Shown piece by piece: positions 1 to 64,000 of a stretch of 64,000 nucleotides of DNA (position 1 is the first letter of the stretch; every line of letters begins with the position of its first letter). Made by a program: the position numbers and the translations under genes. The notes beneath the pieces are model-generated. The model was not told where the DNA came from and searched no databases. It saw only the letters and a list, made by a program, of their open reading frames with translations. The stretch is from NCBI GenBank assembly GCA_021234155.1, contig JAJEKV010000012.1:3661789-3725788 (forward strand), in the 5' to 3' direction. The DNA is from Isoetes taiwanensis (taxonomy: Eukaryota; Streptophyta; Lycopodiopsida; Isoetales; Isoetaceae).

Positions 1-530
1 CTTTTTTACTGTATATGATATGACGATTTAGAGCAGCTCTTTACGAAGGCAAAAAGCGAGTCTCTTGTAGAAGAATTTGGTACTGGGCAGTTGACTTGAC
101 TCCAAGTGCTAGAGTCAGAAAGGCCATCTGTACCCGTTCCAAGTCTTCCCAAGTGATACGTGATATTACAGCCCCCATGCTTCCACTCTATACTGAAGTA
201 CTGACTCCATCAACATCCTGAAAAAGTGTGACTAATGTGACCAGTGGCAAAGCTCTGCTTGATGGCAGTTGTTTTGTACTACATCGAAAGCCTTCTAACC
301 TGCCATCACACATTGCCTTATACATGTATCCCAATATGTGATAATAGTGAACTCTACTCCTAGATATTCGCATGTTTGAATCACTTCCACATTTTGACCC
401 TGATAAGTGAAGCAAGTTTGTCCCTCTTGCCTCAAAAATAACACTAAAAGAACCTTGGTTTTGGCCAAATTGACATGCATCTTAGTGATTTCACAGAAAG
501 CGCTCAAGGTATCCAGATGCATGCTGCTGC
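1..530 (-). pseudogene. Decayed LINE reverse transcriptase fragment (3' half)
   Basis: On the minus strand this stretch translates in pieces that match the other minus-strand reverse transcriptase in this window (about 5550-6000). Shared landmarks are the region just after the YxDD box (FCEITKMHVNLAKTKVLL here, FCQFTDMRVNLAKTRVLLV there) and the downstream stretch around 60-190. The reading frame is broken repeatedly, so it cannot make an enzyme. The catalytic palm and everything upstream of it are missing, and the fragment runs off the left edge of the window. It is a dead copy of the same non-LTR retrotransposon family as the 4.7-6.4 kb element. Confidence 0.8.
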
Positions 531-539
531 ATACTCATT

Positions 540-1509
540 GGGGTACTATAGACTGAGTTCTATATCATGTGCATATGTCGGCTATTGAATGATATGGTGA
601 GCAAGCCTGACCCCCACCCCTTTCCCCACATGCCACACCGCGATGCTCCCGGGGGGTTCACCTCTATGTAAAGGGGATATGGCATATGCGTTCCAGGGGT
701 CGGGAGAAACCCCTCCGTATACGGCTCGCCCCCCATAGAAACCCCTATGTATACAGTCTGGTGTCGGTGAAAAATAATACTTGATTCCATACTTTTACAC
801 CTAGTCCAATCCCCATTGACCCTACCCTTAGCCGTATTTTGCCAAGTATATGTGGCATTCATTTGGTCATCTTTTTGGGGAAATCAAAACGGAATTGGGA
901 GCGGTATCTAGTTGCAGAGGGAGCAGAAGGATTGATTGGCCTTGTGTTGAATGCAACTAGACGCAGCTTCAATCATTGTTCAGCAGACCCAAACTCCAAA
1001 TTGTTTCAAAAAAAATTCGTATATGGTTCAGACATTATTCATTTTGATATCCAGTTGCTTCTTTACATGCTATGTAATAATGCATGAATGAATGGAACAT
1101 TGAAACCATGTAATAATGTATACATTAAGGTTTGATAATAATGTCATAATGTATACATACATGTATACCATGTTCATAACAATATATAATGTATACCAAG
1201 TTTATAATGTAATACCATGTTCATACAAATAGCATAAGAATGAATGTAATACCATTATAGGTTCTCATATGTTATATAATACCATTATTATTATAATAAT
1301 GATTAATAATAATAATAATAATGAATACCATATTTTAAAAGTTTAGCCAAAGCCAAGAAATAGTGATAGAGAAAAATCATCGAGTTTAGCCAAGTACTAG
1401 AAACTTCAAGCTCCAATTTGAGGGTACTTTAGCCAAACCTATTTTGGCTACACCAAAATATAGGACTAGTAATTTATTCCATGAAGTGAAGAGCATGCAT
1501 TATCTTGTT
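540..1509. other. Non-coding, AT-rich spacer
   Basis: I see no gene. 600-740 is unusually GC-rich with runs of C and G; its origin is unknown. About 1090-1335 is an AT-rich low-complexity block in which the string AATGTATAC and its variants recur, ending in a short TAA/AAT microsatellite near 1305-1325. Confidence 0.5.
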
Positions 1510-1992
1510 TCATTTGCCAAGCCTAATATTAATAACATGTTTCTCGCATGGTGAAACTCTTGTCTGAAAAGTCCAAAGGTCAATTACTAATTTTTGTTGT
1601 TTTCTGCTTAGTTTATCAGACTTGGTTTTCTTTTTGAACATTGACCATGGGCCATCACTAATTTCTGCTATTTTTCTCCTCTGAACTGCTGTAGTCACAT
1701 ATCTTCTATTCAGGTTGAGGCAGTTGGAAGTTCCCAAGCAATTAGCGCCAGGGACAATAGCATATACCATGGCTGAGGTTCTTGCTGTAAGCACATCCGT
1801 CGATCTGGCATACTTATGCTTTGCAAGAGAATTCCTCAAGTTGTTGACTATCTTAGTCATTGTCCCTAATTCTTTCAATTTCAACATTTCAAATTCTGGC
1901 AGCAACTTAGCAACACCTTGAAGAACTTTCCTCTCATTTTTTGAAAGTTTTTGACATACTTGATTAGCATGTTCTGCAATCAACTTCGACAT
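1510..1992 (-). CDS. Unrecognised protein, last open segment of a multi-exon minus-strand gene
   Basis: A 160-codon minus-strand frame starting at an ATG at 1990-1992. The N-terminal part (SKLIAEHANQVCQKLSKNER) looks helical. The C-terminal part (about residues 115-155) carries a basic KKKTKSDKLSRKQQKLV segment followed by DLWTFQTRVSP. I have an impression of similar tails in uncharacterised plant proteins but cannot name a family. The ATG is probably not the true start. Directly upstream is an in-frame TGA (2014-2016), while an adjacent frame from about 2047 to 1970 is open and acidic, and exon-like units lie further upstream (2053-2147, 2256-2387, 2516-2614). Either a frameshift has broken the gene or an intron was missed. 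Function unknown. Confidence 0.4.
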   Translation of the reverse strand: MSKLIAEHANQVCQKLSKNERKVLQGVAKLLPEFEMLKLKELGTMTKIVNNLRNSLAKHKYARSTDVLTARTSAMVYAIVPGANCLGTSNCLNLNRRYVTTAVQRRKIAEISDGPWSMFKKKTKSDKLSRKQQKLVIDLWTFQTRVSPCEKHVINIRLGK

Positions 1993-2052
1993 TTGTTGTT
2001 TTCTTCTCTTTGCTCAAAACATTGACTTCTAGATCCTTGTCATCTTCTATCA

Positions 2053-2147
2053 ATCAGCTTCCCTTGCTCTCTTTCTTGCTCTCTGCTGCCTTCTTTTTTG
2101 TGCACAGATTTTCCTATAGATTAACAAATTCTTCTGTGCTTCAGATT
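2053..2147 (-). CDS. Exon-like segment, basic, same gene as the 2256-2614 exons
   Basis: The right edge is a good acceptor on the minus strand (TTTGCAG before 2147). It continues, in the phase left by the 2256-2387 exon, as a 31-codon open stretch rich in K and R (QKRRQQRARKRARE, nuclear-localisation-like) until a TGA at 2050-2052. No GT donor is visible before that stop, so either the protein ends here or the copy carries a frameshift before the 1510-1992 frame. No function assigned. Confidence 0.35.
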
Positions 2148-2255
2148 CTGCAAATAATGACACTTCTGAAAATTAAGCACTATAATGGAAATAACTTAAT
2201 CACCACAAAGGAAGTCACTTAAGTACTACATCAAAATAGACGTGAAAACAATAAC

Positions 2256-2387
2256 CTGCTTCAATTTTGTCCTGCATGTGCTGATCTTGGATGTCCTCTG
2301 CAGAATCAGAAATTGTACCATCATATGTTGAAAAGTTTGTATCCTCCTCATGTAGTAACAAATTGTCTTCTTTCTGTCTTTCAAATT
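2256..2387 (-). CDS. Exon of unrecognised gene, duplicated unit 2
   Basis: 132-bp segment bounded on the minus strand by acceptor TTTGCAG and donor CAG|GTTATT. In the phase shared with its neighbours it encodes an acidic peptide containing EDTNFSTYDGT, then SAEDIQDQHMQDKIEA. The 2516-2614 segment encodes the same peptide with few changes, and its flanking intron sequence is also similar. Both lengths are multiples of three, so either exon can be duplicated or skipped without changing frame. No family recognised. Confidence 0.5.
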
Positions 2388-2515
2388 CTGCAAATAATAA
2401 AACTTCTGAAAATTAAGCACTAGAATGGAAATAACTTAAACACCAGAAAGGAAATAACTTAAGCGCTACATCAAAATATATTTCTTAAAAAAGATTTGCA
2501 CATGAAAGCAATAAC

Positions 2516-2614
2516 CTGCTTCAACTTGGTCCTGCATGTGCTGGTCTTGAATATTATCTGCAGATTCAACACATGTAGCATCATATGTAGAAAATTTTGT
2601 ATCTTCCACAGCTT
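2516..2614 (-). CDS. Exon of unrecognised gene, duplicated unit 1
   Basis: 99-bp exon-like segment on the minus strand with donor CAG|GTTATT at its left edge and an acceptor-like AG at its right edge. It encodes AVEDTKFSTYDAT, then SADNIQDQHMQDQVEA, closely matching the 2256-2387 exon. The surrounding intron sequence is also shared, so the duplication covered exon plus intron. The upstream part of the gene was not found. Confidence 0.5.
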
Positions 2615-2619
2615 CTGCC

Positions 2620-3265
2620 AATTAAGAACAAATAAATTACAGAACCAAATTCAAAGACACGTGGCTTGCTGAATTACTGATTACCAGGAATGTATTAATA
2701 GCCAAAAGATTGTCCTGGAACATCGGGAGAATGTGTAATATGCTGAGTATATTGAGTACATCCAGCAATTTTGGAAACCAGCCGACCACGTAGCTGCTTA
2801 AATTGCTAGGATTACTCTTCAAGATTATGCAAATTGGACAATAAATTCTTAGGATCAAATCTTATTCTATTCATAGAAATGGCCAAAAGGAATGCACCTT
2901 CCCAATTCACCCGCATTGAAAAACATCTGCAAAAAAAAGAAGCAGCTACATTCTCCCAAACAAATGAAGCTTTGGGAAATTTGCCCGCCAATTCCAAATT
3001 CCAAGCACCACCCGAATAGCTACATATTCGGGATCACTGACATGAACAACAAATCGGCCGATCCTTCAAATTGGTCTAAGATCAAGCGTTCTGGAGGTTG
3101 GAAAAAAATGGCGAGGATGGAAAAAAGAATGATGGGTGAGAGGACGTTACTGATGAAAGTACGTCAGCACCCGTTAATCACCCTATGTCGTGCACTGCTG
3201 AATTGTACACCACCAATAAAAAAAAGTCCCTATTTTTTGTGGTAAGCTTGTCGTACACAAAATCC
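2620..3265. other. Spacer without a supported gene
   Basis: Overlapping short open frames on both strands (2812-3245) show no recognisable domain. It separates the exon-duplicated gene from the LINE endonuclease fragment. Confidence 0.4.
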
Positions 3266-3269
3266 TTGA

Positions 3270-4330
3270 GTGTCCTTAGCCAAAGCATTGTTCTGTGGCA
3301 CTCAGAAGGATTTTGACCAACTATTCAATTTGTTGATCCAAGATGGGAAGATGCAAAATTTCTACTAATTCTTCTATTAGCAGCTCGACGTAAGACTCTG
3401 TCTGGTCGTAATCCAAGGAATGTTGCAGTATGTGGGAGCTAATTTAGTAATGGACCTATATAGGTTGCCATGATACCTCAAATAATGGGTTGGCGATCTC
3501 AATCTACATCCTCATCCCTCATGTTTGTTTCCACTTGCAAATGCTAAGGTATAAGTCTTGCTTTGCCACAAGCACATAATCGACGAGGCTGGGTCCGTTC
3601 CCTAATTCTGAAGTCTACAAATGTAGTGAAAGGAGAATGGTCATTGTGTGAGATCATTGTAAACAAGCAAGTCGAAGATTTTGCACATCTGAAGCAACAG
3701 TTTTCCAAATCCCATGACAGGATGGCACCTATCAGTAGATGTGTGTGGCCAAAAGTCTTCTATTGTCTGGAGCTGCAACAAATAATCTGCCAAAGGGTTG
3801 AGCTTCGTTAGTTGCTCCATTCCTATGTATACGTTAAAATCTCCAACAAGCATTACATGTTCTATGAATGTCATCATACTGTTCGACATATAAATATAGC
3901 ATGTCAACGTTTGAGTGCACTGCGAAGCGCAAATTGGCCGTCCATGGCAAGCTATGATGATAAAAGTTTGAATTTGGATGGAAAAATTATATGCCACAAC
4001 AAAAAGGGATTTGTCATACTGGCTCTGCACTCTTTTACATGTGGAAACCATGTCTGTCTGCTTTATGGAGAGAAACTAAAGTGCCAACGTTTTCTTATAG
4101 TAGCACACAATTCCTCCATGTCCTCGCCTTCCTTTGCAATTATTAAACAGTAAATTGCCCATAGCCTGGCAGATCTACTATTTTTCAACCAACATGTTCT
4201 CATGTTTCCATAATGAAAATGAAGTCGACATCCCTTGTGATGGAGTTCTTGATGTTCCCCTTCTCCCATGTAAACTCACTATAGTTCCAAGAGACCGAAT
4301 ACATGCATAATCTTTACTCAAAACTGGTAA
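3270..4330 (-). pseudogene. LINE endonuclease (APE-type) fragment, decayed
   Basis: Minus-strand translation in several frames recovers an apurinic-endonuclease-like domain of a non-LTR retrotransposon. There is a GNIKN..DVDFIFIMET start (about 4200-4290), the GDFNVYIG motif with the family's catalytic Asp and Asn (about 3825-3850), the LLLQMCKIFDLLVYNDL segment (about 3645-3700), and a DYVLVAKQDLYL tail (about 3545-3580). Stops and frameshifts interrupt it. No reverse transcriptase follows directly downstream on this strand; the closest is the fragment at 1-530, so the two could be remains of one element opened by later insertion or deletion. Confidence 0.7.
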
Positions 4331-4632
4331 TTAATGCGATCCCAGCAACAACGCACCAAGGAGCTCATTAGAGATATTTTGAGATTTCGATTTATCCCAA
4401 AAGGGGCACCCTTGAAATTCCACATCAGCATTTTCTATGAGCCAATGAGGTGAAGGCAATAATTCATTTTATCCCACACTTGCGTGGCACTTTTTTCTTG
4501 TTGAATTTTGTTCCAACCACCATAGCATTAAATATGCAAAATCCTCGGGGCTTCATTAAATTAATCCTCGGCTTCACTAATTTTGAGCCCCAATTAAGGA
4601 GGCTCGATATTCCCTCCATTCCTTATTGCCCT
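4331..4632. other. Spacer between two LINE remnants
   Basis: No gene or repeat recognised. It lies next to the pentanucleotide tail of the 4.7-6.4 kb LINE and may be the insertion-site flank. Confidence 0.4.
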
Positions 4633-4677
4633 AGAATAGAATAGAATAGAATAGAATAGAATAGAATAGAATAGAAT
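4633..4677 (-). repeat. (AGAAT)9 pentanucleotide tract, LINE 3' tail
   Basis: Nine perfect AGAAT units on the plus strand, i.e. ATTCT units on the minus strand. It begins right where the minus-strand LINE 3' untranslated region ends (read on the minus strand: GTCTCCGTGGACGATAAAAT then the repeats). A simple-repeat tail instead of poly(A) is known for several plant and animal LINE groups. Confidence 0.85.
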
Positions 4678-6355
4678 ATGATTTTATCGTCCACGGAGAC
4701 CAACTGGCCTATGGAACCCAAGTACAAAGAGAGAGCAGCAGGCATATTACTACCAGGATTAAAAACCCCCACCAAGGGTTTTCGGGGAAAACCTTAGTAG
4801 CAATAAGGATGCTGACATACCGCCTGATTATATACATAATCACAAGTACGGTGAGGTTAATGCCTGGACGAGGGGGCATAACCGAGTCCAGCGTATCCAT
4901 TACCTCCCTGAGGTAATGATCCTAACAAGCCTACGAGGCCATGCTCGTTAGCTCATGCAAGGCCCTCGATGGGGCACAACTAACCGAGCATACCGAGCCC
5001 GGATATGCTTTGTATCACGGACAGGCCCGGAGGGCTGACTTTCATCCTCAATGGGGCCCCGTTGACGGATCGACAGGACTTTGTCCTCACGCTGCCCCTC
5101 GAATCCATCTCCCTGTCTCAATGCGGAGGTGGTGTGCACCTGTGCGAATGGAAGCAATCACCCTGCGCTTTTTCATGGGTAGATGGGTGCGCAGGTAGTG
5201 GTGTGGGCCCCTCGTGAGCATGGGATTAACCTGCAGTTGTCGATAATTTGCCACCTTGACATGTGACGGAGGCCTCTGCATCCCAAAGCTTGGCCATGAA
5301 GCAAGCATCCAAGTAATCGCTTCAAAGGCGTGGCGCGTTCCTTCGATGTATGCACCGGGTCCACATCGTATTGCTGCGCACATTCCATAGCGAAACCACC
5401 GGGCTTGCTTGTCTTTCCAGCCGGGCTTTGAGTCGCCAAATGGGCCCATCGCCATTTGCCAAAGCAAGGTTGGGCAGCCGGGCTTCATCCATAGCCACCA
5501 CCTTCGGAAGTAAATAAGGTGGCGTTCAGTAAATAGACCCTCAGAATGGAAGGAAGCCTGTCTCCTGGAGCAAGATCTGATATGGGACCGTGGACTTCAC
5601 TCCCAGTGCCCGGGCCAAGAAGGCCTTCTGTACCTGCTCTAGATCGTTCCAAGTGGTGAGGGATATCACTGGCCCCCACACTTCTGCCCCATAGAGGAGG
5701 ACCGGTTCAACCAAGGCCCTCGAACAAGTGTGCCTGGTGACCCCATGCATCTGACTACGCCTTGTATTTGTTGTTTTGCATTGCATACGTGGCTTTCCGA
5801 CTGCAAGAACCCGTAACGATGGATGCATCCCGCTGTGTGGTAGTAGAAAACTCAATGCCCAAATACTTATAAGACTGAGCCACCTCCACTACCTGTCCCT
5901 GGTAAGTGAATGAGGGAAGGCGTGGGTGCCGGGATGATGGGACCAGCAGCACCCTTGTCTTGGCCAAGTTAACTCTCATGTCAGTGAATTGGCAGAAAGT
6001 GTCCAAAGCATCCAGGTGGCGTTGCATGTCCTCTGGGGTATATGCGGCGGGGGCAACATCATCGATATATATGAGTTGCCGGATTATGTGGTGCATCAAT
6101 CGAAGCCTCCCAATGCTCATTAGCCATTCTTCTAGCTGGTCAATGTACAAGCCGAAGAGCGTCGGGGATAGAGGGCAGCCCCGGCGCACCCCAATGCTAC
6201 TAACAACGGGCTCCCCTCACAGTGTGAGACGACCGGAGCAAGCCTCGTATAGTCTGTATATAGCATTCTGCAAGTCGACGGGGGTCCCTAGCTGTCTCAA
6301 TCTGTCCCACAACTTATCCCGAGGCACTGTAAACGCAACTATATGGCCCATTTGA
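4678..6355 (-). mobile_element. 5'-truncated LINE with decayed reverse transcriptase
   Basis: Minus-strand non-LTR retrotransposon fragment. Reading from 6355 downwards: a fingers/palm part (VPRDKLWDRLRQLG, then LYEACSGRLTL with an in-frame TGA), the RT block RRGCPLSPTLFGLYIDQLEE, the catalytic box as YIDDV (about 6060), the NLAKTRVLLV thumb-side block, a conserved LLYGAEVWGPV segment (about 5690), and a C-terminal basic segment KKRRVIASIRTGAHHLRIETG (about 5110-5180). Frames change at about 5755-5860, 5490-5540 and 5090, so it is a pseudogene. The 5' part including the endonuclease is absent, as usual for LINE 5' truncation. About 4680-4940 is the 3' untranslated region, ending in the AGAAT tract. 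Confidence 0.85.
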
Positions 6356-6511
6356 CGGATCTATTGCTAGTTAAACTAAGGCTTTAACCATTAAAAAAAA
6401 AAATGTATTCGGATCAAACTTACTCAAACATAGCATTGCCATTCCCCTTGAAAGACATCTCAAGCAAAATGAAATAAAGATCTATTATCCATATGGCAGG
6501 TTATAAATTAA

Positions 6512-6564
6512 TATATACAAGAAATTTATTGCGGCAGCCAAGGCCGCCGCGAACATTTCTCTTT
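6512..6564 (-). repeat. GC-palindrome terminus, copy A (inverted)
   Basis: Reverse-complement copy of the dispersed motif described at 50720, 54028 and 59124. On the minus strand it reads AGTCGAGAAAGAGAAATG, a GC-rich inverted repeat centred on TT, then ATAAATTTCTTGTATATA. One arm has two substitutions that weaken pairing, so this is the most decayed of the four copies. Confidence 0.75.
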
Positions 6565-8110
6565 CTCGACTCCCTCGAATTTGGGGAAGCGAGTCAGTGC
6601 ATAAGGATATTCATGGACGGCCAAGCAAATATTTCTCTATATTGACTTCCTTATAGATTTGAATTATGGCTAGTAATAATCATTTTAAGAATACATAGGA
6701 TTTAAACCTACAATATTGCCTTGCCAAATGGTTGTCTTCATCAAAAATTTGAAAATTTGAAAATTTCGAACGGGTTCCAAAGCTGCAAATCCTGCAAATT
6801 GAACTTGGGTGTTGCCAAATGGTGGTTGTTGTTTCAAATATGAAAAATCCCACTTTTGAATGGTTTCGAAGCTGCAGATCTAGCAAACCCAACTCAAGTA
6901 TTATGTTTATTGGTGGGGATCTGCGAAAGTGCAATAGGGAATCCTTTTTAGTGGCTAACATTTCATACGTTAACTAGCATTTTAATCAAAACATTTTAAG
7001 GTGGGCCATTGAACCATAGGTCCACTTGGCTGGACCTGGTTGGATGGGACAAACTAAGAGGAAAAACGATAGGAAAAATGTTTTTAGCACATTGCTACAT
7101 ATCGATGAGAGCCGGATCTCGGGACCCCTCATGTTGAAGGTCCTGGCAAGTGTTATTAGGCCGATTTGGATTGGAGGGTCCAAGCCAAATGATTTGAATT
7201 CAGTAATCGTCGCTTGGAGGGCCGATTTGGATGCTCTCTAGCTGCAGATGCTGCTAATGACGATTACTGAATGCATTGTCGCTGAAGAATCACATCAGAA
7301 TCACAATCAAGATCTTACTAAAAACTTTATCGGCACTTAGCATGGATAGCTTAAACTTGCCTTGGAAATGGCAAAAAATGACAATGGATATGAATTTTCC
7401 AAGGGCAGATAATATTCCTTTTTATGATTTTCCCTTAAAGGGTTTTTCCTGAAGGTTATTATTCTTCTATAAAATTTGTGGCCTGAAATTTGTGGCCTGA
7501 AAGTCATGGGCCAATATACATTTTGTGGTTTTTTTCTCAACATCGTTATTCTCAGCATCGCTAAATACTTAGAAGGTTTTCTCGTTGGTTGCTTTTTATG
7601 CAAATAAGTAGGGTTATGCAAAAGTGTTAAGGGCTAATGTTGCTCTGTTACTTTGGCGGAAAATGGCATATTGCTGGAGCTAATCTGATCAACCATTCTC
7701 CAAGTGTTTTGAAGTTGGAATAAAGTTTCGTATTTGCTAGTGGCAGCCGAAAAACAAAGGGATCTAAGGTTTCTTCTACTTTTTCTTCGAGTGATCTAAG
7801 GTGGAGTCTATAAAAAAATATACAAAGCCTTTGGATATTTGGCCCACAGGGACTTTTTGAGGGACTTTTTGCTCTACTCTGCTCTGCAAGCATGGGCAAT
7901 ATGGAAGGTGCAATAAGTAGCTATTTGTGTTAGAGCTGTAAGAGGTATTTTCAACTAGCTTCATAAGGATTTTGGCATGATATTATGGAGTCTAATGATC
8001 ATCCTACTTTGTCTTAATATCTCCTGTTGCTTTATCAATTTGAGCGACAATGGCCTGGTAAACAACACCTCAGCTTATTAAATTTGCCATTTCCACGTCA
8101 AAAAAATTAG
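6565..8110. other. Spacer without a supported gene
   Basis: About 6721-6900 holds two degenerate tandem units of roughly 100 bp (each starting TGCCAAATGG and including an AAGCTGCA.ATC..GCAAA block). The rest shows nothing recognisable. Transaldolase-like coding sequence stops at the donor near 8125; I could not find the remaining C-terminal exons in this stretch. Confidence 0.45.
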
Positions 8111-8125
8111 AGAGCACAATATGAC

Positions 8126-8302
8126 CTTCCCACGAAGAGCTAAAGCTTATTTAGTTCAAATTTGGTCTAGCCTTTTGTCCACACGGCTGATAAAAACTGA
8201 AGCAACACTTGCAACACCTGAAAGATCCTATTGGCCCATTGCCTCCAACCCATCCAAATAAGCATCAATTACAGCTTTATATCTCTTCACAAAAAATATA
8301 AG
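8126..8302 (-). pseudogene. Transaldolase, decayed exon (central barrel)
   Basis: Minus-strand exon bounded by acceptor ATGCAG (8303-8308) and donor GGGAAG|GT (8124-8131). It encodes LIFFVKRYKAVIDAYLDGLE, then DLSGVASVASVFISRVD, then ALALRGK, which is the central part of transaldolase, the pentose-phosphate enzyme that moves a three-carbon unit between sugar phosphates (plastid or cytosol in plants). Three in-frame stops (TAG, TGA, TAA) lie between these blocks, so the gene is dead. The matching upstream exon is at 14564-14748, beyond the inserted LINE. The family identification rests on the conserved ISVNV-LIF and SVASxFxSRVD strings. Confidence 0.8.
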
Positions 8303-8320
8303 CTGCATTGGAGAAACTAT

Positions 8321-8338
8321 AAGTATTAATAAATCTCA
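8321..8338 (+). repeat. Target-site duplication of the LINE, left copy
   Basis: AAGTATTAATAAATCTCA, repeated exactly at 14508-14525. It marks the left boundary of a complete LINE insertion and the pre-insertion sequence of the transaldolase intron. Confidence 0.9.
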
Positions 8339-8357
8339 AACTTAGAGCGGCGTATAG

Positions 8358-10599
8358 ATGGACGAAGGCGCAGTTAAGGAGGTGGCTGTCGGAGGTCGGC
8401 CTGGGTCCGACCCAGGTAAGAACAACGGGGGACCAGGGCCCCCGATTCGCCTTGCCATCGGCAGTCTAGGCTGGTCCACAGCCATCCGGCAGACTCCAGG
8501 GGTCTGCATATCGCCCCCAGCCGATGGGGCCTCCAACAAATCGGCTTCAAAAATTGGGGCTTTTGCCCAGCACGAGGTAAACCATTTCCTTAGTTTATCA
8601 GATAAGAATCCAGGCCCATTTGCAGCCACCCCAGCTTCACATAGTATTAATCATTCCCCAAAGGGCAATGGAGTAGGTAAGGTATCAGCAAGGGAAGACC
8701 TGACCTCTAAGGCAAGTGTGAGTGCCATCGGTGCTATCCGAAAACTGAAATCTGCAATGTTAGGGGCAGGGGTAAGAGATAGTGCAGGAGGGCAGAAAAA
8801 ATTCACACAACCTTGCAGATCAGTTTCACCAATGGAAGCTTCACAGATGGAAGAAGCATCCATGGAAGTGTCACATATGGAAGAAGCAGAAACAGAAGCA
8901 AACGAGAAAGAGCTGGAAGAAAATGAAAAACTAGCAGAGATGAAGCACAAATCTGTAGGTTTGGGAGGCGCTACAATGGAAGAGAAATGGAGTGCAGTGA
9001 GTATCACAAATGGGGGGATATCTCATGAAAGCATAGGGGCTAAAAAACTGTCTCCACAAACTACCGATACTACAAAAACTCCAACTCAAGAAGGGCATAA
9101 CAATACTGCAAATATAGACTCAGCGAGTGGCGCTGCAAGGAGTAATGCAAGGCAGGCTTGGAAAAACAACGACACTATAGCAAGGGTTAACAAGCCTAGA
9201 TTTTCAGAGTGGATAAAGAATAAGGTACCAACAGAGACTGCCAGGAGTTTGAGAGTAGATGCAGCACTTAAAATAGTAGAAGCAAGGTTTTGCTCAAGAC
9301 CTGGGCAAATTGAACAAAGTTCAACTTGAAGAAAATGGAACTGAAAGTGCTGGAAATATGGAAGTAGACGAGGAGTCTAACTATCCAATAGCAGAGATAG
9401 ATCATGGTATGCACGTAAAAGTGGTGGAGAACCTGGTATCACGATCTGTCATTGGTTTCTTTACAGGAGGATTCCTGGACCTCCGAAAACTGGAATACTG
9501 GCTCTCAGCACACCTGAAGAAATTAGGCCTACCTCAACACGAATCGCTAAAGGCACTGGGAAGTAACTTCTTTCTCATTCTTTTTGATAGCGAAGCAGTG
9601 GTAGATAAGATGGTGTCCCGCGCAGTAGACTCATTCATGGGAGAGTACATTTTATATCAATATTACTCACCTGGCTTCTCTCCCCATCAAATCTCGGCCA
9701 TCAAAATTCCGTGTTGGTTAGAGATCGAACACTTACCTCCAGACATGTTGGTACCTGAATTCTTAAAGGTCATTGCTAACACAGTAGGAGCATATATCTC
9801 ACATTCCATCGCCAAAGGACCAAAGATTTGTGTAGCAATACCGGCAACGTCAGGCATACCTAAAGGGGTGGTAGTTAAGAGTGGCAAATGCTCTTTCAAG
9901 TTCCCCCTAAAATTGACCAATAGATGGGAAATATACATAATGTTTCCGGACATAAAGATTGAAGGACTAGAAGAGAACCCCCAAGTCAGGTCTAGAAAAG
10001 CTGGGACTCCTCAACAACAAGCTCCGACTGGCCTTAATGATCCTCCCACGTCCAATGGTGCACCAGTTAGCCATCCCATCACTCAAGTAAGTTTCACCCC
10101 ATGTGCCCCTGGCCAGGGAGGTGAGAATCACTGCTCCAACATCGTGGGAAAGCTAGCTAATGAATCGACAATACAGCCCAGTAATCTCATAAGTTTACCA
10201 AAAGCAGACGATCAGTCATGGGAAGTGGTAGGTTCCAAACAAAAAGGGAGGACTAGGAACATTGCTCGGAGGAGCGGAGCACTCCGGTCAAAACCTCTTC
10301 CCCAGGCATCTCTGAGTACTCACATTGCTCTAGGAGCAAAAAATCTTTTCTCTCAGTACATTCTGGAAACAACAAACACAGAGAAGGGAACGCTTTCTGA
10401 AGCGGAAGGAGGGATTGGGAGAGATATAGTGGTATATGGGGAATTGGATGAAATAGAGAGAGTCATTCCCCCAAACAAAAATAAGTGGGCGGATCTAATG
10501 GAAGAGGAGGATATGGTGGATGAAGATCCCCCTACTCTAACAGGGAAAAAAAAACAAAAAGGTAACAAGCACAAGTCTAGAAGAAGAAGGGCTGGATAG
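8358..10599 (+). pseudogene. LINE ORF1 (nucleic-acid-binding, DUF4283-like), one frameshift
   Basis: Two open segments: 8358-9329 (323 codons, ATG at 8358 shortly after the element start) and 9310-10599 (430 codons) in the next frame. They overlap by 20 bp near 9310-9329, so a single one-base change most simply explains the break. The first half is low-complexity with Gly/Pro-rich and Glu-rich stretches (about 8370-8470 and 8830-8950). The second begins with the DUF4283-type fold (VENLVSRSVIGFFTGGF about 9424-9474, then KIPCWLEIEHLPPDML about 9703-9750), typical of plant LINE and gag-like RNA-binding proteins. It ends in a lysine/arginine-rich tail (KKKQKGNKHKSRRRRAG). I see no CCHC zinc knuckle. 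Confidence 0.85.
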
Positions 10600-10634
10600 C
10601 ATGAAAAGGAAAAAGGGTCCGGAAACATCTCTTT

Positions 10635-13600
10635 ATGAATCATAAAATTCTCAGTTGGAATATTAGGGGAGTAAAATCCTCTGAATACAAGAAGAGTAGG
10701 TTAGCAAGCGCCATAAAGGGGATCAACCCGGATGTGATATGCTTACAAGAACATAAGTGTAAAAAGGAAGAAATACAGGAGCTGTTCAAAGTAATAGGCA
10801 ATGAATACGTGGGTATTGCTGCAGTAAAGGAAACTTCTAGTGCAGGGACCCTCATCGCGTGGAAAAAAGAAGTAAAAGTATGTGAGTCACAGGTAGACAG
10901 ATTTGGGAGATGGTCTTTAATCTTATGGCAACATGAAGGTAAAGTATGGGGCTTGGTGAACGTTTACGCCCATAACAACCCCAGAGGCAGAGGAGCCCTA
11001 TGGGCCACTCTTAGGCACAAATTAAAAGGTTTCGGGAACAAGGTAGCTTGGCTAATGGTAGGAGATTTCAATATGGTGGAGGCAGCTGAGGATAGACAAG
11101 GGGTATCATCTGCAATTGTGCATGGGTTTGAGAAAGTACAGTGGTGCAAACTGTTAGAAGATATAGGCTTCATGGAAGTAGACGGAGATAAGGGCTATAC
11201 ATGGTGTAACGGATGGATAGGCATGGGTATGCAAGACATGATAGATGCTACATCAACGATGAGGCACTTACCATCCTTCCAAATGTGCATAGATCCAACC
11301 TTCTACAAAATGCTATCTTGGATCACAATCCACAAGTCATATCTACCCAGATTTGCCAGATTAGAACCTCTAAAACAGTATTCAAACTCAACACTAGATA
11401 TCTGAAAGATCCAGAATTTGTGGAGGCTTGTAAAAGCATATGGCAATCCACTTTTAGAACGGGCTCAGGGATGGAAACCATGATAACGGCCCTGGATAAT
11501 ATAAAAAATTATACCAAAATTTGGGGTAGAGCTAAAGTGCAAAGGGAGAGGGGAGAGTTGGATAGCCTTTACAATCAGCTCCACTCACTTAGAGCATTGG
11601 GCCCGAATGATGGGATAGAGGAGAAGGGAATAATAGAACAGATAAAGGCACTAGAGGAAGTCAAGATAATGGAGAACAGATGCAAAGCAGGATTGACTTG
11701 GCTAAATGAAGGTGATAAATGCACCAAGTTCTTCTTTAAGTCAGCTAAAGAAAAGAAGAGGTCGTCTACTCTATCAACCATTGCACTAGGCTTTACGGCC
11801 GACCCTCAAATCCCCAGGGGATCTAAAAAGGTACTTACATAATCATTTCCAAGGTTTTTTTGGGGAACATAACTTACCATTCCAAGATACATATGAAGAG
11901 CTAGTGGTCTCAAAAGTTTCACCTATAATGAGCTCTAGCCAAAAAGATATTCCGAGTCGCTCTCTCTCTATGGAGGATCTTGAAAAAGCCACCCTCTTAT
12001 TGGCTAAGAATAAATGTTCGGGTATGGATGGAATTCCCATCGAATTCTACCAATGCAATTGGGAATGGATTAAAAATGATATCTTTTCTGCATACACAGA
12101 CTTCTTGCAAGCTGAAAATTTAAATCCAAGATTGAATACAGGCTGCATTGCCTTGGTACCCAAGTGTAAGGAGCCAAGCACAATTAACGATTGGAGGCCT
12201 ATCACACTCCTATCTGCATTTTACAAAATCATAGCCAAGGCTATGGCAGAGAAGATCAAACCAATTTTAGCGGAAGGTATCTCACAGGCCCAATCTGGCT
12301 TCTTACCGGGTAGGAGTATTCTGAGCAATGTGGCAGCAGCTTTTGAAGGGTTGCACTGGGCCAGAAAAACAGGACAAAAAGTAGCCTATCTAAAGCTAGA
12401 TTTCACCAAGGCATATGACAGCATTAGATGGAGTTTTCTGCATAAAATGATGCTCAAGCTGGGTTGTGGGGATAGTTTTACAGAAGGGGTAATGAAACTA
12501 TTGAGATCAGCTCGAGCCTCAGTTTTATTTCAAGGTGAATCATCTCCTATATTTGAGATTAAGAGGGGCATCAGGCAAGGTTGTCCCCTGGCTCCCTTCC
12601 TCTTCAATATAGCAGCAGAAGCTCTCTCACAGTTATTCCTGCAGGCATCTGCAGACGGTCTCATTCAGGGACTAGAAATGTGGGACGGTTCTCAACAAAT
12701 CTGTAACCAGTATGCAGACGACTCATTTCTGTTTATCGAGGCAGAGGAAAACAATATGTCATGTGCAGGACAACTACTGGCCACCTTCTCAATAGCCTCA
12801 GGTTGCCTCATAAATTAGAAAAAATGCTCGGTCACGGTGGCCTTTGGAGAACGGCATCCCATATGTTTGGAAAGCTTACCATGGAAAATTATCCCCGAGG
12901 GTGAACACTCCAAATTGTTAGGAATCCCAAAGGCATTAACATCACTAGTGCAAAATATGGGATGAAATGCTACTAGGCCTACATAAACACCTAAATTGGT
13001 GGAAGGTAGCAAAGTTATCCCTTGCGGGGGAGGATTACTGTGGCAAAACATGTGCTAAGTAATACTTATGTATACATATCATCAATTCTACTTGCTCCGA
13101 GGGAGAAGGTGCAGGAGTTAGAAGGGCTGATTCGAAACTTTGTCTGGGGAGGTAATGAAGAAGGTGCAACGATCAAAATAGCTTGGTGGAAGTGCAAGAG
13201 GGACAAAACGTAAGGGGAATTGGTATGTTTGACATAGTCTTACGAGCAAAGTATTAATAGCCAAATTCATATGGATGATTCTTCAGAAAAGGTGAAGTCT
13301 CCGTGTTTGCACCTCATCAACCAAGCTCTATTATATTCTTGTAAGCATAGTAAGCCCTCCGTCAAGGTCTCGCTTCCATGGTCTCTCTTTTTTGATCTCA
13401 AGCCATGTAAAGAAGCCTCCCCCTTCCTGAAGGGTCTTATTTCGGCATGGAATGCCATAAAGAAACTATTCACGCTTGATATCAACAAATTTAAAGCAGG
13501 GACCTCCCCTCCATGGTGGGTACCAGTGGAATTACACAATAAACAAGGCCCATTAGGTATAGTGGCTGACGCGAGGATTGTGAAGAGATGGAAAAATTGT

Positions 13601-14366
13601 GGTATACATTCTTGTGCTCAGTGGTATATGGGAGAGCACCTGGCCAGTTGGGAAGCATTTCAAGCCTATTTTGGTTTAAAGGAGGCAGACAAGATAATTT
13701 GGGAATGTGTGGCTTCCGTACTCCCAAACACAATAAATAGAGGAGATCAAAGTCCATGGGTCGTACATCCTTCGATACAGCCAAACAAGTTTGTGAAGTC
13801 ATGCTACAGTAGTTTGAAGACTAAGGGATTTCTTCCAGTACCTCCCAAGTGGGAGCTAGTGATCACGGAGGACATCCTTAAAAACATCTGGAGAAACGCT
13901 TGGCTGAAATTCCTCCCTCCACGAATCAACGCCTTTCTTTGGCAAGTGATCCACCGGGTCCCAAGGATCAATCATCTAGTCTCCAAATGGGGCAATAACG
14001 TGAGCCCGCTTTGCCCTATGTGTGAAGAAGAAGAAGAATCCATAGAACATTGTCTAGTGGAATGTGGGATGCTGCATGAAGTATGGGCCTGGAGTCTGGA
14101 TAGGTTCGAATACCCCTTAGGAACCAAAGAATTGCTGCTAGGAATTCTCCCTCCAGAATGGTGTCCCAAGAAGAAGATTTCTTTTCATCTGGTCAATATG
14201 GAAAAGGAGGAATGCCCGAGTCTTCGCTGAGAATCAGGAGGTATTCATATCATCAACTCAGCTACTTCACCTGGTACTTGAAAGACTTAAAAAATTTAGG
14301 CTAATTTTTAAATGTGAAGAAGAGGTAAAGGAAGAAATATGGGGCACCTACTTTAATCTGGTCTAG
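10635..14366 (+). pseudogene. LINE ORF2 (endonuclease, reverse transcriptase), multiple breaks
   Basis: Starts 35 bp after ORF1. The APE endonuclease has LSWNIRG (about 10650), CLQEHK (about 10740) and VGDFNMVEA (about 11058); a frameshift near 11210 moves the NAILDHNPQ end of the domain to another frame. A second shift near 11820 precedes the reverse transcriptase: KLDFTKAYDSI (about 12395), RGIRQGCPLAPFLFN (about 12565) and QYADDSFLF (about 12710). A TAG at 12816-12818 follows CLIN where the family usually has a sense codon (W or L). Further breaks lie near 12960, 13213 and 14210. A CPMC-x8-H-x4-C zinc-binding segment (about 14008-14064) matches the zf-RVT region of plant LINEs. The final stop is TAG at 14364-14366. 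Confidence 0.9.
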
Positions 14367-14507
14367 GTCGGGAAAGAGAATAGTACAAGCTGGAGCTACG
14401 TAGCTACCCCCATCTCATATTCGTGGATGGGTGCACCTCTGCCATGTGGCTTTGTATCATTCTCTCTAAGTAAATAAAATCTTTTTTTATCCCCCCCCCC
14501 AAAAAAA

Positions 14508-14525
14508 AAGTATTAATAAATCTCA
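14508..14525 (+). repeat. Target-site duplication of the LINE, right copy
   Basis: Exact repeat of 8321-8338. The transaldolase intron resumes immediately to the right and reaches a GT donor (minus strand) at 14562-14563. Confidence 0.9.
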
Positions 14526-14563
14526 CCAAATATTATTGAAAAAAAAAATTGTAGAATACTTAC

Positions 14564-14748
14564 AATAACATTAACACTAATACCAAGTGCAATTACATCC
14601 CTGATTGTTGGAACACATGCGGAAGTTGCAGGAATCTTGACGTGAACATTTGGTCTGTTACTGTTTTCCGCAACCATTTTACAGCTTCAAAAGTTGATTA
14701 TGTTTCATGGGCAAGTGTTGGAGAGACCTCAATAGAAACATATGCATC
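14564..14748 (-). pseudogene. Transaldolase, decayed upstream exon
   Basis: Minus-strand coding sequence with a perfect donor (GTAAGT, 14558-14563) at its 3' end. It encodes DAYVSIEVSPTLAHET, a TAA stop, STFEAVKWL, then after a one-base shift RPNVHVKIPATSACVPTIRD and ALGISVNVI. RPNVxxKIPAT is the transaldolase active-site segment; the lysine of KIPAT lies on the strand carrying the Schiff-base chemistry in this family. The next exon begins LIF at 8302, as expected. A stop and a frameshift make it a pseudogene. The upstream boundary near 14748 is inferred from an AG before GATGCATATG. Confidence 0.8.
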
Positions 14749-14759
14749 TTCACATATCT

Positions 14760-16982
14760 GACCATATCTGACCCTACTCTGCTATATCCATGCATGCAAG
14801 AAACCACCCAAAGGAGCAATCAAAACAATCTTCTAAACATGGAAAAGCAAAGGACATTGAAGCTATTCCTTGAGATGGATCTAAAAGCATATCTGTACAC
14901 AGCTTTTCCACAAATTGCAAGTTCCATAGTAGATCCTCAGCTAACAAACAACAAATTCTCTAAATCAAATTCGTCAGCATAATAACTCCCCTGCTTCATG
15001 GCTAGAACTAGCATAGTTTATGGCGAGCTATTAGCAATAGAGGTTATTGGAACTTGGCGGATCACCTTACCATAGAGGATATCATCTAAGAAGAGCTCAG
15101 AGTTGAGAGGAGGAGCAATTGGAGGAGCCGTCTGCTCGTAAATCTGCATGCATCCATAACCCTAGAGCTGGCTCAAAAGAAGCATTTAATGTCTACACAG
15201 TAATAAAAATGCATGAGCCATACTGGCGATATGATACTGGCGACATGAGCCTATTTTTTCCTCAGAAAGCTACGTGTCACCTTCAGAAATAAGCATCATA
15301 AAAAAATATCCTAAAGGCATGTTTGTAGGAGAGTTATATATGTTAGATTAGATTAGATAGAGAGATTAGAAAACATAAGCACATATATACTTTTGTATGT
15401 ACTTTGATTAAAGATGATGAAGACTAGGGAAATGTCACAAGGATATAAAACAAAAAAGCACTAACCGAAGAAATTTAGATTGGTTTAAGTATAGCTTATT
15501 GAAGAAAAGTAAAGTATAGTGGTGCTTTCAACTGAATTATTGTTATTATTTAAATTCCTTTTGGTTCTTTGTGTGGAGCAGTCTCTTTCTTGCACTGCAT
15601 AACTTGATGAGTCTTGTGTGTATTAAATATGCTACTTCGAAGAGGATGGAATAGCCCTTTAATCATCATATAGCTAAATGTAGTTCACTACATCTCCTCC
15701 ACAATGTATAATTATAACATACTACGTAATAGTTTCACAACATATAAGTTTGAAGATGTGAAAAGGACAAATTGAATGGGCAAAACAACTTACAGGTTCC
15801 TAATTTATAGATGCCCAACTTATGCCACCAGCGATGGGCACCATAGCTAGTAAGAAATAATATGAACTTATGAATTTTATTGACATGGCTCATGCTATGG
15901 CTTCCCACCCTTTTCCATGCAATTAATGCAACCACATATTGCAAGTTGTTTCTTAGAATAGGCTTGCCCACCCTCTTTATACCTCGGAACGAATCTCTAC
16001 GTTATTGGTGTCGACTAGGTCTTGTTTGTTACCCCACTTTGGTTGGGTTTGAGGATGCATGAAACATCCACTTCTGGAAAGTGCTTCCTCTGTCCCAAGA
16101 AATTCTCCTCCATTTTGGTTATGATGCCCCCAACCAAATATACGACACCCGGTCATACATCTCGCGAGAAATCCCCCCATCCAGTGACATCTGGCGCATG
16201 GGCCCTCCGTCTATCCTGCTTTATGCCCACCTATTGCATCAGCCACAAAACACTAAAGAAATCCACTTGAACATGGTCTTTGCTTCCAACGTAATGCAAG
16301 ACAATGCAAGATGCCAAAGTGTTGTCCTTGAAATGCTTGCCCAGGCTCAAATTGTCATTGAATCAGATTATATGGATATGGCGTCTCGAAGAAATAAAAC
16401 CTTGCAAAATCTTGCGATGACTCCCTTGCATTTTTCTAACAGGAAATAACTAGTTGACCATATTATGCCTCTGTCTGTTGCTTGAGGAAATTCCAAGCAT
16501 GGCATACAACAATGACTGCTAAAGAACAAAGAAATATTCAGAAGTTTTTCTAATTTTTCACACCATAGATGTGAAAAATTATAGATCCAATGGCTGTAGA
16601 GGTGGATAGGCTAGAATTACAAAAATTGTCTTAGTGGGATTAGGCATGCCTGCTAAAAAAAATATTGAAATTTGATTTTAATAACAGAATTTGCTTTTCT
16701 AACATAAAGTTAGCTAAAATCCTACCTCATGATCATAAACGTGTATAAAAATGGGGCTAAATGATGTTGCATAATCTCTTCTACTGTTATCAACTCTTTA
16801 CTTAGTTGTGCCAAGATTGAAAGCCATGCTAGGACTGCCCAAATGTCATCTTTCTCTCTATTGCATTCAGAACTATACATCATTCTAAAGATCCTTAACA
16901 AACTGCCACTCAAGTTTATAGTGATCCAACGGTTGAGATTAATCTTGATCAGTGGTTTACTGGAGCCATAACACACTGCTAC
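14760..16982. other. Spacer without a supported gene
   Basis: The N-terminal transaldolase exons should lie to the right of 14748 on the minus strand, but I could not recognise them here. Overlapping frames at 15880-16450 on both strands have no recognisable domain. The sequence is otherwise AT-rich. Confidence 0.45.
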
Positions 16983-17146
16983 TTCATAACACCCTAGGGT
17001 GTTATGAAAATGGAGGATTTAGATCAATTTTGATGGTGATCGGATGGCCCAAAACTCTTGGGGCGGTGTGTTAAAGGGCAATAATGCCATGGCCCTTGGG
17101 TGTTATTGAAAAAAAAAAAAAAATTGATGGTTTTTCAATAACACCC
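16983..17146. repeat. Palindrome plus hairpin built on ATAACACCC
   Basis: 16983-17008 is a perfect 26-bp palindrome (half site TTCATAACACCCT followed by its mirror). About 100 bp later GGGTGTTATTGAAAAA (17098-17113) faces TTTTTCAATAACACCC (17131-17146), a perfect 16-bp hairpin across an A-rich loop. Both structures share the ATAACACCC core, so the block looks like a small fold-back or MITE-like element, perhaps two nested copies. No target-site duplication was identified. Confidence 0.55.
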
Positions 17147-17169
17147 TCGGGCCAGGGCGTTATCTACAC

Positions 17170-17611
17170 CATCTCTTTCTCCCATTAAAATGACGAAGGC
17201 TCGATCATCTGCCCACTGTAAAAGAATCGAAAGTTTAACTGAGAATCGAAGCTTAACTCAGTATTTTTAAGCTTAACTGAGAATCAAAAGTATAAGCTTC
17301 TAAGCTAAAACTATAAAAACCATACCTGTGATTGCTCGATGAAGGCTTGTCCGCAGTAATCGGCGGGAAATACGGCCGTATGATCATGACCAGACCGAGG
17401 TATTCGGCCTACAGAATGGGTTTGAGGCATTCGGCCGAGAAGGTTTGTTGTAGATGTTTCTAAGATTTTGGCCAAAGGTTGGGTTGGGAGATTCCTCTTT
17501 TTTTTTGTGGCGGGTTTTATTCCAATGGTTTGATTTTGGCTATTTCTTACTTTCCTTCCTATGTTCTCACGGGACAGGGGCCGGATTCATGGACCCGGAA
17601 GTGGCTGCAGC
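17170..17611. other. Spacer, left flank of the copia insertion
   Basis: No gene recognised. About 17330-17450 contains several copies of the short string TCGGCC/ATTCGGCC. It was continuous with the sequence from 22533 before the copia element inserted. Confidence 0.4.
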
Positions 17612-17616
17612 AGAGT
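17612..17616 (+). repeat. Target-site duplication of copia element, left (AGAGT)
   Basis: AGAGT directly before the 5' LTR, repeated at 22528-22532 directly after the 3' LTR. Five bases is the usual duplication size for LTR retrotransposons. Confidence 0.85.
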
Positions 17617-17789
17617 TGTAAATTATCAACCACGTCAGGCTGCCAAGACATGTGTCTGTAGAGTCGTAGATATCTGAAGAGTCATGTCTGTGTCGGTTCA
17701 GTCCAGTTTATATATGTAACTATTTCCATCATGAATATATCATATACGAAGTGTCTTCCTGCTGTCACAAGATTGTATTGATGTTTAGA
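17617..17789 (+). repeat. copia 5' LTR
   Basis: Starts TGTAAATTATCA and ends GATGTTTAGA, i.e. TG...GA rather than the usual TG...CA. The same end occurs in the 3' copy just before the target-site duplication, so the odd terminus is a property of the element. At 173 bp it is short for a copia LTR. It holds the TATATATG string (about 17710-17717), a possible TATA box. Confidence 0.9.
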
Positions 17790-17801
17790 TGGTATCAGAG
17801 C
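17790..17801 (+). other. Primer binding site (initiator tRNA-Met)
   Basis: TGGTATCAGAGC follows the 5' LTR without a gap. This is the standard complement of the 3' end of plant initiator methionine tRNA, used to prime minus-strand DNA synthesis. Confidence 0.92.
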
Positions 17802-18156
17802 CTGCAACGATCTTAAGGCCTGCTACAAAAGCTTGTTACGTTCATGAGAGAGCTGCTGCCATAAAAGATCTCTAAAGATAGCACCAAATCAAAAAGCAAA
17901 AGAGATAAATTCTGTTTTTAGTGCACATCCAAAAACAGCCCATTATCGATATTTGGAGGAGATGCAATGGCTCATAGGAGGAATGCGTCCAAGCAGGTTG
18001 GGCAGAGATTGAAGGCATTAAGAATCCAGAGGGCAATCATCAGAGTAAATCAGAGGTTGATTCAGAGAAAGAAGCAGGCCTGAATGAGTGTATTCCAACG
18101 CCTGATCTAAAAGCCTTAGACTCAGAAGGAAAAGCTCTCTAGAAGCATTCATAGAG

Positions 18157-19572
18157 ATGGCCATAAGCAATTCTAGCATGGACAGGTTTGCCGAGAGATT
18201 CTTAGAGAAGTTTAACGGTGAGAATTTCCATACCTGATCCATCAAATTACAGTTACTCCTCATGAGAGAAGGAAATTGGGGAATAATAGATGGCACTGAT
18301 GCAAAACCCACTGATGCCGCAATGGTTGCAGAATGGGAAGCCAGAGATCGCAAGGCAATAACCACTATTGGTCTTGCATTAGGTGAGGCATATGTCCATC
18401 TATTAAAAATTGCTGAATCAGCCAAAAGCAATTGGGATGCATTACATAATGCTTTTGGAGGTGCTGGCAAAACATGCGAGTTATCTCTAAAGCAGCAGTA
18501 TTTTGGCTTAAAAATGGAGAAAGAAGAAAACATTGCTGAATTTGTGAGCAGAATGAAGTGCTTAACATTGCAGCTTTTCAGAGTTAATTCACATGTTACT
18601 GCAGAAGATTCAAAGGCAGTTATGCTAAATGGGTTGACACCAGACTATCGATCTGTGGCGACCACTTTAGCAAATTTGCCAAACCAAACGTTTGAGCAGA
18701 TGGTGGCAGCTTTAATAGAAGACGAAAGGAAGATGAAACAAGAAGGAGGACCATTGGCTGTAGCAAAGAATGCTGCATTTTTCACTTCCAGGAATCGCCC
18801 AAAACCTTGGATGCGTAAACAAGGAAGACAAGGAAGAATGATGTCAGGACAATTAAGGATTGGAGCAGCACCTACAGGGACAGCCAAGGATGGTGATCAG
18901 CAACATAGACAATTTTTTAGAGATGGAGCAGCCAAGTCTAGTGGAGAAAGACAAAGGAATTGCTTTATATGTGGGAAAGGAGGTCACATTGCCAGAGATT
19001 GTCGTATGAATGAAGGCAGCAATAATTCTAGAAGCTCTAGATCTGGACGGGATAAGAGACCAGAGAGAATGTTTATGGTGCATCATACTTTATTTCATGG
19101 AGAAAGACATGCAGTATGGCTTGATTCAAGAGCATCCCTGCACATGACACCAACAAAGGAGTTATTTCATACATTGGAGATGTTACCATCACGAAGACGC
19201 GTCTATGTTGGCGACAATTCAAGCTATCAGATTTGCGGCATAGGAACATTGATGGTGCAGGTTGAGTATGGCATGCAAGAGATTATAAATGTCCATTATG
19301 TACCAGGCATCAGCCAAACATTGCTATCAGTAGGCGTTATAGCTGATGCTGGTCATGGCATCACATTTAACTCAAATCGGTGCTTCATAACTAATTTGGA
19401 TGGTAATCAGGTGGCCACGGGCACGCGTATTGATGGCTTATGTAAGTTGGATGCAACAGTCAAAGTACCGCCAAAGGCACTGATTACTATTACAAAAGAT
19501 TATTCCTTGCAACTATGGCATTCTCGATTGGGTCATCCTCATCTCCAAGTACTTTTGAAGTTGACAACATAG
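18157..19572 (+). pseudogene. copia gag and protease, with nonsense mutation
   Basis: The frame opens at ATG 18157 (MDRFAERFLEKFNGENF follows) but hits TGA at 18235-18237, where copia gags usually have Trp; it then stays open from 18262 to 19572. It encodes a capsid-like gag, a CFICGKGGHIARDC zinc knuckle (C-x2-C-x4-H-x4-C, about 18961-19002), an aspartic protease site WLDSRASLHMT (about 19117) in which the usual DSGA is changed to DSRA, and the start of the integrase zinc domain (LWHSRLGHP, about 19513). The frame closes at 19572 through a frameshift. The Gly to Arg change beside the catalytic Asp should inactivate the protease. Confidence 0.9.
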
Positions 19573-20730
19573 CAGAGGGTATCGATTTTATGGAGGGCAG
19601 CAAGTTTGCATTTTGTGAAGCATGTGTTCTTGGCAAGCATCGAAGACATCCATTTCCTATAGGAATGAGTACCCGAACAGAGAGACTGTTGCAGATTATC
19701 CATTCGGATATATGTGGACCCATGCAAACTCAATCATTGGGCCGAAATATTTACATGCTAACCTTTATTGATGACTTTTCCAGGTACACAAAGTGTTTGG
19801 CTGCTCTCACGAAAGTCGCAAGTTCTGGAATGTTTTCAAGAATTTAAGGCTATGGCTGAAAATCAAACTGGATATCGCATTCAAATACTTCGGAGCGATA
19901 ATGGTGGTGAGTACCAATCCCATGCTTTTAAAGCTTTTTGTGCCATGGCTGGGATAATACATCTTCACCACCCCTTATACCCCAAAATGGGGTTGCCGAG
20001 TGCATGAACCGCACTCTGATTGAATGTGCGCGTTCCATGATGTGCATGGCTGACATGCCTAATTCCTTTTGGGGTGAGGCTGTTTTAACAGCAACCTACT
20101 TGCGCAATCGCTTGCCTACCTCTGCTGTAGATGGTTGCACACCATTTGAAGCTTGGACTGGGCACAAGCCATCCCTTAGTCACATTAAGATTTTTGGATG
20201 TGTTGCCTATGCCCATATCCCTCATAAATAGCGAAAGAAACTTGATAACAAGAGCCATAAATGTGTCCTTGTTAGTTATGCTGCTGAAACCAAAGCCTAT
20301 CGCCTTTATTGCTTAGCCACTAGAAGGATTATCCTAAGCCGAGACATCATCTTCAATGAGGCTGTCCTTTATGGGGGAGCAATAAACTTGGCTGCTGCAC
20401 AAGATAGACCCTTGTCTCATGTTATTGACTTTACTGTGGTGGATGATTGGCTAGGCACTGTAGGACCTCTTGCGAATACCAATGAATGGCAGATCATCCA
20501 ACTGATGGCACAACTGCAATGGATGGGGGAGTTGACGAGCCTTTGCCAGCTGTACCTGATATTGTATATGCTCCAGCAGCTCCGGTCTCAAATCAAGATG
20601 TTGCTGCACCTGAAGTTGTAACTCCTCCAATCATACCCGATATGCTCCAGTCATCCCCATTGAACCTATACCCTATCAAAGTGTTAACCGTAAAGGAAAA
20701 GGCATTCATATTCGGCCTCATCGTGGAGTG
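19515..20730 (+). pseudogene. copia integrase, several frameshifts
   Basis: Recovered in pieces across frames: CEACVLGKH (second half of the HHCC zinc domain, about 19617), HSDICGP (first catalytic Asp, about 19704), TFIDDFSRYT, RSDNGGEYQS (second Asp and Glu, about 19893-19922) and AECMNRTLIECARSMM (about 19997). The core then runs to a stop at about 20229. 20231-20727 is the variable linker between integrase and reverse transcriptase, with two overlapping frames. Confidence 0.88.
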
Positions 20731-21744
20731 ACCAGATCTGGACGAGTGAGTTATTTATCCAATAAAGCCATGGAAGTGCAGTCTAGTGCCGATGTTTACA
20801 GAAAGAGAGCACGAGGTCTTATTGCAGCCACTTTAGACGATACGGAAGATCCTCTCACTGTTCAAGCAGCCTTAAGTGGACCTGCTGCAGTTGAATGGAA
20901 GAAAGCAATGGATGCCAAATATGATTCCCTATTGAAGAATGCGACTTTGGAGCTGACGCCTCTGCCTCCTGATAGACAAGTGGTCAGCACTAAATGGTTG
21001 TTCAAAATTAAACGCAATGCCTCAGAAGGTATCGAGAGATATAAGGCGAGATTTGTGGCCCATGGATTCTCTCAAGTAGAAGAAGTTGACTTCACTGAGA
21101 CATTTTCTCTAGTTGTGAAAATGTCTTCTATTCGCACCTTATTGGCAGTTGCAGCTGAGCAAAATCTAGAGGTGCACCAGATGGACGTGAAGACTGCATT
21201 CTTGAATGGGGCCTTAGATGAGGAAGTTTATATTTCACAGCCACAAGGTTATGAGGAAGAAGGAAAAGAGCATCTGGTCTGTCGCTTGCGCAAGGCCCTG
21301 TATGGATTGCGACAGTCCCCTAGAGCTTGGTATGAAAGAATTAATGGGTTCCTTGCAGATCTGGGCTTTGAGAGTTTAGAAGCTGATGGCAACGTGTATC
21401 TCCATCAAGTGGGAGACCATTTTATCCAAGTTGCTTTGTATGTTGATGATTGCATTCTTCTCTCTAACCATTTGATGCTGCTCAATCATTTTAAGTGCCG
21501 ACTTTCTCAAGAATTTGAAATGTCCGACATGGGGGAGATTCACTATTGTCTGGGCATTCAAATTCTGCGTGACAGATCAGCAGGATGGCTCAAAATGATT
21601 CAATCAAAATATGTGGAAGAAGTACTCTCACGGTTCAATATGTTGGACTGTAATTCAGTATGCACTCCAATGGAAACTAGTCTGAAATTAACCAAAACCG
21701 CACCGGACATATATTTTTGTTGGAGCCGTGGAGTCGGTTCTTAG
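20728..21744 (+). pseudogene. copia reverse transcriptase, frameshifted at the 3' end
   Basis: Long open segment with the copia RT blocks in order: KWLFKIKRNASEGIERYKAR (about 20993), HQMDVKTAFLNGAL (about 21175), QPQGYE, KALYGLRQSPRAWYE (about 21293), and the catalytic ALYVDDCILLS (about 21432). After LDCNSVCTPMETSLKLTK the usual SAVGSLMYAMxCTRPDI block is shortened to APDIYF, an internal deletion of roughly 30-40 codons. A one-base shift in the T run near 21716 then ends the frame. Confidence 0.9.
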
Positions 21745-22342
21745 ACGCCACGAATTCAAAGATTGGATGGCGCTTAAAAGAATTATGAGATATTTGAAGA
21801 AGACAAAGGAGTATGCCTTAGTGTATGAGCGCAGTCCCAGCCCACAAGTGTTTCAACTAAAAGGGTATACAGATGCAGATTGGGCTGGTGAGCATGATAG
21901 TAGAAAATCCACTTCTGGATATGCTTTCTTTCTTGGCAATTCCTTAATCTCATGGAAGAGTAAGAGGCAGCCAATTACTGCACTCTCGAGCACTGAGGCC
22001 GAGTATATAGCAGCTACATCAGCTGCTCAAGAAGTCACATGGTTGAGAAATCTATTGAGAGGTTTAAAGTTGGAGCAAACTGATCCAACTACTCTTTTAT
22101 GTGACAATATGAGTGCAATCGCACTTGCAAATTCAGAAAAATATCATGCAAGGACGCGCCATATTGAAACCAGATTCCACTTCATAAGAGAGCAAGTACA
22201 GCGTAGTGTGATAGTTCTGGAGCATTGCACCACATATGAGATGAAGGCTGATATCTTTACGAAGGCCTTAGCCCGGGACAAATTCCAGAAAGATCGCGAT
22301 ATGTTAAAGGTTTTGAATGATGAAGACTTGCAGCCTGATTAG
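21728..22342 (+). pseudogene. copia RNase H domain
   Basis: Continues the RT in the next frame. It carries GYTDADWAGEHDSRKSTSGY, then LSSTEAEYIAA and LLCDNMSAIALA, i.e. the Asp and Glu residues of the copia RNase H active site, and ends in TAG at 22340-22342, 12 bp before the 3' LTR. This stretch is itself open; it is called a pseudogene because it depends on a broken upstream frame. Confidence 0.88.
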
Positions 22343-22344
22343 GC

Positions 22345-22354
22345 TGAGGGGGAG
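22345..22354 (+). other. Polypurine tract
   Basis: Purine run GAGGGGGAG immediately before the 3' LTR, used to prime plus-strand synthesis. Confidence 0.85.
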
Positions 22355-22527
22355 TGTAAATTATCAGCCATGTCAGGCTGCCAAGACACGTGTCTGTAGA
22401 GTCGTAGATATCTGAAGAGTCATGTCTGTGTCGGTTCAGTTCAGTTTATATATGTAACTATTTCCATCATGAATATATCATATACGAAGTGTCTTCCTGC
22501 TGTCACAAGATTGTATTGATGTTTAGA
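22355..22527 (+). repeat. copia 3' LTR
   Basis: 173 bp, same length as the 5' LTR with four transitions. Ends GTTTAGA and is followed directly by AGAGT. Confidence 0.9.
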
Positions 22528-22532
22528 AGAGT

Positions 22533-24042
22533 TGCCGGAAATGGCTGGGTTGCTTCTAGTTTTGTGCAGGGCTTCATCTGATTTACGGTTGCATCTGGGT
22601 CTTGCATCTGCTGCATCTACCGGGGATTTGGCGTTATCTGGATCTGGCTGCCACCAGAATAGAGTAGAATGGGCCAGAGAGCCCATGCCTAGGTAGTTAC
22701 TGCTGGTAAAGTGTCTACCGGGGTTCGATTTTTGCTTCAAATGATCTGCCTGGCACCAGCAGACGATTTTGCATGCCTCTGGATTTCCCTGTCTGGATTT
22801 TGCATGCCTCTATCTGGATTTCTTTCTGGATTTCACATTCTTATTTCAGGCCGGATCAGCCGTCTGTGTCATTTCTCTATTTTCCTGCCTCTGTGTGATG
22901 TAGCTGCATGTGCTGCCTTCACCGGAGCTTATCAGGTTGCACATTTTGCACCAGGCTCAAGCGTGATCGAGCCACTGATATGTGCATGTATTTGCACATT
23001 TTGGTGTATCCATTGTTTATATGTGCTAATTCGATGGTCTAACAATGGTTAAAACTTAAAAAAAAAATAAAAAAGGTTGCACTTTTAGCGATAAGGTTGT
23101 AGCGTTTAGAATAATATCATGCAGTATTCAACTTGCAGTTTATAACAATAGTATTCGACTCCCTGTGGCTGATTTTTTTTCCGGGAGAAAGACGGATTTT
23201 GTGAGCCCAATACCACGCGAGGGAGTCGACCCCAATTTCAGAGCCTATAAGTATTTCCTTCGCTTGGGCAACCAAAAATTTGAAACACCAAACATATGTC
23301 AGCAAGAAGTCCACACAGACGTAGGGCTTTAGGGTTGCAGGAAATTGTAATCCGCGATTTGCTCTTGCTTTCCCATTTGCAGAAATCAGATCGATTTACC
23401 TAAGCAAATCAGACAACTCGGGGCCTTGTGCAGATTGCTCATTCAGGAATTGTTAGTATGCTGGTTTTTCTTAATCCGACCAGAAATATTGATGTTCAGA
23501 CAAACAAAGTGACCAGTTGGTGCCGGATTAGAAGACTGCTTTGCTGCTCTGCAGACATGGGCCTGTTGATTTTTTTTACAAAAGACAGTGACAATGCTTT
23601 TTTATGAATCCAAGGGTGTCCTGATTTATGTTACTGTGAGTTCAAATTGGAAAATACGTTGTTTAATGGAATACAAGGAAAAATGGAAAAAGTGGAGAAG
23701 AAGTGGAGGTGGACAAGTCATGTAGCCCCAAATAATGAAATGCTTGAAAACGATGGAAAGACTGCTCTGCAGAAGAAAACTATAACCAGGCCAGCAGCAG
23801 TAATCGATCAATTAAGTGTCATTGGTATTCCACAAGAGCAAAGGTCTGGCAAGGTAAATCGCTTCATGCCCATGTTTTGCGTAGTTCAAACACAACTGAA
23901 TAGTGTAAGCATTTGTGTTGTGAGCTTGGAAAATGCTGTTAGGGCGTTTAACATATTGATGTATCTGCTTCTAGCATTTTGGGATACCATAGTTTTACCA
24001 TCTTCTATTTGGGAAGGCTGCCAGCCTTAATACTGGCAGACG
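22533..24042. other. Upstream region of the PPR gene, right flank of copia
   Basis: No supported gene. 22760-22850 has four close copies of TCTGGATTT, two preceded by TTTTGCATGCCTC. A TATA-like TATAAGTA at 23247-23254 is about 0.8-1 kb upstream of the PPR frame and could be its promoter. A 128-codon open frame (23647-24030) has no recognisable domain and contains a plausible donor (GCAAG|GTAAAT, about 23850), so it may be a 5' exon or UTR. Confidence 0.35.
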
Positions 24043-24180
24043 ATGGAGCCAACATTAATGTTACGAATGCATGTAGGCAGATCCATTCAGGCATTTATTC
24101 TTCATAGCGGGGTAGGCTTTGATATGATTGTGAAGAATGCATTCATTTTCATTATGGAAGGTCACTTGGTGTCCAAATAG
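24043..24180 (+). pseudogene. Frame-shifted 5' PPR segment
   Basis: ATG at 24043 opens a 45-codon frame containing GRSIQAFILHSGVGFDMIVK, which resembles the L-type PPR helix pair (HA..I..G...D..V.N.LI.MY). It ends at TAG 24178-24180. The long PPR frame that follows is in a different frame and has no good ATG at its 5' end, so the two were probably one coding sequence. Confidence 0.5.
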
Positions 24181-24227
24181 TATCAAAATTCAGCAACCTA
24201 GTCCTGTTCTTATCTTCATCAGTCTTC

Positions 24228-26735
24228 TTGGTGCAAGGCAAAATTAGATGTCTAGGAAATGGCATCATGAGCATGTATAGCAAATATGGTAATGTGGAGG
24301 GTGCAGTAAAGGCATTTAGTAAGCTGCCGAGGTACCTCATATCCTGGAATGTGATGATATTGACATACATCAGCAATGGCGATCTTAGAAGAGCTTGGAG
24401 GATGTTCAGCATGATGCCTGGGAGGGGTCTCACATTGTGGGATTCCATGATTGGAGCTCATGGACACCAGAATAACATCATTCAGCTTCCTCACCAAATC
24501 TGCAAAAAAGGCATGGGTGTACATGAGACGATGTGCACTAGCCTTTGCATCACATGTTGCAATTTAACACAAGGTAAGATTATGCATGCATGCATGATTG
24601 GATGTGGTTGTGATTCAATTGCTGCTATTTGTACTAATATTCTGAAAATGTATGGGAAGTTTGGAAGCATGCGCGATGCTCGTGATGTATTTGATCTTGC
24701 ACATGAACAAGATTTGCTTTTATGGTCTGTTATTATTGAAGCTTATGCTCAATCTGGCCAGGGGTATGTAGCATTCCAGCTCTTACAACGAATGCTGGCA
24801 AATGGCATGGTACCAACTAAGATTTTTATTGCCAACATACTGAATGTGTGTCATAGCTGGACAGCATTAACAGAGGTCAGACTAATACATGCTTGCATCT
24901 TTTCAAGTGGGCTTAACACAGACGTATTTTTGGGGAACTCTTTTCTTCATGTATACCGAATGTTCAGAACTTTAGAAGACATAGAAGTGACATTTAAGAA
25001 AATGCCTGATTATAATGCCACGTCTTGGAACGAAGTAATTGCAGCTCATGCCCAAGAGGGGACATTAATCGGTGCATGTAAAGTATTTGAAGCTATGCCT
25101 CAACCAGACCGTGTATCATGGAACTTGGTTATTGCAGCACACGTTCAGTATGGCTTTCCCAAGGAGGCTTTTCAGCTTTTCTGGCAAATGGTGGTGGAAT
25201 CTATTGAGGTAGACAAGATCACCTTCTTGAATCTTCTACGTCCATGCAGTAGTGCGATGCCATTGGCAGAGGGCAAGCTTATTCACGCCAGTATTGTCAC
25301 CACCAATAGCATTGATCTGAAAACCATGATCGGTACTGCAGTTTTTGGAATGTATGGGAACTCTGGAAGCATAGAGGATGCTTGGAGCATGTTCAAAAGA
25401 CTTACTCAACAGGATGTTGTATCATGGACTGCTATGATTGCAGCATGTACAAAGCAAGGACACTTGAATGATGCTATCCATCTCTTTCATGAGATGCAAT
25501 GGGCAGGCATCAAGCCAAACAAAATCACCTTAATCAGTCTTTTAAGATGCTGTTTTAATCCAGGTGACCTAGCCAAGGCTAGAATGATTCATGCGTGTAT
25601 TATTGTTATCTGTGATGGCTATGGAGCTGATGTTCTTGTGGCAAATGCCCTTATTAATATGTACATCAGATGTGGAAGTCTAGAGGACGCACAAGGGCTA
25701 TTTAACCAAATGCCACATTGTGACTCAGCAACCTGGACTTCTATGATTACAGGATATGGGCAACATGGGTGTCTTGAAGAAGCACAAAGGATATTCAATG
25801 AGATGTCCCATCTAGACATGCCATCATGCACAGCTATGATATCTGCATATGCACAGCATGGCAATGTTGATGATGCAAGAAAATTATTTGATGAAATGCC
25901 GCATCGAGATCACATAGCATGGACTGCCATGATTACAGCATATTCTCAGGGAGGATATTGCTTAAGAGCACTTGAACTTTTCAAAGAAATGCAACAAGCA
26001 GGTGAAGAGCCAGATCGGGTTACGTTCATCAGCATTGTGGAAGCCTGTGCCAACTTAGGAGCATTAGAGAATGGTATTTTAACCCATGAGCAGATTGCCA
26101 ACAATGGATTTGAATCAAACCTGATCATTGGTTCTGCACTTATCAACATGTATGGTAAATGTGGAAGCTTGGATAATGCACTTGAAGTGTTCTACAAAAT
26201 GTCCAATCCAAATGTAGTATCTTGGTCAGCCATAATTGCGGCATATGCACAACATGGTCATGGAAGAACAGCCCTATACCTTTTTCAACAAATGTGGTTC
26301 TGTGGAGTGGAAACTAACGAGATTACTTTCATCAGCATTCTTTCTGGATGCAGCCATGCAGGGTTAGTGGATGAAGGCCATCATTATTTTCTTTGCATGA
26401 CCATAGACTATGGTATCACCCCAGTAGCAGACCATTACAATTGCATAGTAGATCTTCTTGGACGAGCAGGACACTTGAGCGAGGCTGAAGCCTTTATACT
26501 GAGGATGCCAATACCAGCTGGCCCAGATACATGGAGGGCCTTTCTTGGTGCCTGCCGAAGCCACAGAGAGGTCCTCAGGGGAAGATCTGCAGCAGAATAT
26601 GTTATTGAATTAGACCCAGATAACACATCAGCGTATATATTAATTTCAAGTATATTTGCTGGAGATGGATCGTTAGCAAAGCGATTGGAGGACACTTTTG
26701 AAGTTACATCAATGAGACAATGCAGACAATTATAA
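24228..26735 (+). CDS. PLS-class pentatricopeptide repeat protein, E domain only
   Basis: An intronless frame of 835 codons made almost entirely of PPR motifs of P, L and S types (about 20 by eye). Typical strings are NMYIRCGSLEDAQGLFNQMP, DVVSWTAMIAAC, DALINMYGKCGSLDNALEVF (loosely) and ADHYNCIVDLLGRAGHLSEA near residue 730. Residues about 766-815 form an E domain (PDTWRAFLGACRSHRE... IELDPDNTSAYILIS). It then diverges and stops after 20 more residues without E+ or DYW. PLS-class proteins bind single-stranded RNA in chloroplasts or mitochondria and direct C-to-U editing; E-only members need a partner deaminase. The listed start codon is TTG, not ATG; the first in-frame ATG is at about 24267 and no transit peptide is visible. 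The real 5' end may be lost or frame-shifted (see 24043-24180). Some motifs are long internal repeats (25.6-26.0 kb). Confidence 0.8.
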   Translation: MVQGKIRCLGNGIMSMYSKYGNVEGAVKAFSKLPRYLISWNVMILTYISNGDLRRAWRMFSMMPGRGLTLWDSMIGAHGHQNNIIQLPHQICKKGMGVHETMCTSLCITCCNLTQGKIMHACMIGCGCDSIAAICTNILKMYGKFGSMRDARDVFDLAHEQDLLLWSVIIEAYAQSGQGYVAFQLLQRMLANGMVPTKIFIANILNVCHSWTALTEVRLIHACIFSSGLNTDVFLGNSFLHVYRMFRTLEDIEVTFKKMPDYNATSWNEVIAAHAQEGTLIGACKVFEAMPQPDRVSWNLVIAAHVQYGFPKEAFQLFWQMVVESIEVDKITFLNLLRPCSSAMPLAEGKLIHASIVTTNSIDLKTMIGTAVFGMYGNSGSIEDAWSMFKRLTQQDVVSWTAMIAACTKQGHLNDAIHLFHEMQWAGIKPNKITLISLLRCCFNPGDLAKARMIHACIIVICDGYGADVLVANALINMYIRCGSLEDAQGLFNQMPHCDSATWTSMITGYGQHGCLEEAQRIFNEMSHLDMPSCTAMISAYAQHGNVDDARKLFDEMPHRDHIAWTAMITAYSQGGYCLRALELFKEMQQAGEEPDRVTFISIVEACANLGALENGILTHEQIANNGFESNLIIGSALINMYGKCGSLDNALEVFYKMSNPNVVSWSAIIAAYAQHGHGRTALYLFQQMWFCGVETNEITFISILSGCSHAGLVDEGHHYFLCMTIDYGITPVADHYNCIVDLLGRAGHLSEAEAFILRMPIPAGPDTWRAFLGACRSHREVLRGRSAAEYVIELDPDNTSAYILISSIFAGDGSLAKRLEDTFEVTSMRQCRQL

Positions 26736-26739
26736 ACCA

Positions 26740-27547
26740 ACAGATACTAAGCCATGTTACCATCACAAATTCATGTTACCATTTCTTAACCAGAGGCATT
26801 TTGTAGTATGTGTGAAATGAAGCGTTTTTTGCTTTTGAAGCTGTCCTTGGCCTACAGTTTTGGCTCAACCATTATATTGTGGTCTAGTGAACATGCTAGA
26901 CATTTGCGTACATATTGAAGAATTATTTGGCACTTTTTGTGAAGACAGATAATTTATTAGGTCTTGCGATTAGGCATGTTTAATCGTTTGACTGTGTTTG
27001 CTGCCATTGGGGTCACAACTCACTTCAACTTGCAGTAAAGACGTTGCAGATTGGTTGTGTGAATGCTCCTTTAAATACAGCTTTTGAATGAACTTCCATG
27101 TCCTATGCCTTTCCAGCAGCATTATTTTCTTTCTTGCAGGTAATCTATGTGGAATTAAGAAGTCAGCTGAAGGAGTTGAAGTTCTTGCAGGCTATGCATG
27201 CTATCTTTACAATATATATGCTTGCTGTCTACATGTGCTGTGGTCATGTATGATATAAGATGGACAACCTTTTCACATCTTGAACCCAGTACATGTTGCA
27301 AATGTAAATGCTCAAACATGGAAATCCAATAATCGCAAGCTAGAATAAGAATAAAGAGCAATCTGATTAGTGGGCTTTTGTTGCAAGGAAGCCAATCAAA
27401 AGGAAAAGAAAGGATGAGCTAGCCAACTCGCCTTAGGTAAAAAGCACAAGTTATTATATAAAACAGCAAAAACAAGACTACACACGGCATTCCGGAATAG
27501 TGAGGCCTCATACTTTAGTGGTTTGGCGGGAAAAGGGGGATGGGGCT
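26740..27547. other. Downstream of PPR gene; no gene seen
   Basis: Likely 3' untranslated and spacer sequence. No domain or repeat recognised. Confidence 0.4.
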
Positions 27548-27645
27548 GAATACTGTATATTTTTTTCTAATGGTTAGAATTAGAAGATTTTGCTCTGAAT
27601 ATTGTATATTTTTTTCTAATGGTTAGAATTAGAAGATTTTGCTCT
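27548..27645. repeat. 49-bp tandem duplication
   Basis: Two adjacent 49-bp units (27548-27596 and 27597-27645), starting GAATACTGTATA and GAATATTGTATA, identical but for one base. A very recent duplication. Confidence 0.9.
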
Positions 27646-27649
27646 GTGC

Positions 27650-28152
27650 AAGGACGGCCGAGGATGGCGGGGCGGCCAGATCTGAGTGCAGACTTGCCTT
27701 CGTGGTATGCTATGGCCGTGTGGCCACTGGAGATGATGCTTGCTAACCAGGTGAAGATCTGCGGAGGGCGGATTCAGTGACAATTTTTTGAACGGTTTTG
27801 GCACGTAGGCTATGGCGCTGATGCCTTTGCACTTTGTTTATAGAGACATCTCCCTGCTGAGGCTTCTTGTTCGGGCGTCTTTGTCAAGCTAGGCAAAATT
27901 GTTCGGGCTTCCGGAAGTTTGAATCCGGAAGTTTGAAGCCTTCTCTCATGCACTTATATTTTCAAAGCTTTAGAAGCTGTGTTTCCAAGCTGTGTCTTCA
28001 GAGCTTTAGAAGCTGAGCCGACGAAGATGAGGTGATGCAGGAGATGAGGCGATGCAGGCAGAGACTGTTGTTTCGGCCTTCTTCAACTATATTTCATCTG
28101 CTTGGCCGGCGTAAAACAGGAGGCTCCGGAGGTCGATTTCTGCAAAAAGCTA
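27650..28152. other. Spacer
   Basis: No gene supported. Around 27900-28020 short direct repeats occur (CCGGAAGTTTGAA twice, AGCTTTAGAAGCTG twice, GAGATGAGG twice). Confidence 0.4.
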
Positions 28153-28280
28153 TGGCTATGGCTATGGCTATGGCTTTGGAGGTCGGTTTATAGCTATGGC
28201 TACTTCAGCGATGGCTACTCGGTTTCCAGCGATGGCTACTCGGTTTATAGCGATGGCTACTCCAGCAATGGCTACTCTGG
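28153..28280. repeat. GGCTAT hexamer run and ~21-bp GATGGCTACTC minisatellite
   Basis: Starts with GGCTATGGCTATGGCTATGG, then four to five degenerate 18-21-bp units around AGCGATGGCTACTCGGTTT. On the plus strand the units read as a repeated SDGYS(V/S) peptide, on the minus strand as VAIAxNR. The open frames here are a by-product of the repeat. Confidence 0.8.
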
Positions 28281-28499
28281 AGGGATTGTTGCTGGCAGGA
28301 TGTTGTTTGGGTGCAGATAAGCGAAGACTGCCTCCTGTGTTGCTCCTGTGTTGCATTTGCGGTTGTTTCTTGCATTTGGGAACCTAGTTTGCTGAGTTCT
28401 GTTGTGCAATCATGTCCTTTCTACTGAAATTTCTGCTGAAATTGCAGTGCTGTTTGTGCTACGGCACGTTCTCACTGAATGCCACCTCTTGACTATGTT

Positions 28500-29871
28500 A
28501 ATTAGCACCAACAAGGGGGCGCCACCTGGCCCAAATCGATTGGCCAGGAGGACTTGCCATTTTTGGCCTAGGAAAAGGGGTCCTACCCCATTTTGTCATC
28601 CAAATTCGAATTTGGGGATTAAGGAGGAGCAGCAGCTAACATCCAAGCTTGTTTACCATCAACCACCCACCAGTTTAGTGTGATGGACTCGTACCATGAC
28701 CATGGCTCCAGCCAGGACACCGGTTAGTACGTAGGTAGCTTGGATTTCTAGTTAGCCATAGGATTAACACTTGTATGAGTAGATGTATGGTTAATCTCTA
28801 TTTTATGTTCTATTCAAGGTTATGGATGGATGGATGGATGTATAAGAATAGTTCTTTCCGTTCCTACTGTGTTGTATGGGTTAAAGGGTGGGTAGAGACC
28901 TAAAGGCCATCTAGAAGTAGAGATGTTCCTAGATAGAACCCCTAAAACCCAGTACTTGCGGCCTGTGCACAAGAGCCTACCTGGCTGTGGATGCTATGAT
29001 GTGGTTCAGCACCAAACAACAGGTATGAAGGTGAATCGGGGGTGGGGTCCCCGCCTAAGCGCTGACTCTGGGACTCCTACGATTATTGCTAGACTTATAG
29101 CCACCACCGTGTGTGGGCTGGGTATGGGTCCAAAACTCCCCGGGCGGAGGGTGGGAGCCTGTATGGCCGCCCTGGGCTCGAACGGGTTGGTGAGCTGACC
29201 TTTAGATTTAGGGGAGTAAGTCGGGTACGGATGCGGGGGTCACTGAGGGGGCACGTATCCTCTAGCACACCCAGGGATCCGTCATACCCGGGGAGGGGAC
29301 GCCTCCCTGACCTGCCTCATCGGACCGGGGAGATGTAACCCGGAGTAGTCCTGAAGGGTGATTCCTTGGGATTGCGTCTCCGGAGGGCTACAAGCACGCC
29401 ATAGCATGATTCAGCCTATCTGCAAAGTGTGCACAGGAGGGGCGGATGGAGTGGACTACCCTAGCCATTGTCTTATGCCAGCCAACGCCATGTTATACCT
29501 CTGTCAGCTGTTATCTTGAGGCCCTGACCATCAGTCACCCCCATGGAGTCTGAGCCCGGGGTAGAGCCCTTAGTTATGGTGTACTTCCTTTGTTATGTTG
29601 GTATTCTGTTGCTAGTTATGATGATGATGATGGGCCACCCTTCGTGGTGGTATATTATTATTTAGTATTGTTGCTAGGTGCTAACATGTATGCATGCTTC
29701 CGCTATATAGGATTCCCATAGAAGACCTCCATGTCCTTCACCCGGACACTTGGCCATCACAAGTGGTCCGAGTCAGATGGAGGGCCTTTCCGTGGTGATG
29801 GATTCGCCATGGGAGGGGAATTTCCCGTATTTATACGATGGGAGCATCATATGGATTCGGGGAGCGTCACA
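28500..29871 (+). repeat. LARD-like element, 5' LTR, lacking its first 173 bp
   Basis: Aligns with 36932-38316 and ends GCGTCACA at 29871. The first 173 bp of the 3' LTR (36759-36931) are absent; similarity begins at AATTAGCACC. GCTGT, the five bases that follow the 3' LTR, occurs at 28449-28453, 46 bp to the left, as a possible displaced target-site duplication. Contains a GGAT microsatellite (about 28827-28840) and an ATG run (about 29618-29632). Confidence 0.85.
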
Positions 29872-29872
29872 G

Positions 29873-29884
29873 TGGTATCAGAGC
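29873..29884 (+). other. Primer binding site (initiator tRNA-Met)
   Basis: TGGTATCAGAGC one base after the 5' LTR end. Confidence 0.9.
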
Positions 29885-30355
29885 GATGGTTCTGGTGAAC
29901 CAAAACTGTTGCACTGGCCATACTTTAACTCGTTAGTTGAGGGTGGAAAAAAAAAAAAAACTCTTGTTTAGAAAGTTCCAACTCTGCCACCCAAGTGTTA
30001 GCTGGTTTAGTATGGGAGGAATGACCTGGTTGTAGAGATAGTGTTTCCTAGTGAAGGGGTTAAAGCTAGAAATTAGAGTTAGAAACTTGAGTTTTGTTTC
30101 CGCCGTAACTCTCTCCTCGTAGCTCGGAACAACCAGATTATTGCTCCAATGGGTCGGGCGTACCCGAAATACCCTAAAGGGGTCGTCGTCAGGTCGCAGG
30201 GGGACCAGCAGAAGGCCAAACCCAACGGCGGCACTGACAGGGTTTGGACGTCTCAGAATCCGAAAATAAACGCGTATAACCGGGTCAGCGCCGCTCCGTA
30301 TAAAACGCGTATTTCCGCCGTTTGTATTTCTTTTATATACCTAATTTTTTTGGCG

Positions 30356-30425
30356 CCTCAACCTAGATTTGAACCCATGACACCTCAATTCCAAGCCTAG
30401 GTGCTTACCACCAAACCAAGCTCTC
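30356..30425 (-). repeat. tRNA-like (SINE head-like) segment 1
   Basis: On the minus strand an A-box-like GCTTGGTTTGGTGGTAAGCA is followed about 30 bases later by a B-box-like GGGTTCAAATC. That is the spacing of an RNA polymerase III promoter in tRNA-derived SINEs. It does not fold as a proper tRNA by eye. Confidence 0.35.
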
Positions 30426-30504
30426 TTGAATATGATATATACATTTCACACATTTCTTATACACATGATACTCTATTTTCTTTGCATAGCAACTTTTATA
30501 TAAA

Positions 30505-30580
30505 AGTTTACCATGCAAGACTTGAACCCTTGACCTCCTAGCACCCAGCCATACGCTTTAACAACAGGATAAGCCTTGGT
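30505..30580 (-). repeat. tRNA-like (SINE head-like) segment 2
   Basis: Minus strand: AACCAAGGCTTATCCTGTTG, then GTTAAAGCG, then a B-box-like AAGGGTTCAAGTC. Similar layout to the segment at 30356, about 130 bp away in the same orientation. Confidence 0.35.
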
Positions 30581-33500
30581 TTAATAGTCTTATATTATAC
30601 TTAATCAATAGTATCTCTGTTTCTCTAGGAAGACTCCTGTCTACCATCACTCTTCTCTAAACCAACGATGTGGTGGCAACAACTCCGCCGGGCTTGTGCA
30701 ACCCTGGTGAGCTAGAAATCACTTAGGAGTTATTATCATCATTGCGGAATGTCTCCGCAACCATATCGACATACGTTCACGCAGAGCGATGAAAGAAAAT
30801 TCCTCGAAAAAAAAAAAGAAAAAAAAGCTCCCAAGTTGGATTTTAATCCACTATTTACCTTGGATATTCTTTAGGTGACGATGATAATGTCCAGTTATCG
30901 ACATTCCTCGGCCTATAGCTTTAGATAATTATTTTTTTTCCTTTGGTAGATGCCTTGATAACACAAAAGTTCTTCAGGCCTTTCCATGATTCAATCTATA
31001 CTACATTCATATGCTTTATAGTAGACCTTATTCGACATTATATATTAAGGGTTAAGTAATATCTTATAGACATAATTATAATTAACGTTGTCTCTCTCTA
31101 GTGTCTAAATCTTGACCCGTCTCATTTTCCCAGGGAAAGGGTCTTTCTTCGCCCAACCAACTAGGGACTGCCATGCAGCACCCCTCTAGCCCATGGGTTT
31201 AGATTCCTTTGATCCTACCACCCCTCAATACTTCTTCTCAATGGTCGTGTTCTCTTATGGACCACTTTCCCAGATCGCGATACCTACTGTAATACGTAGT
31301 GAGTCCTTGTGTTAGAATCCCCACAACAATGTCAGCACTTTATTAATGCCGGGTACAAACCTTGGTATCATTTTGTGCCAAACTTCACCTCCTATATGGC
31401 TGTCATTAAATATTTGCACCACACGACTGTCAAAGTGATAGCACCCTACCCTCTTTTGGAGTTCTTCTCCCGTACATTCCAATGGCCTCCAACCATTGTT
31501 GACTACTTGCCTCCTTCTAGCGTATCTAGATATGGTTGGGCCAACGTATTTTCCAACCATTATTTTAGTGCCTAATCGTCTTTAAGTCCGCAAATGAACC
31601 TATATATTCCAGGGGATTATGTGAATATCCCAAAGAATAGTACCACCCAAAGACCTCTCACGATAGGCCTCCTCTATCCAGAGATCTTGTGTTCAAGTCT
31701 CTGGGGGTACGTCATATGTCCTTATGGACGCTGCCAATGTGTCATGACGTATAAATGCTGTCTACTTATCTATCTATTTATTAAAAAAAAAATAAAATAA
31801 AAAATGTCCTTGCTGGATTCAATTCCCCGTGTTGTCCTAGGGCATGGAAGTCTTCTTCCTTAAGTCATACATCAAATCTTTAAAGAGTTTTTCAGCTCTT
31901 GCTGCCTTGCAAGCCGCAGGTATACCTTTGCATGTTAGCAAAGACTACCCTTCATGTTAGGGAATAACTTTCCTATCCAGATTGCTAAATATCATTCATA
32001 AGGGTCCTTTATTCCTTCTCTTCTTCAATATGTTTTCTACGTCTATGATCGATTTTCAGTATTCCGACCCTTACGCCTGACACAACGTATACAATTTACC
32101 CTTGGTCGTGACTTTTATTCAGTAGAATCCATTTACTCTTTTACGTATTCGTTAGCCGTCTTGTGGCTTCTAAGCCGCTATTAGATGGCCCTATGTTGTT
32201 AATCCACCTATCATTGGAGGTTATGATTCAACATTCTCCCACGTTCTAGAAATGTTAGTCATTACATTTCTCTGTCATGATGTTATGCTGCTCTTGTGGC
32301 ATTCCAAATAACTTGGCATCCTCATCTAAGCCATAATTATAGCCTAAGTCAGCGATTGAGCCTTTGTATAAATCGTAAATTCCCTGGAGTCATCAAGGTG
32401 CCTGCCTAGTATTTTGTGAGTCTCTCTGAGATAACCTGGACTTGTATCCATGTTCGAGTCCTATATATCCTAACTTACACCTCCAAGTAACCCATGCTGT
32501 TCACCTTTGCCTGATCCAGCTATGGATCATGTGGGAAGCTAGTCTTAGGTGTCTATTCAAGACACATTTGAACTACTCGCAGGTGACTGCTATTCGCTAT
32601 CTATCCTGGAATTGTACTATTGTACTATTCAACCCTATCATCTTAAGCTTCATTCTATGGGCCGTTAAAATTTATTTCACGTGCCAACTATTCGAACATA
32701 TCTCCAAACCCTTCATTGGTAACTTTGGAGTACACTCGTCTTTCTCTTCTCGTGTTGCTACTTAGATTAACTCTCCAAGATGTTTATCGTATTTGTACAT
32801 CGTATGTACCTAATACGTATATATCCACATCCCACAATGCTAGAGCTCTGCTCTACCTTAGCTAAAGCGTAACCTTGGTAGTTCTTTCGAACAAAACCCA
32901 TTGCTTATATACCCTTATTCTCTGGCTACTTCCCAAATGGATAGGGGCCAACTCTATGTTGGACTTGTCTATGCTACCTATATTTTGATAGGGTCTCTAG
33001 CTATGTTAACCATTCCTTTAGTGCCTTATGGTACCTTAACCCGGTACATAAACTATAATTTCCCCATGGGATTATGCCATAATTCCAAGGGTTTCCACCA
33101 CAGTCGAAGGCCTTCCCTAAAGGTTCCTTCAGTTAAATATCCTTTGTGTTCTGCCACGCTTTGTCACAACTAACCTATTTTCTTACGTTAGCATGTCAAC
33201 TTCAACTTTTGATCACTTCAAATGTTGTCGTCTTTGCCTCCCTTATAATGAAGCGGAGGCACTAAAACCTCCTGGTCTCTTCATAGGAAACCCAATGTTT
33301 CAATCTTCGTTAGTAACCGCCATATGGTTATCCGGTTCCTTACCGTCTTAAGACTTTCAAAGTCATAATCTTTAAGGGGTCTATGCCTCAAGGCAACGGA
33401 TCCTGCAGCTTCTACTTCAGTATCTACAATTGTTTTCCGCAAGTAGGGTAATTCTTAGGATATATGGAATGACTAATGGTCTATATAATCTCACCCTTCT

Positions 33501-36500
33501 GATCTGTACACCTCGTCTTGATTCTTATGGGGACTTGAAATTGCTCTATATTGCCCTCTTCTCGGTTATCCCTAAAGGTATAATCGCCCAAGTCCTCGTA
33601 CTCCTTTTCTTCCACCAGGGGGATGCGATATTTTACACATCTTCTTATTCCCAAAACCGAATAGATGCTCTCAGCTTGTAATGCTGAAGGAATTCATTGG
33701 TATCTACCACCTTTGAGTAGTTAAGCTCTCAGTATCAGTTATTTCAACACCGTTCCAACCATCCCCGGGATGTTCTTGAATGTAACGTCACCGTATATGC
33801 TAGACTTACTCTAGCTCTTTTCACTGCTTTAAACTCTTTCCATATCCCTTAGTACGACGTATCTAAGAGAGTCAACTCCAACCATTGGGATAGCTTGAAT
33901 GCTTATCTCTGGTGGATCATATCTTAACCCAATATCTTCGTATATAAGCATATCATAATGCTTCTACTTTAAACATTGTCAAGTAATAGTTCAACAGCCT
34001 TGTACGAGTATTCTACCATTTTCCAATATGACATACATCTGGATGTCACAATCGACACCCTCGATATCCTCACTATTGTAGTATTTGTTACTACTAAATC
34101 CTTCAAACATCCAAAACCACTACGTTGTTATTATGAGATATAGTAACATGTGTGAACCAACCCTAAGGCTAGACTCATATGTAACTCGTTGACATAGCCA
34201 CCTAGCTATGTTCATACTTGCCGCCCATTTATTTCCTCAACTCGGTTATCTGGTACCATAAACGTGTTGTGATTCGACACCACGCTTTCTAGACTTTCTA
34301 GCCTTAGTTTGCCTTGGTCCTCAAGCTCTAGTTACAAATTCCACAGGGGCAAATGCCACTCTAAGTCCTAGTGGACATATTTAACGTCTCGTATAGGAAC
34401 TCTTATCTTCATTATTTCCGTATTCATATGGAATTTGAACTAAAAGTCCTATTATACACCCTTTCTTTTCCTTGCTATATTTTACCATTAAATGCTCCTA
34501 ATACGCATATACCAACACGGAGCTACGCCTCGGGATACACACGCGATATCCAGTCCAGAGCACATTCTCCTTGGTGAGATGTTCATTGGGCACCTACTTT
34601 ATTCATACTCCCGACTTTGGTCTAATCAGAGTATCCCTCCAAATTTTCTATCTTTGAGGCACTGTTTGCAACAACTTTCAAGTACCTCTTGTCAAACACT
34701 GGCCTTGTGGGTGCATTACTTGCCTCCTTAGTCTATCATTCGTTGAGGTCAACTTTCCTTCATAGTCTCGCTTCGCCACAACTCCAACATACTTCGTAGC
34801 TTTCAGACGGTTGCACCTTTTACTAGCAATTGCCATCTTCCATTCCAGCAGTCTTACAGAACGCTTATTCCTGCCTTAGTCTTTTATTCGGCATCTCGAT
34901 GCTCCCAACCGATATAAGATGTGTCCATTTCCTTAATTTATACCATGCATAATGGTCATGCCTTCGACCAACGTCATTAAGCGTATCCACGTGACTATGT
35001 GGTCATCTTAATCATGCACACGCTTGCATTGTTATTGCACACCTCAGGAACATCAATCTCCTTACGAAACGCAACGTATGCGTAATTTTATAATCCGTAG
35101 TTTATGGATCCGCATCCTCAACCTACCCTTGGGTGCTTATAATCCAGTTTCCACCTTAGTATTAGTACCTCCTTAACGTGGTCTATGGTAGATAATCACA
35201 AACCACTTCTCCATCAGATATTCCTTCTACATTCAATGGCAATATATATGCCGCATGATAAATCATTCCTCGTAATTATTAGGTCCAGTGTTTCCATCGG
35301 ATAACAAACATCGTCATACCAATTTTCTCGAGTAACCATCCAAGACAAGGATACCTTACCACTCCTTACTATTATACTATATTCTATTCCCAACGTTTAG
35401 CACTTCTACTTCAAGCAAAAACCCAGGATCTGTTTAACCTTCGTTGTATAATAGCCTCAAGAAGTACCGGCCATGCTTTGATGCTTCCATATCTCTAATA
35501 AATGTGTAGATATAACTAATGAATTAATATGTGTGCTCATGTGAGGTAAAGCTCGTTTGTGTCATAGTTCACCTCGAAATTCCTTTGGTCAATAAACCTG
35601 AAAAACCATCTATTACTTTCTATTCTGGAGCATTATCACATAGAGGCCTTAGATCCATGACTTTAGATTTAGCTCCACAAAGGTTTTTAACCATGGGTGT
35701 TTAAAGCCAACGATATCGCAATTGGAGTTTTGCACCTTAGAACTTTATTTGAAGTCAAACCAACATTTATATTAACAATGTAGTCTCATTTTCTAAGGGT
35801 CTTTACCCCTCATATATCAGGGTCTGGCTTTCAGTTAGAGCTAAGTGTGAACTATGGATCCAGAGTGTAACTGTGGAAACATTAAAGATACTCAAAAGGA
35901 GGAACCTATTTAAACACATAGTCAAATATAATAGAAGGAGATAATTATGTATGTCTTCCACAAACTCCTAAGGGAATAATGAGACTTAGATAATGTTCTA
36001 ACAAGGTTATGAATAATCAAGGATGAAGAACGTATGTCTGTCATTAACATTAAAGTATATAGGTAAAAAAAAAAAAAAAAAAAAAAAACAAAACCAATAC
36101 AATATATAATTCTATTAAAGGGTAGGCATAAATGTGAGGTGCATGTAAACACTGACGATAGCAATATATGAGTTGTTAAAACTGTAACAAAATAGGAAAA
36201 CAAAGTTTGGATACAAAATTACATTAAGGCTGGCTGTAATAAAATCACTTGCAAAGTGAAGCGAGAATATAATAGACATATACACGGAAGTTAATACGAG
36301 TCGAATGACTTGCTACTAAATAGTGTGCGATTAAATAAGTCTGTATTATATTAAAAGAACAAATAGAAGTTGCTTATATCTACACTTGCCCATAATATAT
36401 AATCAATTAACCATATGTATAGAAAGAATAATTTCTAAAGAAGATAAACTCTGAACTCATCACCACGAAGGAAACAGTAAGACTTTCACAAACCTTGACT

Positions 36501-36745
36501 CTTCATTTTTTTTTTTTTACAGTCCTAAACGATGATCATGTCTGATCTATATCTCTACCTTTTATATCCCAGAGTTATAAATTGCACATTACAAGTCATT
36601 TCAAACATACTCACTTTGAACATGACAAAGTCTGTGTGACTTATAATCTCACGCTATCTCTTTAAGGAGGGGAGACCTCCTCCCAATGTACGATGTATTG
36701 CCCTACAACAAGAGTAGTCTTGATGCTGAGGACAACATCACTTTT

Positions 36746-36758
36746 AAGGTGGGGAGAA
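36746..36758 (+). other. Polypurine tract of LARD-like element
   Basis: AAGGTGGGGAGAA directly before the TGTGACG start of the 3' LTR. Confidence 0.85.
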
Positions 36759-38316
36759 TGTGACGTTCCAGGCATTTATACGGTATACGTATACACGCCA
36801 GGACACGTCACTAGGACATAAGGGGGTAATTGTCTAAGTGGAAGTCAACCACAATGGTTTTATTTAGCTATGTTAATAAATCCATTGTGGATAATTATAA
36901 AGTATTTGGCCTAATTACCCTAATTAAGCTAAATTAGCACCAACAAGGGGGCGCCACCTGGCCCAAATCGATTGGCCAGGAGGACTTGCCATTTTTGGCC
37001 TAGGAAAAGGGGTCCTACCCCATTTTGTCATCCAAATTCGAATTTGGGGATTAAGGAGGAGCAGCAGCTAACATCCAAGCTTGTTTACCATCAACCACCC
37101 ACCAGTTTAGTGTGATGGACTCGTACCATGACCATGGCTCCAGCCAGGACACCGGTTAGTACGTAGGTAGCTTGGATTTCTAGTTAGCCATAGGATTAAC
37201 ACTTGTATGAGTAGATGTATGGTTAATCTCTATTTTATGTTCTATTCAAGGTTATGGATGGATGGATGGATGTATAAGAATAGTTCTTTCCGTTCCTACT
37301 GTGTTGTATGGGTTAAAGGGTGGGTAGAGACCTAAAGGCCATCTAGAAGTAGAGATGTTCCTAGATAGAACCCCTAAAACCCAGTACTTGCGGCCTGTGC
37401 ACAAGAGCCTACCTGGCTGTGGATGCTATGATGTGGTTCAGCACCAAACAACGGGTATGAAGGTGAATCGGGGGTGGGGTCCTGCCTAGCGCGGCTACAG
37501 GACTCCTACAGTGTGCTAGACTTATAGCCAGTCACTGTGTGTGGGCTGGGTATGGGTCTGAAACTCCCTGGGCCGGAGGGTGGGAGCCTGTATGGCCGCC
37601 CTGGGCTCGAACGGGTTGGTGAGCTGACCTTTAGATTTAGGGGAGTAAGTCGGGTACGGATGCGGGGGTCACTGAGGGGGCACGTATCCTCTAGCACACC
37701 CAGGGATCCGTCATACCCGGGGAGGGGACGCCTCCCTGACCTGCCTCATCGGACCGGGGAGATGTAACCCGGAGTAGTCCTGAAGGGTGATTCCTTGGGA
37801 TTGCGTCTCCGGAGGGCTACAAGCACGCCATAGCATGATTCAGCCTATCTGCAAAGTGTGCACAGGAGGGGCGGATGGAGTGGACTACCCTAGCCATTGT
37901 GTTATGCCAGCCAACGCCATGTTATACCTCTGTCAGCTGTTATCTTGAGGCCCTGACCATCAGTCACCCCCATGGAGTCTGAGCCCGGGGTAGAGCCCTT
38001 AGTTATGGTGTACTTCCTTTGTTATGTTGGTATTTTGTTGCTAGTTATGATGATGATGATGGGCCACCCTTCGTGGTGGTATATTATTATTTAGTATTGT
38101 TGCTAGGTGCTAACATGTATGCATGCTTCCGCTATATAGGATTCCCATAGAAGGCGTGGGACGAATGACACCTCCATGTCCTTCACCCGGACACTTGGCC
38201 ATCACAAGTGGTCCGAGTCAAATGGAGGGCCTTTCCGTGGTGATAGATTCGCCATGGGAGGGGAATTTCCCGTATTTATACGATGGGAGCATCGTATGGA
38301 TTCGGGGAGCGTCACA
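36759..38316 (+). repeat. LARD-like element, 3' LTR (complete, 1558 bp)
   Basis: Begins TGTGACG, ends CGTCACA. Relative to the 5' LTR it carries an extra 16 bp near 38155-38171 (in GAAGGCGTGGGACG) and a strongly different patch at about 37477-37580. Elsewhere only a handful of substitutions are visible. A conserved short frame (about 37537-37767, also at 29111-29338) lies in both LTRs but has no recognisable domain. Confidence 0.9.
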
Positions 38317-38330
38317 GCTGTAAAACCATT

Positions 38331-38446
38331 TCATTTTGCAGCGTTTTTCATCATCATTGTATCTGTCTTATTCATGGCATTGATTTCCCTTTGAACTTCA
38401 TCTAAATCTTCTCTAACAGATTCAATCACTGCTTGCATAGACTTTT
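38331..38446 (-). CDS. Coding-like coiled-coil exon, possibly cut off by the LTR element
   Basis: Minus strand, after an acceptor-like CCTAG: KKSMQAVIESVREDLDEVQR followed by EINAMNKTDTMMMKNAAK and a stop, 15 bp from the LTR. The composition is that of a coiled coil. No family recognised. It could be the last exon of a minus-strand gene together with 39680-40240. Confidence 0.3.
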
Positions 38447-38609
38447 TTCTAGGTCTTATTTTCAATTCTTTTTTCTTTATGTGAAGGTAAGAACTTTTTA
38501 TATCGATCAAATTGGAATTAATACAATATAAACATCCCTTATGAATCAGAAATAATTGAAGTACAAAGGCCACACGGATTTGAATCATATCTACAGTTAT
38601 AATAATCAT

Positions 38610-39679
38610 AAGTCTCTCTTAACCTCTTCTTCTATCCAACTAACACTACAATATCAACATCTTCTCAGTTAAATAGAATACCACATGGTCAGATTCCCAT
38701 TTTTCATAAACTGCAGACAATCTTGAATGCTTCAAGAAACCTATTACAAAAATAGAAACGAAGAGAAAAAAGATGAAGAGCAACTTAAAAAATCTCCTTC
38801 ACTGCTTAGAGAAGCCAATATGTTGCAGCTTATGATCAAATATTGCATCAAATCGGATTCTAATATTTTGTTACTCCATTAGTCCATAGTGCCGTTTTTT
38901 CACTATGATTCTATCACTATTGTTCACAACTTTTACTGCGCACACTTATTAGCAACTATGATTGCTCATATGTTTGATTTTTCTTAATTAATAGAAAAAC
39001 CAACTCTTACTCTCAAAATAAAATAAAATAAAATAAAATTGCAGTCTTATTATCAAATGTGAGATTAAAAGGAGTTGATGCATTCTCGGGATGTGCCAAT
39101 TAGCTGACCTGTAATAGACTAGATACACAGCCACATGGCCAAAACTCTCCCTAAATTCTGCTTCGTGATATCTGGTCTTGATATGGAAACATTGGCAACC
39201 TTAAATCATTTGATATCCTGTTTTAAAACATAAAACTGAGGTCAAGAATTTATTCTGCTCTTCCAAAACAACATTTCGAGATCTTTTCACTAGCAGGAAG
39301 GAGCAAGGGGGGACCATTTGCTCAAAAGATCCACCTAAAAAGACTGCATAAAAGACCCAAAACTACTTTTTTTTTATAAGTTCTACTTCAATTCTGCTCC
39401 ACCTTATAGACTCCATGCCTTTTTTGTGTAATTTGCTTAACAAATCGCCATTTATTTTTTTAAAGATTGGGAGCAAAATGCCATATTAATGGCTTACCAG
39501 CCTGAACCCAAGAGACCACCTTGACTTGAAGCTGCTTCAGAATCAAATATGTAATTTCTTTGAAAACGAGACCATTTGGAACACATGCATACCCCACTGC
39601 CATCATATCATAGTCTCCGGTCTACAAGAGGATCTGCACTAGTGTAAGATAGAAAAAAGGGAGGGTGGCCTCTTTCCTT
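38610..39679. other. Spacer with (AAAAT)n tract
   Basis: AT-rich; AAAAT repeats at about 39016-39040. No gene seen. Confidence 0.4.
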
Positions 39680-40240
39680 GTTGCTACCCTAGCAGCAGAT
39701 GCAGATGGAGTGCCAAGATTCCATCTGTTTTTCCTGGTTGAGATTCTCCATCTTCAAACTGGACACCAATTTCTTCTACTGTGATCTTGGGCGAGGAAAT
39801 TTGAAAATCTCCTCTCTGTTACATCATCAAGTTCTTCCACTTTTCCTTTACACTTCTGCAATTTGCCTTCATCCAACTTTTTGTCTGAGTACTTTGGGGT
39901 GCCAAATTCAGCTCCATCAAAGCTAGAGTTGGTTGTTCCATCCATAGCTGAGTATTGGGTCACTAGGAGCCCATTCCTCATCTCTCTCGTAGCAGCTATA
40001 AACCCAAAATGGGGGCTTTTGTGACATAATAATCATAAAAAAAAACATTATATTTTCGATTGCATTGGCATCCTTTGAATCTGCAATAGATTTGGGGGTT
40101 TTCATACTGATTCCAAATGCATTGCCTCAAATTGCGACGCCTTCTAATGACATCTTGTTTTCGTTAAAATTTTGGGCATCTTCAATAGACTTTTGTGCCA
40201 GTACGTATTCTTCTTCAAGAATACATGCCATGATAGAAAA
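39680..40240 (-). pseudogene. Decayed or intron-split protein-coding remnant, unrecognised
   Basis: The minus strand gives coding-like peptides in different frames: EEEYVLAQKSIEDAQNFNEN then KMSLEGVAI (about 40150-40220), SMKTPKSIADSKDANAIENI (about 40040-40105), a longer KYSDKKLDEGKLQKCKGKVE segment (39754-39950) and KITVEEIGVQFEDGESQPGK (about 39700-39790). Acidic/lysine-rich and probably helical. Stops and frame changes between blocks suggest decay, though missed introns are possible. Confidence 0.35.
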
Positions 40241-40288
40241 GCAGGTCGTTGTTACAGTTTTAGCTTTTAGGGTAAATATCTTAAGGCT

Positions 40289-40297
40289 TTTCTTTAA
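40289..40297 (+). repeat. 9-bp target-site duplication (TTTCTTTAA), left
   Basis: Exact copy at 41857-41865. Nine bases is the usual size for Mutator-like elements. Confidence 0.8.
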
Positions 40298-41856
40298 GGA
40301 AAAACTACCAAAATGCCCCTATTAGTTTCAATAATTACCAAAATGTCCATATAAGTTTCAAAATTATCAATTTGCCCCTACACACTAAACTTAATAACCA
40401 AAATGCCCCTACACATCATCAAACTTAATCACCAAAATACTATGGGAGATGTTTTTGTATGTTATGGGAGATGTTTTTTCGGTTTGGAAAAAAAAAAAAA
40501 ATCAAAAAACATTGGTAAGTTCATAAATAAGATATGAAATATTAAACATAGCACAAATCTCATAACACACCAAAACAAAAAAAATTATTATTTTTTTGAT
40601 ACAAAACGCAGCCAATAAAGCACGGCCACCATAACATCATCTCCTAAAGTGCGGAATGAAAGAAGCCCAAGAAATAAACTGCCCAACCTACCCCTTTTAT
40701 TTTCAATATCTTCATAAAAGCTTATTCATTACAATGTACACTTGGAAAGCCAGGTAAAATCAATTTATGGCCAATTCAACACCATCTGCCAGTAAACCAT
40801 CAAAATCTATGTTCTAGACACAAGAACAACCTCAACCTCAAGCACAGGGAAGCTCAAGCTTATTAGGACCAAGCAAACCTCAAAGTCCAAAAAATACATC
40901 ACCCCCTGCAATAGTTTGCTCAGGTCAGGTAGCCGCCCAGCTCATCTGGGCATCCTCCAATATGCAAGCAGTTGTCCAACAAAAGTTTCGCATTTGTGGG
41001 TTTCGAAATAATAAGGCCTTAAAAAGATAAAGCAATAAAGTTCTTAAAAAGTTTGTTAGGTTTAAAAATAACAAGCCCTTAAAAAGATAAACCAATTTAT
41101 TTCCCTTTTCATTTCTAGCTACATCTTTTTCTCTATATTTATATGAGCCCTCAATGGTCCAACACACACAAAAACCCTTATTTTTTAATAAACCTTTTTG
41201 TCCCAACAAACAACTCGTAAAAATCATTTGCCAACGTAATTGTATATCAATTTTGTTCAATCTACACCAATTTTGATTATCAAAATGGCCCACACACCAA
41301 ATTTAACTATCAAATTACCCCTACACAGTCTTATCGCGACAATTACAAGGAGCCAATATTCCCTTCTACACAGTCTTATTGAGACACTTGCAAGGAGCCA
41401 GTGTTCCCTGTGGTTACCTCCTGGACATCCAAAAACCAAATGCACATTGTAGAAGGTAGGGACACAATGCATGCAGCTCCAATTCAGTGATAATTGTGAC
41501 TTCTGTAATCTCTTTGTTGAATTCAAACTTTTATTCCTGTGGCATTTAGTGTAGATTGGGTAGGATTGATATGTAAGTGCATTTTGGTAATTAACTTTAG
41601 TGTATAGGGGGTATTTTCGTAATTAAGTTTGGTGCATAGGTTGTTTTGGTGATTAAGTTGGTGTAGATAGATCAAAATTGCTATGTAATGGCATTTTGGT
41701 GATTAAATTTGATGTATAGGGATATTTTGGTAAATAAGTTTCGTGTGTAGAGGAAAATTGGTAATTTGTTTGTAACTTTAGATTGAGCAAGGTGCATTTT
41801 GGTAATTGCATTTTGGTAATTACATAAACCGATAGGGGTATTTTGGTAGTTTTCCC
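40298..41856. mobile_element. Non-autonomous Mutator-like element, 1559 bp
   Basis: Begins GGAAAAACTACCAAAATGCC and ends with the inverse (GGTAGTTTTCCC), flanked by 9-bp duplications. The terminal inverted repeats continue inward as degenerate tandem units of about 30-40 bp on both sides (CCAAAATGCCCCTA on the left, its complement on the right, 41570-41850), a subterminal repeat layout seen in some MULEs. No transposase is visible. The middle carries a coding-like fragment (40773-41000). Confidence 0.82.
40773..41000 (+). pseudogene. Possible captured gene fragment inside the MULE
   Basis: One plus-strand frame of 76 codons with a single TAG reads as Pro/Gln/Ser-rich protein (TQEQPQPQAQGSSSLLGPSK, then QVAAQLIWASSNMQAVVQQK). 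Its codon usage and amino-acid make-up look coding, unlike the rest of the element. Source gene not recognised. Pack-MULEs commonly carry such fragments. Confidence 0.35.
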
Positions 41857-41865
41857 TTTCTTTAA
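41857..41865 (+). repeat. 9-bp target-site duplication (TTTCTTTAA), right
   Basis: Pairs with 40289-40297. Confidence 0.8.
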
Positions 41866-43100
41866 TCAGTTTTTTAATAGAAGGGGTTTATTCTTACTCG
41901 AATTCTTCATTTGGGGAGGAGGTTCCCCTACTTCATCCTTCATAGTTTCTTCTTCCTGGATAGGATTAAGAGCAAGCATGCTCTTATAACATGTAAATAG
42001 TGTAGAGATCACAGAGATAACTAATATAATGCATTGTATTCAATAGAAGAAAACCATGAGAGCAAGTCTCTCATGTATCTTTAAATATATGCATATGAAC
42101 TAACATAATACTAAGGAGGTGACTCTATATGTATATTGCCATGTCATTATAAGACGTGGCTTATATTGATGAGGTGGAGGATTGGACATATTTCAACAAG
42201 TAGTTGTTTTGTTGATGCCTTATTTTGAAGCTTTAAAGCGTATTTGTGTGAATGATTTAAAGCTTTGAAAGTTTATTGAGGTCAGCAATTGTCGTTGTCT
42301 CATTGTTTGAAGTTCATTGTAAGAGCTCAACTGGTTAATTAGAGCAGTAAAGATTCAATAAAGCAAAGATAAAGCACAGAAAATCCAGCTCGACCTTATC
42401 AAAGCATCTTCAAATGTGGTTTGATTAAGGACTGACTTGATACAATCCCCAAAAGAGCAGACAAACCTTGCACATTTGCTACAAATACTTAGAATTCCTA
42501 AAATCTTGCTTATAGTCCTTAAAAAAAATCCGTAGCTACATCCTTTCATAGCTGGCGAGGTTGCTAGAAATTAATACACAATAACATATAATTAGAATAG
42601 CTTATAGATTTTGGGGTTTTTTTTGTTTGTTTTTTTTTTTTTTTTTTTTTTTGTTCTGATATAGAAGTCTTTAGTGTCAATAATTTCTCCATTGTAACTG
42701 TTGGAATGTAAAATATCCCGAAATCTCATTAAATCGAACTCGGCAGTTGAGGAAGAGTGCAACATGCCGTAATCCTATCTTTTTATTTTTTCTTGTTATT
42801 TAATATTTATCATCAATATAATTATCCACGTATTGTTAAATAATTAGATCATTATAGTCTAGGTGGTAGAGAGGGTGCCTCTTGTGCCATAGCCCAGGGT
42901 TTGATTCCAACTAACTACATGAGCCAAATATTTTTGCTCACAAAAATCTTGAATGGATACTAAAAACATTGTTTTAATGTCTCCTTAGTTGAAAACATGG
43001 TTAAAAATAGTAGACAACGTTTTATGGGACTGTGCTTCAATATCATTACATTTGGTAGTGTGAGATGTTGGAATGTCGTGGATTCTAATGTATGAAGCAG
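41866..43100. other. Spacer with T-rich tract and SINE-like head
   Basis: Contains a long T-rich run (about 42613-42652) and the tRNA-like segment at 42850-42920. No gene seen. Confidence 0.4.
42850..42920 (+). repeat. tRNA-derived SINE-like segment
   Basis: TAGTCTAGGTGGTAGAGAGG (A-box-like) followed about 30 bases later by AGGGTTTGATTCC (B-box-like, one base from GGTTCGATTCC). It does not fold into a clean cloverleaf and lacks an acceptor stem, so I read it as the head of a tRNA-derived SINE rather than a tRNA gene. Confidence 0.45.
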
Positions 43101-43104
43101 TTTG

Positions 43105-43485
43105 CATGTTTTAGATATGTTGTAAAATTAGAATTTTATTATTATTGTTCACTTGAAATCATTGAATGAATGTTTAAGGAATGTGCATTCCTGAATAATG
43201 CATCGGGTCATTGCGTGAGAAGCAGGACCGATCACCGCGCATTGTTAGATAGTCGTTAATGGATTCATTGAGTGAGAAGCAGGGCCGATCACCCCGCATT
43301 GTTAGCTAGTCGTCAGTGGATTCTGGCGAAGAAGGCTGCATAATTGGCTTTGCCAACTGAAATTATTCTAACAACGAATCGTGATGACAATCTTGGTTGT
43401 GTTTGTGGCATTTTGCATGTTTTAGATATGTTGTGCAATTAGAATTTCGTCATTATTGTTGTCACTTGGAATCATTGAATGGTTT
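43105..43485. repeat. Nested duplications (about 58 bp inside about 312 bp)
   Basis: A unit beginning GCATGTTTTAGATATGTTGT occurs at about 43105 and again at about 43417, with matching sequence for about 70 bp. Between them a unit starting GAGTGAGAAGCAGG/GCGTGAGAAGCAGG and containing CCGATCACC.CGCATTGTTAG is tandemly duplicated (about 43213-43325). Confidence 0.75.
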
Positions 43486-43889
43486 CTTAAGGAATGTACA
43501 CTCCTAACTAATGCAGCGAGGAACTCCGTATATCTCAAGCGGGATCTGGTTAATGTGGCCAGATTTCCCGTTATCAACCAGTACATTGCCATGCCCGCCA
43601 TCCATCCGATTGATGGCCATGGGTTCTCGCCGCCATGCCCCATTCATGGGGCAGGAGGATGCCATGCGAGAGCAGCCATGCGGGATATCCCATGCTACTT
43701 GCCATGCCCCCATGCCAAATCCGCATTAACTGCAACCTGCCATCCGTACCTGCAGAAGTCCCTTGAACCGAATCATTTCTGTCCTGCAGTCATATCATCG
43801 CTTTCTGTCCCTTCAACTTCAACGGCCCGCGCACGTACGTTGCCATACCAAGCGAATTAGACGATTTTATTTCACTTCTATTTCAGGTA

Positions 43890-43955
43890 ATGTCACATGG
43901 TCACCCATGGTTAATGTGGTCATCGATCGATGGGGTTAATGTGGCCATGGATTTT
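43890..43955 (+). repeat. Outlying copies of the TTAATGTGGCCA motif
   Basis: CATGGTTAATGTGGTCATCG and GGGTTAATGTGGCCATGG lie here, 1.4 kb left of the main array and just upstream of the exon candidate at 44070. Confidence 0.8.
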
Positions 43956-44069
43956 CAAAATGTCCACCACAACGGTCATGGGTTTAGGTTATATATGGGA
44001 TGTCGTGGGTTAGGGTTTAAGGCAATTCATTGGGTTTCAATTCAGTTGAGATCAAGGGATCGAAGAAAG

Positions 44070-44211
44070 ATGGTGAGGACCAGGCAACAGCTTGCTGAGT
44101 GCAGTCTCCCCAATGTTCACACTATTGAAGATGTCGTGGTTCACTTGAATTGGCTTCAGGAGGACGTTGGAACAATTCTTGCTGAGGATAACAGTATCCA
44201 CACATTTACAA
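44070..44211 (+). CDS. Candidate first exon, unrecognised protein
   Basis: ATG at 44070 opens MVRTRQQLAECSLPNVHTIE, then DVVVHLNWLQEDVGTILAED, up to a good donor (ACAA|GTGAGC, 44212). The composition looks coding. No domain recognised. It may belong with the downstream candidate at 44673-45213. Confidence 0.35.
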
Positions 44212-44525
44212 GTGAGCATCTGCTTTTTTTCCTTCATATGAATAGTTTATTTGTGGTTGTGATTCGATTGTAGCTACACGTTTTATTTATACATTAGAGT
44301 TTTTTTGGGATCACTTATTGTCCCAAGCTCGATGCAGCATGGAAATCGTGCGGCCAATGAGAATTCCCGGGAGGGGGGCAGTTTTTCTTCATCCATGCCT
44401 TCCTTCCCATGCCCGTGTCGTCAAAGGTACGTGGTTCGGCATTATCCTTACCTACACCGCCTGGAGGTTCGGTTGGCTGAAGTAATAATTACAAATTATT
44501 CCCGCCCTGAATTACCGCCCAAATG

Positions 44526-44533
44526 TTGGGGTG
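44526..44533 (+). promoter_or_regulatory. TATA-box-like TATAAGTA
   Basis: About 140 bp upstream of the ATG at 44673, with a pyrimidine-rich stretch between them as in plant 5' leaders. Weak, motif-only evidence. Confidence 0.3.
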
Positions 44534-44672
44534 TCTATAAGTACCCCCTTCCTCAACGACTCTTCTTTTCGCGTCTCTTCATCCAGGTTTGCTAATGCTT
44601 TCAATCCTTCTAGTTCTGCGAGCTCATCTGATTCAGACTGTTTGATCTAATTAATTTGCCGGTTCATTTCAG

Positions 44673-45213
44673 ATGGCGATTACCTCTGTCACAGCTGAGA
44701 ACGATTTCGGCTGCTTCAATATATTTCTTGGGAGCTTCGTGACAATCCGACCGCCACTCAGAGGTCCTCACCAGGTGATCAAAGGCAGGAGAAATGTTAT
44801 TTCAAGCCATTGGAAGGCTATTGTTGTCGGGTTCGAGGTGAGAGGGGAAGTATATATCAAGGTCAGACACCTATACACACCGACAGACATGAGAAAAGAA
44901 AAGATAAGATCTCGACGTAATTTCCCTGAGCTTCGTGCCCCGGCATTACATAGATGACAATGATAGGCCGACAGACGGAGCAATGATAGCTGAGTTGAAA
45001 ATGCGCATTATCCAAGCCAAGGCATTGAAGAAATTGCTGGCTTTGGACTTCCTGTGGCAGGGCAACACTCTGAAGCCCTGTTTTGTTAAATTGTATGAGA
45101 CACGCAAGTTGGAGAAGAAGCGTCTCATCGAAGATGTGCTGCAGGGGTTTGATGCAAGTCTTTGCGAAGTCCTCGACCACATGTTGTGGTGGGAATCCAT
45201 ATCTGTGCCTTAA
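44673..45213 (+). CDS. Candidate small gene, two overlapping frames
   Basis: ATG 44673 opens a 94-codon frame (MAITSVTAENDFGCFNIFLG...) to 44957. From about 44935 an overlapping frame encodes IDDNDRPTDGAMIAELKMRI, then KALKKLLALDFLWQGNTLKP and a helical, charged tail, ending at 45213. A GAG|GTGAGA donor-like site near 44839 suggests that the two could be joined by splicing; otherwise there is a frameshift. No family recognised. The second half has the look of a real protein. Confidence 0.35.
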
Positions 45214-45376
45214 GTTACCGTCGAGAGCGTCCAGGCAGAGGCCATACAGGACTGAACTTGTTTCAGATTGAAGTTGTTTCAGATTGAATTACCATTAGCC
45301 TTGTATTACCTTTGAAATATATTATATTATACTATTGAACTCTATTGCTATTGTAATTGTATGTTGACTAAACTAC

Positions 45377-46118
45377 AGTGGCCACATTAACCAAAATGGG
45401 TTAATGTGGCCATGGCTTAATGTGGCCATAGATGCCAACCATTGAATACCACACTTTATACCATGGTAATACTTTAGATCGTTCACACTTTAAAGGAAAG
45501 GCCGTTCACACTTAGGGTTAATGTGGCCATGGGCTAAAGTGGTCACATTAACCAAAATGGTTTAATGTGGCCATGGTTAATGTAGCCATGGCCTATAGTG
45601 GCCACATTAACCACTATGGTTTAATGTGGCCATGGTTAATGTAGCCATGACTTAAGGTGGCCACATTAACCGTTATGGTTAATGTAGCCATGACTTAAGG
45701 TGGCCACAATAACCATTATGGTTTAATGTGGCCATGGTTAATGTAGCCATGACTTAAGGTGGCCACATTAACCATTATGGTTTGATGATGATGGGTAAAT
45801 GTGATGATGGGCTTAATGTGGCCACATTAACCAAAATGGGTTAATGTGGCCATGGGTTTATGTGGCCATGGTTTAATGTGACCATGGGTTAATGTGGCCA
45901 CATTAACCAAAATGTGTTAATGTGGCCATGGGTTTATGTGGCCATGGTTTAATGTGGCCATGGGTTAATGTGGCCATGGCTTAATGTGGCCACATTAACC
46001 AAAATGGGTTAATGTGGCCATGGGTTAATGTGGCCATCAGTTACTGTGGCCACATTAACCAAAAAGGGTAAATGTGATGATGGGCTTAATGTGGCCATGG
46101 GTTAATGTAGCCATGACT
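45377..46118. repeat. Hairpin-motif array 1 (TTAATGTGGCCA)
   Basis: About 740 bp made almost wholly of two strings, GGTTAATGTGGCCATGG and its counter-oriented partner GGCCACATTAACC, often joined as CCACATTAACC-AAAATG-GGTTAATGTGG, an 11-bp stem with a six-base loop. By eye there are about 16 exact plus-strand TTAATGTGGCCA copies and some eight exact reverse copies, plus variants (TGTAGCCATG, TTTATGTGGCC). Unit spacing is irregular, so this is not a simple satellite. No open reading frame is maintained. Confidence 0.92.
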
Positions 46119-46291
46119 TTGGTCCAAGTCCTGTTCATGTACTTAACAACATTAACCAACCATTTAACCAACCATTGAATATCAACCATTAACCAACCAT
46201 TGACTATTAACGACATTAACCAACCATTTAACCATACATAGGTTCCCCTGCTTATGGAAGCAAAGTAAACAAACACTAAACAAACTGTGCA

Positions 46292-46602
46292 TCAACAAAA
46301 CAACTCTTTGTACTGCTGATGAGCAGTCATGTCGAGTATATCGGGCCACATTACTGTTCCATCCAGTATCATCTTGATTGTGCTTTTCTTGTGGTGCCTC
46401 CAGACTTGGCGCATCTCTTCAAGACGAGCCCTCATCCCACGAGTCAACCCACTGGTCTCCAGCAGATGCTTCATTGCCCACTCACCAATCATGTATTTCT
46501 TAACCTTCTTCATTAGGTTGTACATAGCCTCCCAGTCCAGTTCCTCGTCTGGGTTGGGGTGTTTTCGGGGGATTCCATCTCGTTGAAGCTTTTCCACAAA
46601 CC
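46292..46602 (-). CDS. Unrecognised protein, second exon
   Basis: Minus strand. Acceptor GGTGTAG (46603-46609) leads into coding sequence joined in phase to the exon at 46680-46798. It encodes a helical, charged protein: KLQRDGIPRKHPNPDEELDW, then KKVKKYMIGEWAMKHLLETS and HKKSTIKMILDGTVMWPDIL, ending at a stop 46292-46294. Consistent splice sites and phase argue for a real gene. I do not recognise the family. It is sandwiched between the two TTAATGTGGCCA arrays. Confidence 0.55.
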
Positions 46603-46679
46603 CTACACCAATTTACAACATCCAAACAATAAGAAACTACTGGAGCATACTTTAGAAACTGCAACAAATGTAGCCTTAC

Positions 46680-46798
46680 TCGTAAACACTGGCTCCATAT
46701 TTGTCTGCTCACGAATCCTCAGCTCGGATTGAATCTCATTCAAGCTTTGGAGCATTCTTTCCATAGCTTCGCTCCCAAATGCTTCGAACACAAACTAT
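46680..46798 (-). CDS. Unrecognised protein, upstream exon
   Basis: Minus strand exon between acceptor CTGATATAG (46799-46807) and donor GA|GTAAGG (46674-46679). It encodes VFEAFGSEAMERMLQSLNEI, then QSELRIREQTNMEPVFT, predicted coiled coil. It has no clear start codon apart from ATG at 46753-46755 (EA|MERML), so a further upstream exon may be missing. Confidence 0.5.
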
Positions 46799-46879
46799 AT
46801 CAGGAAAACAGGATGAATGAAGAAGAGCATCCATTGCAAACATGTTTTATAAAGGAGCTTGGGTTACGTCTGTTTGATA

Positions 46880-47400
46880 GGCACATTAACCCACCATGAT
46901 AGGCAACATTAACCCACCATGACAGGCAACATTAACCCACCATGACAGGCACATTTACCTGAACATTGGTTAATGTGGCCACTGGGTTAATGTGGACATT
47001 AACCATTAATGTTTAATGGCCATGGGTTAATGTGGCCATGGGTAAACCATTATGGTTTAATGTCGCCATGGGTTAATGTGGCCATGGGTTAATATGGCCA
47101 CATTAACCAAAATGGGTTAATGTGGCCATGGGTTAATGTGGCCATGAGTTAATGTGGTAACACTTTATATCATGGTAACACTTAGAAGGAGAAGCCACTA
47201 ATACTTTGGGTTAATGTGGCCATGGCTTTCAGTGGCCACATTATATATTATGGTTTAATGTGGCCATGGCTTTCAGTGGCCACATTAACCACTATGGTTT
47301 AATGTAGCCATGGGTTAATGTGGACATGGGTTAATGTGGCCATAGGTTAATGTGGCCATAAAGGGTTAATGTGGCCATGAAGGGTTAATGTGGCCATGCT
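46880..47400. repeat. Hairpin-motif array 2 (TTAATGTGGCCA)
   Basis: Same motif as array 1, about a dozen exact plus-strand copies. A non-motif insert (47160-47205, CACTTTATATCATGGTAACA..) also occurs in array 1 at 45448-45503, so the arrays are diverged direct copies of a larger unit. The left edge has a variant unit, CATTAACCCACCATGA.AGGCA, three times. The array was continuous with the motif at 48252-48272 before the 47416-48222 element inserted. Confidence 0.9.
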
Positions 47401-47406
47401 AGCACT

Positions 47407-47415
47407 TAAAATCTT
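47407..47415 (+). repeat. 9-bp target-site duplication (TAAAATCTT), left
   Basis: Exact copy at 48223-48231. Confidence 0.78.
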
Positions 47416-48222
47416 GCGGAAATTATAAAAATGCCCTTCTATTTTGACAAAATTATTAAAATGCCCCTATATTTTAGTGAATTATTAAAATGCCCCTGTT
47501 TTGTGCCTGAGATAAGAATCGACCGCAAATTCTACCTTTGTGCATGGAATACTCTTCCTAATCAGGCCACGAATGCTCTTCTTGTGGTATGGCAGATGGC
47601 TCTAAAAGCCTTGAGGTCGTCCATTGAAGAACTTGAAGCTCCAAAAATTCTGAAGCTTTAAAATTTTCTCGCAGGTTGAAATGCAAAGCGACACTGAAGA
47701 AGTTGAAGCTCCATCGCAGGTAGATATTCCCGGGGTTTTCTTTTTGTTCTTTTTCCTTTGAATCATTTAGTTTCAGTTTCTTGATAGAAATCCTGGATAA
47801 ACGCACAATTTGAGACTTCCATTTTAGACGTTTTTTCTGCAATATTGCGATGCTATCAGAGCATCCCTTCTAAGGCTTGAGCAATCCGGCAAGGTGACAG
47901 AAGAAATTGTATAGAGATTCTTATAAGAATCCAAAAAACAGGGCATATTGGTTTCACGGGAGCAATTAAAAACCAGAGGGGGAAGTACAGGGAAGCTTAC
48001 TGCAGATAAATTTGGATTTGAATCATACCTTTACCTGAAGCCAATGATTAAGCTCTTAGAGCTTAAATCCGTAGCATGGGATCAGTTAATTAAGGCACGA
48101 AGGTAGAATTAGTGGTTCATTCTTGTCTCAGGCACAAAACAGGGGCATTTTAATAATTTACTAAAATATAAGGGCATTTTAAGAATTTTGCCAAAATACA
48201 AGGGCGTTTTTATAAATTTCCC
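47416..48222. mobile_element. Non-autonomous Mutator-like element, 807 bp
   Basis: Terminal inverted repeats of about 110 bp, starting GCGGAAATTATAAAAATGCC on the left and GGGAAATTTATAAAAACGCC on the complement of the right end. Each arm contains three ATTAAAATGCCC-type units and ends at TTTTGTGCCTGAGA. Flanked by 9-bp duplications. No transposase. The interior includes an exon-like piece (47676-47720, between TCTCGCAG and CAG|GTAGAT) encoding QSDTEEVEAPSQ, a possible captured fragment. Arm motifs resemble those of the 40298-41856 element, so the two may be related families. Confidence 0.82.
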
Positions 48223-48231
48223 TAAAATCTT
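48223..48231 (+). repeat. 9-bp target-site duplication (TAAAATCTT), right
   Basis: Pairs with 47407-47415. One more TTAATGTGGCC motif follows at about 48257. Confidence 0.78.
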
Positions 48232-48461
48232 TGACAATGCATTCACGAAAATCATGGGTTAATGTGGCCTCCTATAAGCCATGATTAATCTGTGGCAATC
48301 ACTCTTTTTGGGGGTGGCGAAACTGTGGCAACCTATGCCTATGTCCAAACCATAGGCTCGTACGAGAAGGCCAAAAATTGGGGAAAAAAGAAGAACTCTG
48401 ATTTCTGATATCTCGCGCTTTAAACCGAAACAGGGCTCCCCACTGCGCATCGATTAGGGCT

Positions 48462-49904
48462 ATGGCGAGTTCGATCAGTGCATCCGTCGCTGAAGAGATG
48501 TCTGTGAGCGAGGCTACTGGGTCGGATTTGTCGGATTCGGCCCAGAGTTCAGATGGAGATGGAGCTTTCTTGCCTAATGTGGAGGAGCTACCAGCAGCAT
48601 TGAGGGATTTCAAGGAATCGGGTGGAGCAGGAAAAATCCAAAGTGGGGTCGATTCCAAGCATCTTGCTTCACTGAGGAAGCTCAAGAAGGCTTCGCGCAG
48701 TTCGGCTGGGAAAGTGGAGGCCCAACAGCCCATGCATCAGGCAGATTCAGAGGTCGATGATCAGGCCCGGGAAAGGGGTTTTTTTTACAGTAAGAAGAGA
48801 AGCAAATGGTGTTGCCTCTCTGAGGATTGTGGGTGGAACGGGAGGAAGAGGGCCAGACTGGAGGAGCATTTGAAGAGAAGGCATGGGCTGGTTGTGGAGG
48901 TTGAGCGGGCAGCTTGGGGCAGGAGAATGCAGGAGCAAGTTAAGCACAGGAGGAGGCCAGGCCGGGACCTGAGCCAATATGTTCAGAAGTATAGGCTGGA
49001 TCCGGTTCACAGGTGGAAGGTTAACAGGAGCCAGTTCTTGAAAAGGGCACAGGCAGATTCAAGAGCAATTGCATATGCCCTACTTGTGGACATGCCCGAT
49101 GGCACGGAGAAGGAATTGGAGGTGAAGAAATATGCCGAGGATTATGTGCAAAGGAGGGCTTTGGAATGGGACAGATCCAAGAACAGGAAAATAGCTCAGT
49201 ACAAGAAGAACATCAAAGAGGCTTATGATTTTGATTGCACAGAAGAACAATGGCACCAGAGGGAGTTGGATGCCAATATTGCTTCGTGCATGGATGAGCT
49301 GCAGTCCGAACTTGTGGAGAAGACATGGTATTTTGACAGTCCAGCACATGATGGGTCGGAATCTAGTGAAGATGTAGCAGAGGAGAGTGCAGTACCGACC
49401 CCTGGAACCCCTGTGACCAAGCTTTCAGCTGATGCAGCTGGGTTGAGCATTAATGCTCCAATTAAGACCTCCCGGGTTGAGGCAGCCGAGAGTTCTAGCC
49501 TGGCTGATCCGGACTCCCCAATCCGCCAAATGCCTGTTCATCTTATACCTGATAGCCCAGGAAGCCAGCAGGCCAGGGTTAGAACCGTCCTCACCTTAGA
49601 AGCTGATTTTGTGCTCAATCCTGATTTCTTGCAAAAAGTTGAAGACTTGCACACCATGCTCCTGTCTGCCAAGAAAAGAAAAGTAAAATCTAGCAGGTCA
49701 GAACTTCATGAATCTTTGTCATATTGTTGTGTCTGGCCACTGCACCTGAAGAGCCCCCTGTGGTCTTGGGGATCAACTCGGATGGGTGAGTTTATGATAA
49801 GCAAAGAAGATGCAGCAGCATTCGAGCACCCGGGTACTGACAATCCAGAGAAAGTCGGTGCTTCTTGGGTCAACGAGGAGTCGGTCGGGTCATATTTTAT
49901 GTAA
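48462..49904 (+). CDS. Nuclear C2H2-like zinc-finger protein, 480 residues
   Basis: Intact frame from a plant-type start (GGGCTATGGCG) to TAA at 49902-49904. Residues 1-50 are Ser/Glu/Asp-rich. One zinc finger is visible: C118-x4-C123-x12-H136-x4-H141 inside a basic patch (KKRSK before it, GRKRAR within it, KRRH after it), likely for nucleic acid. About residues 150-290 are charged and helical (EQVKHRRRPGRDLSQYVQKY...), 300-390 low-complexity acidic/Ser, and a KKRKVK nuclear localisation signal lies near residue 405. I do not recognise a named family. The last codons overlap a perfect donor (ATTTTAT|GTAAGT, 49901), and CAG|GTCAGA near 49697 is another, so the C-terminus after the KKRKVK region may be intron read-through. 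It is the clearest undamaged gene in the window. Confidence 0.75.
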   Translation: MASSISASVAEEMSVSEATGSDLSDSAQSSDGDGAFLPNVEELPAALRDFKESGGAGKIQSGVDSKHLASLRKLKKASRSSAGKVEAQQPMHQADSEVDDQARERGFFYSKKRSKWCCLSEDCGWNGRKRARLEEHLKRRHGLVVEVERAAWGRRMQEQVKHRRRPGRDLSQYVQKYRLDPVHRWKVNRSQFLKRAQADSRAIAYALLVDMPDGTEKELEVKKYAEDYVQRRALEWDRSKNRKIAQYKKNIKEAYDFDCTEEQWHQRELDANIASCMDELQSELVEKTWYFDSPAHDGSESSEDVAEESAVPTPGTPVTKLSADAAGLSINAPIKTSRVEAAESSSLADPDSPIRQMPVHLIPDSPGSQQARVRTVLTLEADFVLNPDFLQKVEDLHTMLLSAKKRKVKSSRSELHESLSYCCVWPLHLKSPLWSWGSTRMGEFMISKEDAAAFEHPGTDNPEKVGASWVNEESVGSYFM

Positions 49905-50719
49905 GTTTACTGTTCCTTTGGCTGCCCCTTTTTTTTATTGTGTTTACAGGGCTGATTTTCCCCAAAACCCAGGATTCTTTCTCATTTCATACCCGTGGAG
50001 TCTCGTAAGTACCACCAGTTCTTTCATCCTCGCCTGCTGTTGGACTATATTTGAGGCATGTTGATACCTTCGGGAAGAAATCGCTACCTCCCAAACCGAG
50101 CTCCTCGCACTTGCTCTTCTATTGGTCGCCAGTTTGTGCCAAGTAAGTAGTCAATTTACATGTTCTTTTTAATCTGAATTTGAACTCATTTCTTGCATTA
50201 TTGGGCCAGTTCCCATTGGAGTTTATTTGTCATCGGGAGATGTAGACATTTGCAATTGTGTTGGAACTCCTGCCTGCTTTTGCTTCATTTCACTCACTTG
50301 GCTGCATTCTCACCGGAGTATACGCCCATTTGGCATGGTAAGGCATCAATTCTGTGTTGCTTTTTTTAATGTATTTTGCAGATCAGACACAACAGAGAAC
50401 AAAGAACAGAGGCTCAACAACCATCTTTCCTTCCATTTCTTTTGGTAGGGATCCAACAGAAGATTTAGGTTACCATACAGAACGTTTTGCTCAAGACAAC
50501 CATGAAAGAGTAAGAATGTTAAACTAATATGGTAAATGAACAACCATGGCGGTATACTTACAAATATATTACAAATATATGACTAAACCCATATTACCAA
50601 AATACTTTGCAGTTGAAGCAAGGACCACGAGCAAATATAAAAGGGAAAGGGTTTGTGTGTGTTTTGTCTTTTGCACCATTCTAAACTATACAAATCCGTG
50701 TTTACAAGAGTAAGTCGGG
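49905..50719. other. Downstream of zinc-finger gene
   Basis: Several splice-like signals (donors CTC|GTAAGT about 50006 and CAA|GTAAGT about 50140; acceptor TGTTTACAG about 49949) suggest continuing exons of the same transcript, but I could not connect them in frame. Confidence 0.35.
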
Positions 50720-50766
50720 GAAGAGAAATGTTCGCGGCGGCCTTGGCCGCCGCGATAAATTTCTTG
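50720..50766 (+). repeat. GC-palindrome terminus, copy B
   Basis: GAAGAGAAATGT, then a perfect inverted repeat (TCGCGGCGGCC, TT, GGCCGCCGCGA), then TAAATTTCTTG. 47 bp, identical in the palindrome to copy C. Here the right flank is TCTGAACATATATA rather than TATATA. Confidence 0.9.
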
Positions 50767-53700
50767 TCTGAACATATATAAAGATTATAGGGACAATTCT
50801 TTGGCATATTCTTTGTCATCGAGGCACTCATCTCGCCCGTCCATTGAATTGAAAATAATTTTGTGCCGTCCAAATTTCAGGGAAGGCCATAGCGAACCAT
50901 GGGCGATGGCAAAAATGACCAGCGATGGCAAATGACACGACCCCGCATAGTTGTGGACGGATCTCGCCGACCTGAAAGGTGTAGCAATGGCGTAGCCTAG
51001 GCATCGGACGTAGAGTTGAACATGAAATATATCCCTTTTGCATGCCAAAATCTGAGGAAGATGCTTTATTCTAAATTCGCCATTCCTACTTTGCTTGGGG
51101 TCGTGGAGAACTTCGCCACAACATCCGCCTCTCAGAGAAATCGATACTTTGCTTGGTTATCTTTTTTCCAGATACCTTTAACCACCGAGCAATCGCATTT
51201 ATGGGCTTTGGGATCTCGTGTTAGCACTTCGGGTTTTGTGGGTCTTATCTCGTGATTGCTTGGCTATAATATAGATAGGCTCGATAATCGGTTCATGTTT
51301 GACTCATGCACGGTTGACACATTGGAGATCTCGCTTCAGCTCATAACACATGTATTTACACATGTATTTGTGTTCTACGCCTGTTGTAGATCCAGAAAAT
51401 CGAGATTGCATTTTGATCCCATATTTTGCGGGCCGAGTTCAAGTGGGAAATGCTTGTTGCGAACATGGCATTCGTGGTTTGTTTCGTAATAATTAATGTT
51501 CGATTAGTATGTTTGTATTGGGAGCTCCGAACAAGAATTATATAATCTTTTTAATGTATTTATCAATCATTCCCTCTTTTTTTGCCATGCATCATTTCAG
51601 TAAAAATATGTTCCAACATGCTATATTCTTATCACAAGTATTACCAAATTCTAAAACCAGTCTTGCAATACATTTGGTCAACTTTGTGATGAAAAGTACA
51701 TTTTCTAGAGATCGTCTAAAGGCATTTGCCAAAAAATTGTGTAGGCATTTGCATGCATTTTTACAAACATACATGTCCCGATTCTGTTTTCCATTGTTTA
51801 GGTATACTTGGAAAGATTTGAGGAGCTGCATAAGGTAACATTTGCAACTTTATGCCAAAGGGCCTTCTTTTCGTAAAAGGTATATTCCTTTTGTTTTATT
51901 TGTGTCATAAATGTCCTTACCCTTGTTATTTCCTTTGTTTTGTTTGTGTCATAAACATCTTTGATGCATATGTATCTCTCGATTTTTTGCACTAGGTGGC
52001 GATCGCATACGGAAAGAGCAGGATTGCACTAGCTTTTATGCAAGGAAACAATGTGTTGTACAACAAATATGCTAAGTTGCTAAGTATGTTTTACAGCTTA
52101 AATCAAGCGGCAAATGAGCATCCCGAGCAATCGCCTTTGATGCGAGGTTACGGTTTTTGATGTGGGCTACTAGATTATCTTGATGTTTGAAATTTGTTTT
52201 AATGTTGGACACTAAATTTGATTGTGTTGCGTGTCTTGCGCCCAATTTGAGGATTATGGAATGCAATCTAATCGATGATAGAAGGCTTATATTGCTTGGT
52301 TGTCTCCTATTTCCAAATGCAAGGCATGTTCAAACTCTTCATGGCGTTCCTTTTAAATGTTAAGTACGAAGTTTGGTATGCCACTATAAATGTCTAGATA
52401 TGCTTGGAGCTATGATCTCCATGTATTTTGAACTATGATTCTTCCTCAAGCAAGATTATTTTTGCACATTTGAAAAGATGCAAGGATCTTGAAGTCAGAG
52501 GGTGGTGAAGTTGCCCAAGCGGCCCATTGTTCCCTTTAGCTTCTTCCTCGTTATCGTGAAGGTAGTGAAACCCATTCTCTTTGATTATTCTAGTGTTCTC
52601 TGTGCTTTGAAATGGTGGATGTTATGCTTCGTGTTCTAAATGCAATGGACGTTAAGATCTTTAAAAGACATCTATTTAAGTTTTATCCGTGATTTAAAAA
52701 TTGATCCGCAGCCATAGCGGATACAAAATCAACCCAAATTTCTATCTACCCTTTTACCTTTTACGACATGTTATACTAATGTAGAAATTTTGCAGCGATT
52801 TTACCTTTGCACATTTATTTGGGGATCCATTTTGCTGGAAATGCTCGTTGTCATTGGGCGCTTCAATGTTGTGCATTTGCAACTATAGCTCAGGTGAATG
52901 CAAACCTTTGAAAAATCGAGCACGAGGTAAATATGCCTAGTTAACTATGTTTCGAAGCCTATCATGTTGCATTTACTACTTAATTTGGCAAATCATTTTG
53001 CTTCTCTCTCAATAAATATTGTATTGAGGACCTGTTTTTCCTCATATTGGGTCATCCAGATGCGTGGCATGGCATGTACAAAGATCGTGCTCATTTTGGC
53101 ACGAAAGGGATATTGTCCGCAGAACCGACTACTTTCAACACATAAGGGGCTAATAAGAAGTGGAATGTGCCCATGCTCCTGTAATAGCATGATGGTCCAA
53201 GCTCATTGAATGTAATCATCAAACGGTGAAAATTCCAATTTTTTCATCATTGTGTTTCCGCATTTTATTTGGGCTTTGATTTTGGGAAAGGTGATCTCGC
53301 TCACTTCATGTCTTCTTGCTTTGCTGTCAACAAACCTTTTTTTTTTAAAGCCCCCAATTTTTGGGACAATGAAATTTTATAGTAGTGTTGTGTCATAGCC
53401 CCTAGAGTGAAGGTATTTAAGAGAATCTTCGCTACGTAAGCATATGAAATATTGCATCTAGGCTCTTGGTCTTTCAAGCAGTGAGGTTGCACATTAGATG
53501 CCATTGGCTCATAATTGCCTCCCATTTGGTGGCCATGATGGCCATGGATGTTGTAATGATGGCCATGTACGTGTGGCAATGCATTGATTATAAGCTTATC
53601 CTTTATTAAATAAGTTAGTGAGGTGGCAATAAACTTGAGTGCATTATGTGAGGTGGCAATAATATTAATTATCTAAATTGTGAGATGGCATGGGCATTGT

Positions 53701-54027
53701 CATTTTGTTACGTCCACAACTTTTTTATATCCCTCATTTTATAACGTTCAAGCATTCAATTTCACGAGGTTTTTAACTACGTGACATAAAGCTTTGAACC
53801 AATTTATTACATGCTTTCACAACATATATAATTGGGAATGTCCGATAGGGATGTCCAGGTGGTAAGAAATGTGAAGCTCTAAAGTTTAACGCATGTTTTT
53901 CCCGGACATTTTTTGCAAGCAGAAAAGAAAAGAAGAAATGATGCTCCAGTTCTATTAGGCCAACACTAAACATGCATGTCAATGATCACAAAATGGTCTA
54001 TAAAAATCGGGGTGTAACGAAGTTGGT
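50767..54027. other. Long spacer between palindrome copies B and C
   Basis: No supported gene in 3.3 kb. Short frames (for example 50785-51048 minus, 51509-51838 plus) have no domain. If copy C is the 3' end of a rolling-circle element, part of this spacer would be its body. Confidence 0.45.
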
Positions 54028-54074
54028 GAAGAGAAATGTTCGCGGCGGCCTTGGCCGCCGCGATAAATTTCTTG
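54028..54074 (+). repeat. GC-palindrome terminus, copy C
   Basis: Same 47-bp sequence as copy B, preceded by AGTTGGT and followed by TATATATAAACATTG. It abuts the left arm of the fold-back element at 54071-54518. Confidence 0.9.
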
Positions 54075-54518
54075 TATATATAAACATTGTATTAATTATT
54101 AATATTGTACATTCAACCATTGTACATGGCATTCTATATATTAAGAACCATTGAATAAACCCCCTGACCCCTCCCCAAGTTGTTTTTGGCCGATATTCGC
54201 CAAGCAGGCGCCCATCTGTTAACTGGCTCGGACCGTTGGATGTCGGTTTCGGGCGATCTTGGCCATCGCTAAGCGCGACGAGTTTTTTAGCAGGTTTTAG
54301 TTAACTGTTAGTTACGAATACAAAGGAAAACCAAAGGTTGTGAAGCGCATTGTATGTATGTACGGGCGTATATATTTGGCCTGCGCGAAACAACTTGGGG
54401 GGGCGGGGGTCTGGGGGGTTTATTCAATGGTTCAATTTCTTAATATATAGACTGCCATGTACAATGGTTGAATGTACAATATTAATAATTAATACAATGT
54501 TTCAATACATATATAAGT
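54071..54518. repeat. Long fold-back (inverted repeat) element
   Basis: Left arm about 54071-54190 and right arm about 54385-54518 are inverted copies of about 110-120 bp. Shared strings include AAACATTGTATTAATTATTA, ATTCAACCATTGTACATGGC, CATTGAATAAACCCCC and CCAAGTTGTTT, with a few indels. The loop is about 200 bp and GC-rich in part. No coding potential: a MITE/fold-back type element. Target-site duplication not identified. Confidence 0.85.
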
Positions 54519-56829
54519 CAGGTACATTTGTTCGCACCCCTAATATTTCTGCCCTGGAAAAAAATGTGGGCATGACACGTGCCCTATAAAAAATAAAAAA
54601 AATGAAAAACTAAATTCTATTAGTGTGACGTCACCGTGCTCTCCTGCTGTCTACGCCCCCTTTCTTTCTTCCCCTGCAAGCAATCGTTCACGGGCATTTA
54701 CAAGCAATCTCGCCGGGCGGAGTATTCACGGTTGTTGCCGCTCGCCTCGCTATGGCAAAGAAGATTTTGGCAGCCATAGCCACAAGCTTCCGGTACTGGC
54801 TTGTTCATCCTATGCATCGGCAATTAATTTGCAATCTCTCCGAGAATTGGCAAACCCTTTAAAATCGGCAAGATTTGCCCCCTCGTTCTTTGCTTTCTAG
54901 AATCGGTTGTTCTTGCCACCCCTATAGAATCGGTAGATATGCAAGCTCTTGATCTTCAACTGAGCCCCGCACTCCTCCCCGATTCTAAAAACAGTTCGAG
55001 AGAAATTTTCAAGGATGCCACGTCTTGACACAGTGTCCTACTGCACCAACAGAAAGCTTCCTTCTAGAAACAGAGTTCGTCAATCTTTGGAAGCACCAAA
55101 CTGTAAGTGGGTTTTCCTCTAATTTTTGTTCTTCACGCTTGTGGCCATAGCCACTTATTCTTCCATATTTATTTCCTTCCGGCTTTCGGGCCTCCATAAC
55201 GGCAACCATACGCTCCAATTGGACTCTTCAGACGAGCAAGCATTGGTGCATTTTTAGCCCAACAAAGTTCAACTATTTATTTATTAGATGTGATTTTGTT
55301 GTTTCAAGCCGGTTGAGTGAGACTCAAATCCTCGCCATTTGCCAAATTTCAAAAGAGGGAGCTCGTTTATAATCTTGATTTCGGCAGACGCAGTATAATT
55401 AAACCCCGCAACCTTGGGCTCCTTGAAAAATAAGCTTAGAAATTGGCCCGATCAATAGTAAGAGCCTTTAGCTCTTTCTTGGAGAGCCGAATTATATTAG
55501 GCTCCGACTTCGAATTGTTGGAGTCAGGCTTAATCCCAAAATGGTCATTTCTTTATGTATGCGGTCTATTATCGCGCTCTTTCCAAACCGCATTCAAACT
55601 CGGGAAAAGATAGGTCAGGCCGAGAGTAGGATTAAATTGATGCGCCTGTTGCCCAGAGAAGTAATCAAAGGTCGTTTGTAAAAACGACTCTTTGTAAAGA
55701 GCATCTATTTGGGCCTCTCTTGAGGCAATCAAAAACTGTGGCCCCTGTCCCCATGGCCGCACTGACAAGAATTAGAACCCAGTGTGAATCTCTTTAGAGA
55801 TTTGGGGAAAAAATAGGGGCGGACTTGAAGCATAGGCTAAATTTGTAGCCCACCATCATAATCGACATGAAGATAATATAAAACCTGGGAATTTTTGGGT
55901 TCCTACAGAAATCTTTTGTATTGCCCTCCTTCACTCTAATAATTTCACCGCTCTTCAAGCCCGCTCCCAAAAGATTGAAAGTTGTGAGGGAATAGAGATA
56001 AGAATCCTTAATAGATGCCACCCAGCCATTAATTTTGCATTCAATATGATTCTTCAACAGGTAAATCGAAAGAAAATTAACAAGTAAAAACTCCAACCTA
56101 CTTCTTGGCGGTATAATGATAGAGAAAAGAAGCAAAAAAGTGAGAAAATTATGAGGCTTTGATTCCAGAAACTATGGCAGCTCAAATTTCGCAGGCCTCT
56201 TCAGGCAATAGAACTGGCAGTGCATGTTATGTGCCCCTTTCCCTACGATCATGCTCTCTGAACCGGTAAATTAAATTAAATATTCTGTGTGATATCACAC
56301 ACTGTGTAGATATTGCCGTAGATATTTCATTCATAGCTCTTAAATCTGTCTGAGATTGCCAGAAAGACACAAGGGTCTTTTTCATTAACTCATTCACGGC
56401 TTAAATTCGAAGCCAACGCATCTTTCTTTCACTCTTTGGAGCCATTATTTTTGCAGAGGCTAGCATTAAAAAATGATAGCAATTTTAGCTGAAAATTTGT
56501 GAGAATCATGCCAGTTTTTCCAAGGATTTCTGTGCTCTCAAAACTTCTGCCCTTTTTCATGATATGGGTGACGGTAGTCATAATGTCTGTTCTGGCCATA
56601 CATTCTAGAATCAGGTTCAAAATGGGTCGGAATTAGCTGCCTTCATACTCGCCAAAGACAAACAACAAAATTTGGGGCAAATCAGAGTGTTATCACCACA
56701 GAATTAGATCGATGTTCTAGCCTTCTTTTGCACAATATTCATCTTTCTTGCTTCGGCAAATTGAAATCCTCAAAGAAAAGTTGTGTCACAGGCAAATGAT
56801 CCTCAGTATAAACTGGAAACATTTTGAAT
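54519..56829. other. Spacer with promoter-like start of an unidentified transcription unit
   Basis: A perfect bZIP/CRE-type TGACGTCA lies at 54626-54633, followed by a pyrimidine-rich leader and an Ala/Ser/Arg-rich frame (54625-54900). ATG 54750 opens MAKKILAAIATSFRYWLVHP, a transit-peptide-like but short frame (about 36 codons). A good donor (AACT|GTAAGT, about 55102) follows. This could be the first exon of the PPR gene that is decayed at 56.8-58.8 kb. No gene is supported at 55260-56829. Confidence 0.35.
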
Positions 56830-56987
56830 TTTGTAAACTGTTGCCAGCATACATCCAGTAACACCATTAATTGATATGTATCATAAGTGTGGTTATTGTG
56901 AAGATGCACAGGAAACCTTTGATAAGATGTCAGTTCAAGACATTGTTTCGTGTACTTTAATTGCAGGATATGTTGAAATGGACTCAG

Positions 56988-58115
56988 TGTTAAAATTTGA
57001 CGGTTTTCTAATGACAGGCAAAATAATTTTATGCCTTTCGCATGACAGAAAGTTCTCAAATTCCAACCTTTCAAATGCCGGACAAAAATTTAAAATGACA
57101 GAATCCAAGTTTTTAGTAAAAAAATATAGAAAAAATACCAATTTGTATTAGTTGCATTATAACTCAAACAAGAGTACATAAATGGATCAAGTAACGAGTG
57201 GCATTGCTCTCCTGTCTTCTGCTGTATACCAGTACTTAAAATATGCTTGCCAATCTATAGATTCAAATGGTTCATCACACAATGAGACCAACATTGTTGC
57301 ATCAAGTGTCTCTAGGTTCATACGAGTTCTTATAGTACTCTTGATAGCATTTTGGCGAGAAAAACCTCGCTCGCAACTTGCTATGCTTCCAGGAATGACC
57401 ATGCAACATTGCATAAATTCATTAGGGCCGAAAAACTGTTTCACCAACTATCACAAGTTCCATTTTCATCTCTACAAATAGACCAAGCCACCATCGTACC
57501 TTTATTCTTCACAGCCCTATACATTGCCCCAACAAAGTCTTCTCTCTCACTTAAACATCGTAGCCGATCAATCTTTGAAGCAAATTTCAAAAGTGAAGTT
57601 TCCAGCCATTCTGTAGTTTGTTTATCTCTATCCACATTATTCAAAGGATATGCAATACGAATCGATTCGGCGGCACAGTAGCTCGGCCTTTTCCCAAATT
57701 CCCAATTTTCCCCGCCAAAAAAAAAAGCGTGTATATAGCAGAATACAAATAGTGTTCAATTTTGTTGGATATAATTAAAGGTTGGCAAATTGCATTGACG
57801 ACGAGTTAAATTTGACGACGCATATTAATTATTATAGTAACCATTACCGAAACTTTTTATTTATGGTGATATATGTAGAAAATACAGGCATAAACCATAT
57901 TACATTAAATATATTATATGGATGAGCTGTAAGAAAAAATGACAGGCAAATCTACATTTTTAGCCTTTCAAATGATGTGTAAATATTTTTCTTGTCTTTC
58001 CGATGACAGGCATTTAACTATTTGATGCCCGTCATATGCAGGGCAAAAAAAATTTCTACCCATTTTGACGGGCAAAATAGTCAAAAACGGGCATGAAAGC
58101 CGTCAAATTTTAACA
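56988..58115. mobile_element. hAT-derived non-autonomous insertion, 1128 bp
   Basis: Perfect 16-bp terminal inverted repeats (TGTTAAAATTTGACGG at 56988-57003 and its complement ending at 58115). Inside each end lie further related strings (ATGACAGGCAAA, CTTTC..ATGACAG). The minus strand carries a decayed hAT transposase C-terminus (next entry). The flanks (TTGAAATGGACTCAG to the left, TTGAATGGACTTAG to the right) look like a 14-15-bp duplication with one indel and one substitution, longer than the 8 bp usual for hAT. Confidence 0.75.
57187..57660 (-). pseudogene. hAT transposase C-terminal (dimerisation) domain remnant
   Basis: Two minus-strand segments in different frames: EWLETSLLKFASKIDRLRCL (about 57550-57610), and then IPGSIASCERGFSRQNAIKS followed by TIRTRMNLETLDATMLVSLC (57260-57390). 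The IPxSxASCERGFSxQNxIKxxxRxRxxxETLDAxMxxSL pattern is the hallmark of the hAT C-terminal dimerisation region. The N-terminal zinc finger and catalytic core are missing. Confidence 0.82.
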
Positions 58116-58472
58116 TTGAATGGACTTAGCAAGGAAGCGCTCCGCTTTTTCGAAAAGATGCAAGTGGAAGGTATTTTGCCAAATGGTGTGGCATTTGTAT
58201 CTGGCTTGAAAGCCTCTGGCAATATAGGAGCCATAGTAAAGGGCCAAGAAATGCATGATAAGATTCTACAACAGGGTTTTGAAAGAGACATTTTTGTTGG
58301 TGTGGCTTTGATTGACATGTATGTGAAGAGTGGTTTACTCTCAGTGGCACGACAGGTCTTTGATATGCTGCCCAATAAGAACCTAATAATCTGGGATGCA
58401 ACGATAAGAGGTTATAGTATAAATTATCAAGGTAATTTGACTATAAAATGTTTCGCAGATATGCAAGAATCT

Positions 58473-58524
58473 ACAGCATCACATTTGTATGTCTTCAGAC
58501 AGCATCACATTTGTATGTCTTCTT
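58473..58524 (+). repeat. 26-bp tandem duplication in PPR pseudogene
   Basis: ACAGCATCACATTTGTATGT... starts at 58473 and again at 58499. The 26-bp period is not a multiple of three and moves the PPR reading frame from the 58065-58595 frame to the 58489-58779 frame. Confidence 0.9.
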
Positions 58525-59123
58525 GCAACATGCAGCCGTGGTGGTATTCTGGTCAAAGGCCGGCAATATTTGAAGTTAATGAGAGAAAAATATGATATCC
58601 ACCCAACCAATGATCATTATACTTGCATGATTGATCTCCTTGCACGATCTGGATGTTTGCATGAGGCATTGAAATTGCTCGAACTTTCAACATGTACATC
58701 TATAGAAACATGGATAGCTTTGCTCAACACCTGTAAGAATTATAAGGAAGCAGAAATAGGATTCAGATGCTTTCTGTAGCTTAAAATGCATCCAGAGCAT
58801 TCTACTTCCTATGTGCTTATGGCAAACATTTAGGCAAGCATTGGCAGGTGAAATGATAAAGGTGGAATAACGTTATTAAGAAAGCATACAAAGGCAGGGA
58901 GAAGAATTGCAAAAAGCTTGAAGTAAGAATTCACATGGATTTAAGGAGAATAACCAAAAGCAGTTTGATGGCGCATTGTAAATAATGCAGTTTTTTTATG
59001 AAGTCATGGAACAAACATTTAGGTTTTTTCGACTACATCCTTTTCTGTTAGAGTTTGAATTGAGAAAGTTTGCATTAAAATGCCCTCCATAATAATTGGG
59101 TTTAGAACTAATTCCAAGTTAGT

Positions 59124-59163
59124 GAAGAGAAATGTTCGCGGCGGCGCCGCGATAAATTTCTTG
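59124..59163 (+). repeat. GC-palindrome terminus, copy D (shortened)
   Basis: Like copies B and C but 7 bp shorter in the palindrome (TCGCGGCGGCGCCGCGA, 8-bp arms around one G). Preceded by AGTTAGT and followed by TATATATAA. The shortening keeps full self-complementarity. Confidence 0.88.
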
Positions 59164-59202
59164 TATATATAATAGGGTGTGTATGGGGTCCAAATTTTTT
59201 TT

Positions 59203-59217
59203 GGCCCCTTCGGGGCC
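59203..59217 (+). repeat. Short hairpin GGCCCCTTCGGGGCC
   Basis: Perfect six-base stem with a TTC loop, 40 bp downstream of copy D. Function unknown. Confidence 0.5.
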
Positions 59218-60138
59218 TAAGGGTGTTCTAAGAAGCATATGTATAAGAAAACAATCTCTATGCATATTTTTTTTGTGCTAACCATAATAAATGAAACTAG
59301 ACGTGAAGCCTCTAAATGCCAAATTGTGAAACAAAGAAAAGAAAAATAACATTGCAACTATAGGAACAAGTCCCAAACAAGGGAGGCATTCAAGATCTGT
59401 AATCTGGTCTTTATTTATTACATTTGTTTAATTTGGACATTCATCATTGCGAAGCATTTGGGTACCAATAACTATTCCTGCATAGGGGTTGGGGTCGCCC
59501 CTGTGAGTGCACAAAAATCAGACATAATGGCAAGACCCACTTGTCACATTCACCAAGAGGCGGATTCCACAAAATTGGCCTGGTACATGCAGCAATGAAG
59601 CTTAGGCATTTCTATATGCCTCACTAACTGCCATATAATTGCACACTGAAAAGAACTAGAAAGCGTTCAAAAGTGGATATACACATAGACTATCCGTTTA
59701 CATATATTTTACAAGTTACAAGCCCATATTTCATTCCCACCAGACATGAAGTTTGCAATTGTACAATTCCATCATTTGAACAGTGCAGATATAACTCCGC
59801 ATCGCATTCAGTTGAAATGCGAATGTCATAAAGCAGCCAAATATTTAGACTAAAACACCCATGTAATTCCAGAAATACTAATGTGCATAATGGTTTACAT
59901 CTCACCACTAACTTCTGTTTAACTTCACCCTCTCCAATATGTGCAGTAATATGTGCAGTAGGCATACTGCATTTTGCTGTGTTGCCAAACGTTATCATAC
60001 TCTGCTCATCAATGCGTCTTCATTTTCATTATTGCTATCTCATTTGTTGTAGTCATGGAAAGGAGTAAGCGACCCATTTCCATGTTTACAGTATGAAAAA
60101 TCTAAATATGTAAGATGACCTATAGCATAGAATGTTAC
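59218..60138. other. Spacer without a supported gene
   Basis: No domain or repeat recognised. Confidence 0.4.
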
Positions 60139-60298
60139 CTGAGCAAAATGGCATGATTCTCCACATATTTTGCCATGAAGTGCTTCTTCCTCTCTCCGTT
60201 TCCAATTCCTCTCTATGGCTTTGGCTTTTGCTTCTCTGCTGGTAAAGTCTGCAGGGACTTAACCATTCCTCATCTTTATCAACATCATCATCGGCCAT
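60139..60298 (-). CDS. Candidate 5' exon, acidic N-terminus, unrecognised
   Basis: ATG at 60296-60298 on the minus strand begins MADDDVDKDEEWL. Further on, in a neighbouring frame, SREAKAKAIERNWKRREEEA and LHGKICGESCHFAQ run up to a good donor (CAG|GTAACA, 60133-60138). Both parts look coding, but joining them needs a one-base shift, so this is either a broken copy or a misjudged start. Partner exons should lie below 60131; none was recognised. Confidence 0.35.
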
Positions 60299-61690
60299 CT
60301 GTCAATAACCATCAATTACCAAATACCCAGTATTACCACATATAGAACTCTGCCCTTTTCCTTTTAATAGGAACCTCTCAACAGCAAAGTAGTATTTTAG
60401 CTTCTAACCCTTAAACTATTTCAGCTTCCCCCATACAAAACCGGCAGAGTGCTGCTTCCTTCTCATTAATCTAGCTGCTTTCGCGTAAGAAAGGGTTGGC
60501 TTCTAGAGCACACGCTAATTTGGCTAGAATCAGAAGAAAAAGACGTGTTTTTACACCTAGCAAAGACCTGTGTGCTCCCTTCGCAGATTCCACGGCTCCG
60601 GTGGCTGATTTGTGGTTGCTTCCTCCCGATATCTTGACCAAAGTGATAAAAAGAAAAAACTTATCTTCTGGACAAGAATTAGGAACCCAGAAAGTGGGTG
60701 CTCAACTAGCCAGGGAGCCCCAAATTCTCAAGAATGGCATGGACTGGACTCGGTCAGATTTTGGCTCACCTCTCTCTGCTGCGACAGTCTTGATCCAAGG
60801 CCCAAACGTTCAAACCTTTCTTTTTCGCTCATTCATCCCGCTATTTTGCCATGTCTCGATAAAACAGGCCTTATATGGCTGCATCGGATCTTTGTGCTCT
60901 TCAATCCACGACCATTATGCTGCAACCTCAGAATAATGATATGATCTTTAGAACCCTTCATCCCGTTACTCTTGTCTGCTCCATCCTTTACTCTTCTCTG
61001 CTCCATCCTTCTCGCCTCCGGCTACAAGGGCATGTGCAGTACGCAAAACCTACGCAAGAAATGGCAACCCTAAAAACGGGTGTCTCGATGCTTGCATGTG
61101 AAGCACACCAGATAATACCATAAATGTATAGAAAAAAATACGTACATGGGTCAACCCATAGTAAGAAACCATCATAAGAGAATAAATGTTCTGCGCGCTC
61201 TATAAATACATACTCTATACGAACAACTAGATACATGCCCCAAATCATATAAGAACCATTGTGAAAAAGCCGTATAAATATATGTTTTGCGCGACGAACC
61301 ATTTTTTGTGATATTAAGTATTATAGCTAATGCCAGTTACAGTATCACCCGTAGCTTCATCTATATTATCACATATTAACAATATTATATCAGTGCTAAC
61401 GTATCACATATTGCATTAACATTACCATCATTTATTACTCCAATCCTATATTATAATGTTTTAGTGCGTGCATGTCTTGAATCAAGCCCTAAATTGGGCG
61501 GCCCGAATTTAACCTAAAAGTCGGGCGGTCTAGATAGGTTTTTTTTTCATGCCATTCCTCGAAACCCTAAGGTTCCCACTTACGGTTCCTCCCCTTTATG
61601 CCGTTCTACGTCTGCGCTATCGCCATGGCAAGCAAAGCTCTTTCAGCAAACACATTCTTGCTCTATATGCAAAACCATGGAGCTCTAGCT
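60299..61690. other. Spacer; open frames without clear support
   Basis: A 146-codon plus frame at 60496-60936 starts with TTG and contains DLWLLPPDILTKVIKR, vaguely F-box-like, but nothing else supports it. The rest is AT-rich. Confidence 0.35.
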
Positions 61691-61974
61691 ATGGGGATTA
61701 TGTGGCGGTTCTTCTCCTTTGCATGCATTTTGACTTTGCATGACTTTGGCTCATGCATGCTGGCTTGATGTATGTCTTGCGGCCTTGTAATATAAAAGAG
61801 CAACCATTGTGCATATGGCGATTATGTGGCGCTTCTTTACCCTTGCATGCATTTTCAGTTTGCATGCCTTTGGCTCATGCATGCCGATTTCACTTTGCAT
61901 GCCTTTGGCTCATGCATGTCGGCTTGATGCATGTCTTGCGGCCCTGTAATATAAAAGAGCAGCCATTGTGCATA
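61691..61974. repeat. Tandem duplication (124 and 160 bp) rich in CATGCATG
   Basis: Unit 1 (61691-61814) and unit 2 (61815-61974) both start ATGG.GATTATGTGGCG and end AGCCATTGTGCAT/CAACCATTGTGCAT. Unit 2 carries an internal 36-bp duplication (TTTGCATGCCTTTGGCTCAT twice). Many CATGCA strings (the RY core known from seed-specific promoters) and an ATATAAAAGAG TATA-like string occur in each unit. Confidence 0.85.
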
Positions 61975-63654
61975 TCCCCAATGCATATCCGGCAAAGTAG
62001 GTCTAGCGACAAATGCAATTTTTAATTCGGAAGATGGATAAGATTTAGAAGAGTAGATTCATTGGGGAGTAAGTTGTACTCAATGTTCTCTATTTGCATC
62101 ACATGAACTCCATTCCAGTGAACTCAAGACGAAAGACAACACCCCAGCTGAGGCGATGCTTTTCTTATCTATGGCTTGGTAAAAACCTTATGTGCAAGTA
62201 ATAGAAATAGGACGTGGCATAACAAATGATGAGTATACAGACTTAGGGCATTAACTTGTATAAGTTGACCTTTTTGAAAGGGCAACAGGGGAATACCCAT
62301 GGGGAGGTGCATGCTTGTATGCAGGCGGATAGAAAAATCTAACTCCATATTATGTCTAAGATAAGATGGAACATGGGGCAGATATGGTCTGTAAGGCTTG
62401 CAATTGCTTGTAGTACAAACTAGGATTTAAGCAAAAGTTAAAAATTTAAAGCGTGAAAAAATAACCTAGGCACCAAGTGCTAGATAGTTAAGAAATCTTT
62501 GAATTGAGGGATTTAAAAACATTCGTTTGGAGCCCACTAGTAATTTGTTAACCGTGAACAAGTTAAAATACTTGGCCGGCATAGGAACCACTAACTATGG
62601 CATATAGTTTTTGCAAATTGGAAGCATTTCAAAATGCTGAAATCTGCATAAGGCCATGGTCGAACATTTGGCAAAGCTCAAGATTGTGGCAAGTAACTAC
62701 AACACTCTGGTCAGTGTTATCGAGGTATGTAAAATCTACAATTATACGTAACAAATGTTGAAATCCCATCGAATGCTTTTTTCTGCTCTTGTTAACCTAA
62801 TACAGCTCCGACTGTGCACGGATGGAACCGACGCCACAAAGAAGGCCTGGCTAAAAGTGGAGACAAATAAACTAGGCTAATAGAAATGGACGTATATTTA
62901 GCTCGATTTGTACAGAGCCAAATAAAGCAAAAACCAGAAAGCAAAAAGAATGGACAACCCATCATATTTGAGGGGTTGGCAAGAGGTTTTCGGCACATTT
63001 CGGATCTCTCCAAGCGCCTCAATGACACCACCTGAGGGAAGCCAAAACAAGAGCTGAACAATGCCCTTATTTGAGACTTTGTTCATAAAAATAGGCCATT
63101 TTTCAGGTTTACGTTCATAAAAAATAAAAATAGATTCAGATAGCCGCTTGCGGCTTGGAAACCCTATTTCGATTTTGCTCTAGGACAAAAGAAAAGATGG
63201 CGCGGGGCTTTGCTTGCTTCTGATATGACTATTCATAAGCTACTTTGATCGAAATAAGGCTAGGGATATATGCTGATCAGGGACTTTTTTTCAGACTTGT
63301 TTTCAGGACTCTGATCGAAATAGGTTCAGATAGCCGCTTACGGCTTGGAAATCGCTTTTCGATGGGGCGACTATTTCCGAAAGGTTTTAAGGGTCCGTCT
63401 TCTAGCATCAACACCCTCCCTCTACGTGATTATATTGTGCAAGATCCTGGTCGAATCTGACAAGGATATGGCCTCCAAAATATAAACCATGTGTGTTGCT
63501 AGGTTATTGAAGGGTTTACGTTATCGAGGTCGAGTTTTAGTCGGTTGCACTTAGAAAATGGTCGAGAAGCTGCATTTGCAAACACAAAGCAATAGGAACT
63601 GACGGAATGGGTTTTGGATTTATTCTCCTCCCAGTGTAGCAATTAGAAGTCAAA
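61975..63654. other. Spacer with short direct repeats
   Basis: TTCAGATAGCCGCTT.CGGCTTGGAAA occurs at about 63135-63162 and 63317-63344, each containing the hairpin AGCCGC-TT-GCGGCT (imperfect in the second). About 63464-63535 is a diverged copy of the centre of the fold-back element that follows. No gene supported. Confidence 0.5.
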
Positions 63655-64000
63655 AAAGCCTTTTGCAGTAGCAAAATTGTTTGGGATCATTTGAGATGGC
63701 CAATAGATCCAAACTCTATTATTTCGGTTGCCAAGGCTCTGTATGCATGTTTAGAAAAGGTGCACCTAGTTATCTAAGAAAACGACCGTGTTTTGGCCTC
63801 CGAAACGTAAACCCTGTGTGTTGCTAGGTTATTGTAGGGTTTACATTTCGGAGGCCAAATCATGGTCATTTTCTTGGATAGCCAGATGTACCTTTTCTAA
63901 ATATGTATGTGGAGCCATGGCAACTGCAATAACCGAGTTTGGATCTATTGGCCACCCCGAATGATCCCAAACAATTTTGTTACTGCCAAAGGCGCTATTG
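63655..64000. repeat. Long fold-back element, arms about 160 bp, reaching the window edge
   Basis: Left arm 63655-63815 and right arm 63836-64000 are inverted copies around a 20-bp loop. Paired strings include CAAAATTGTTTGGGATCATT, TGGCCAATAGATCCAAACTC, TAGAAAAGGT and TTTGGCCTCCGAAA.GTAAAC. Differences are single bases. No coding potential. The right end may extend beyond the window. Confidence 0.85.

Follow-up and report, generated by a model that had tools for sequence, protein, structure and literature searches.

Four copies of a GC-rich palindrome lie within the 64,000-nucleotide stretch of Isoetes taiwanensis DNA analyzed here (the window), raising the question of what kind of mobile element, if any, they terminate. 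An earlier note made from the letters of this DNA had proposed possible rolling-circle transposon 3' ends of a variant Helitron-like group or, alternatively, a minimal palindromic MITE. All four copies are present. Three are on the plus strand, with a terminal CTTG at 50763-50766 (copy B1), 54071-54074 (element B2), and 59160-59163 (element D), and copy A (6518-6580) is on the minus strand, with CTTG at 6518-6521. As the note had described, the copies have a short terminal stretch in common (approximately 45-60 bp ending in CTTG, against its estimate of 60) and diverge further upstream. Likeness is lost abruptly at CTTG. Folded as single-stranded DNA, the termini of B1 and B2 each give a hairpin of -16.9 kcal/mol (z -5.75, equaled by 0 of 200 shuffles) with a 10-bp stem and 11 nt from the stem to the end of CTTG, within the roughly 10-15 nt typical of Helitrons. 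The hairpin of D, which has a 7-bp stem, is weaker (-10.7 kcal/mol, z -2.98, 3 of 200 shuffles as good), as is that of A (-10.2, z -2.98, 1 of 200 as good), for which the folded stretch stopped short of CTTG. A repeat finder run at default settings over 50400-51000 returned no inverted repeats, so the terminal hairpin of B1 (50732-50755, plus strand, in the centroid structure) is not among its output.

Searching the genome with a 44-mer of this terminus yielded 3,641 matches (1,857 + 1,784) in 1.66 Gb at up to three mismatches, and none with the reversed control. Copies are not counted twice, since 28 positions distinguish the 44-mer from its reverse complement. The 3' end is CTTG, not the CTRR of canonical Helitrons, and we therefore file these elements as a CTTG-ended Helitron variant, in line with the first of the note's two options. 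Taking together the evidence described below, the palindromes almost certainly mark the right (3') ends of a single Helitron family that is present in many copies and terminates in CTTG.

The 5' end (LTS), of sequence TC(T/A)NNACATATATAA, was identified from places where CTTG is fused to a TC end. There are 56 such junctions at no more than one mismatch and none in the control. In two LTS-side DNA searches, 25 of 43 and 28 of 42 rows, queries included, begin at query base 1; the query itself begins there, so the boundary rests on the fetched left flanks. Flanks were fetched for 40 of these 53 rows, and 37 are distinct and mutually unrelated. Likeness thus starts at the 5' TC, as in canonical Helitrons, and supplies the conserved TC terminus that the earlier note had suggested looking for.

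The two ends pair within the window to give two complete elements. B2 (50767-54074, plus strand, 3,308 bp) sits head-to-tail directly behind B1, which ends at 50766. Its LTS module occupies 50767-50899, where several search rows cover query positions 1-133 and the relatives' left flanks are unrelated, and its 3' (RTS) module occupies 53953-54074, with the hairpin at 54040-54063. Both ends of B2 also occur on contigs C1109 and C1030, and nearly so on C1039. A second, inner LTS module (TCACAACATATATAA, 53817-53952, plus strand) bounds a 258-bp unit with the shared 3' end. We rejected the palindrome at 54028 as solely an independent 258-bp element: copies of B2 continue across it and share its 3' end, so that B2 is taken as the principal unit, with the inner LTS nested inside. 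D (54502-59163, plus strand) measures 4,662 bp, part of which is a nested hAT-like insert, is delimited by its LTS and an empty site, and has a further copy with LTS on C1071. The plus-strand 3' ends that the note had listed separately are real, but immediately behind the one at 50720 comes the 5' end of the next element, and 5' partners were found for B2 and D and not for B1 and A.

B1 (50374-50766, plus strand) is the 3' part of a Helitron. This stretch is common to other copies and is joined at 50373/50374 to another repeat, while related copies have a different left body. A short unit beginning at 50374 was considered and rejected: other B1 relatives extend further left, and past 59163 the window shows no resumption of the repeat that lies left of B1. 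Looking for the outer end of that TIR repeat turned up only the copy at 59170. A profile search for more LTS ends returned none for A or B1, and the minus strand offers no convincing LTS for A. Head-to-tail junctions such as B1-B2 fit rolling-circle transposition without proving it; a maize head-to-tail Helitron pair with a G/T junction is described in the accessible parts of earlier reports (PMC2267711, PMC4683698, PMC13286980).

Empty sites bear on how these units inserted. Joined flanks of seven units were searched, and four gave spanning matches; the three without one were the inner 258-bp unit, L058, and L055. The joint is exact in the empty sites of L051, L041 (where only 162 of 205 aligned columns agree and a gap lies 21 bp to the right of the joint), and D. 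The joined flanks of D reproduce, letter for letter (48 on the left and 37 on the right), the surrounding repeat as it stands uninterrupted in another copy (L169). Two of the five empty sites are off by at least 2 bp: L056 has an extra TA, and a copy on C11, whose joined flanks are spanned by nine rows, has an extra TT relative to two paralogues and 4-6 bp relative to two others. D sits in GTT^TATA without a target-site duplication, and the hAT-like element nested in it, an inner control, shows an 8-bp duplication (AATGGACT). Constant duplication is absent across the empty sites, and no TIR is visible by eye.

These sites also weigh on the note's alternative, a palindromic MITE or short TIR element in which the hairpin is the whole element and is moved by a DDE transposase. 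The core is indeed a strong inverted repeat, all 62 right flanks counted (distinct, non-tandem) begin with TA, as a TA duplication would give, and the extra TA at L056 points the same way. However, the three exact joints lack any duplication where the nested hAT-like element displays one, units range from 0.26 to 9.3 kb with unrelated bodies, and the LTS (TCTNAACATATATAA) has no inverted match by eye to the reversed RTS (CAAGAAATTTAT). On the strength of the exact empty sites and unrelated bodies we rejected this reading, to which we give next to no credence.

The flanks also bear on where the Helitron family inserts. The base before TC in the 37 distinct left flanks is A in 23, T in 13, and G in one. 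On the right, TAA starts at position 7 in 30 flanks and at position 8 in 12, compared with 0-7 at every other offset from 3 to 30. One B2 copy (L162, on C1109), outside the flank count, has a right flank beginning TCTTGTATTC (TC) instead of TA. Judged from these flanks, insertion occurs at A^T or T^T within a predicted target YTW^TA-N4/5-TAA, with TAA phased approximately 7 bp downstream. The TATATA that the note had included in the shared terminus is therefore host target sequence and not part of the element. We tentatively speculate, with somewhat less than even confidence, that Rep reads YTW^TA, a sequence with some likeness to its own cut site CTTG^TA, plus a second TAA box a short step downstream, so that targets would be sequence specific and not a matter of A+T-richness alone; the 3' end also seems to possess an outer stem (GAAAT/ATTTC) that brings the cut site within the hairpin.

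Insertion between T and T with an end other than CTRR is characteristic of Helentron/Helitron2 elements, which carry short asymmetric inverted terminal repeats. Like them, the family is of the rolling-circle type, has some copies inserted between T and T (T ends 13 of the 37 left flanks, and D lies in GTT^TATA), and has a non-CTRR end. It differs in that A^T is the commoner target (23 of 37), no inverted repeat between LTS and RTS is seen by eye, and elements start with TC and place the hairpin 11 nt before the end. Assignment to this group is accordingly improbable.

A coding copy surfaced among 20 loci with an exact match to the 3' terminus (Pfam matched 1 of 10 frames from these loci, and 3 of 10 frames from the window). 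This full-length copy of the kind foreseen in the earlier note spans approximately 9.3 kb of C11, from an LTS at 243031 to an RTS end at 252309. Between both ends runs a single 1,463-codon Rep-helicase frame without stops, matching Helitron_like_N (E 2.1e-31, 110 bits) and PIF1 (E 1.8e-46). The frame contains a Walker A as well as RGLPHAH and YLYGYIYKG, which we take to be the HUH and two-tyrosine motifs. Its Helitron_like_N score is below those of all 150 Rep-helicase rows listed. RepHel (HUH Rep plus PIF1 helicase) is thus found with the same ends, in one coding copy traced from its 5' to its 3' terminus. On C1050 and C1027, two further relatives of this Rep lie 4-7 kb downstream, on the same strand, of independently found LTS ends; a hand estimate made after the fact puts such pairs at about 0.01 expected by chance. 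Among the 150 listed, 15 high-scoring Rep-helicase loci showed no 3' end of this family in sense orientation in the 6 kb fetched approximately 3-9 kb downstream (0/15). None of 20 high-scoring loci had this family's LTS in the 3 kb upstream, windows too short for a fair test, since the LTS of the C11 copy itself lies 4.9 kb upstream.

Gene capture, also suggested in the note, is exemplified by D. A PPR-coding stretch (58119-58959, plus strand) meets the RTS module (58960-59163, plus strand; hairpin 59136-59152) at a clean breakpoint, 58959/58960. The module is matched at more than 20 places lacking the PPR stretch. Conversely, C1100 and C79 match D through 58959 and thereafter agree with each other over 145 bp (139 identical), with no Helitron end in the 227-257 bp fetched. 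We read D, from this arrangement, as a Helitron carrying a captured PPR gene fragment. Chimeric junctions here and at 50373/50374, and recognition of an LTS in only 7 of the 20 loci with an exact 3'-terminus match, could also be produced if old copies passed the shared 3' end among themselves mainly by gene conversion or recombination instead of transposing as whole units. Yet copies with both ends exist at three locations for B2 (window, C1109, and C1030) and at two for D (window and C1071), and the joint of three empty sites is exact, leaving this explanation very improbable. The Helitron reading draws its support from both ends, the empty sites, the unrelated bodies, the capture breakpoint, the tandem junctions, and the RepHel frame between the two ends.

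Canonical plant Helitrons (maize, rice Mothra, wheat Xuan-Feng), as portrayed in the available portions of the literature, share with this family the 5' TC, lack of target-site duplication, a RepHel partner, mostly non-autonomous copies, and a 3' hairpin 10-15 nt before the end (PMC2267711, PMC4683698, PMC13286980). They end in CTAG/CTRR, whereas the Isoetes family ends in CTTG, shows A ahead of its 5' TC in just 23 of 37 flanks, and has the phased TA-N4/5-TAA on its right side. The consulted sections of PMC2575219 give no flank consensus beyond A in a maize survey and A+T-rich 3' flanks in rice. HELPO2 of Pleurotus ostreatus is a Helitron family reported, in the part of the account available, with a 3' CTTG (PMC4289320); it is fungal, and the likeness concerns the reported end alone. 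Helraiser, reconstructed from bat Helibat1, shares RepHel, a hairpin serving as stop signal, an A+T-rich preference strongest on the 3' side, and a minority use of TT targets. It normally ends in CTAG, whereas CTTG is the regular end in Isoetes; some products of hairpin-less Helraiser vectors ended in CTTG, which was also seen in maize (excerpts of PMC4778049). CTTG ends and T-T targets are therefore, on these partial sources, already known in other Helitrons. The departures from textbook Helitrons are the CTTG end, A^T or T^T insertion, and the phased target, for which we found no earlier report in the portions of the literature at hand, where targets are described as AT or TT in A+T-rich DNA.

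By analogy with other Helitrons, the Rep part of RepHel would nick the 5' TC end, the Pif1-like helicase would peel off one strand, and the GC hairpin near the 3' end would halt the machinery, leading to a cut after CTTG. The strand would then enter W^T of a YTW^TA-N4/5-TAA target, leaving target bases unduplicated. Faulty termination or repair may join neighboring or host sequence to the 3' module, generating the many unrelated bodies; the PPR fragment in D would be one example, and head-to-tail pairs such as B1-B2 a recognized by-product. The phased motif turns the question of how a RepHel may select its target into a specific proposition open to testing. Moreover, search programs that insist on a CTRR end would presumably overlook or misplace this family of more than 3,600 matches, together with the gene fragments it carries.

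Four GC-rich palindromic termini in the window, at 6512 (minus strand) and at 50720, 54028 and 59124 (plus strand), had been proposed in an earlier note as possible 3' ends of rolling-circle transposons. All four are present and share a block of approximately 45–60 bp that ends at CTTG. A genome-wide search with a 44-mer of this right terminus (RTS; a GC-rich hairpin, then 11 nt and CTTG) yielded 3,641 matches across 1.66 Gb (1,857 forward, 1,784 reverse; ≤3 mismatches) vs. 0 for the reversed 44-mer under the same settings. For comparison, we cut out 39 loci from the first similarity search and 20 of 100 listed exact matches. To the left of the terminus, the bodies of these loci fall into many unrelated groups; to the right, similarity stops at CTTG, the exceptions being four tandem copies and one pair (L023, L024) that looks like a segmental duplication. 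At two loci (L013 and L015), the bases immediately preceding the hairpin are partly duplicated beside an intact 3' end.

The conserved 5' terminus beginning with TC that the earlier note had called for was also found. Four copies (B1, within the window, plus loci L006, L021 and L025) have TCTNAACATATATAA directly behind CTTG, and L059 carries a further fusion of this type upstream of its own terminus. What is fused behind CTTG is the 5' terminus (left terminus, LTS) of a second element. Genome-wide, there are 56 such fusions (≤1 mismatch), against 0 for the reversed control. When DNA of two of these 5' sides served as queries, 25 of 43 and 28 of 42 rows started at base 1 (queries included), and many ended after approximately 83–156 bp. 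Judged from these alignments, the LTS is conserved over a short module, beyond which the bodies are unrelated. Because both queries themselves start at TC, the left boundary rests on fetched flanks: 40 were fetched for the 53 base-1 rows, and 37 are distinct and unrelated, in a sample that omits the queries, C1027 and C1038, C1030:9036383 and eight C1068 rows. A 5' end was recognized in 7/20 exact-match loci, six within the 2.5 kb fetched and one after extension; the remaining 13 had none, the only hits in four of them having 3 mismatches and being taken as chance. Nine B2-like 5' ends lie within 0.25 Mb of one contig (C1068:4.02-4.25 Mb), perhaps reflecting local amplification.

Two elements in the window have both ends. 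B2 (50767-54074, 3,308 bp) contains an inner LTS module from 53817 that has its 3' end in common with B2; copies of B2 with both ends occur on C1109 and C1030, and nearly so on C1039. D (54502-59163, 4,662 bp) has a copy on C1071 with the same LTS and RTS, 3,688 bp apart, that does not carry the insert at 56985-58118; for a copy on C1038, the LTS was not found in the 4.85 kb fetched. The insert nested in D is hAT-like: its termini are CARTGTTAAAATTTGACGG, and it shows an 8-bp duplication, AATGGACT, both of which would be expected of a hAT element; a hAT dimerization match on its minus strand is weak and below cutoff (E 0.0098). Parts of a ≥1.7-kb segment in D (54900-56609) recur on C919, C1030, C81, C1049 and C1076 (88–98% identity). 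Between B2 and D lies a TIR repeat (54075-54501), with both Helitrons placed at its TATATATAA ends; of four such repeat ends fetched from C206 and C908, three continue into CCCATA(C/T)ACACCCTATTA. B1, which stands head to tail with B2, is represented by a 3' part (50374-50766) whose left side is joined to an unrelated repeat, and LTS searches, including a profile search, located no 5' end for B1 or for the minus-strand copy A. Upstream of B1 are an open frame of 480 aa that has no Pfam match (48462-49904) and a stretch (49950-50373) repeated at >30 places among the matches listed.

Gene capture, which the earlier note had expected of such elements, is apparent in D. Two of its frames (58065-58592 and 58489-58776) have Pfam matches to PPR repeats, and C1100 and C79 match D from 58400, where the query begins, up to 58959. 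Past this point, C1100 and C79 agree with each other (139 of 145 bp identical), with no Helitron end in the stretch fetched, while D continues into a 204-bp 3' module common to >20 other places that do not carry the PPR stretch. PPR stretch and 3' module also occur together on C1071 and C1038, and the chimera has therefore multiplied. Additional copies, with an interruption at 58992-58996, appear to be present on C1045 and C916.

Empty sites bear on the element boundaries. The joined flanks of D (...AATACAATGTT|TATATATAATAGGGTGTG...) are identical to C206:121690-121870 over 48 letters left and 37 right of the joint; this sequence is an end of the TIR repeat whose other part is 54075-54501 in the window, and a second such end, on C908, is similar with a few changes. 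A combined search with the joined flanks of seven further units produced spanning matches for four, and none for L058, L055 and the inner 258-bp unit. The joint is exact at L051 (196/210 columns identical overall) and at L041, where only 162/205 columns agree and a gap lies 21 bp right of the joint. The empty-site check proposed in the earlier note thus came out as expected at D, L051 and L041, but L056 and the C11 element differ by at least 2 bp: the L056 site has an extra TA, and the C11 joined flanks, spanned by nine rows, show an extra TT when compared with two paralogues, while two others differ from them by 4–6 bp. The extra TA may reflect variation between paralogues, or it may be a footprint of excision such as maize Helitrons are described to leave (PMC10095026, PMC4683698).

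The full-length Rep/helicase copy that had been sought lies on C11 (locus L044). Upstream of its terminus is a PIF1 helicase (Pfam, E 1.8e-46), and leftward extension placed the LTS at 243031 and the RTS end at 252309. Between them is a 1,463-codon frame without stops that contains Helitron_like_N (E 2.1e-31) and the motifs RGLPHAH, Walker A and YLYGYIYKG. An overlapping second frame (L044:1076-1444) has no Pfam match; we take it to be the end of the helicase, so that the reading would be split by an intron or frameshift. We do not claim activity for this coding copy. The C11 protein gave 48 matched stretches in 43 scored of 3,846 candidates, and two of these lie 4–7 kb downstream, on the same strand, of an independently found LTS (C1050:240531 and C1027:6002483), against approximately 0.01 such pairs expected by chance in a hand estimate made after the fact (~100 LTS, 43 loci, 8 kb). 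Counting against the link, high-scoring Helitron_like_N loci had an RTS in 0/15 (6 kb fetched ~3–9 kb downstream) and an LTS in 0/20 within 3 kb upstream. In the C11 copy, the RTS lies 4.4 kb downstream and the LTS 4.9 kb upstream; since the latter exceeds the 3 kb searched, only the downstream test is fair. The Helitron_like_N loci lacking these ends may belong to other families.

Insertion sites share a phased motif. TA directly follows CTTG in 62/62 distinct right flanks, a set that excludes the four tandem flanks and is skewed to B1 relatives (39 loci from the B1 query). TAA starts at position 7 in 30 and at position 8 in 12, with ≤7 at every other offset from 3 to 30; starts at positions 6-8 total 42, vs. 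5 in each of two control windows. Five right flanks of B2 from other places were fetched and four counted; the fifth (L162) begins TCTTGTATTC. The 37 distinct left flanks carry A (23), T (13) or G (1) at position -1; T occupies position -2 in 33, and position -3 is T in 24 and C in 9. In published work, Helitrons prefer A^T and sometimes T^T (PMC4683698), Helraiser prefers A+T-rich targets, most strongly on the 3' side (PMC4778049), and rice Helitrons have A+T-rich 3' flanks, with no flank consensus except A stated there for maize (PMC2575219).

Rolling-circle transposition as for Helraiser would fit the ends, the hairpin, the lack of duplication, the RepHel protein and the tandem junctions. 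In Helraiser, the hairpin acts as the signal to stop, and adjoining DNA is captured when it is read through (PMC4778049); in the predicted single-strand fold of the Isoetes terminus, an outer stem (GAAAT/ATTTC) would draw the cut site near the main hairpin. CTTG ends like those of the Isoetes family have been published for HELPO2 (PMC4289320), and a mention of them exists for maize (PMC4778049); a report of a maize head-to-tail pair with a G/T junction also cites head-to-tail pairs from a bat (PMC2267711). We recognized no description of the phased TA/TAA motif in the literature searched; the logos of a wheat paper (PMC13286980) could show something similar. As CTTG ends and head-to-tail pairs are already published, the Isoetes family is a variant of a known Helitron kind, and its phased target motif may be new.
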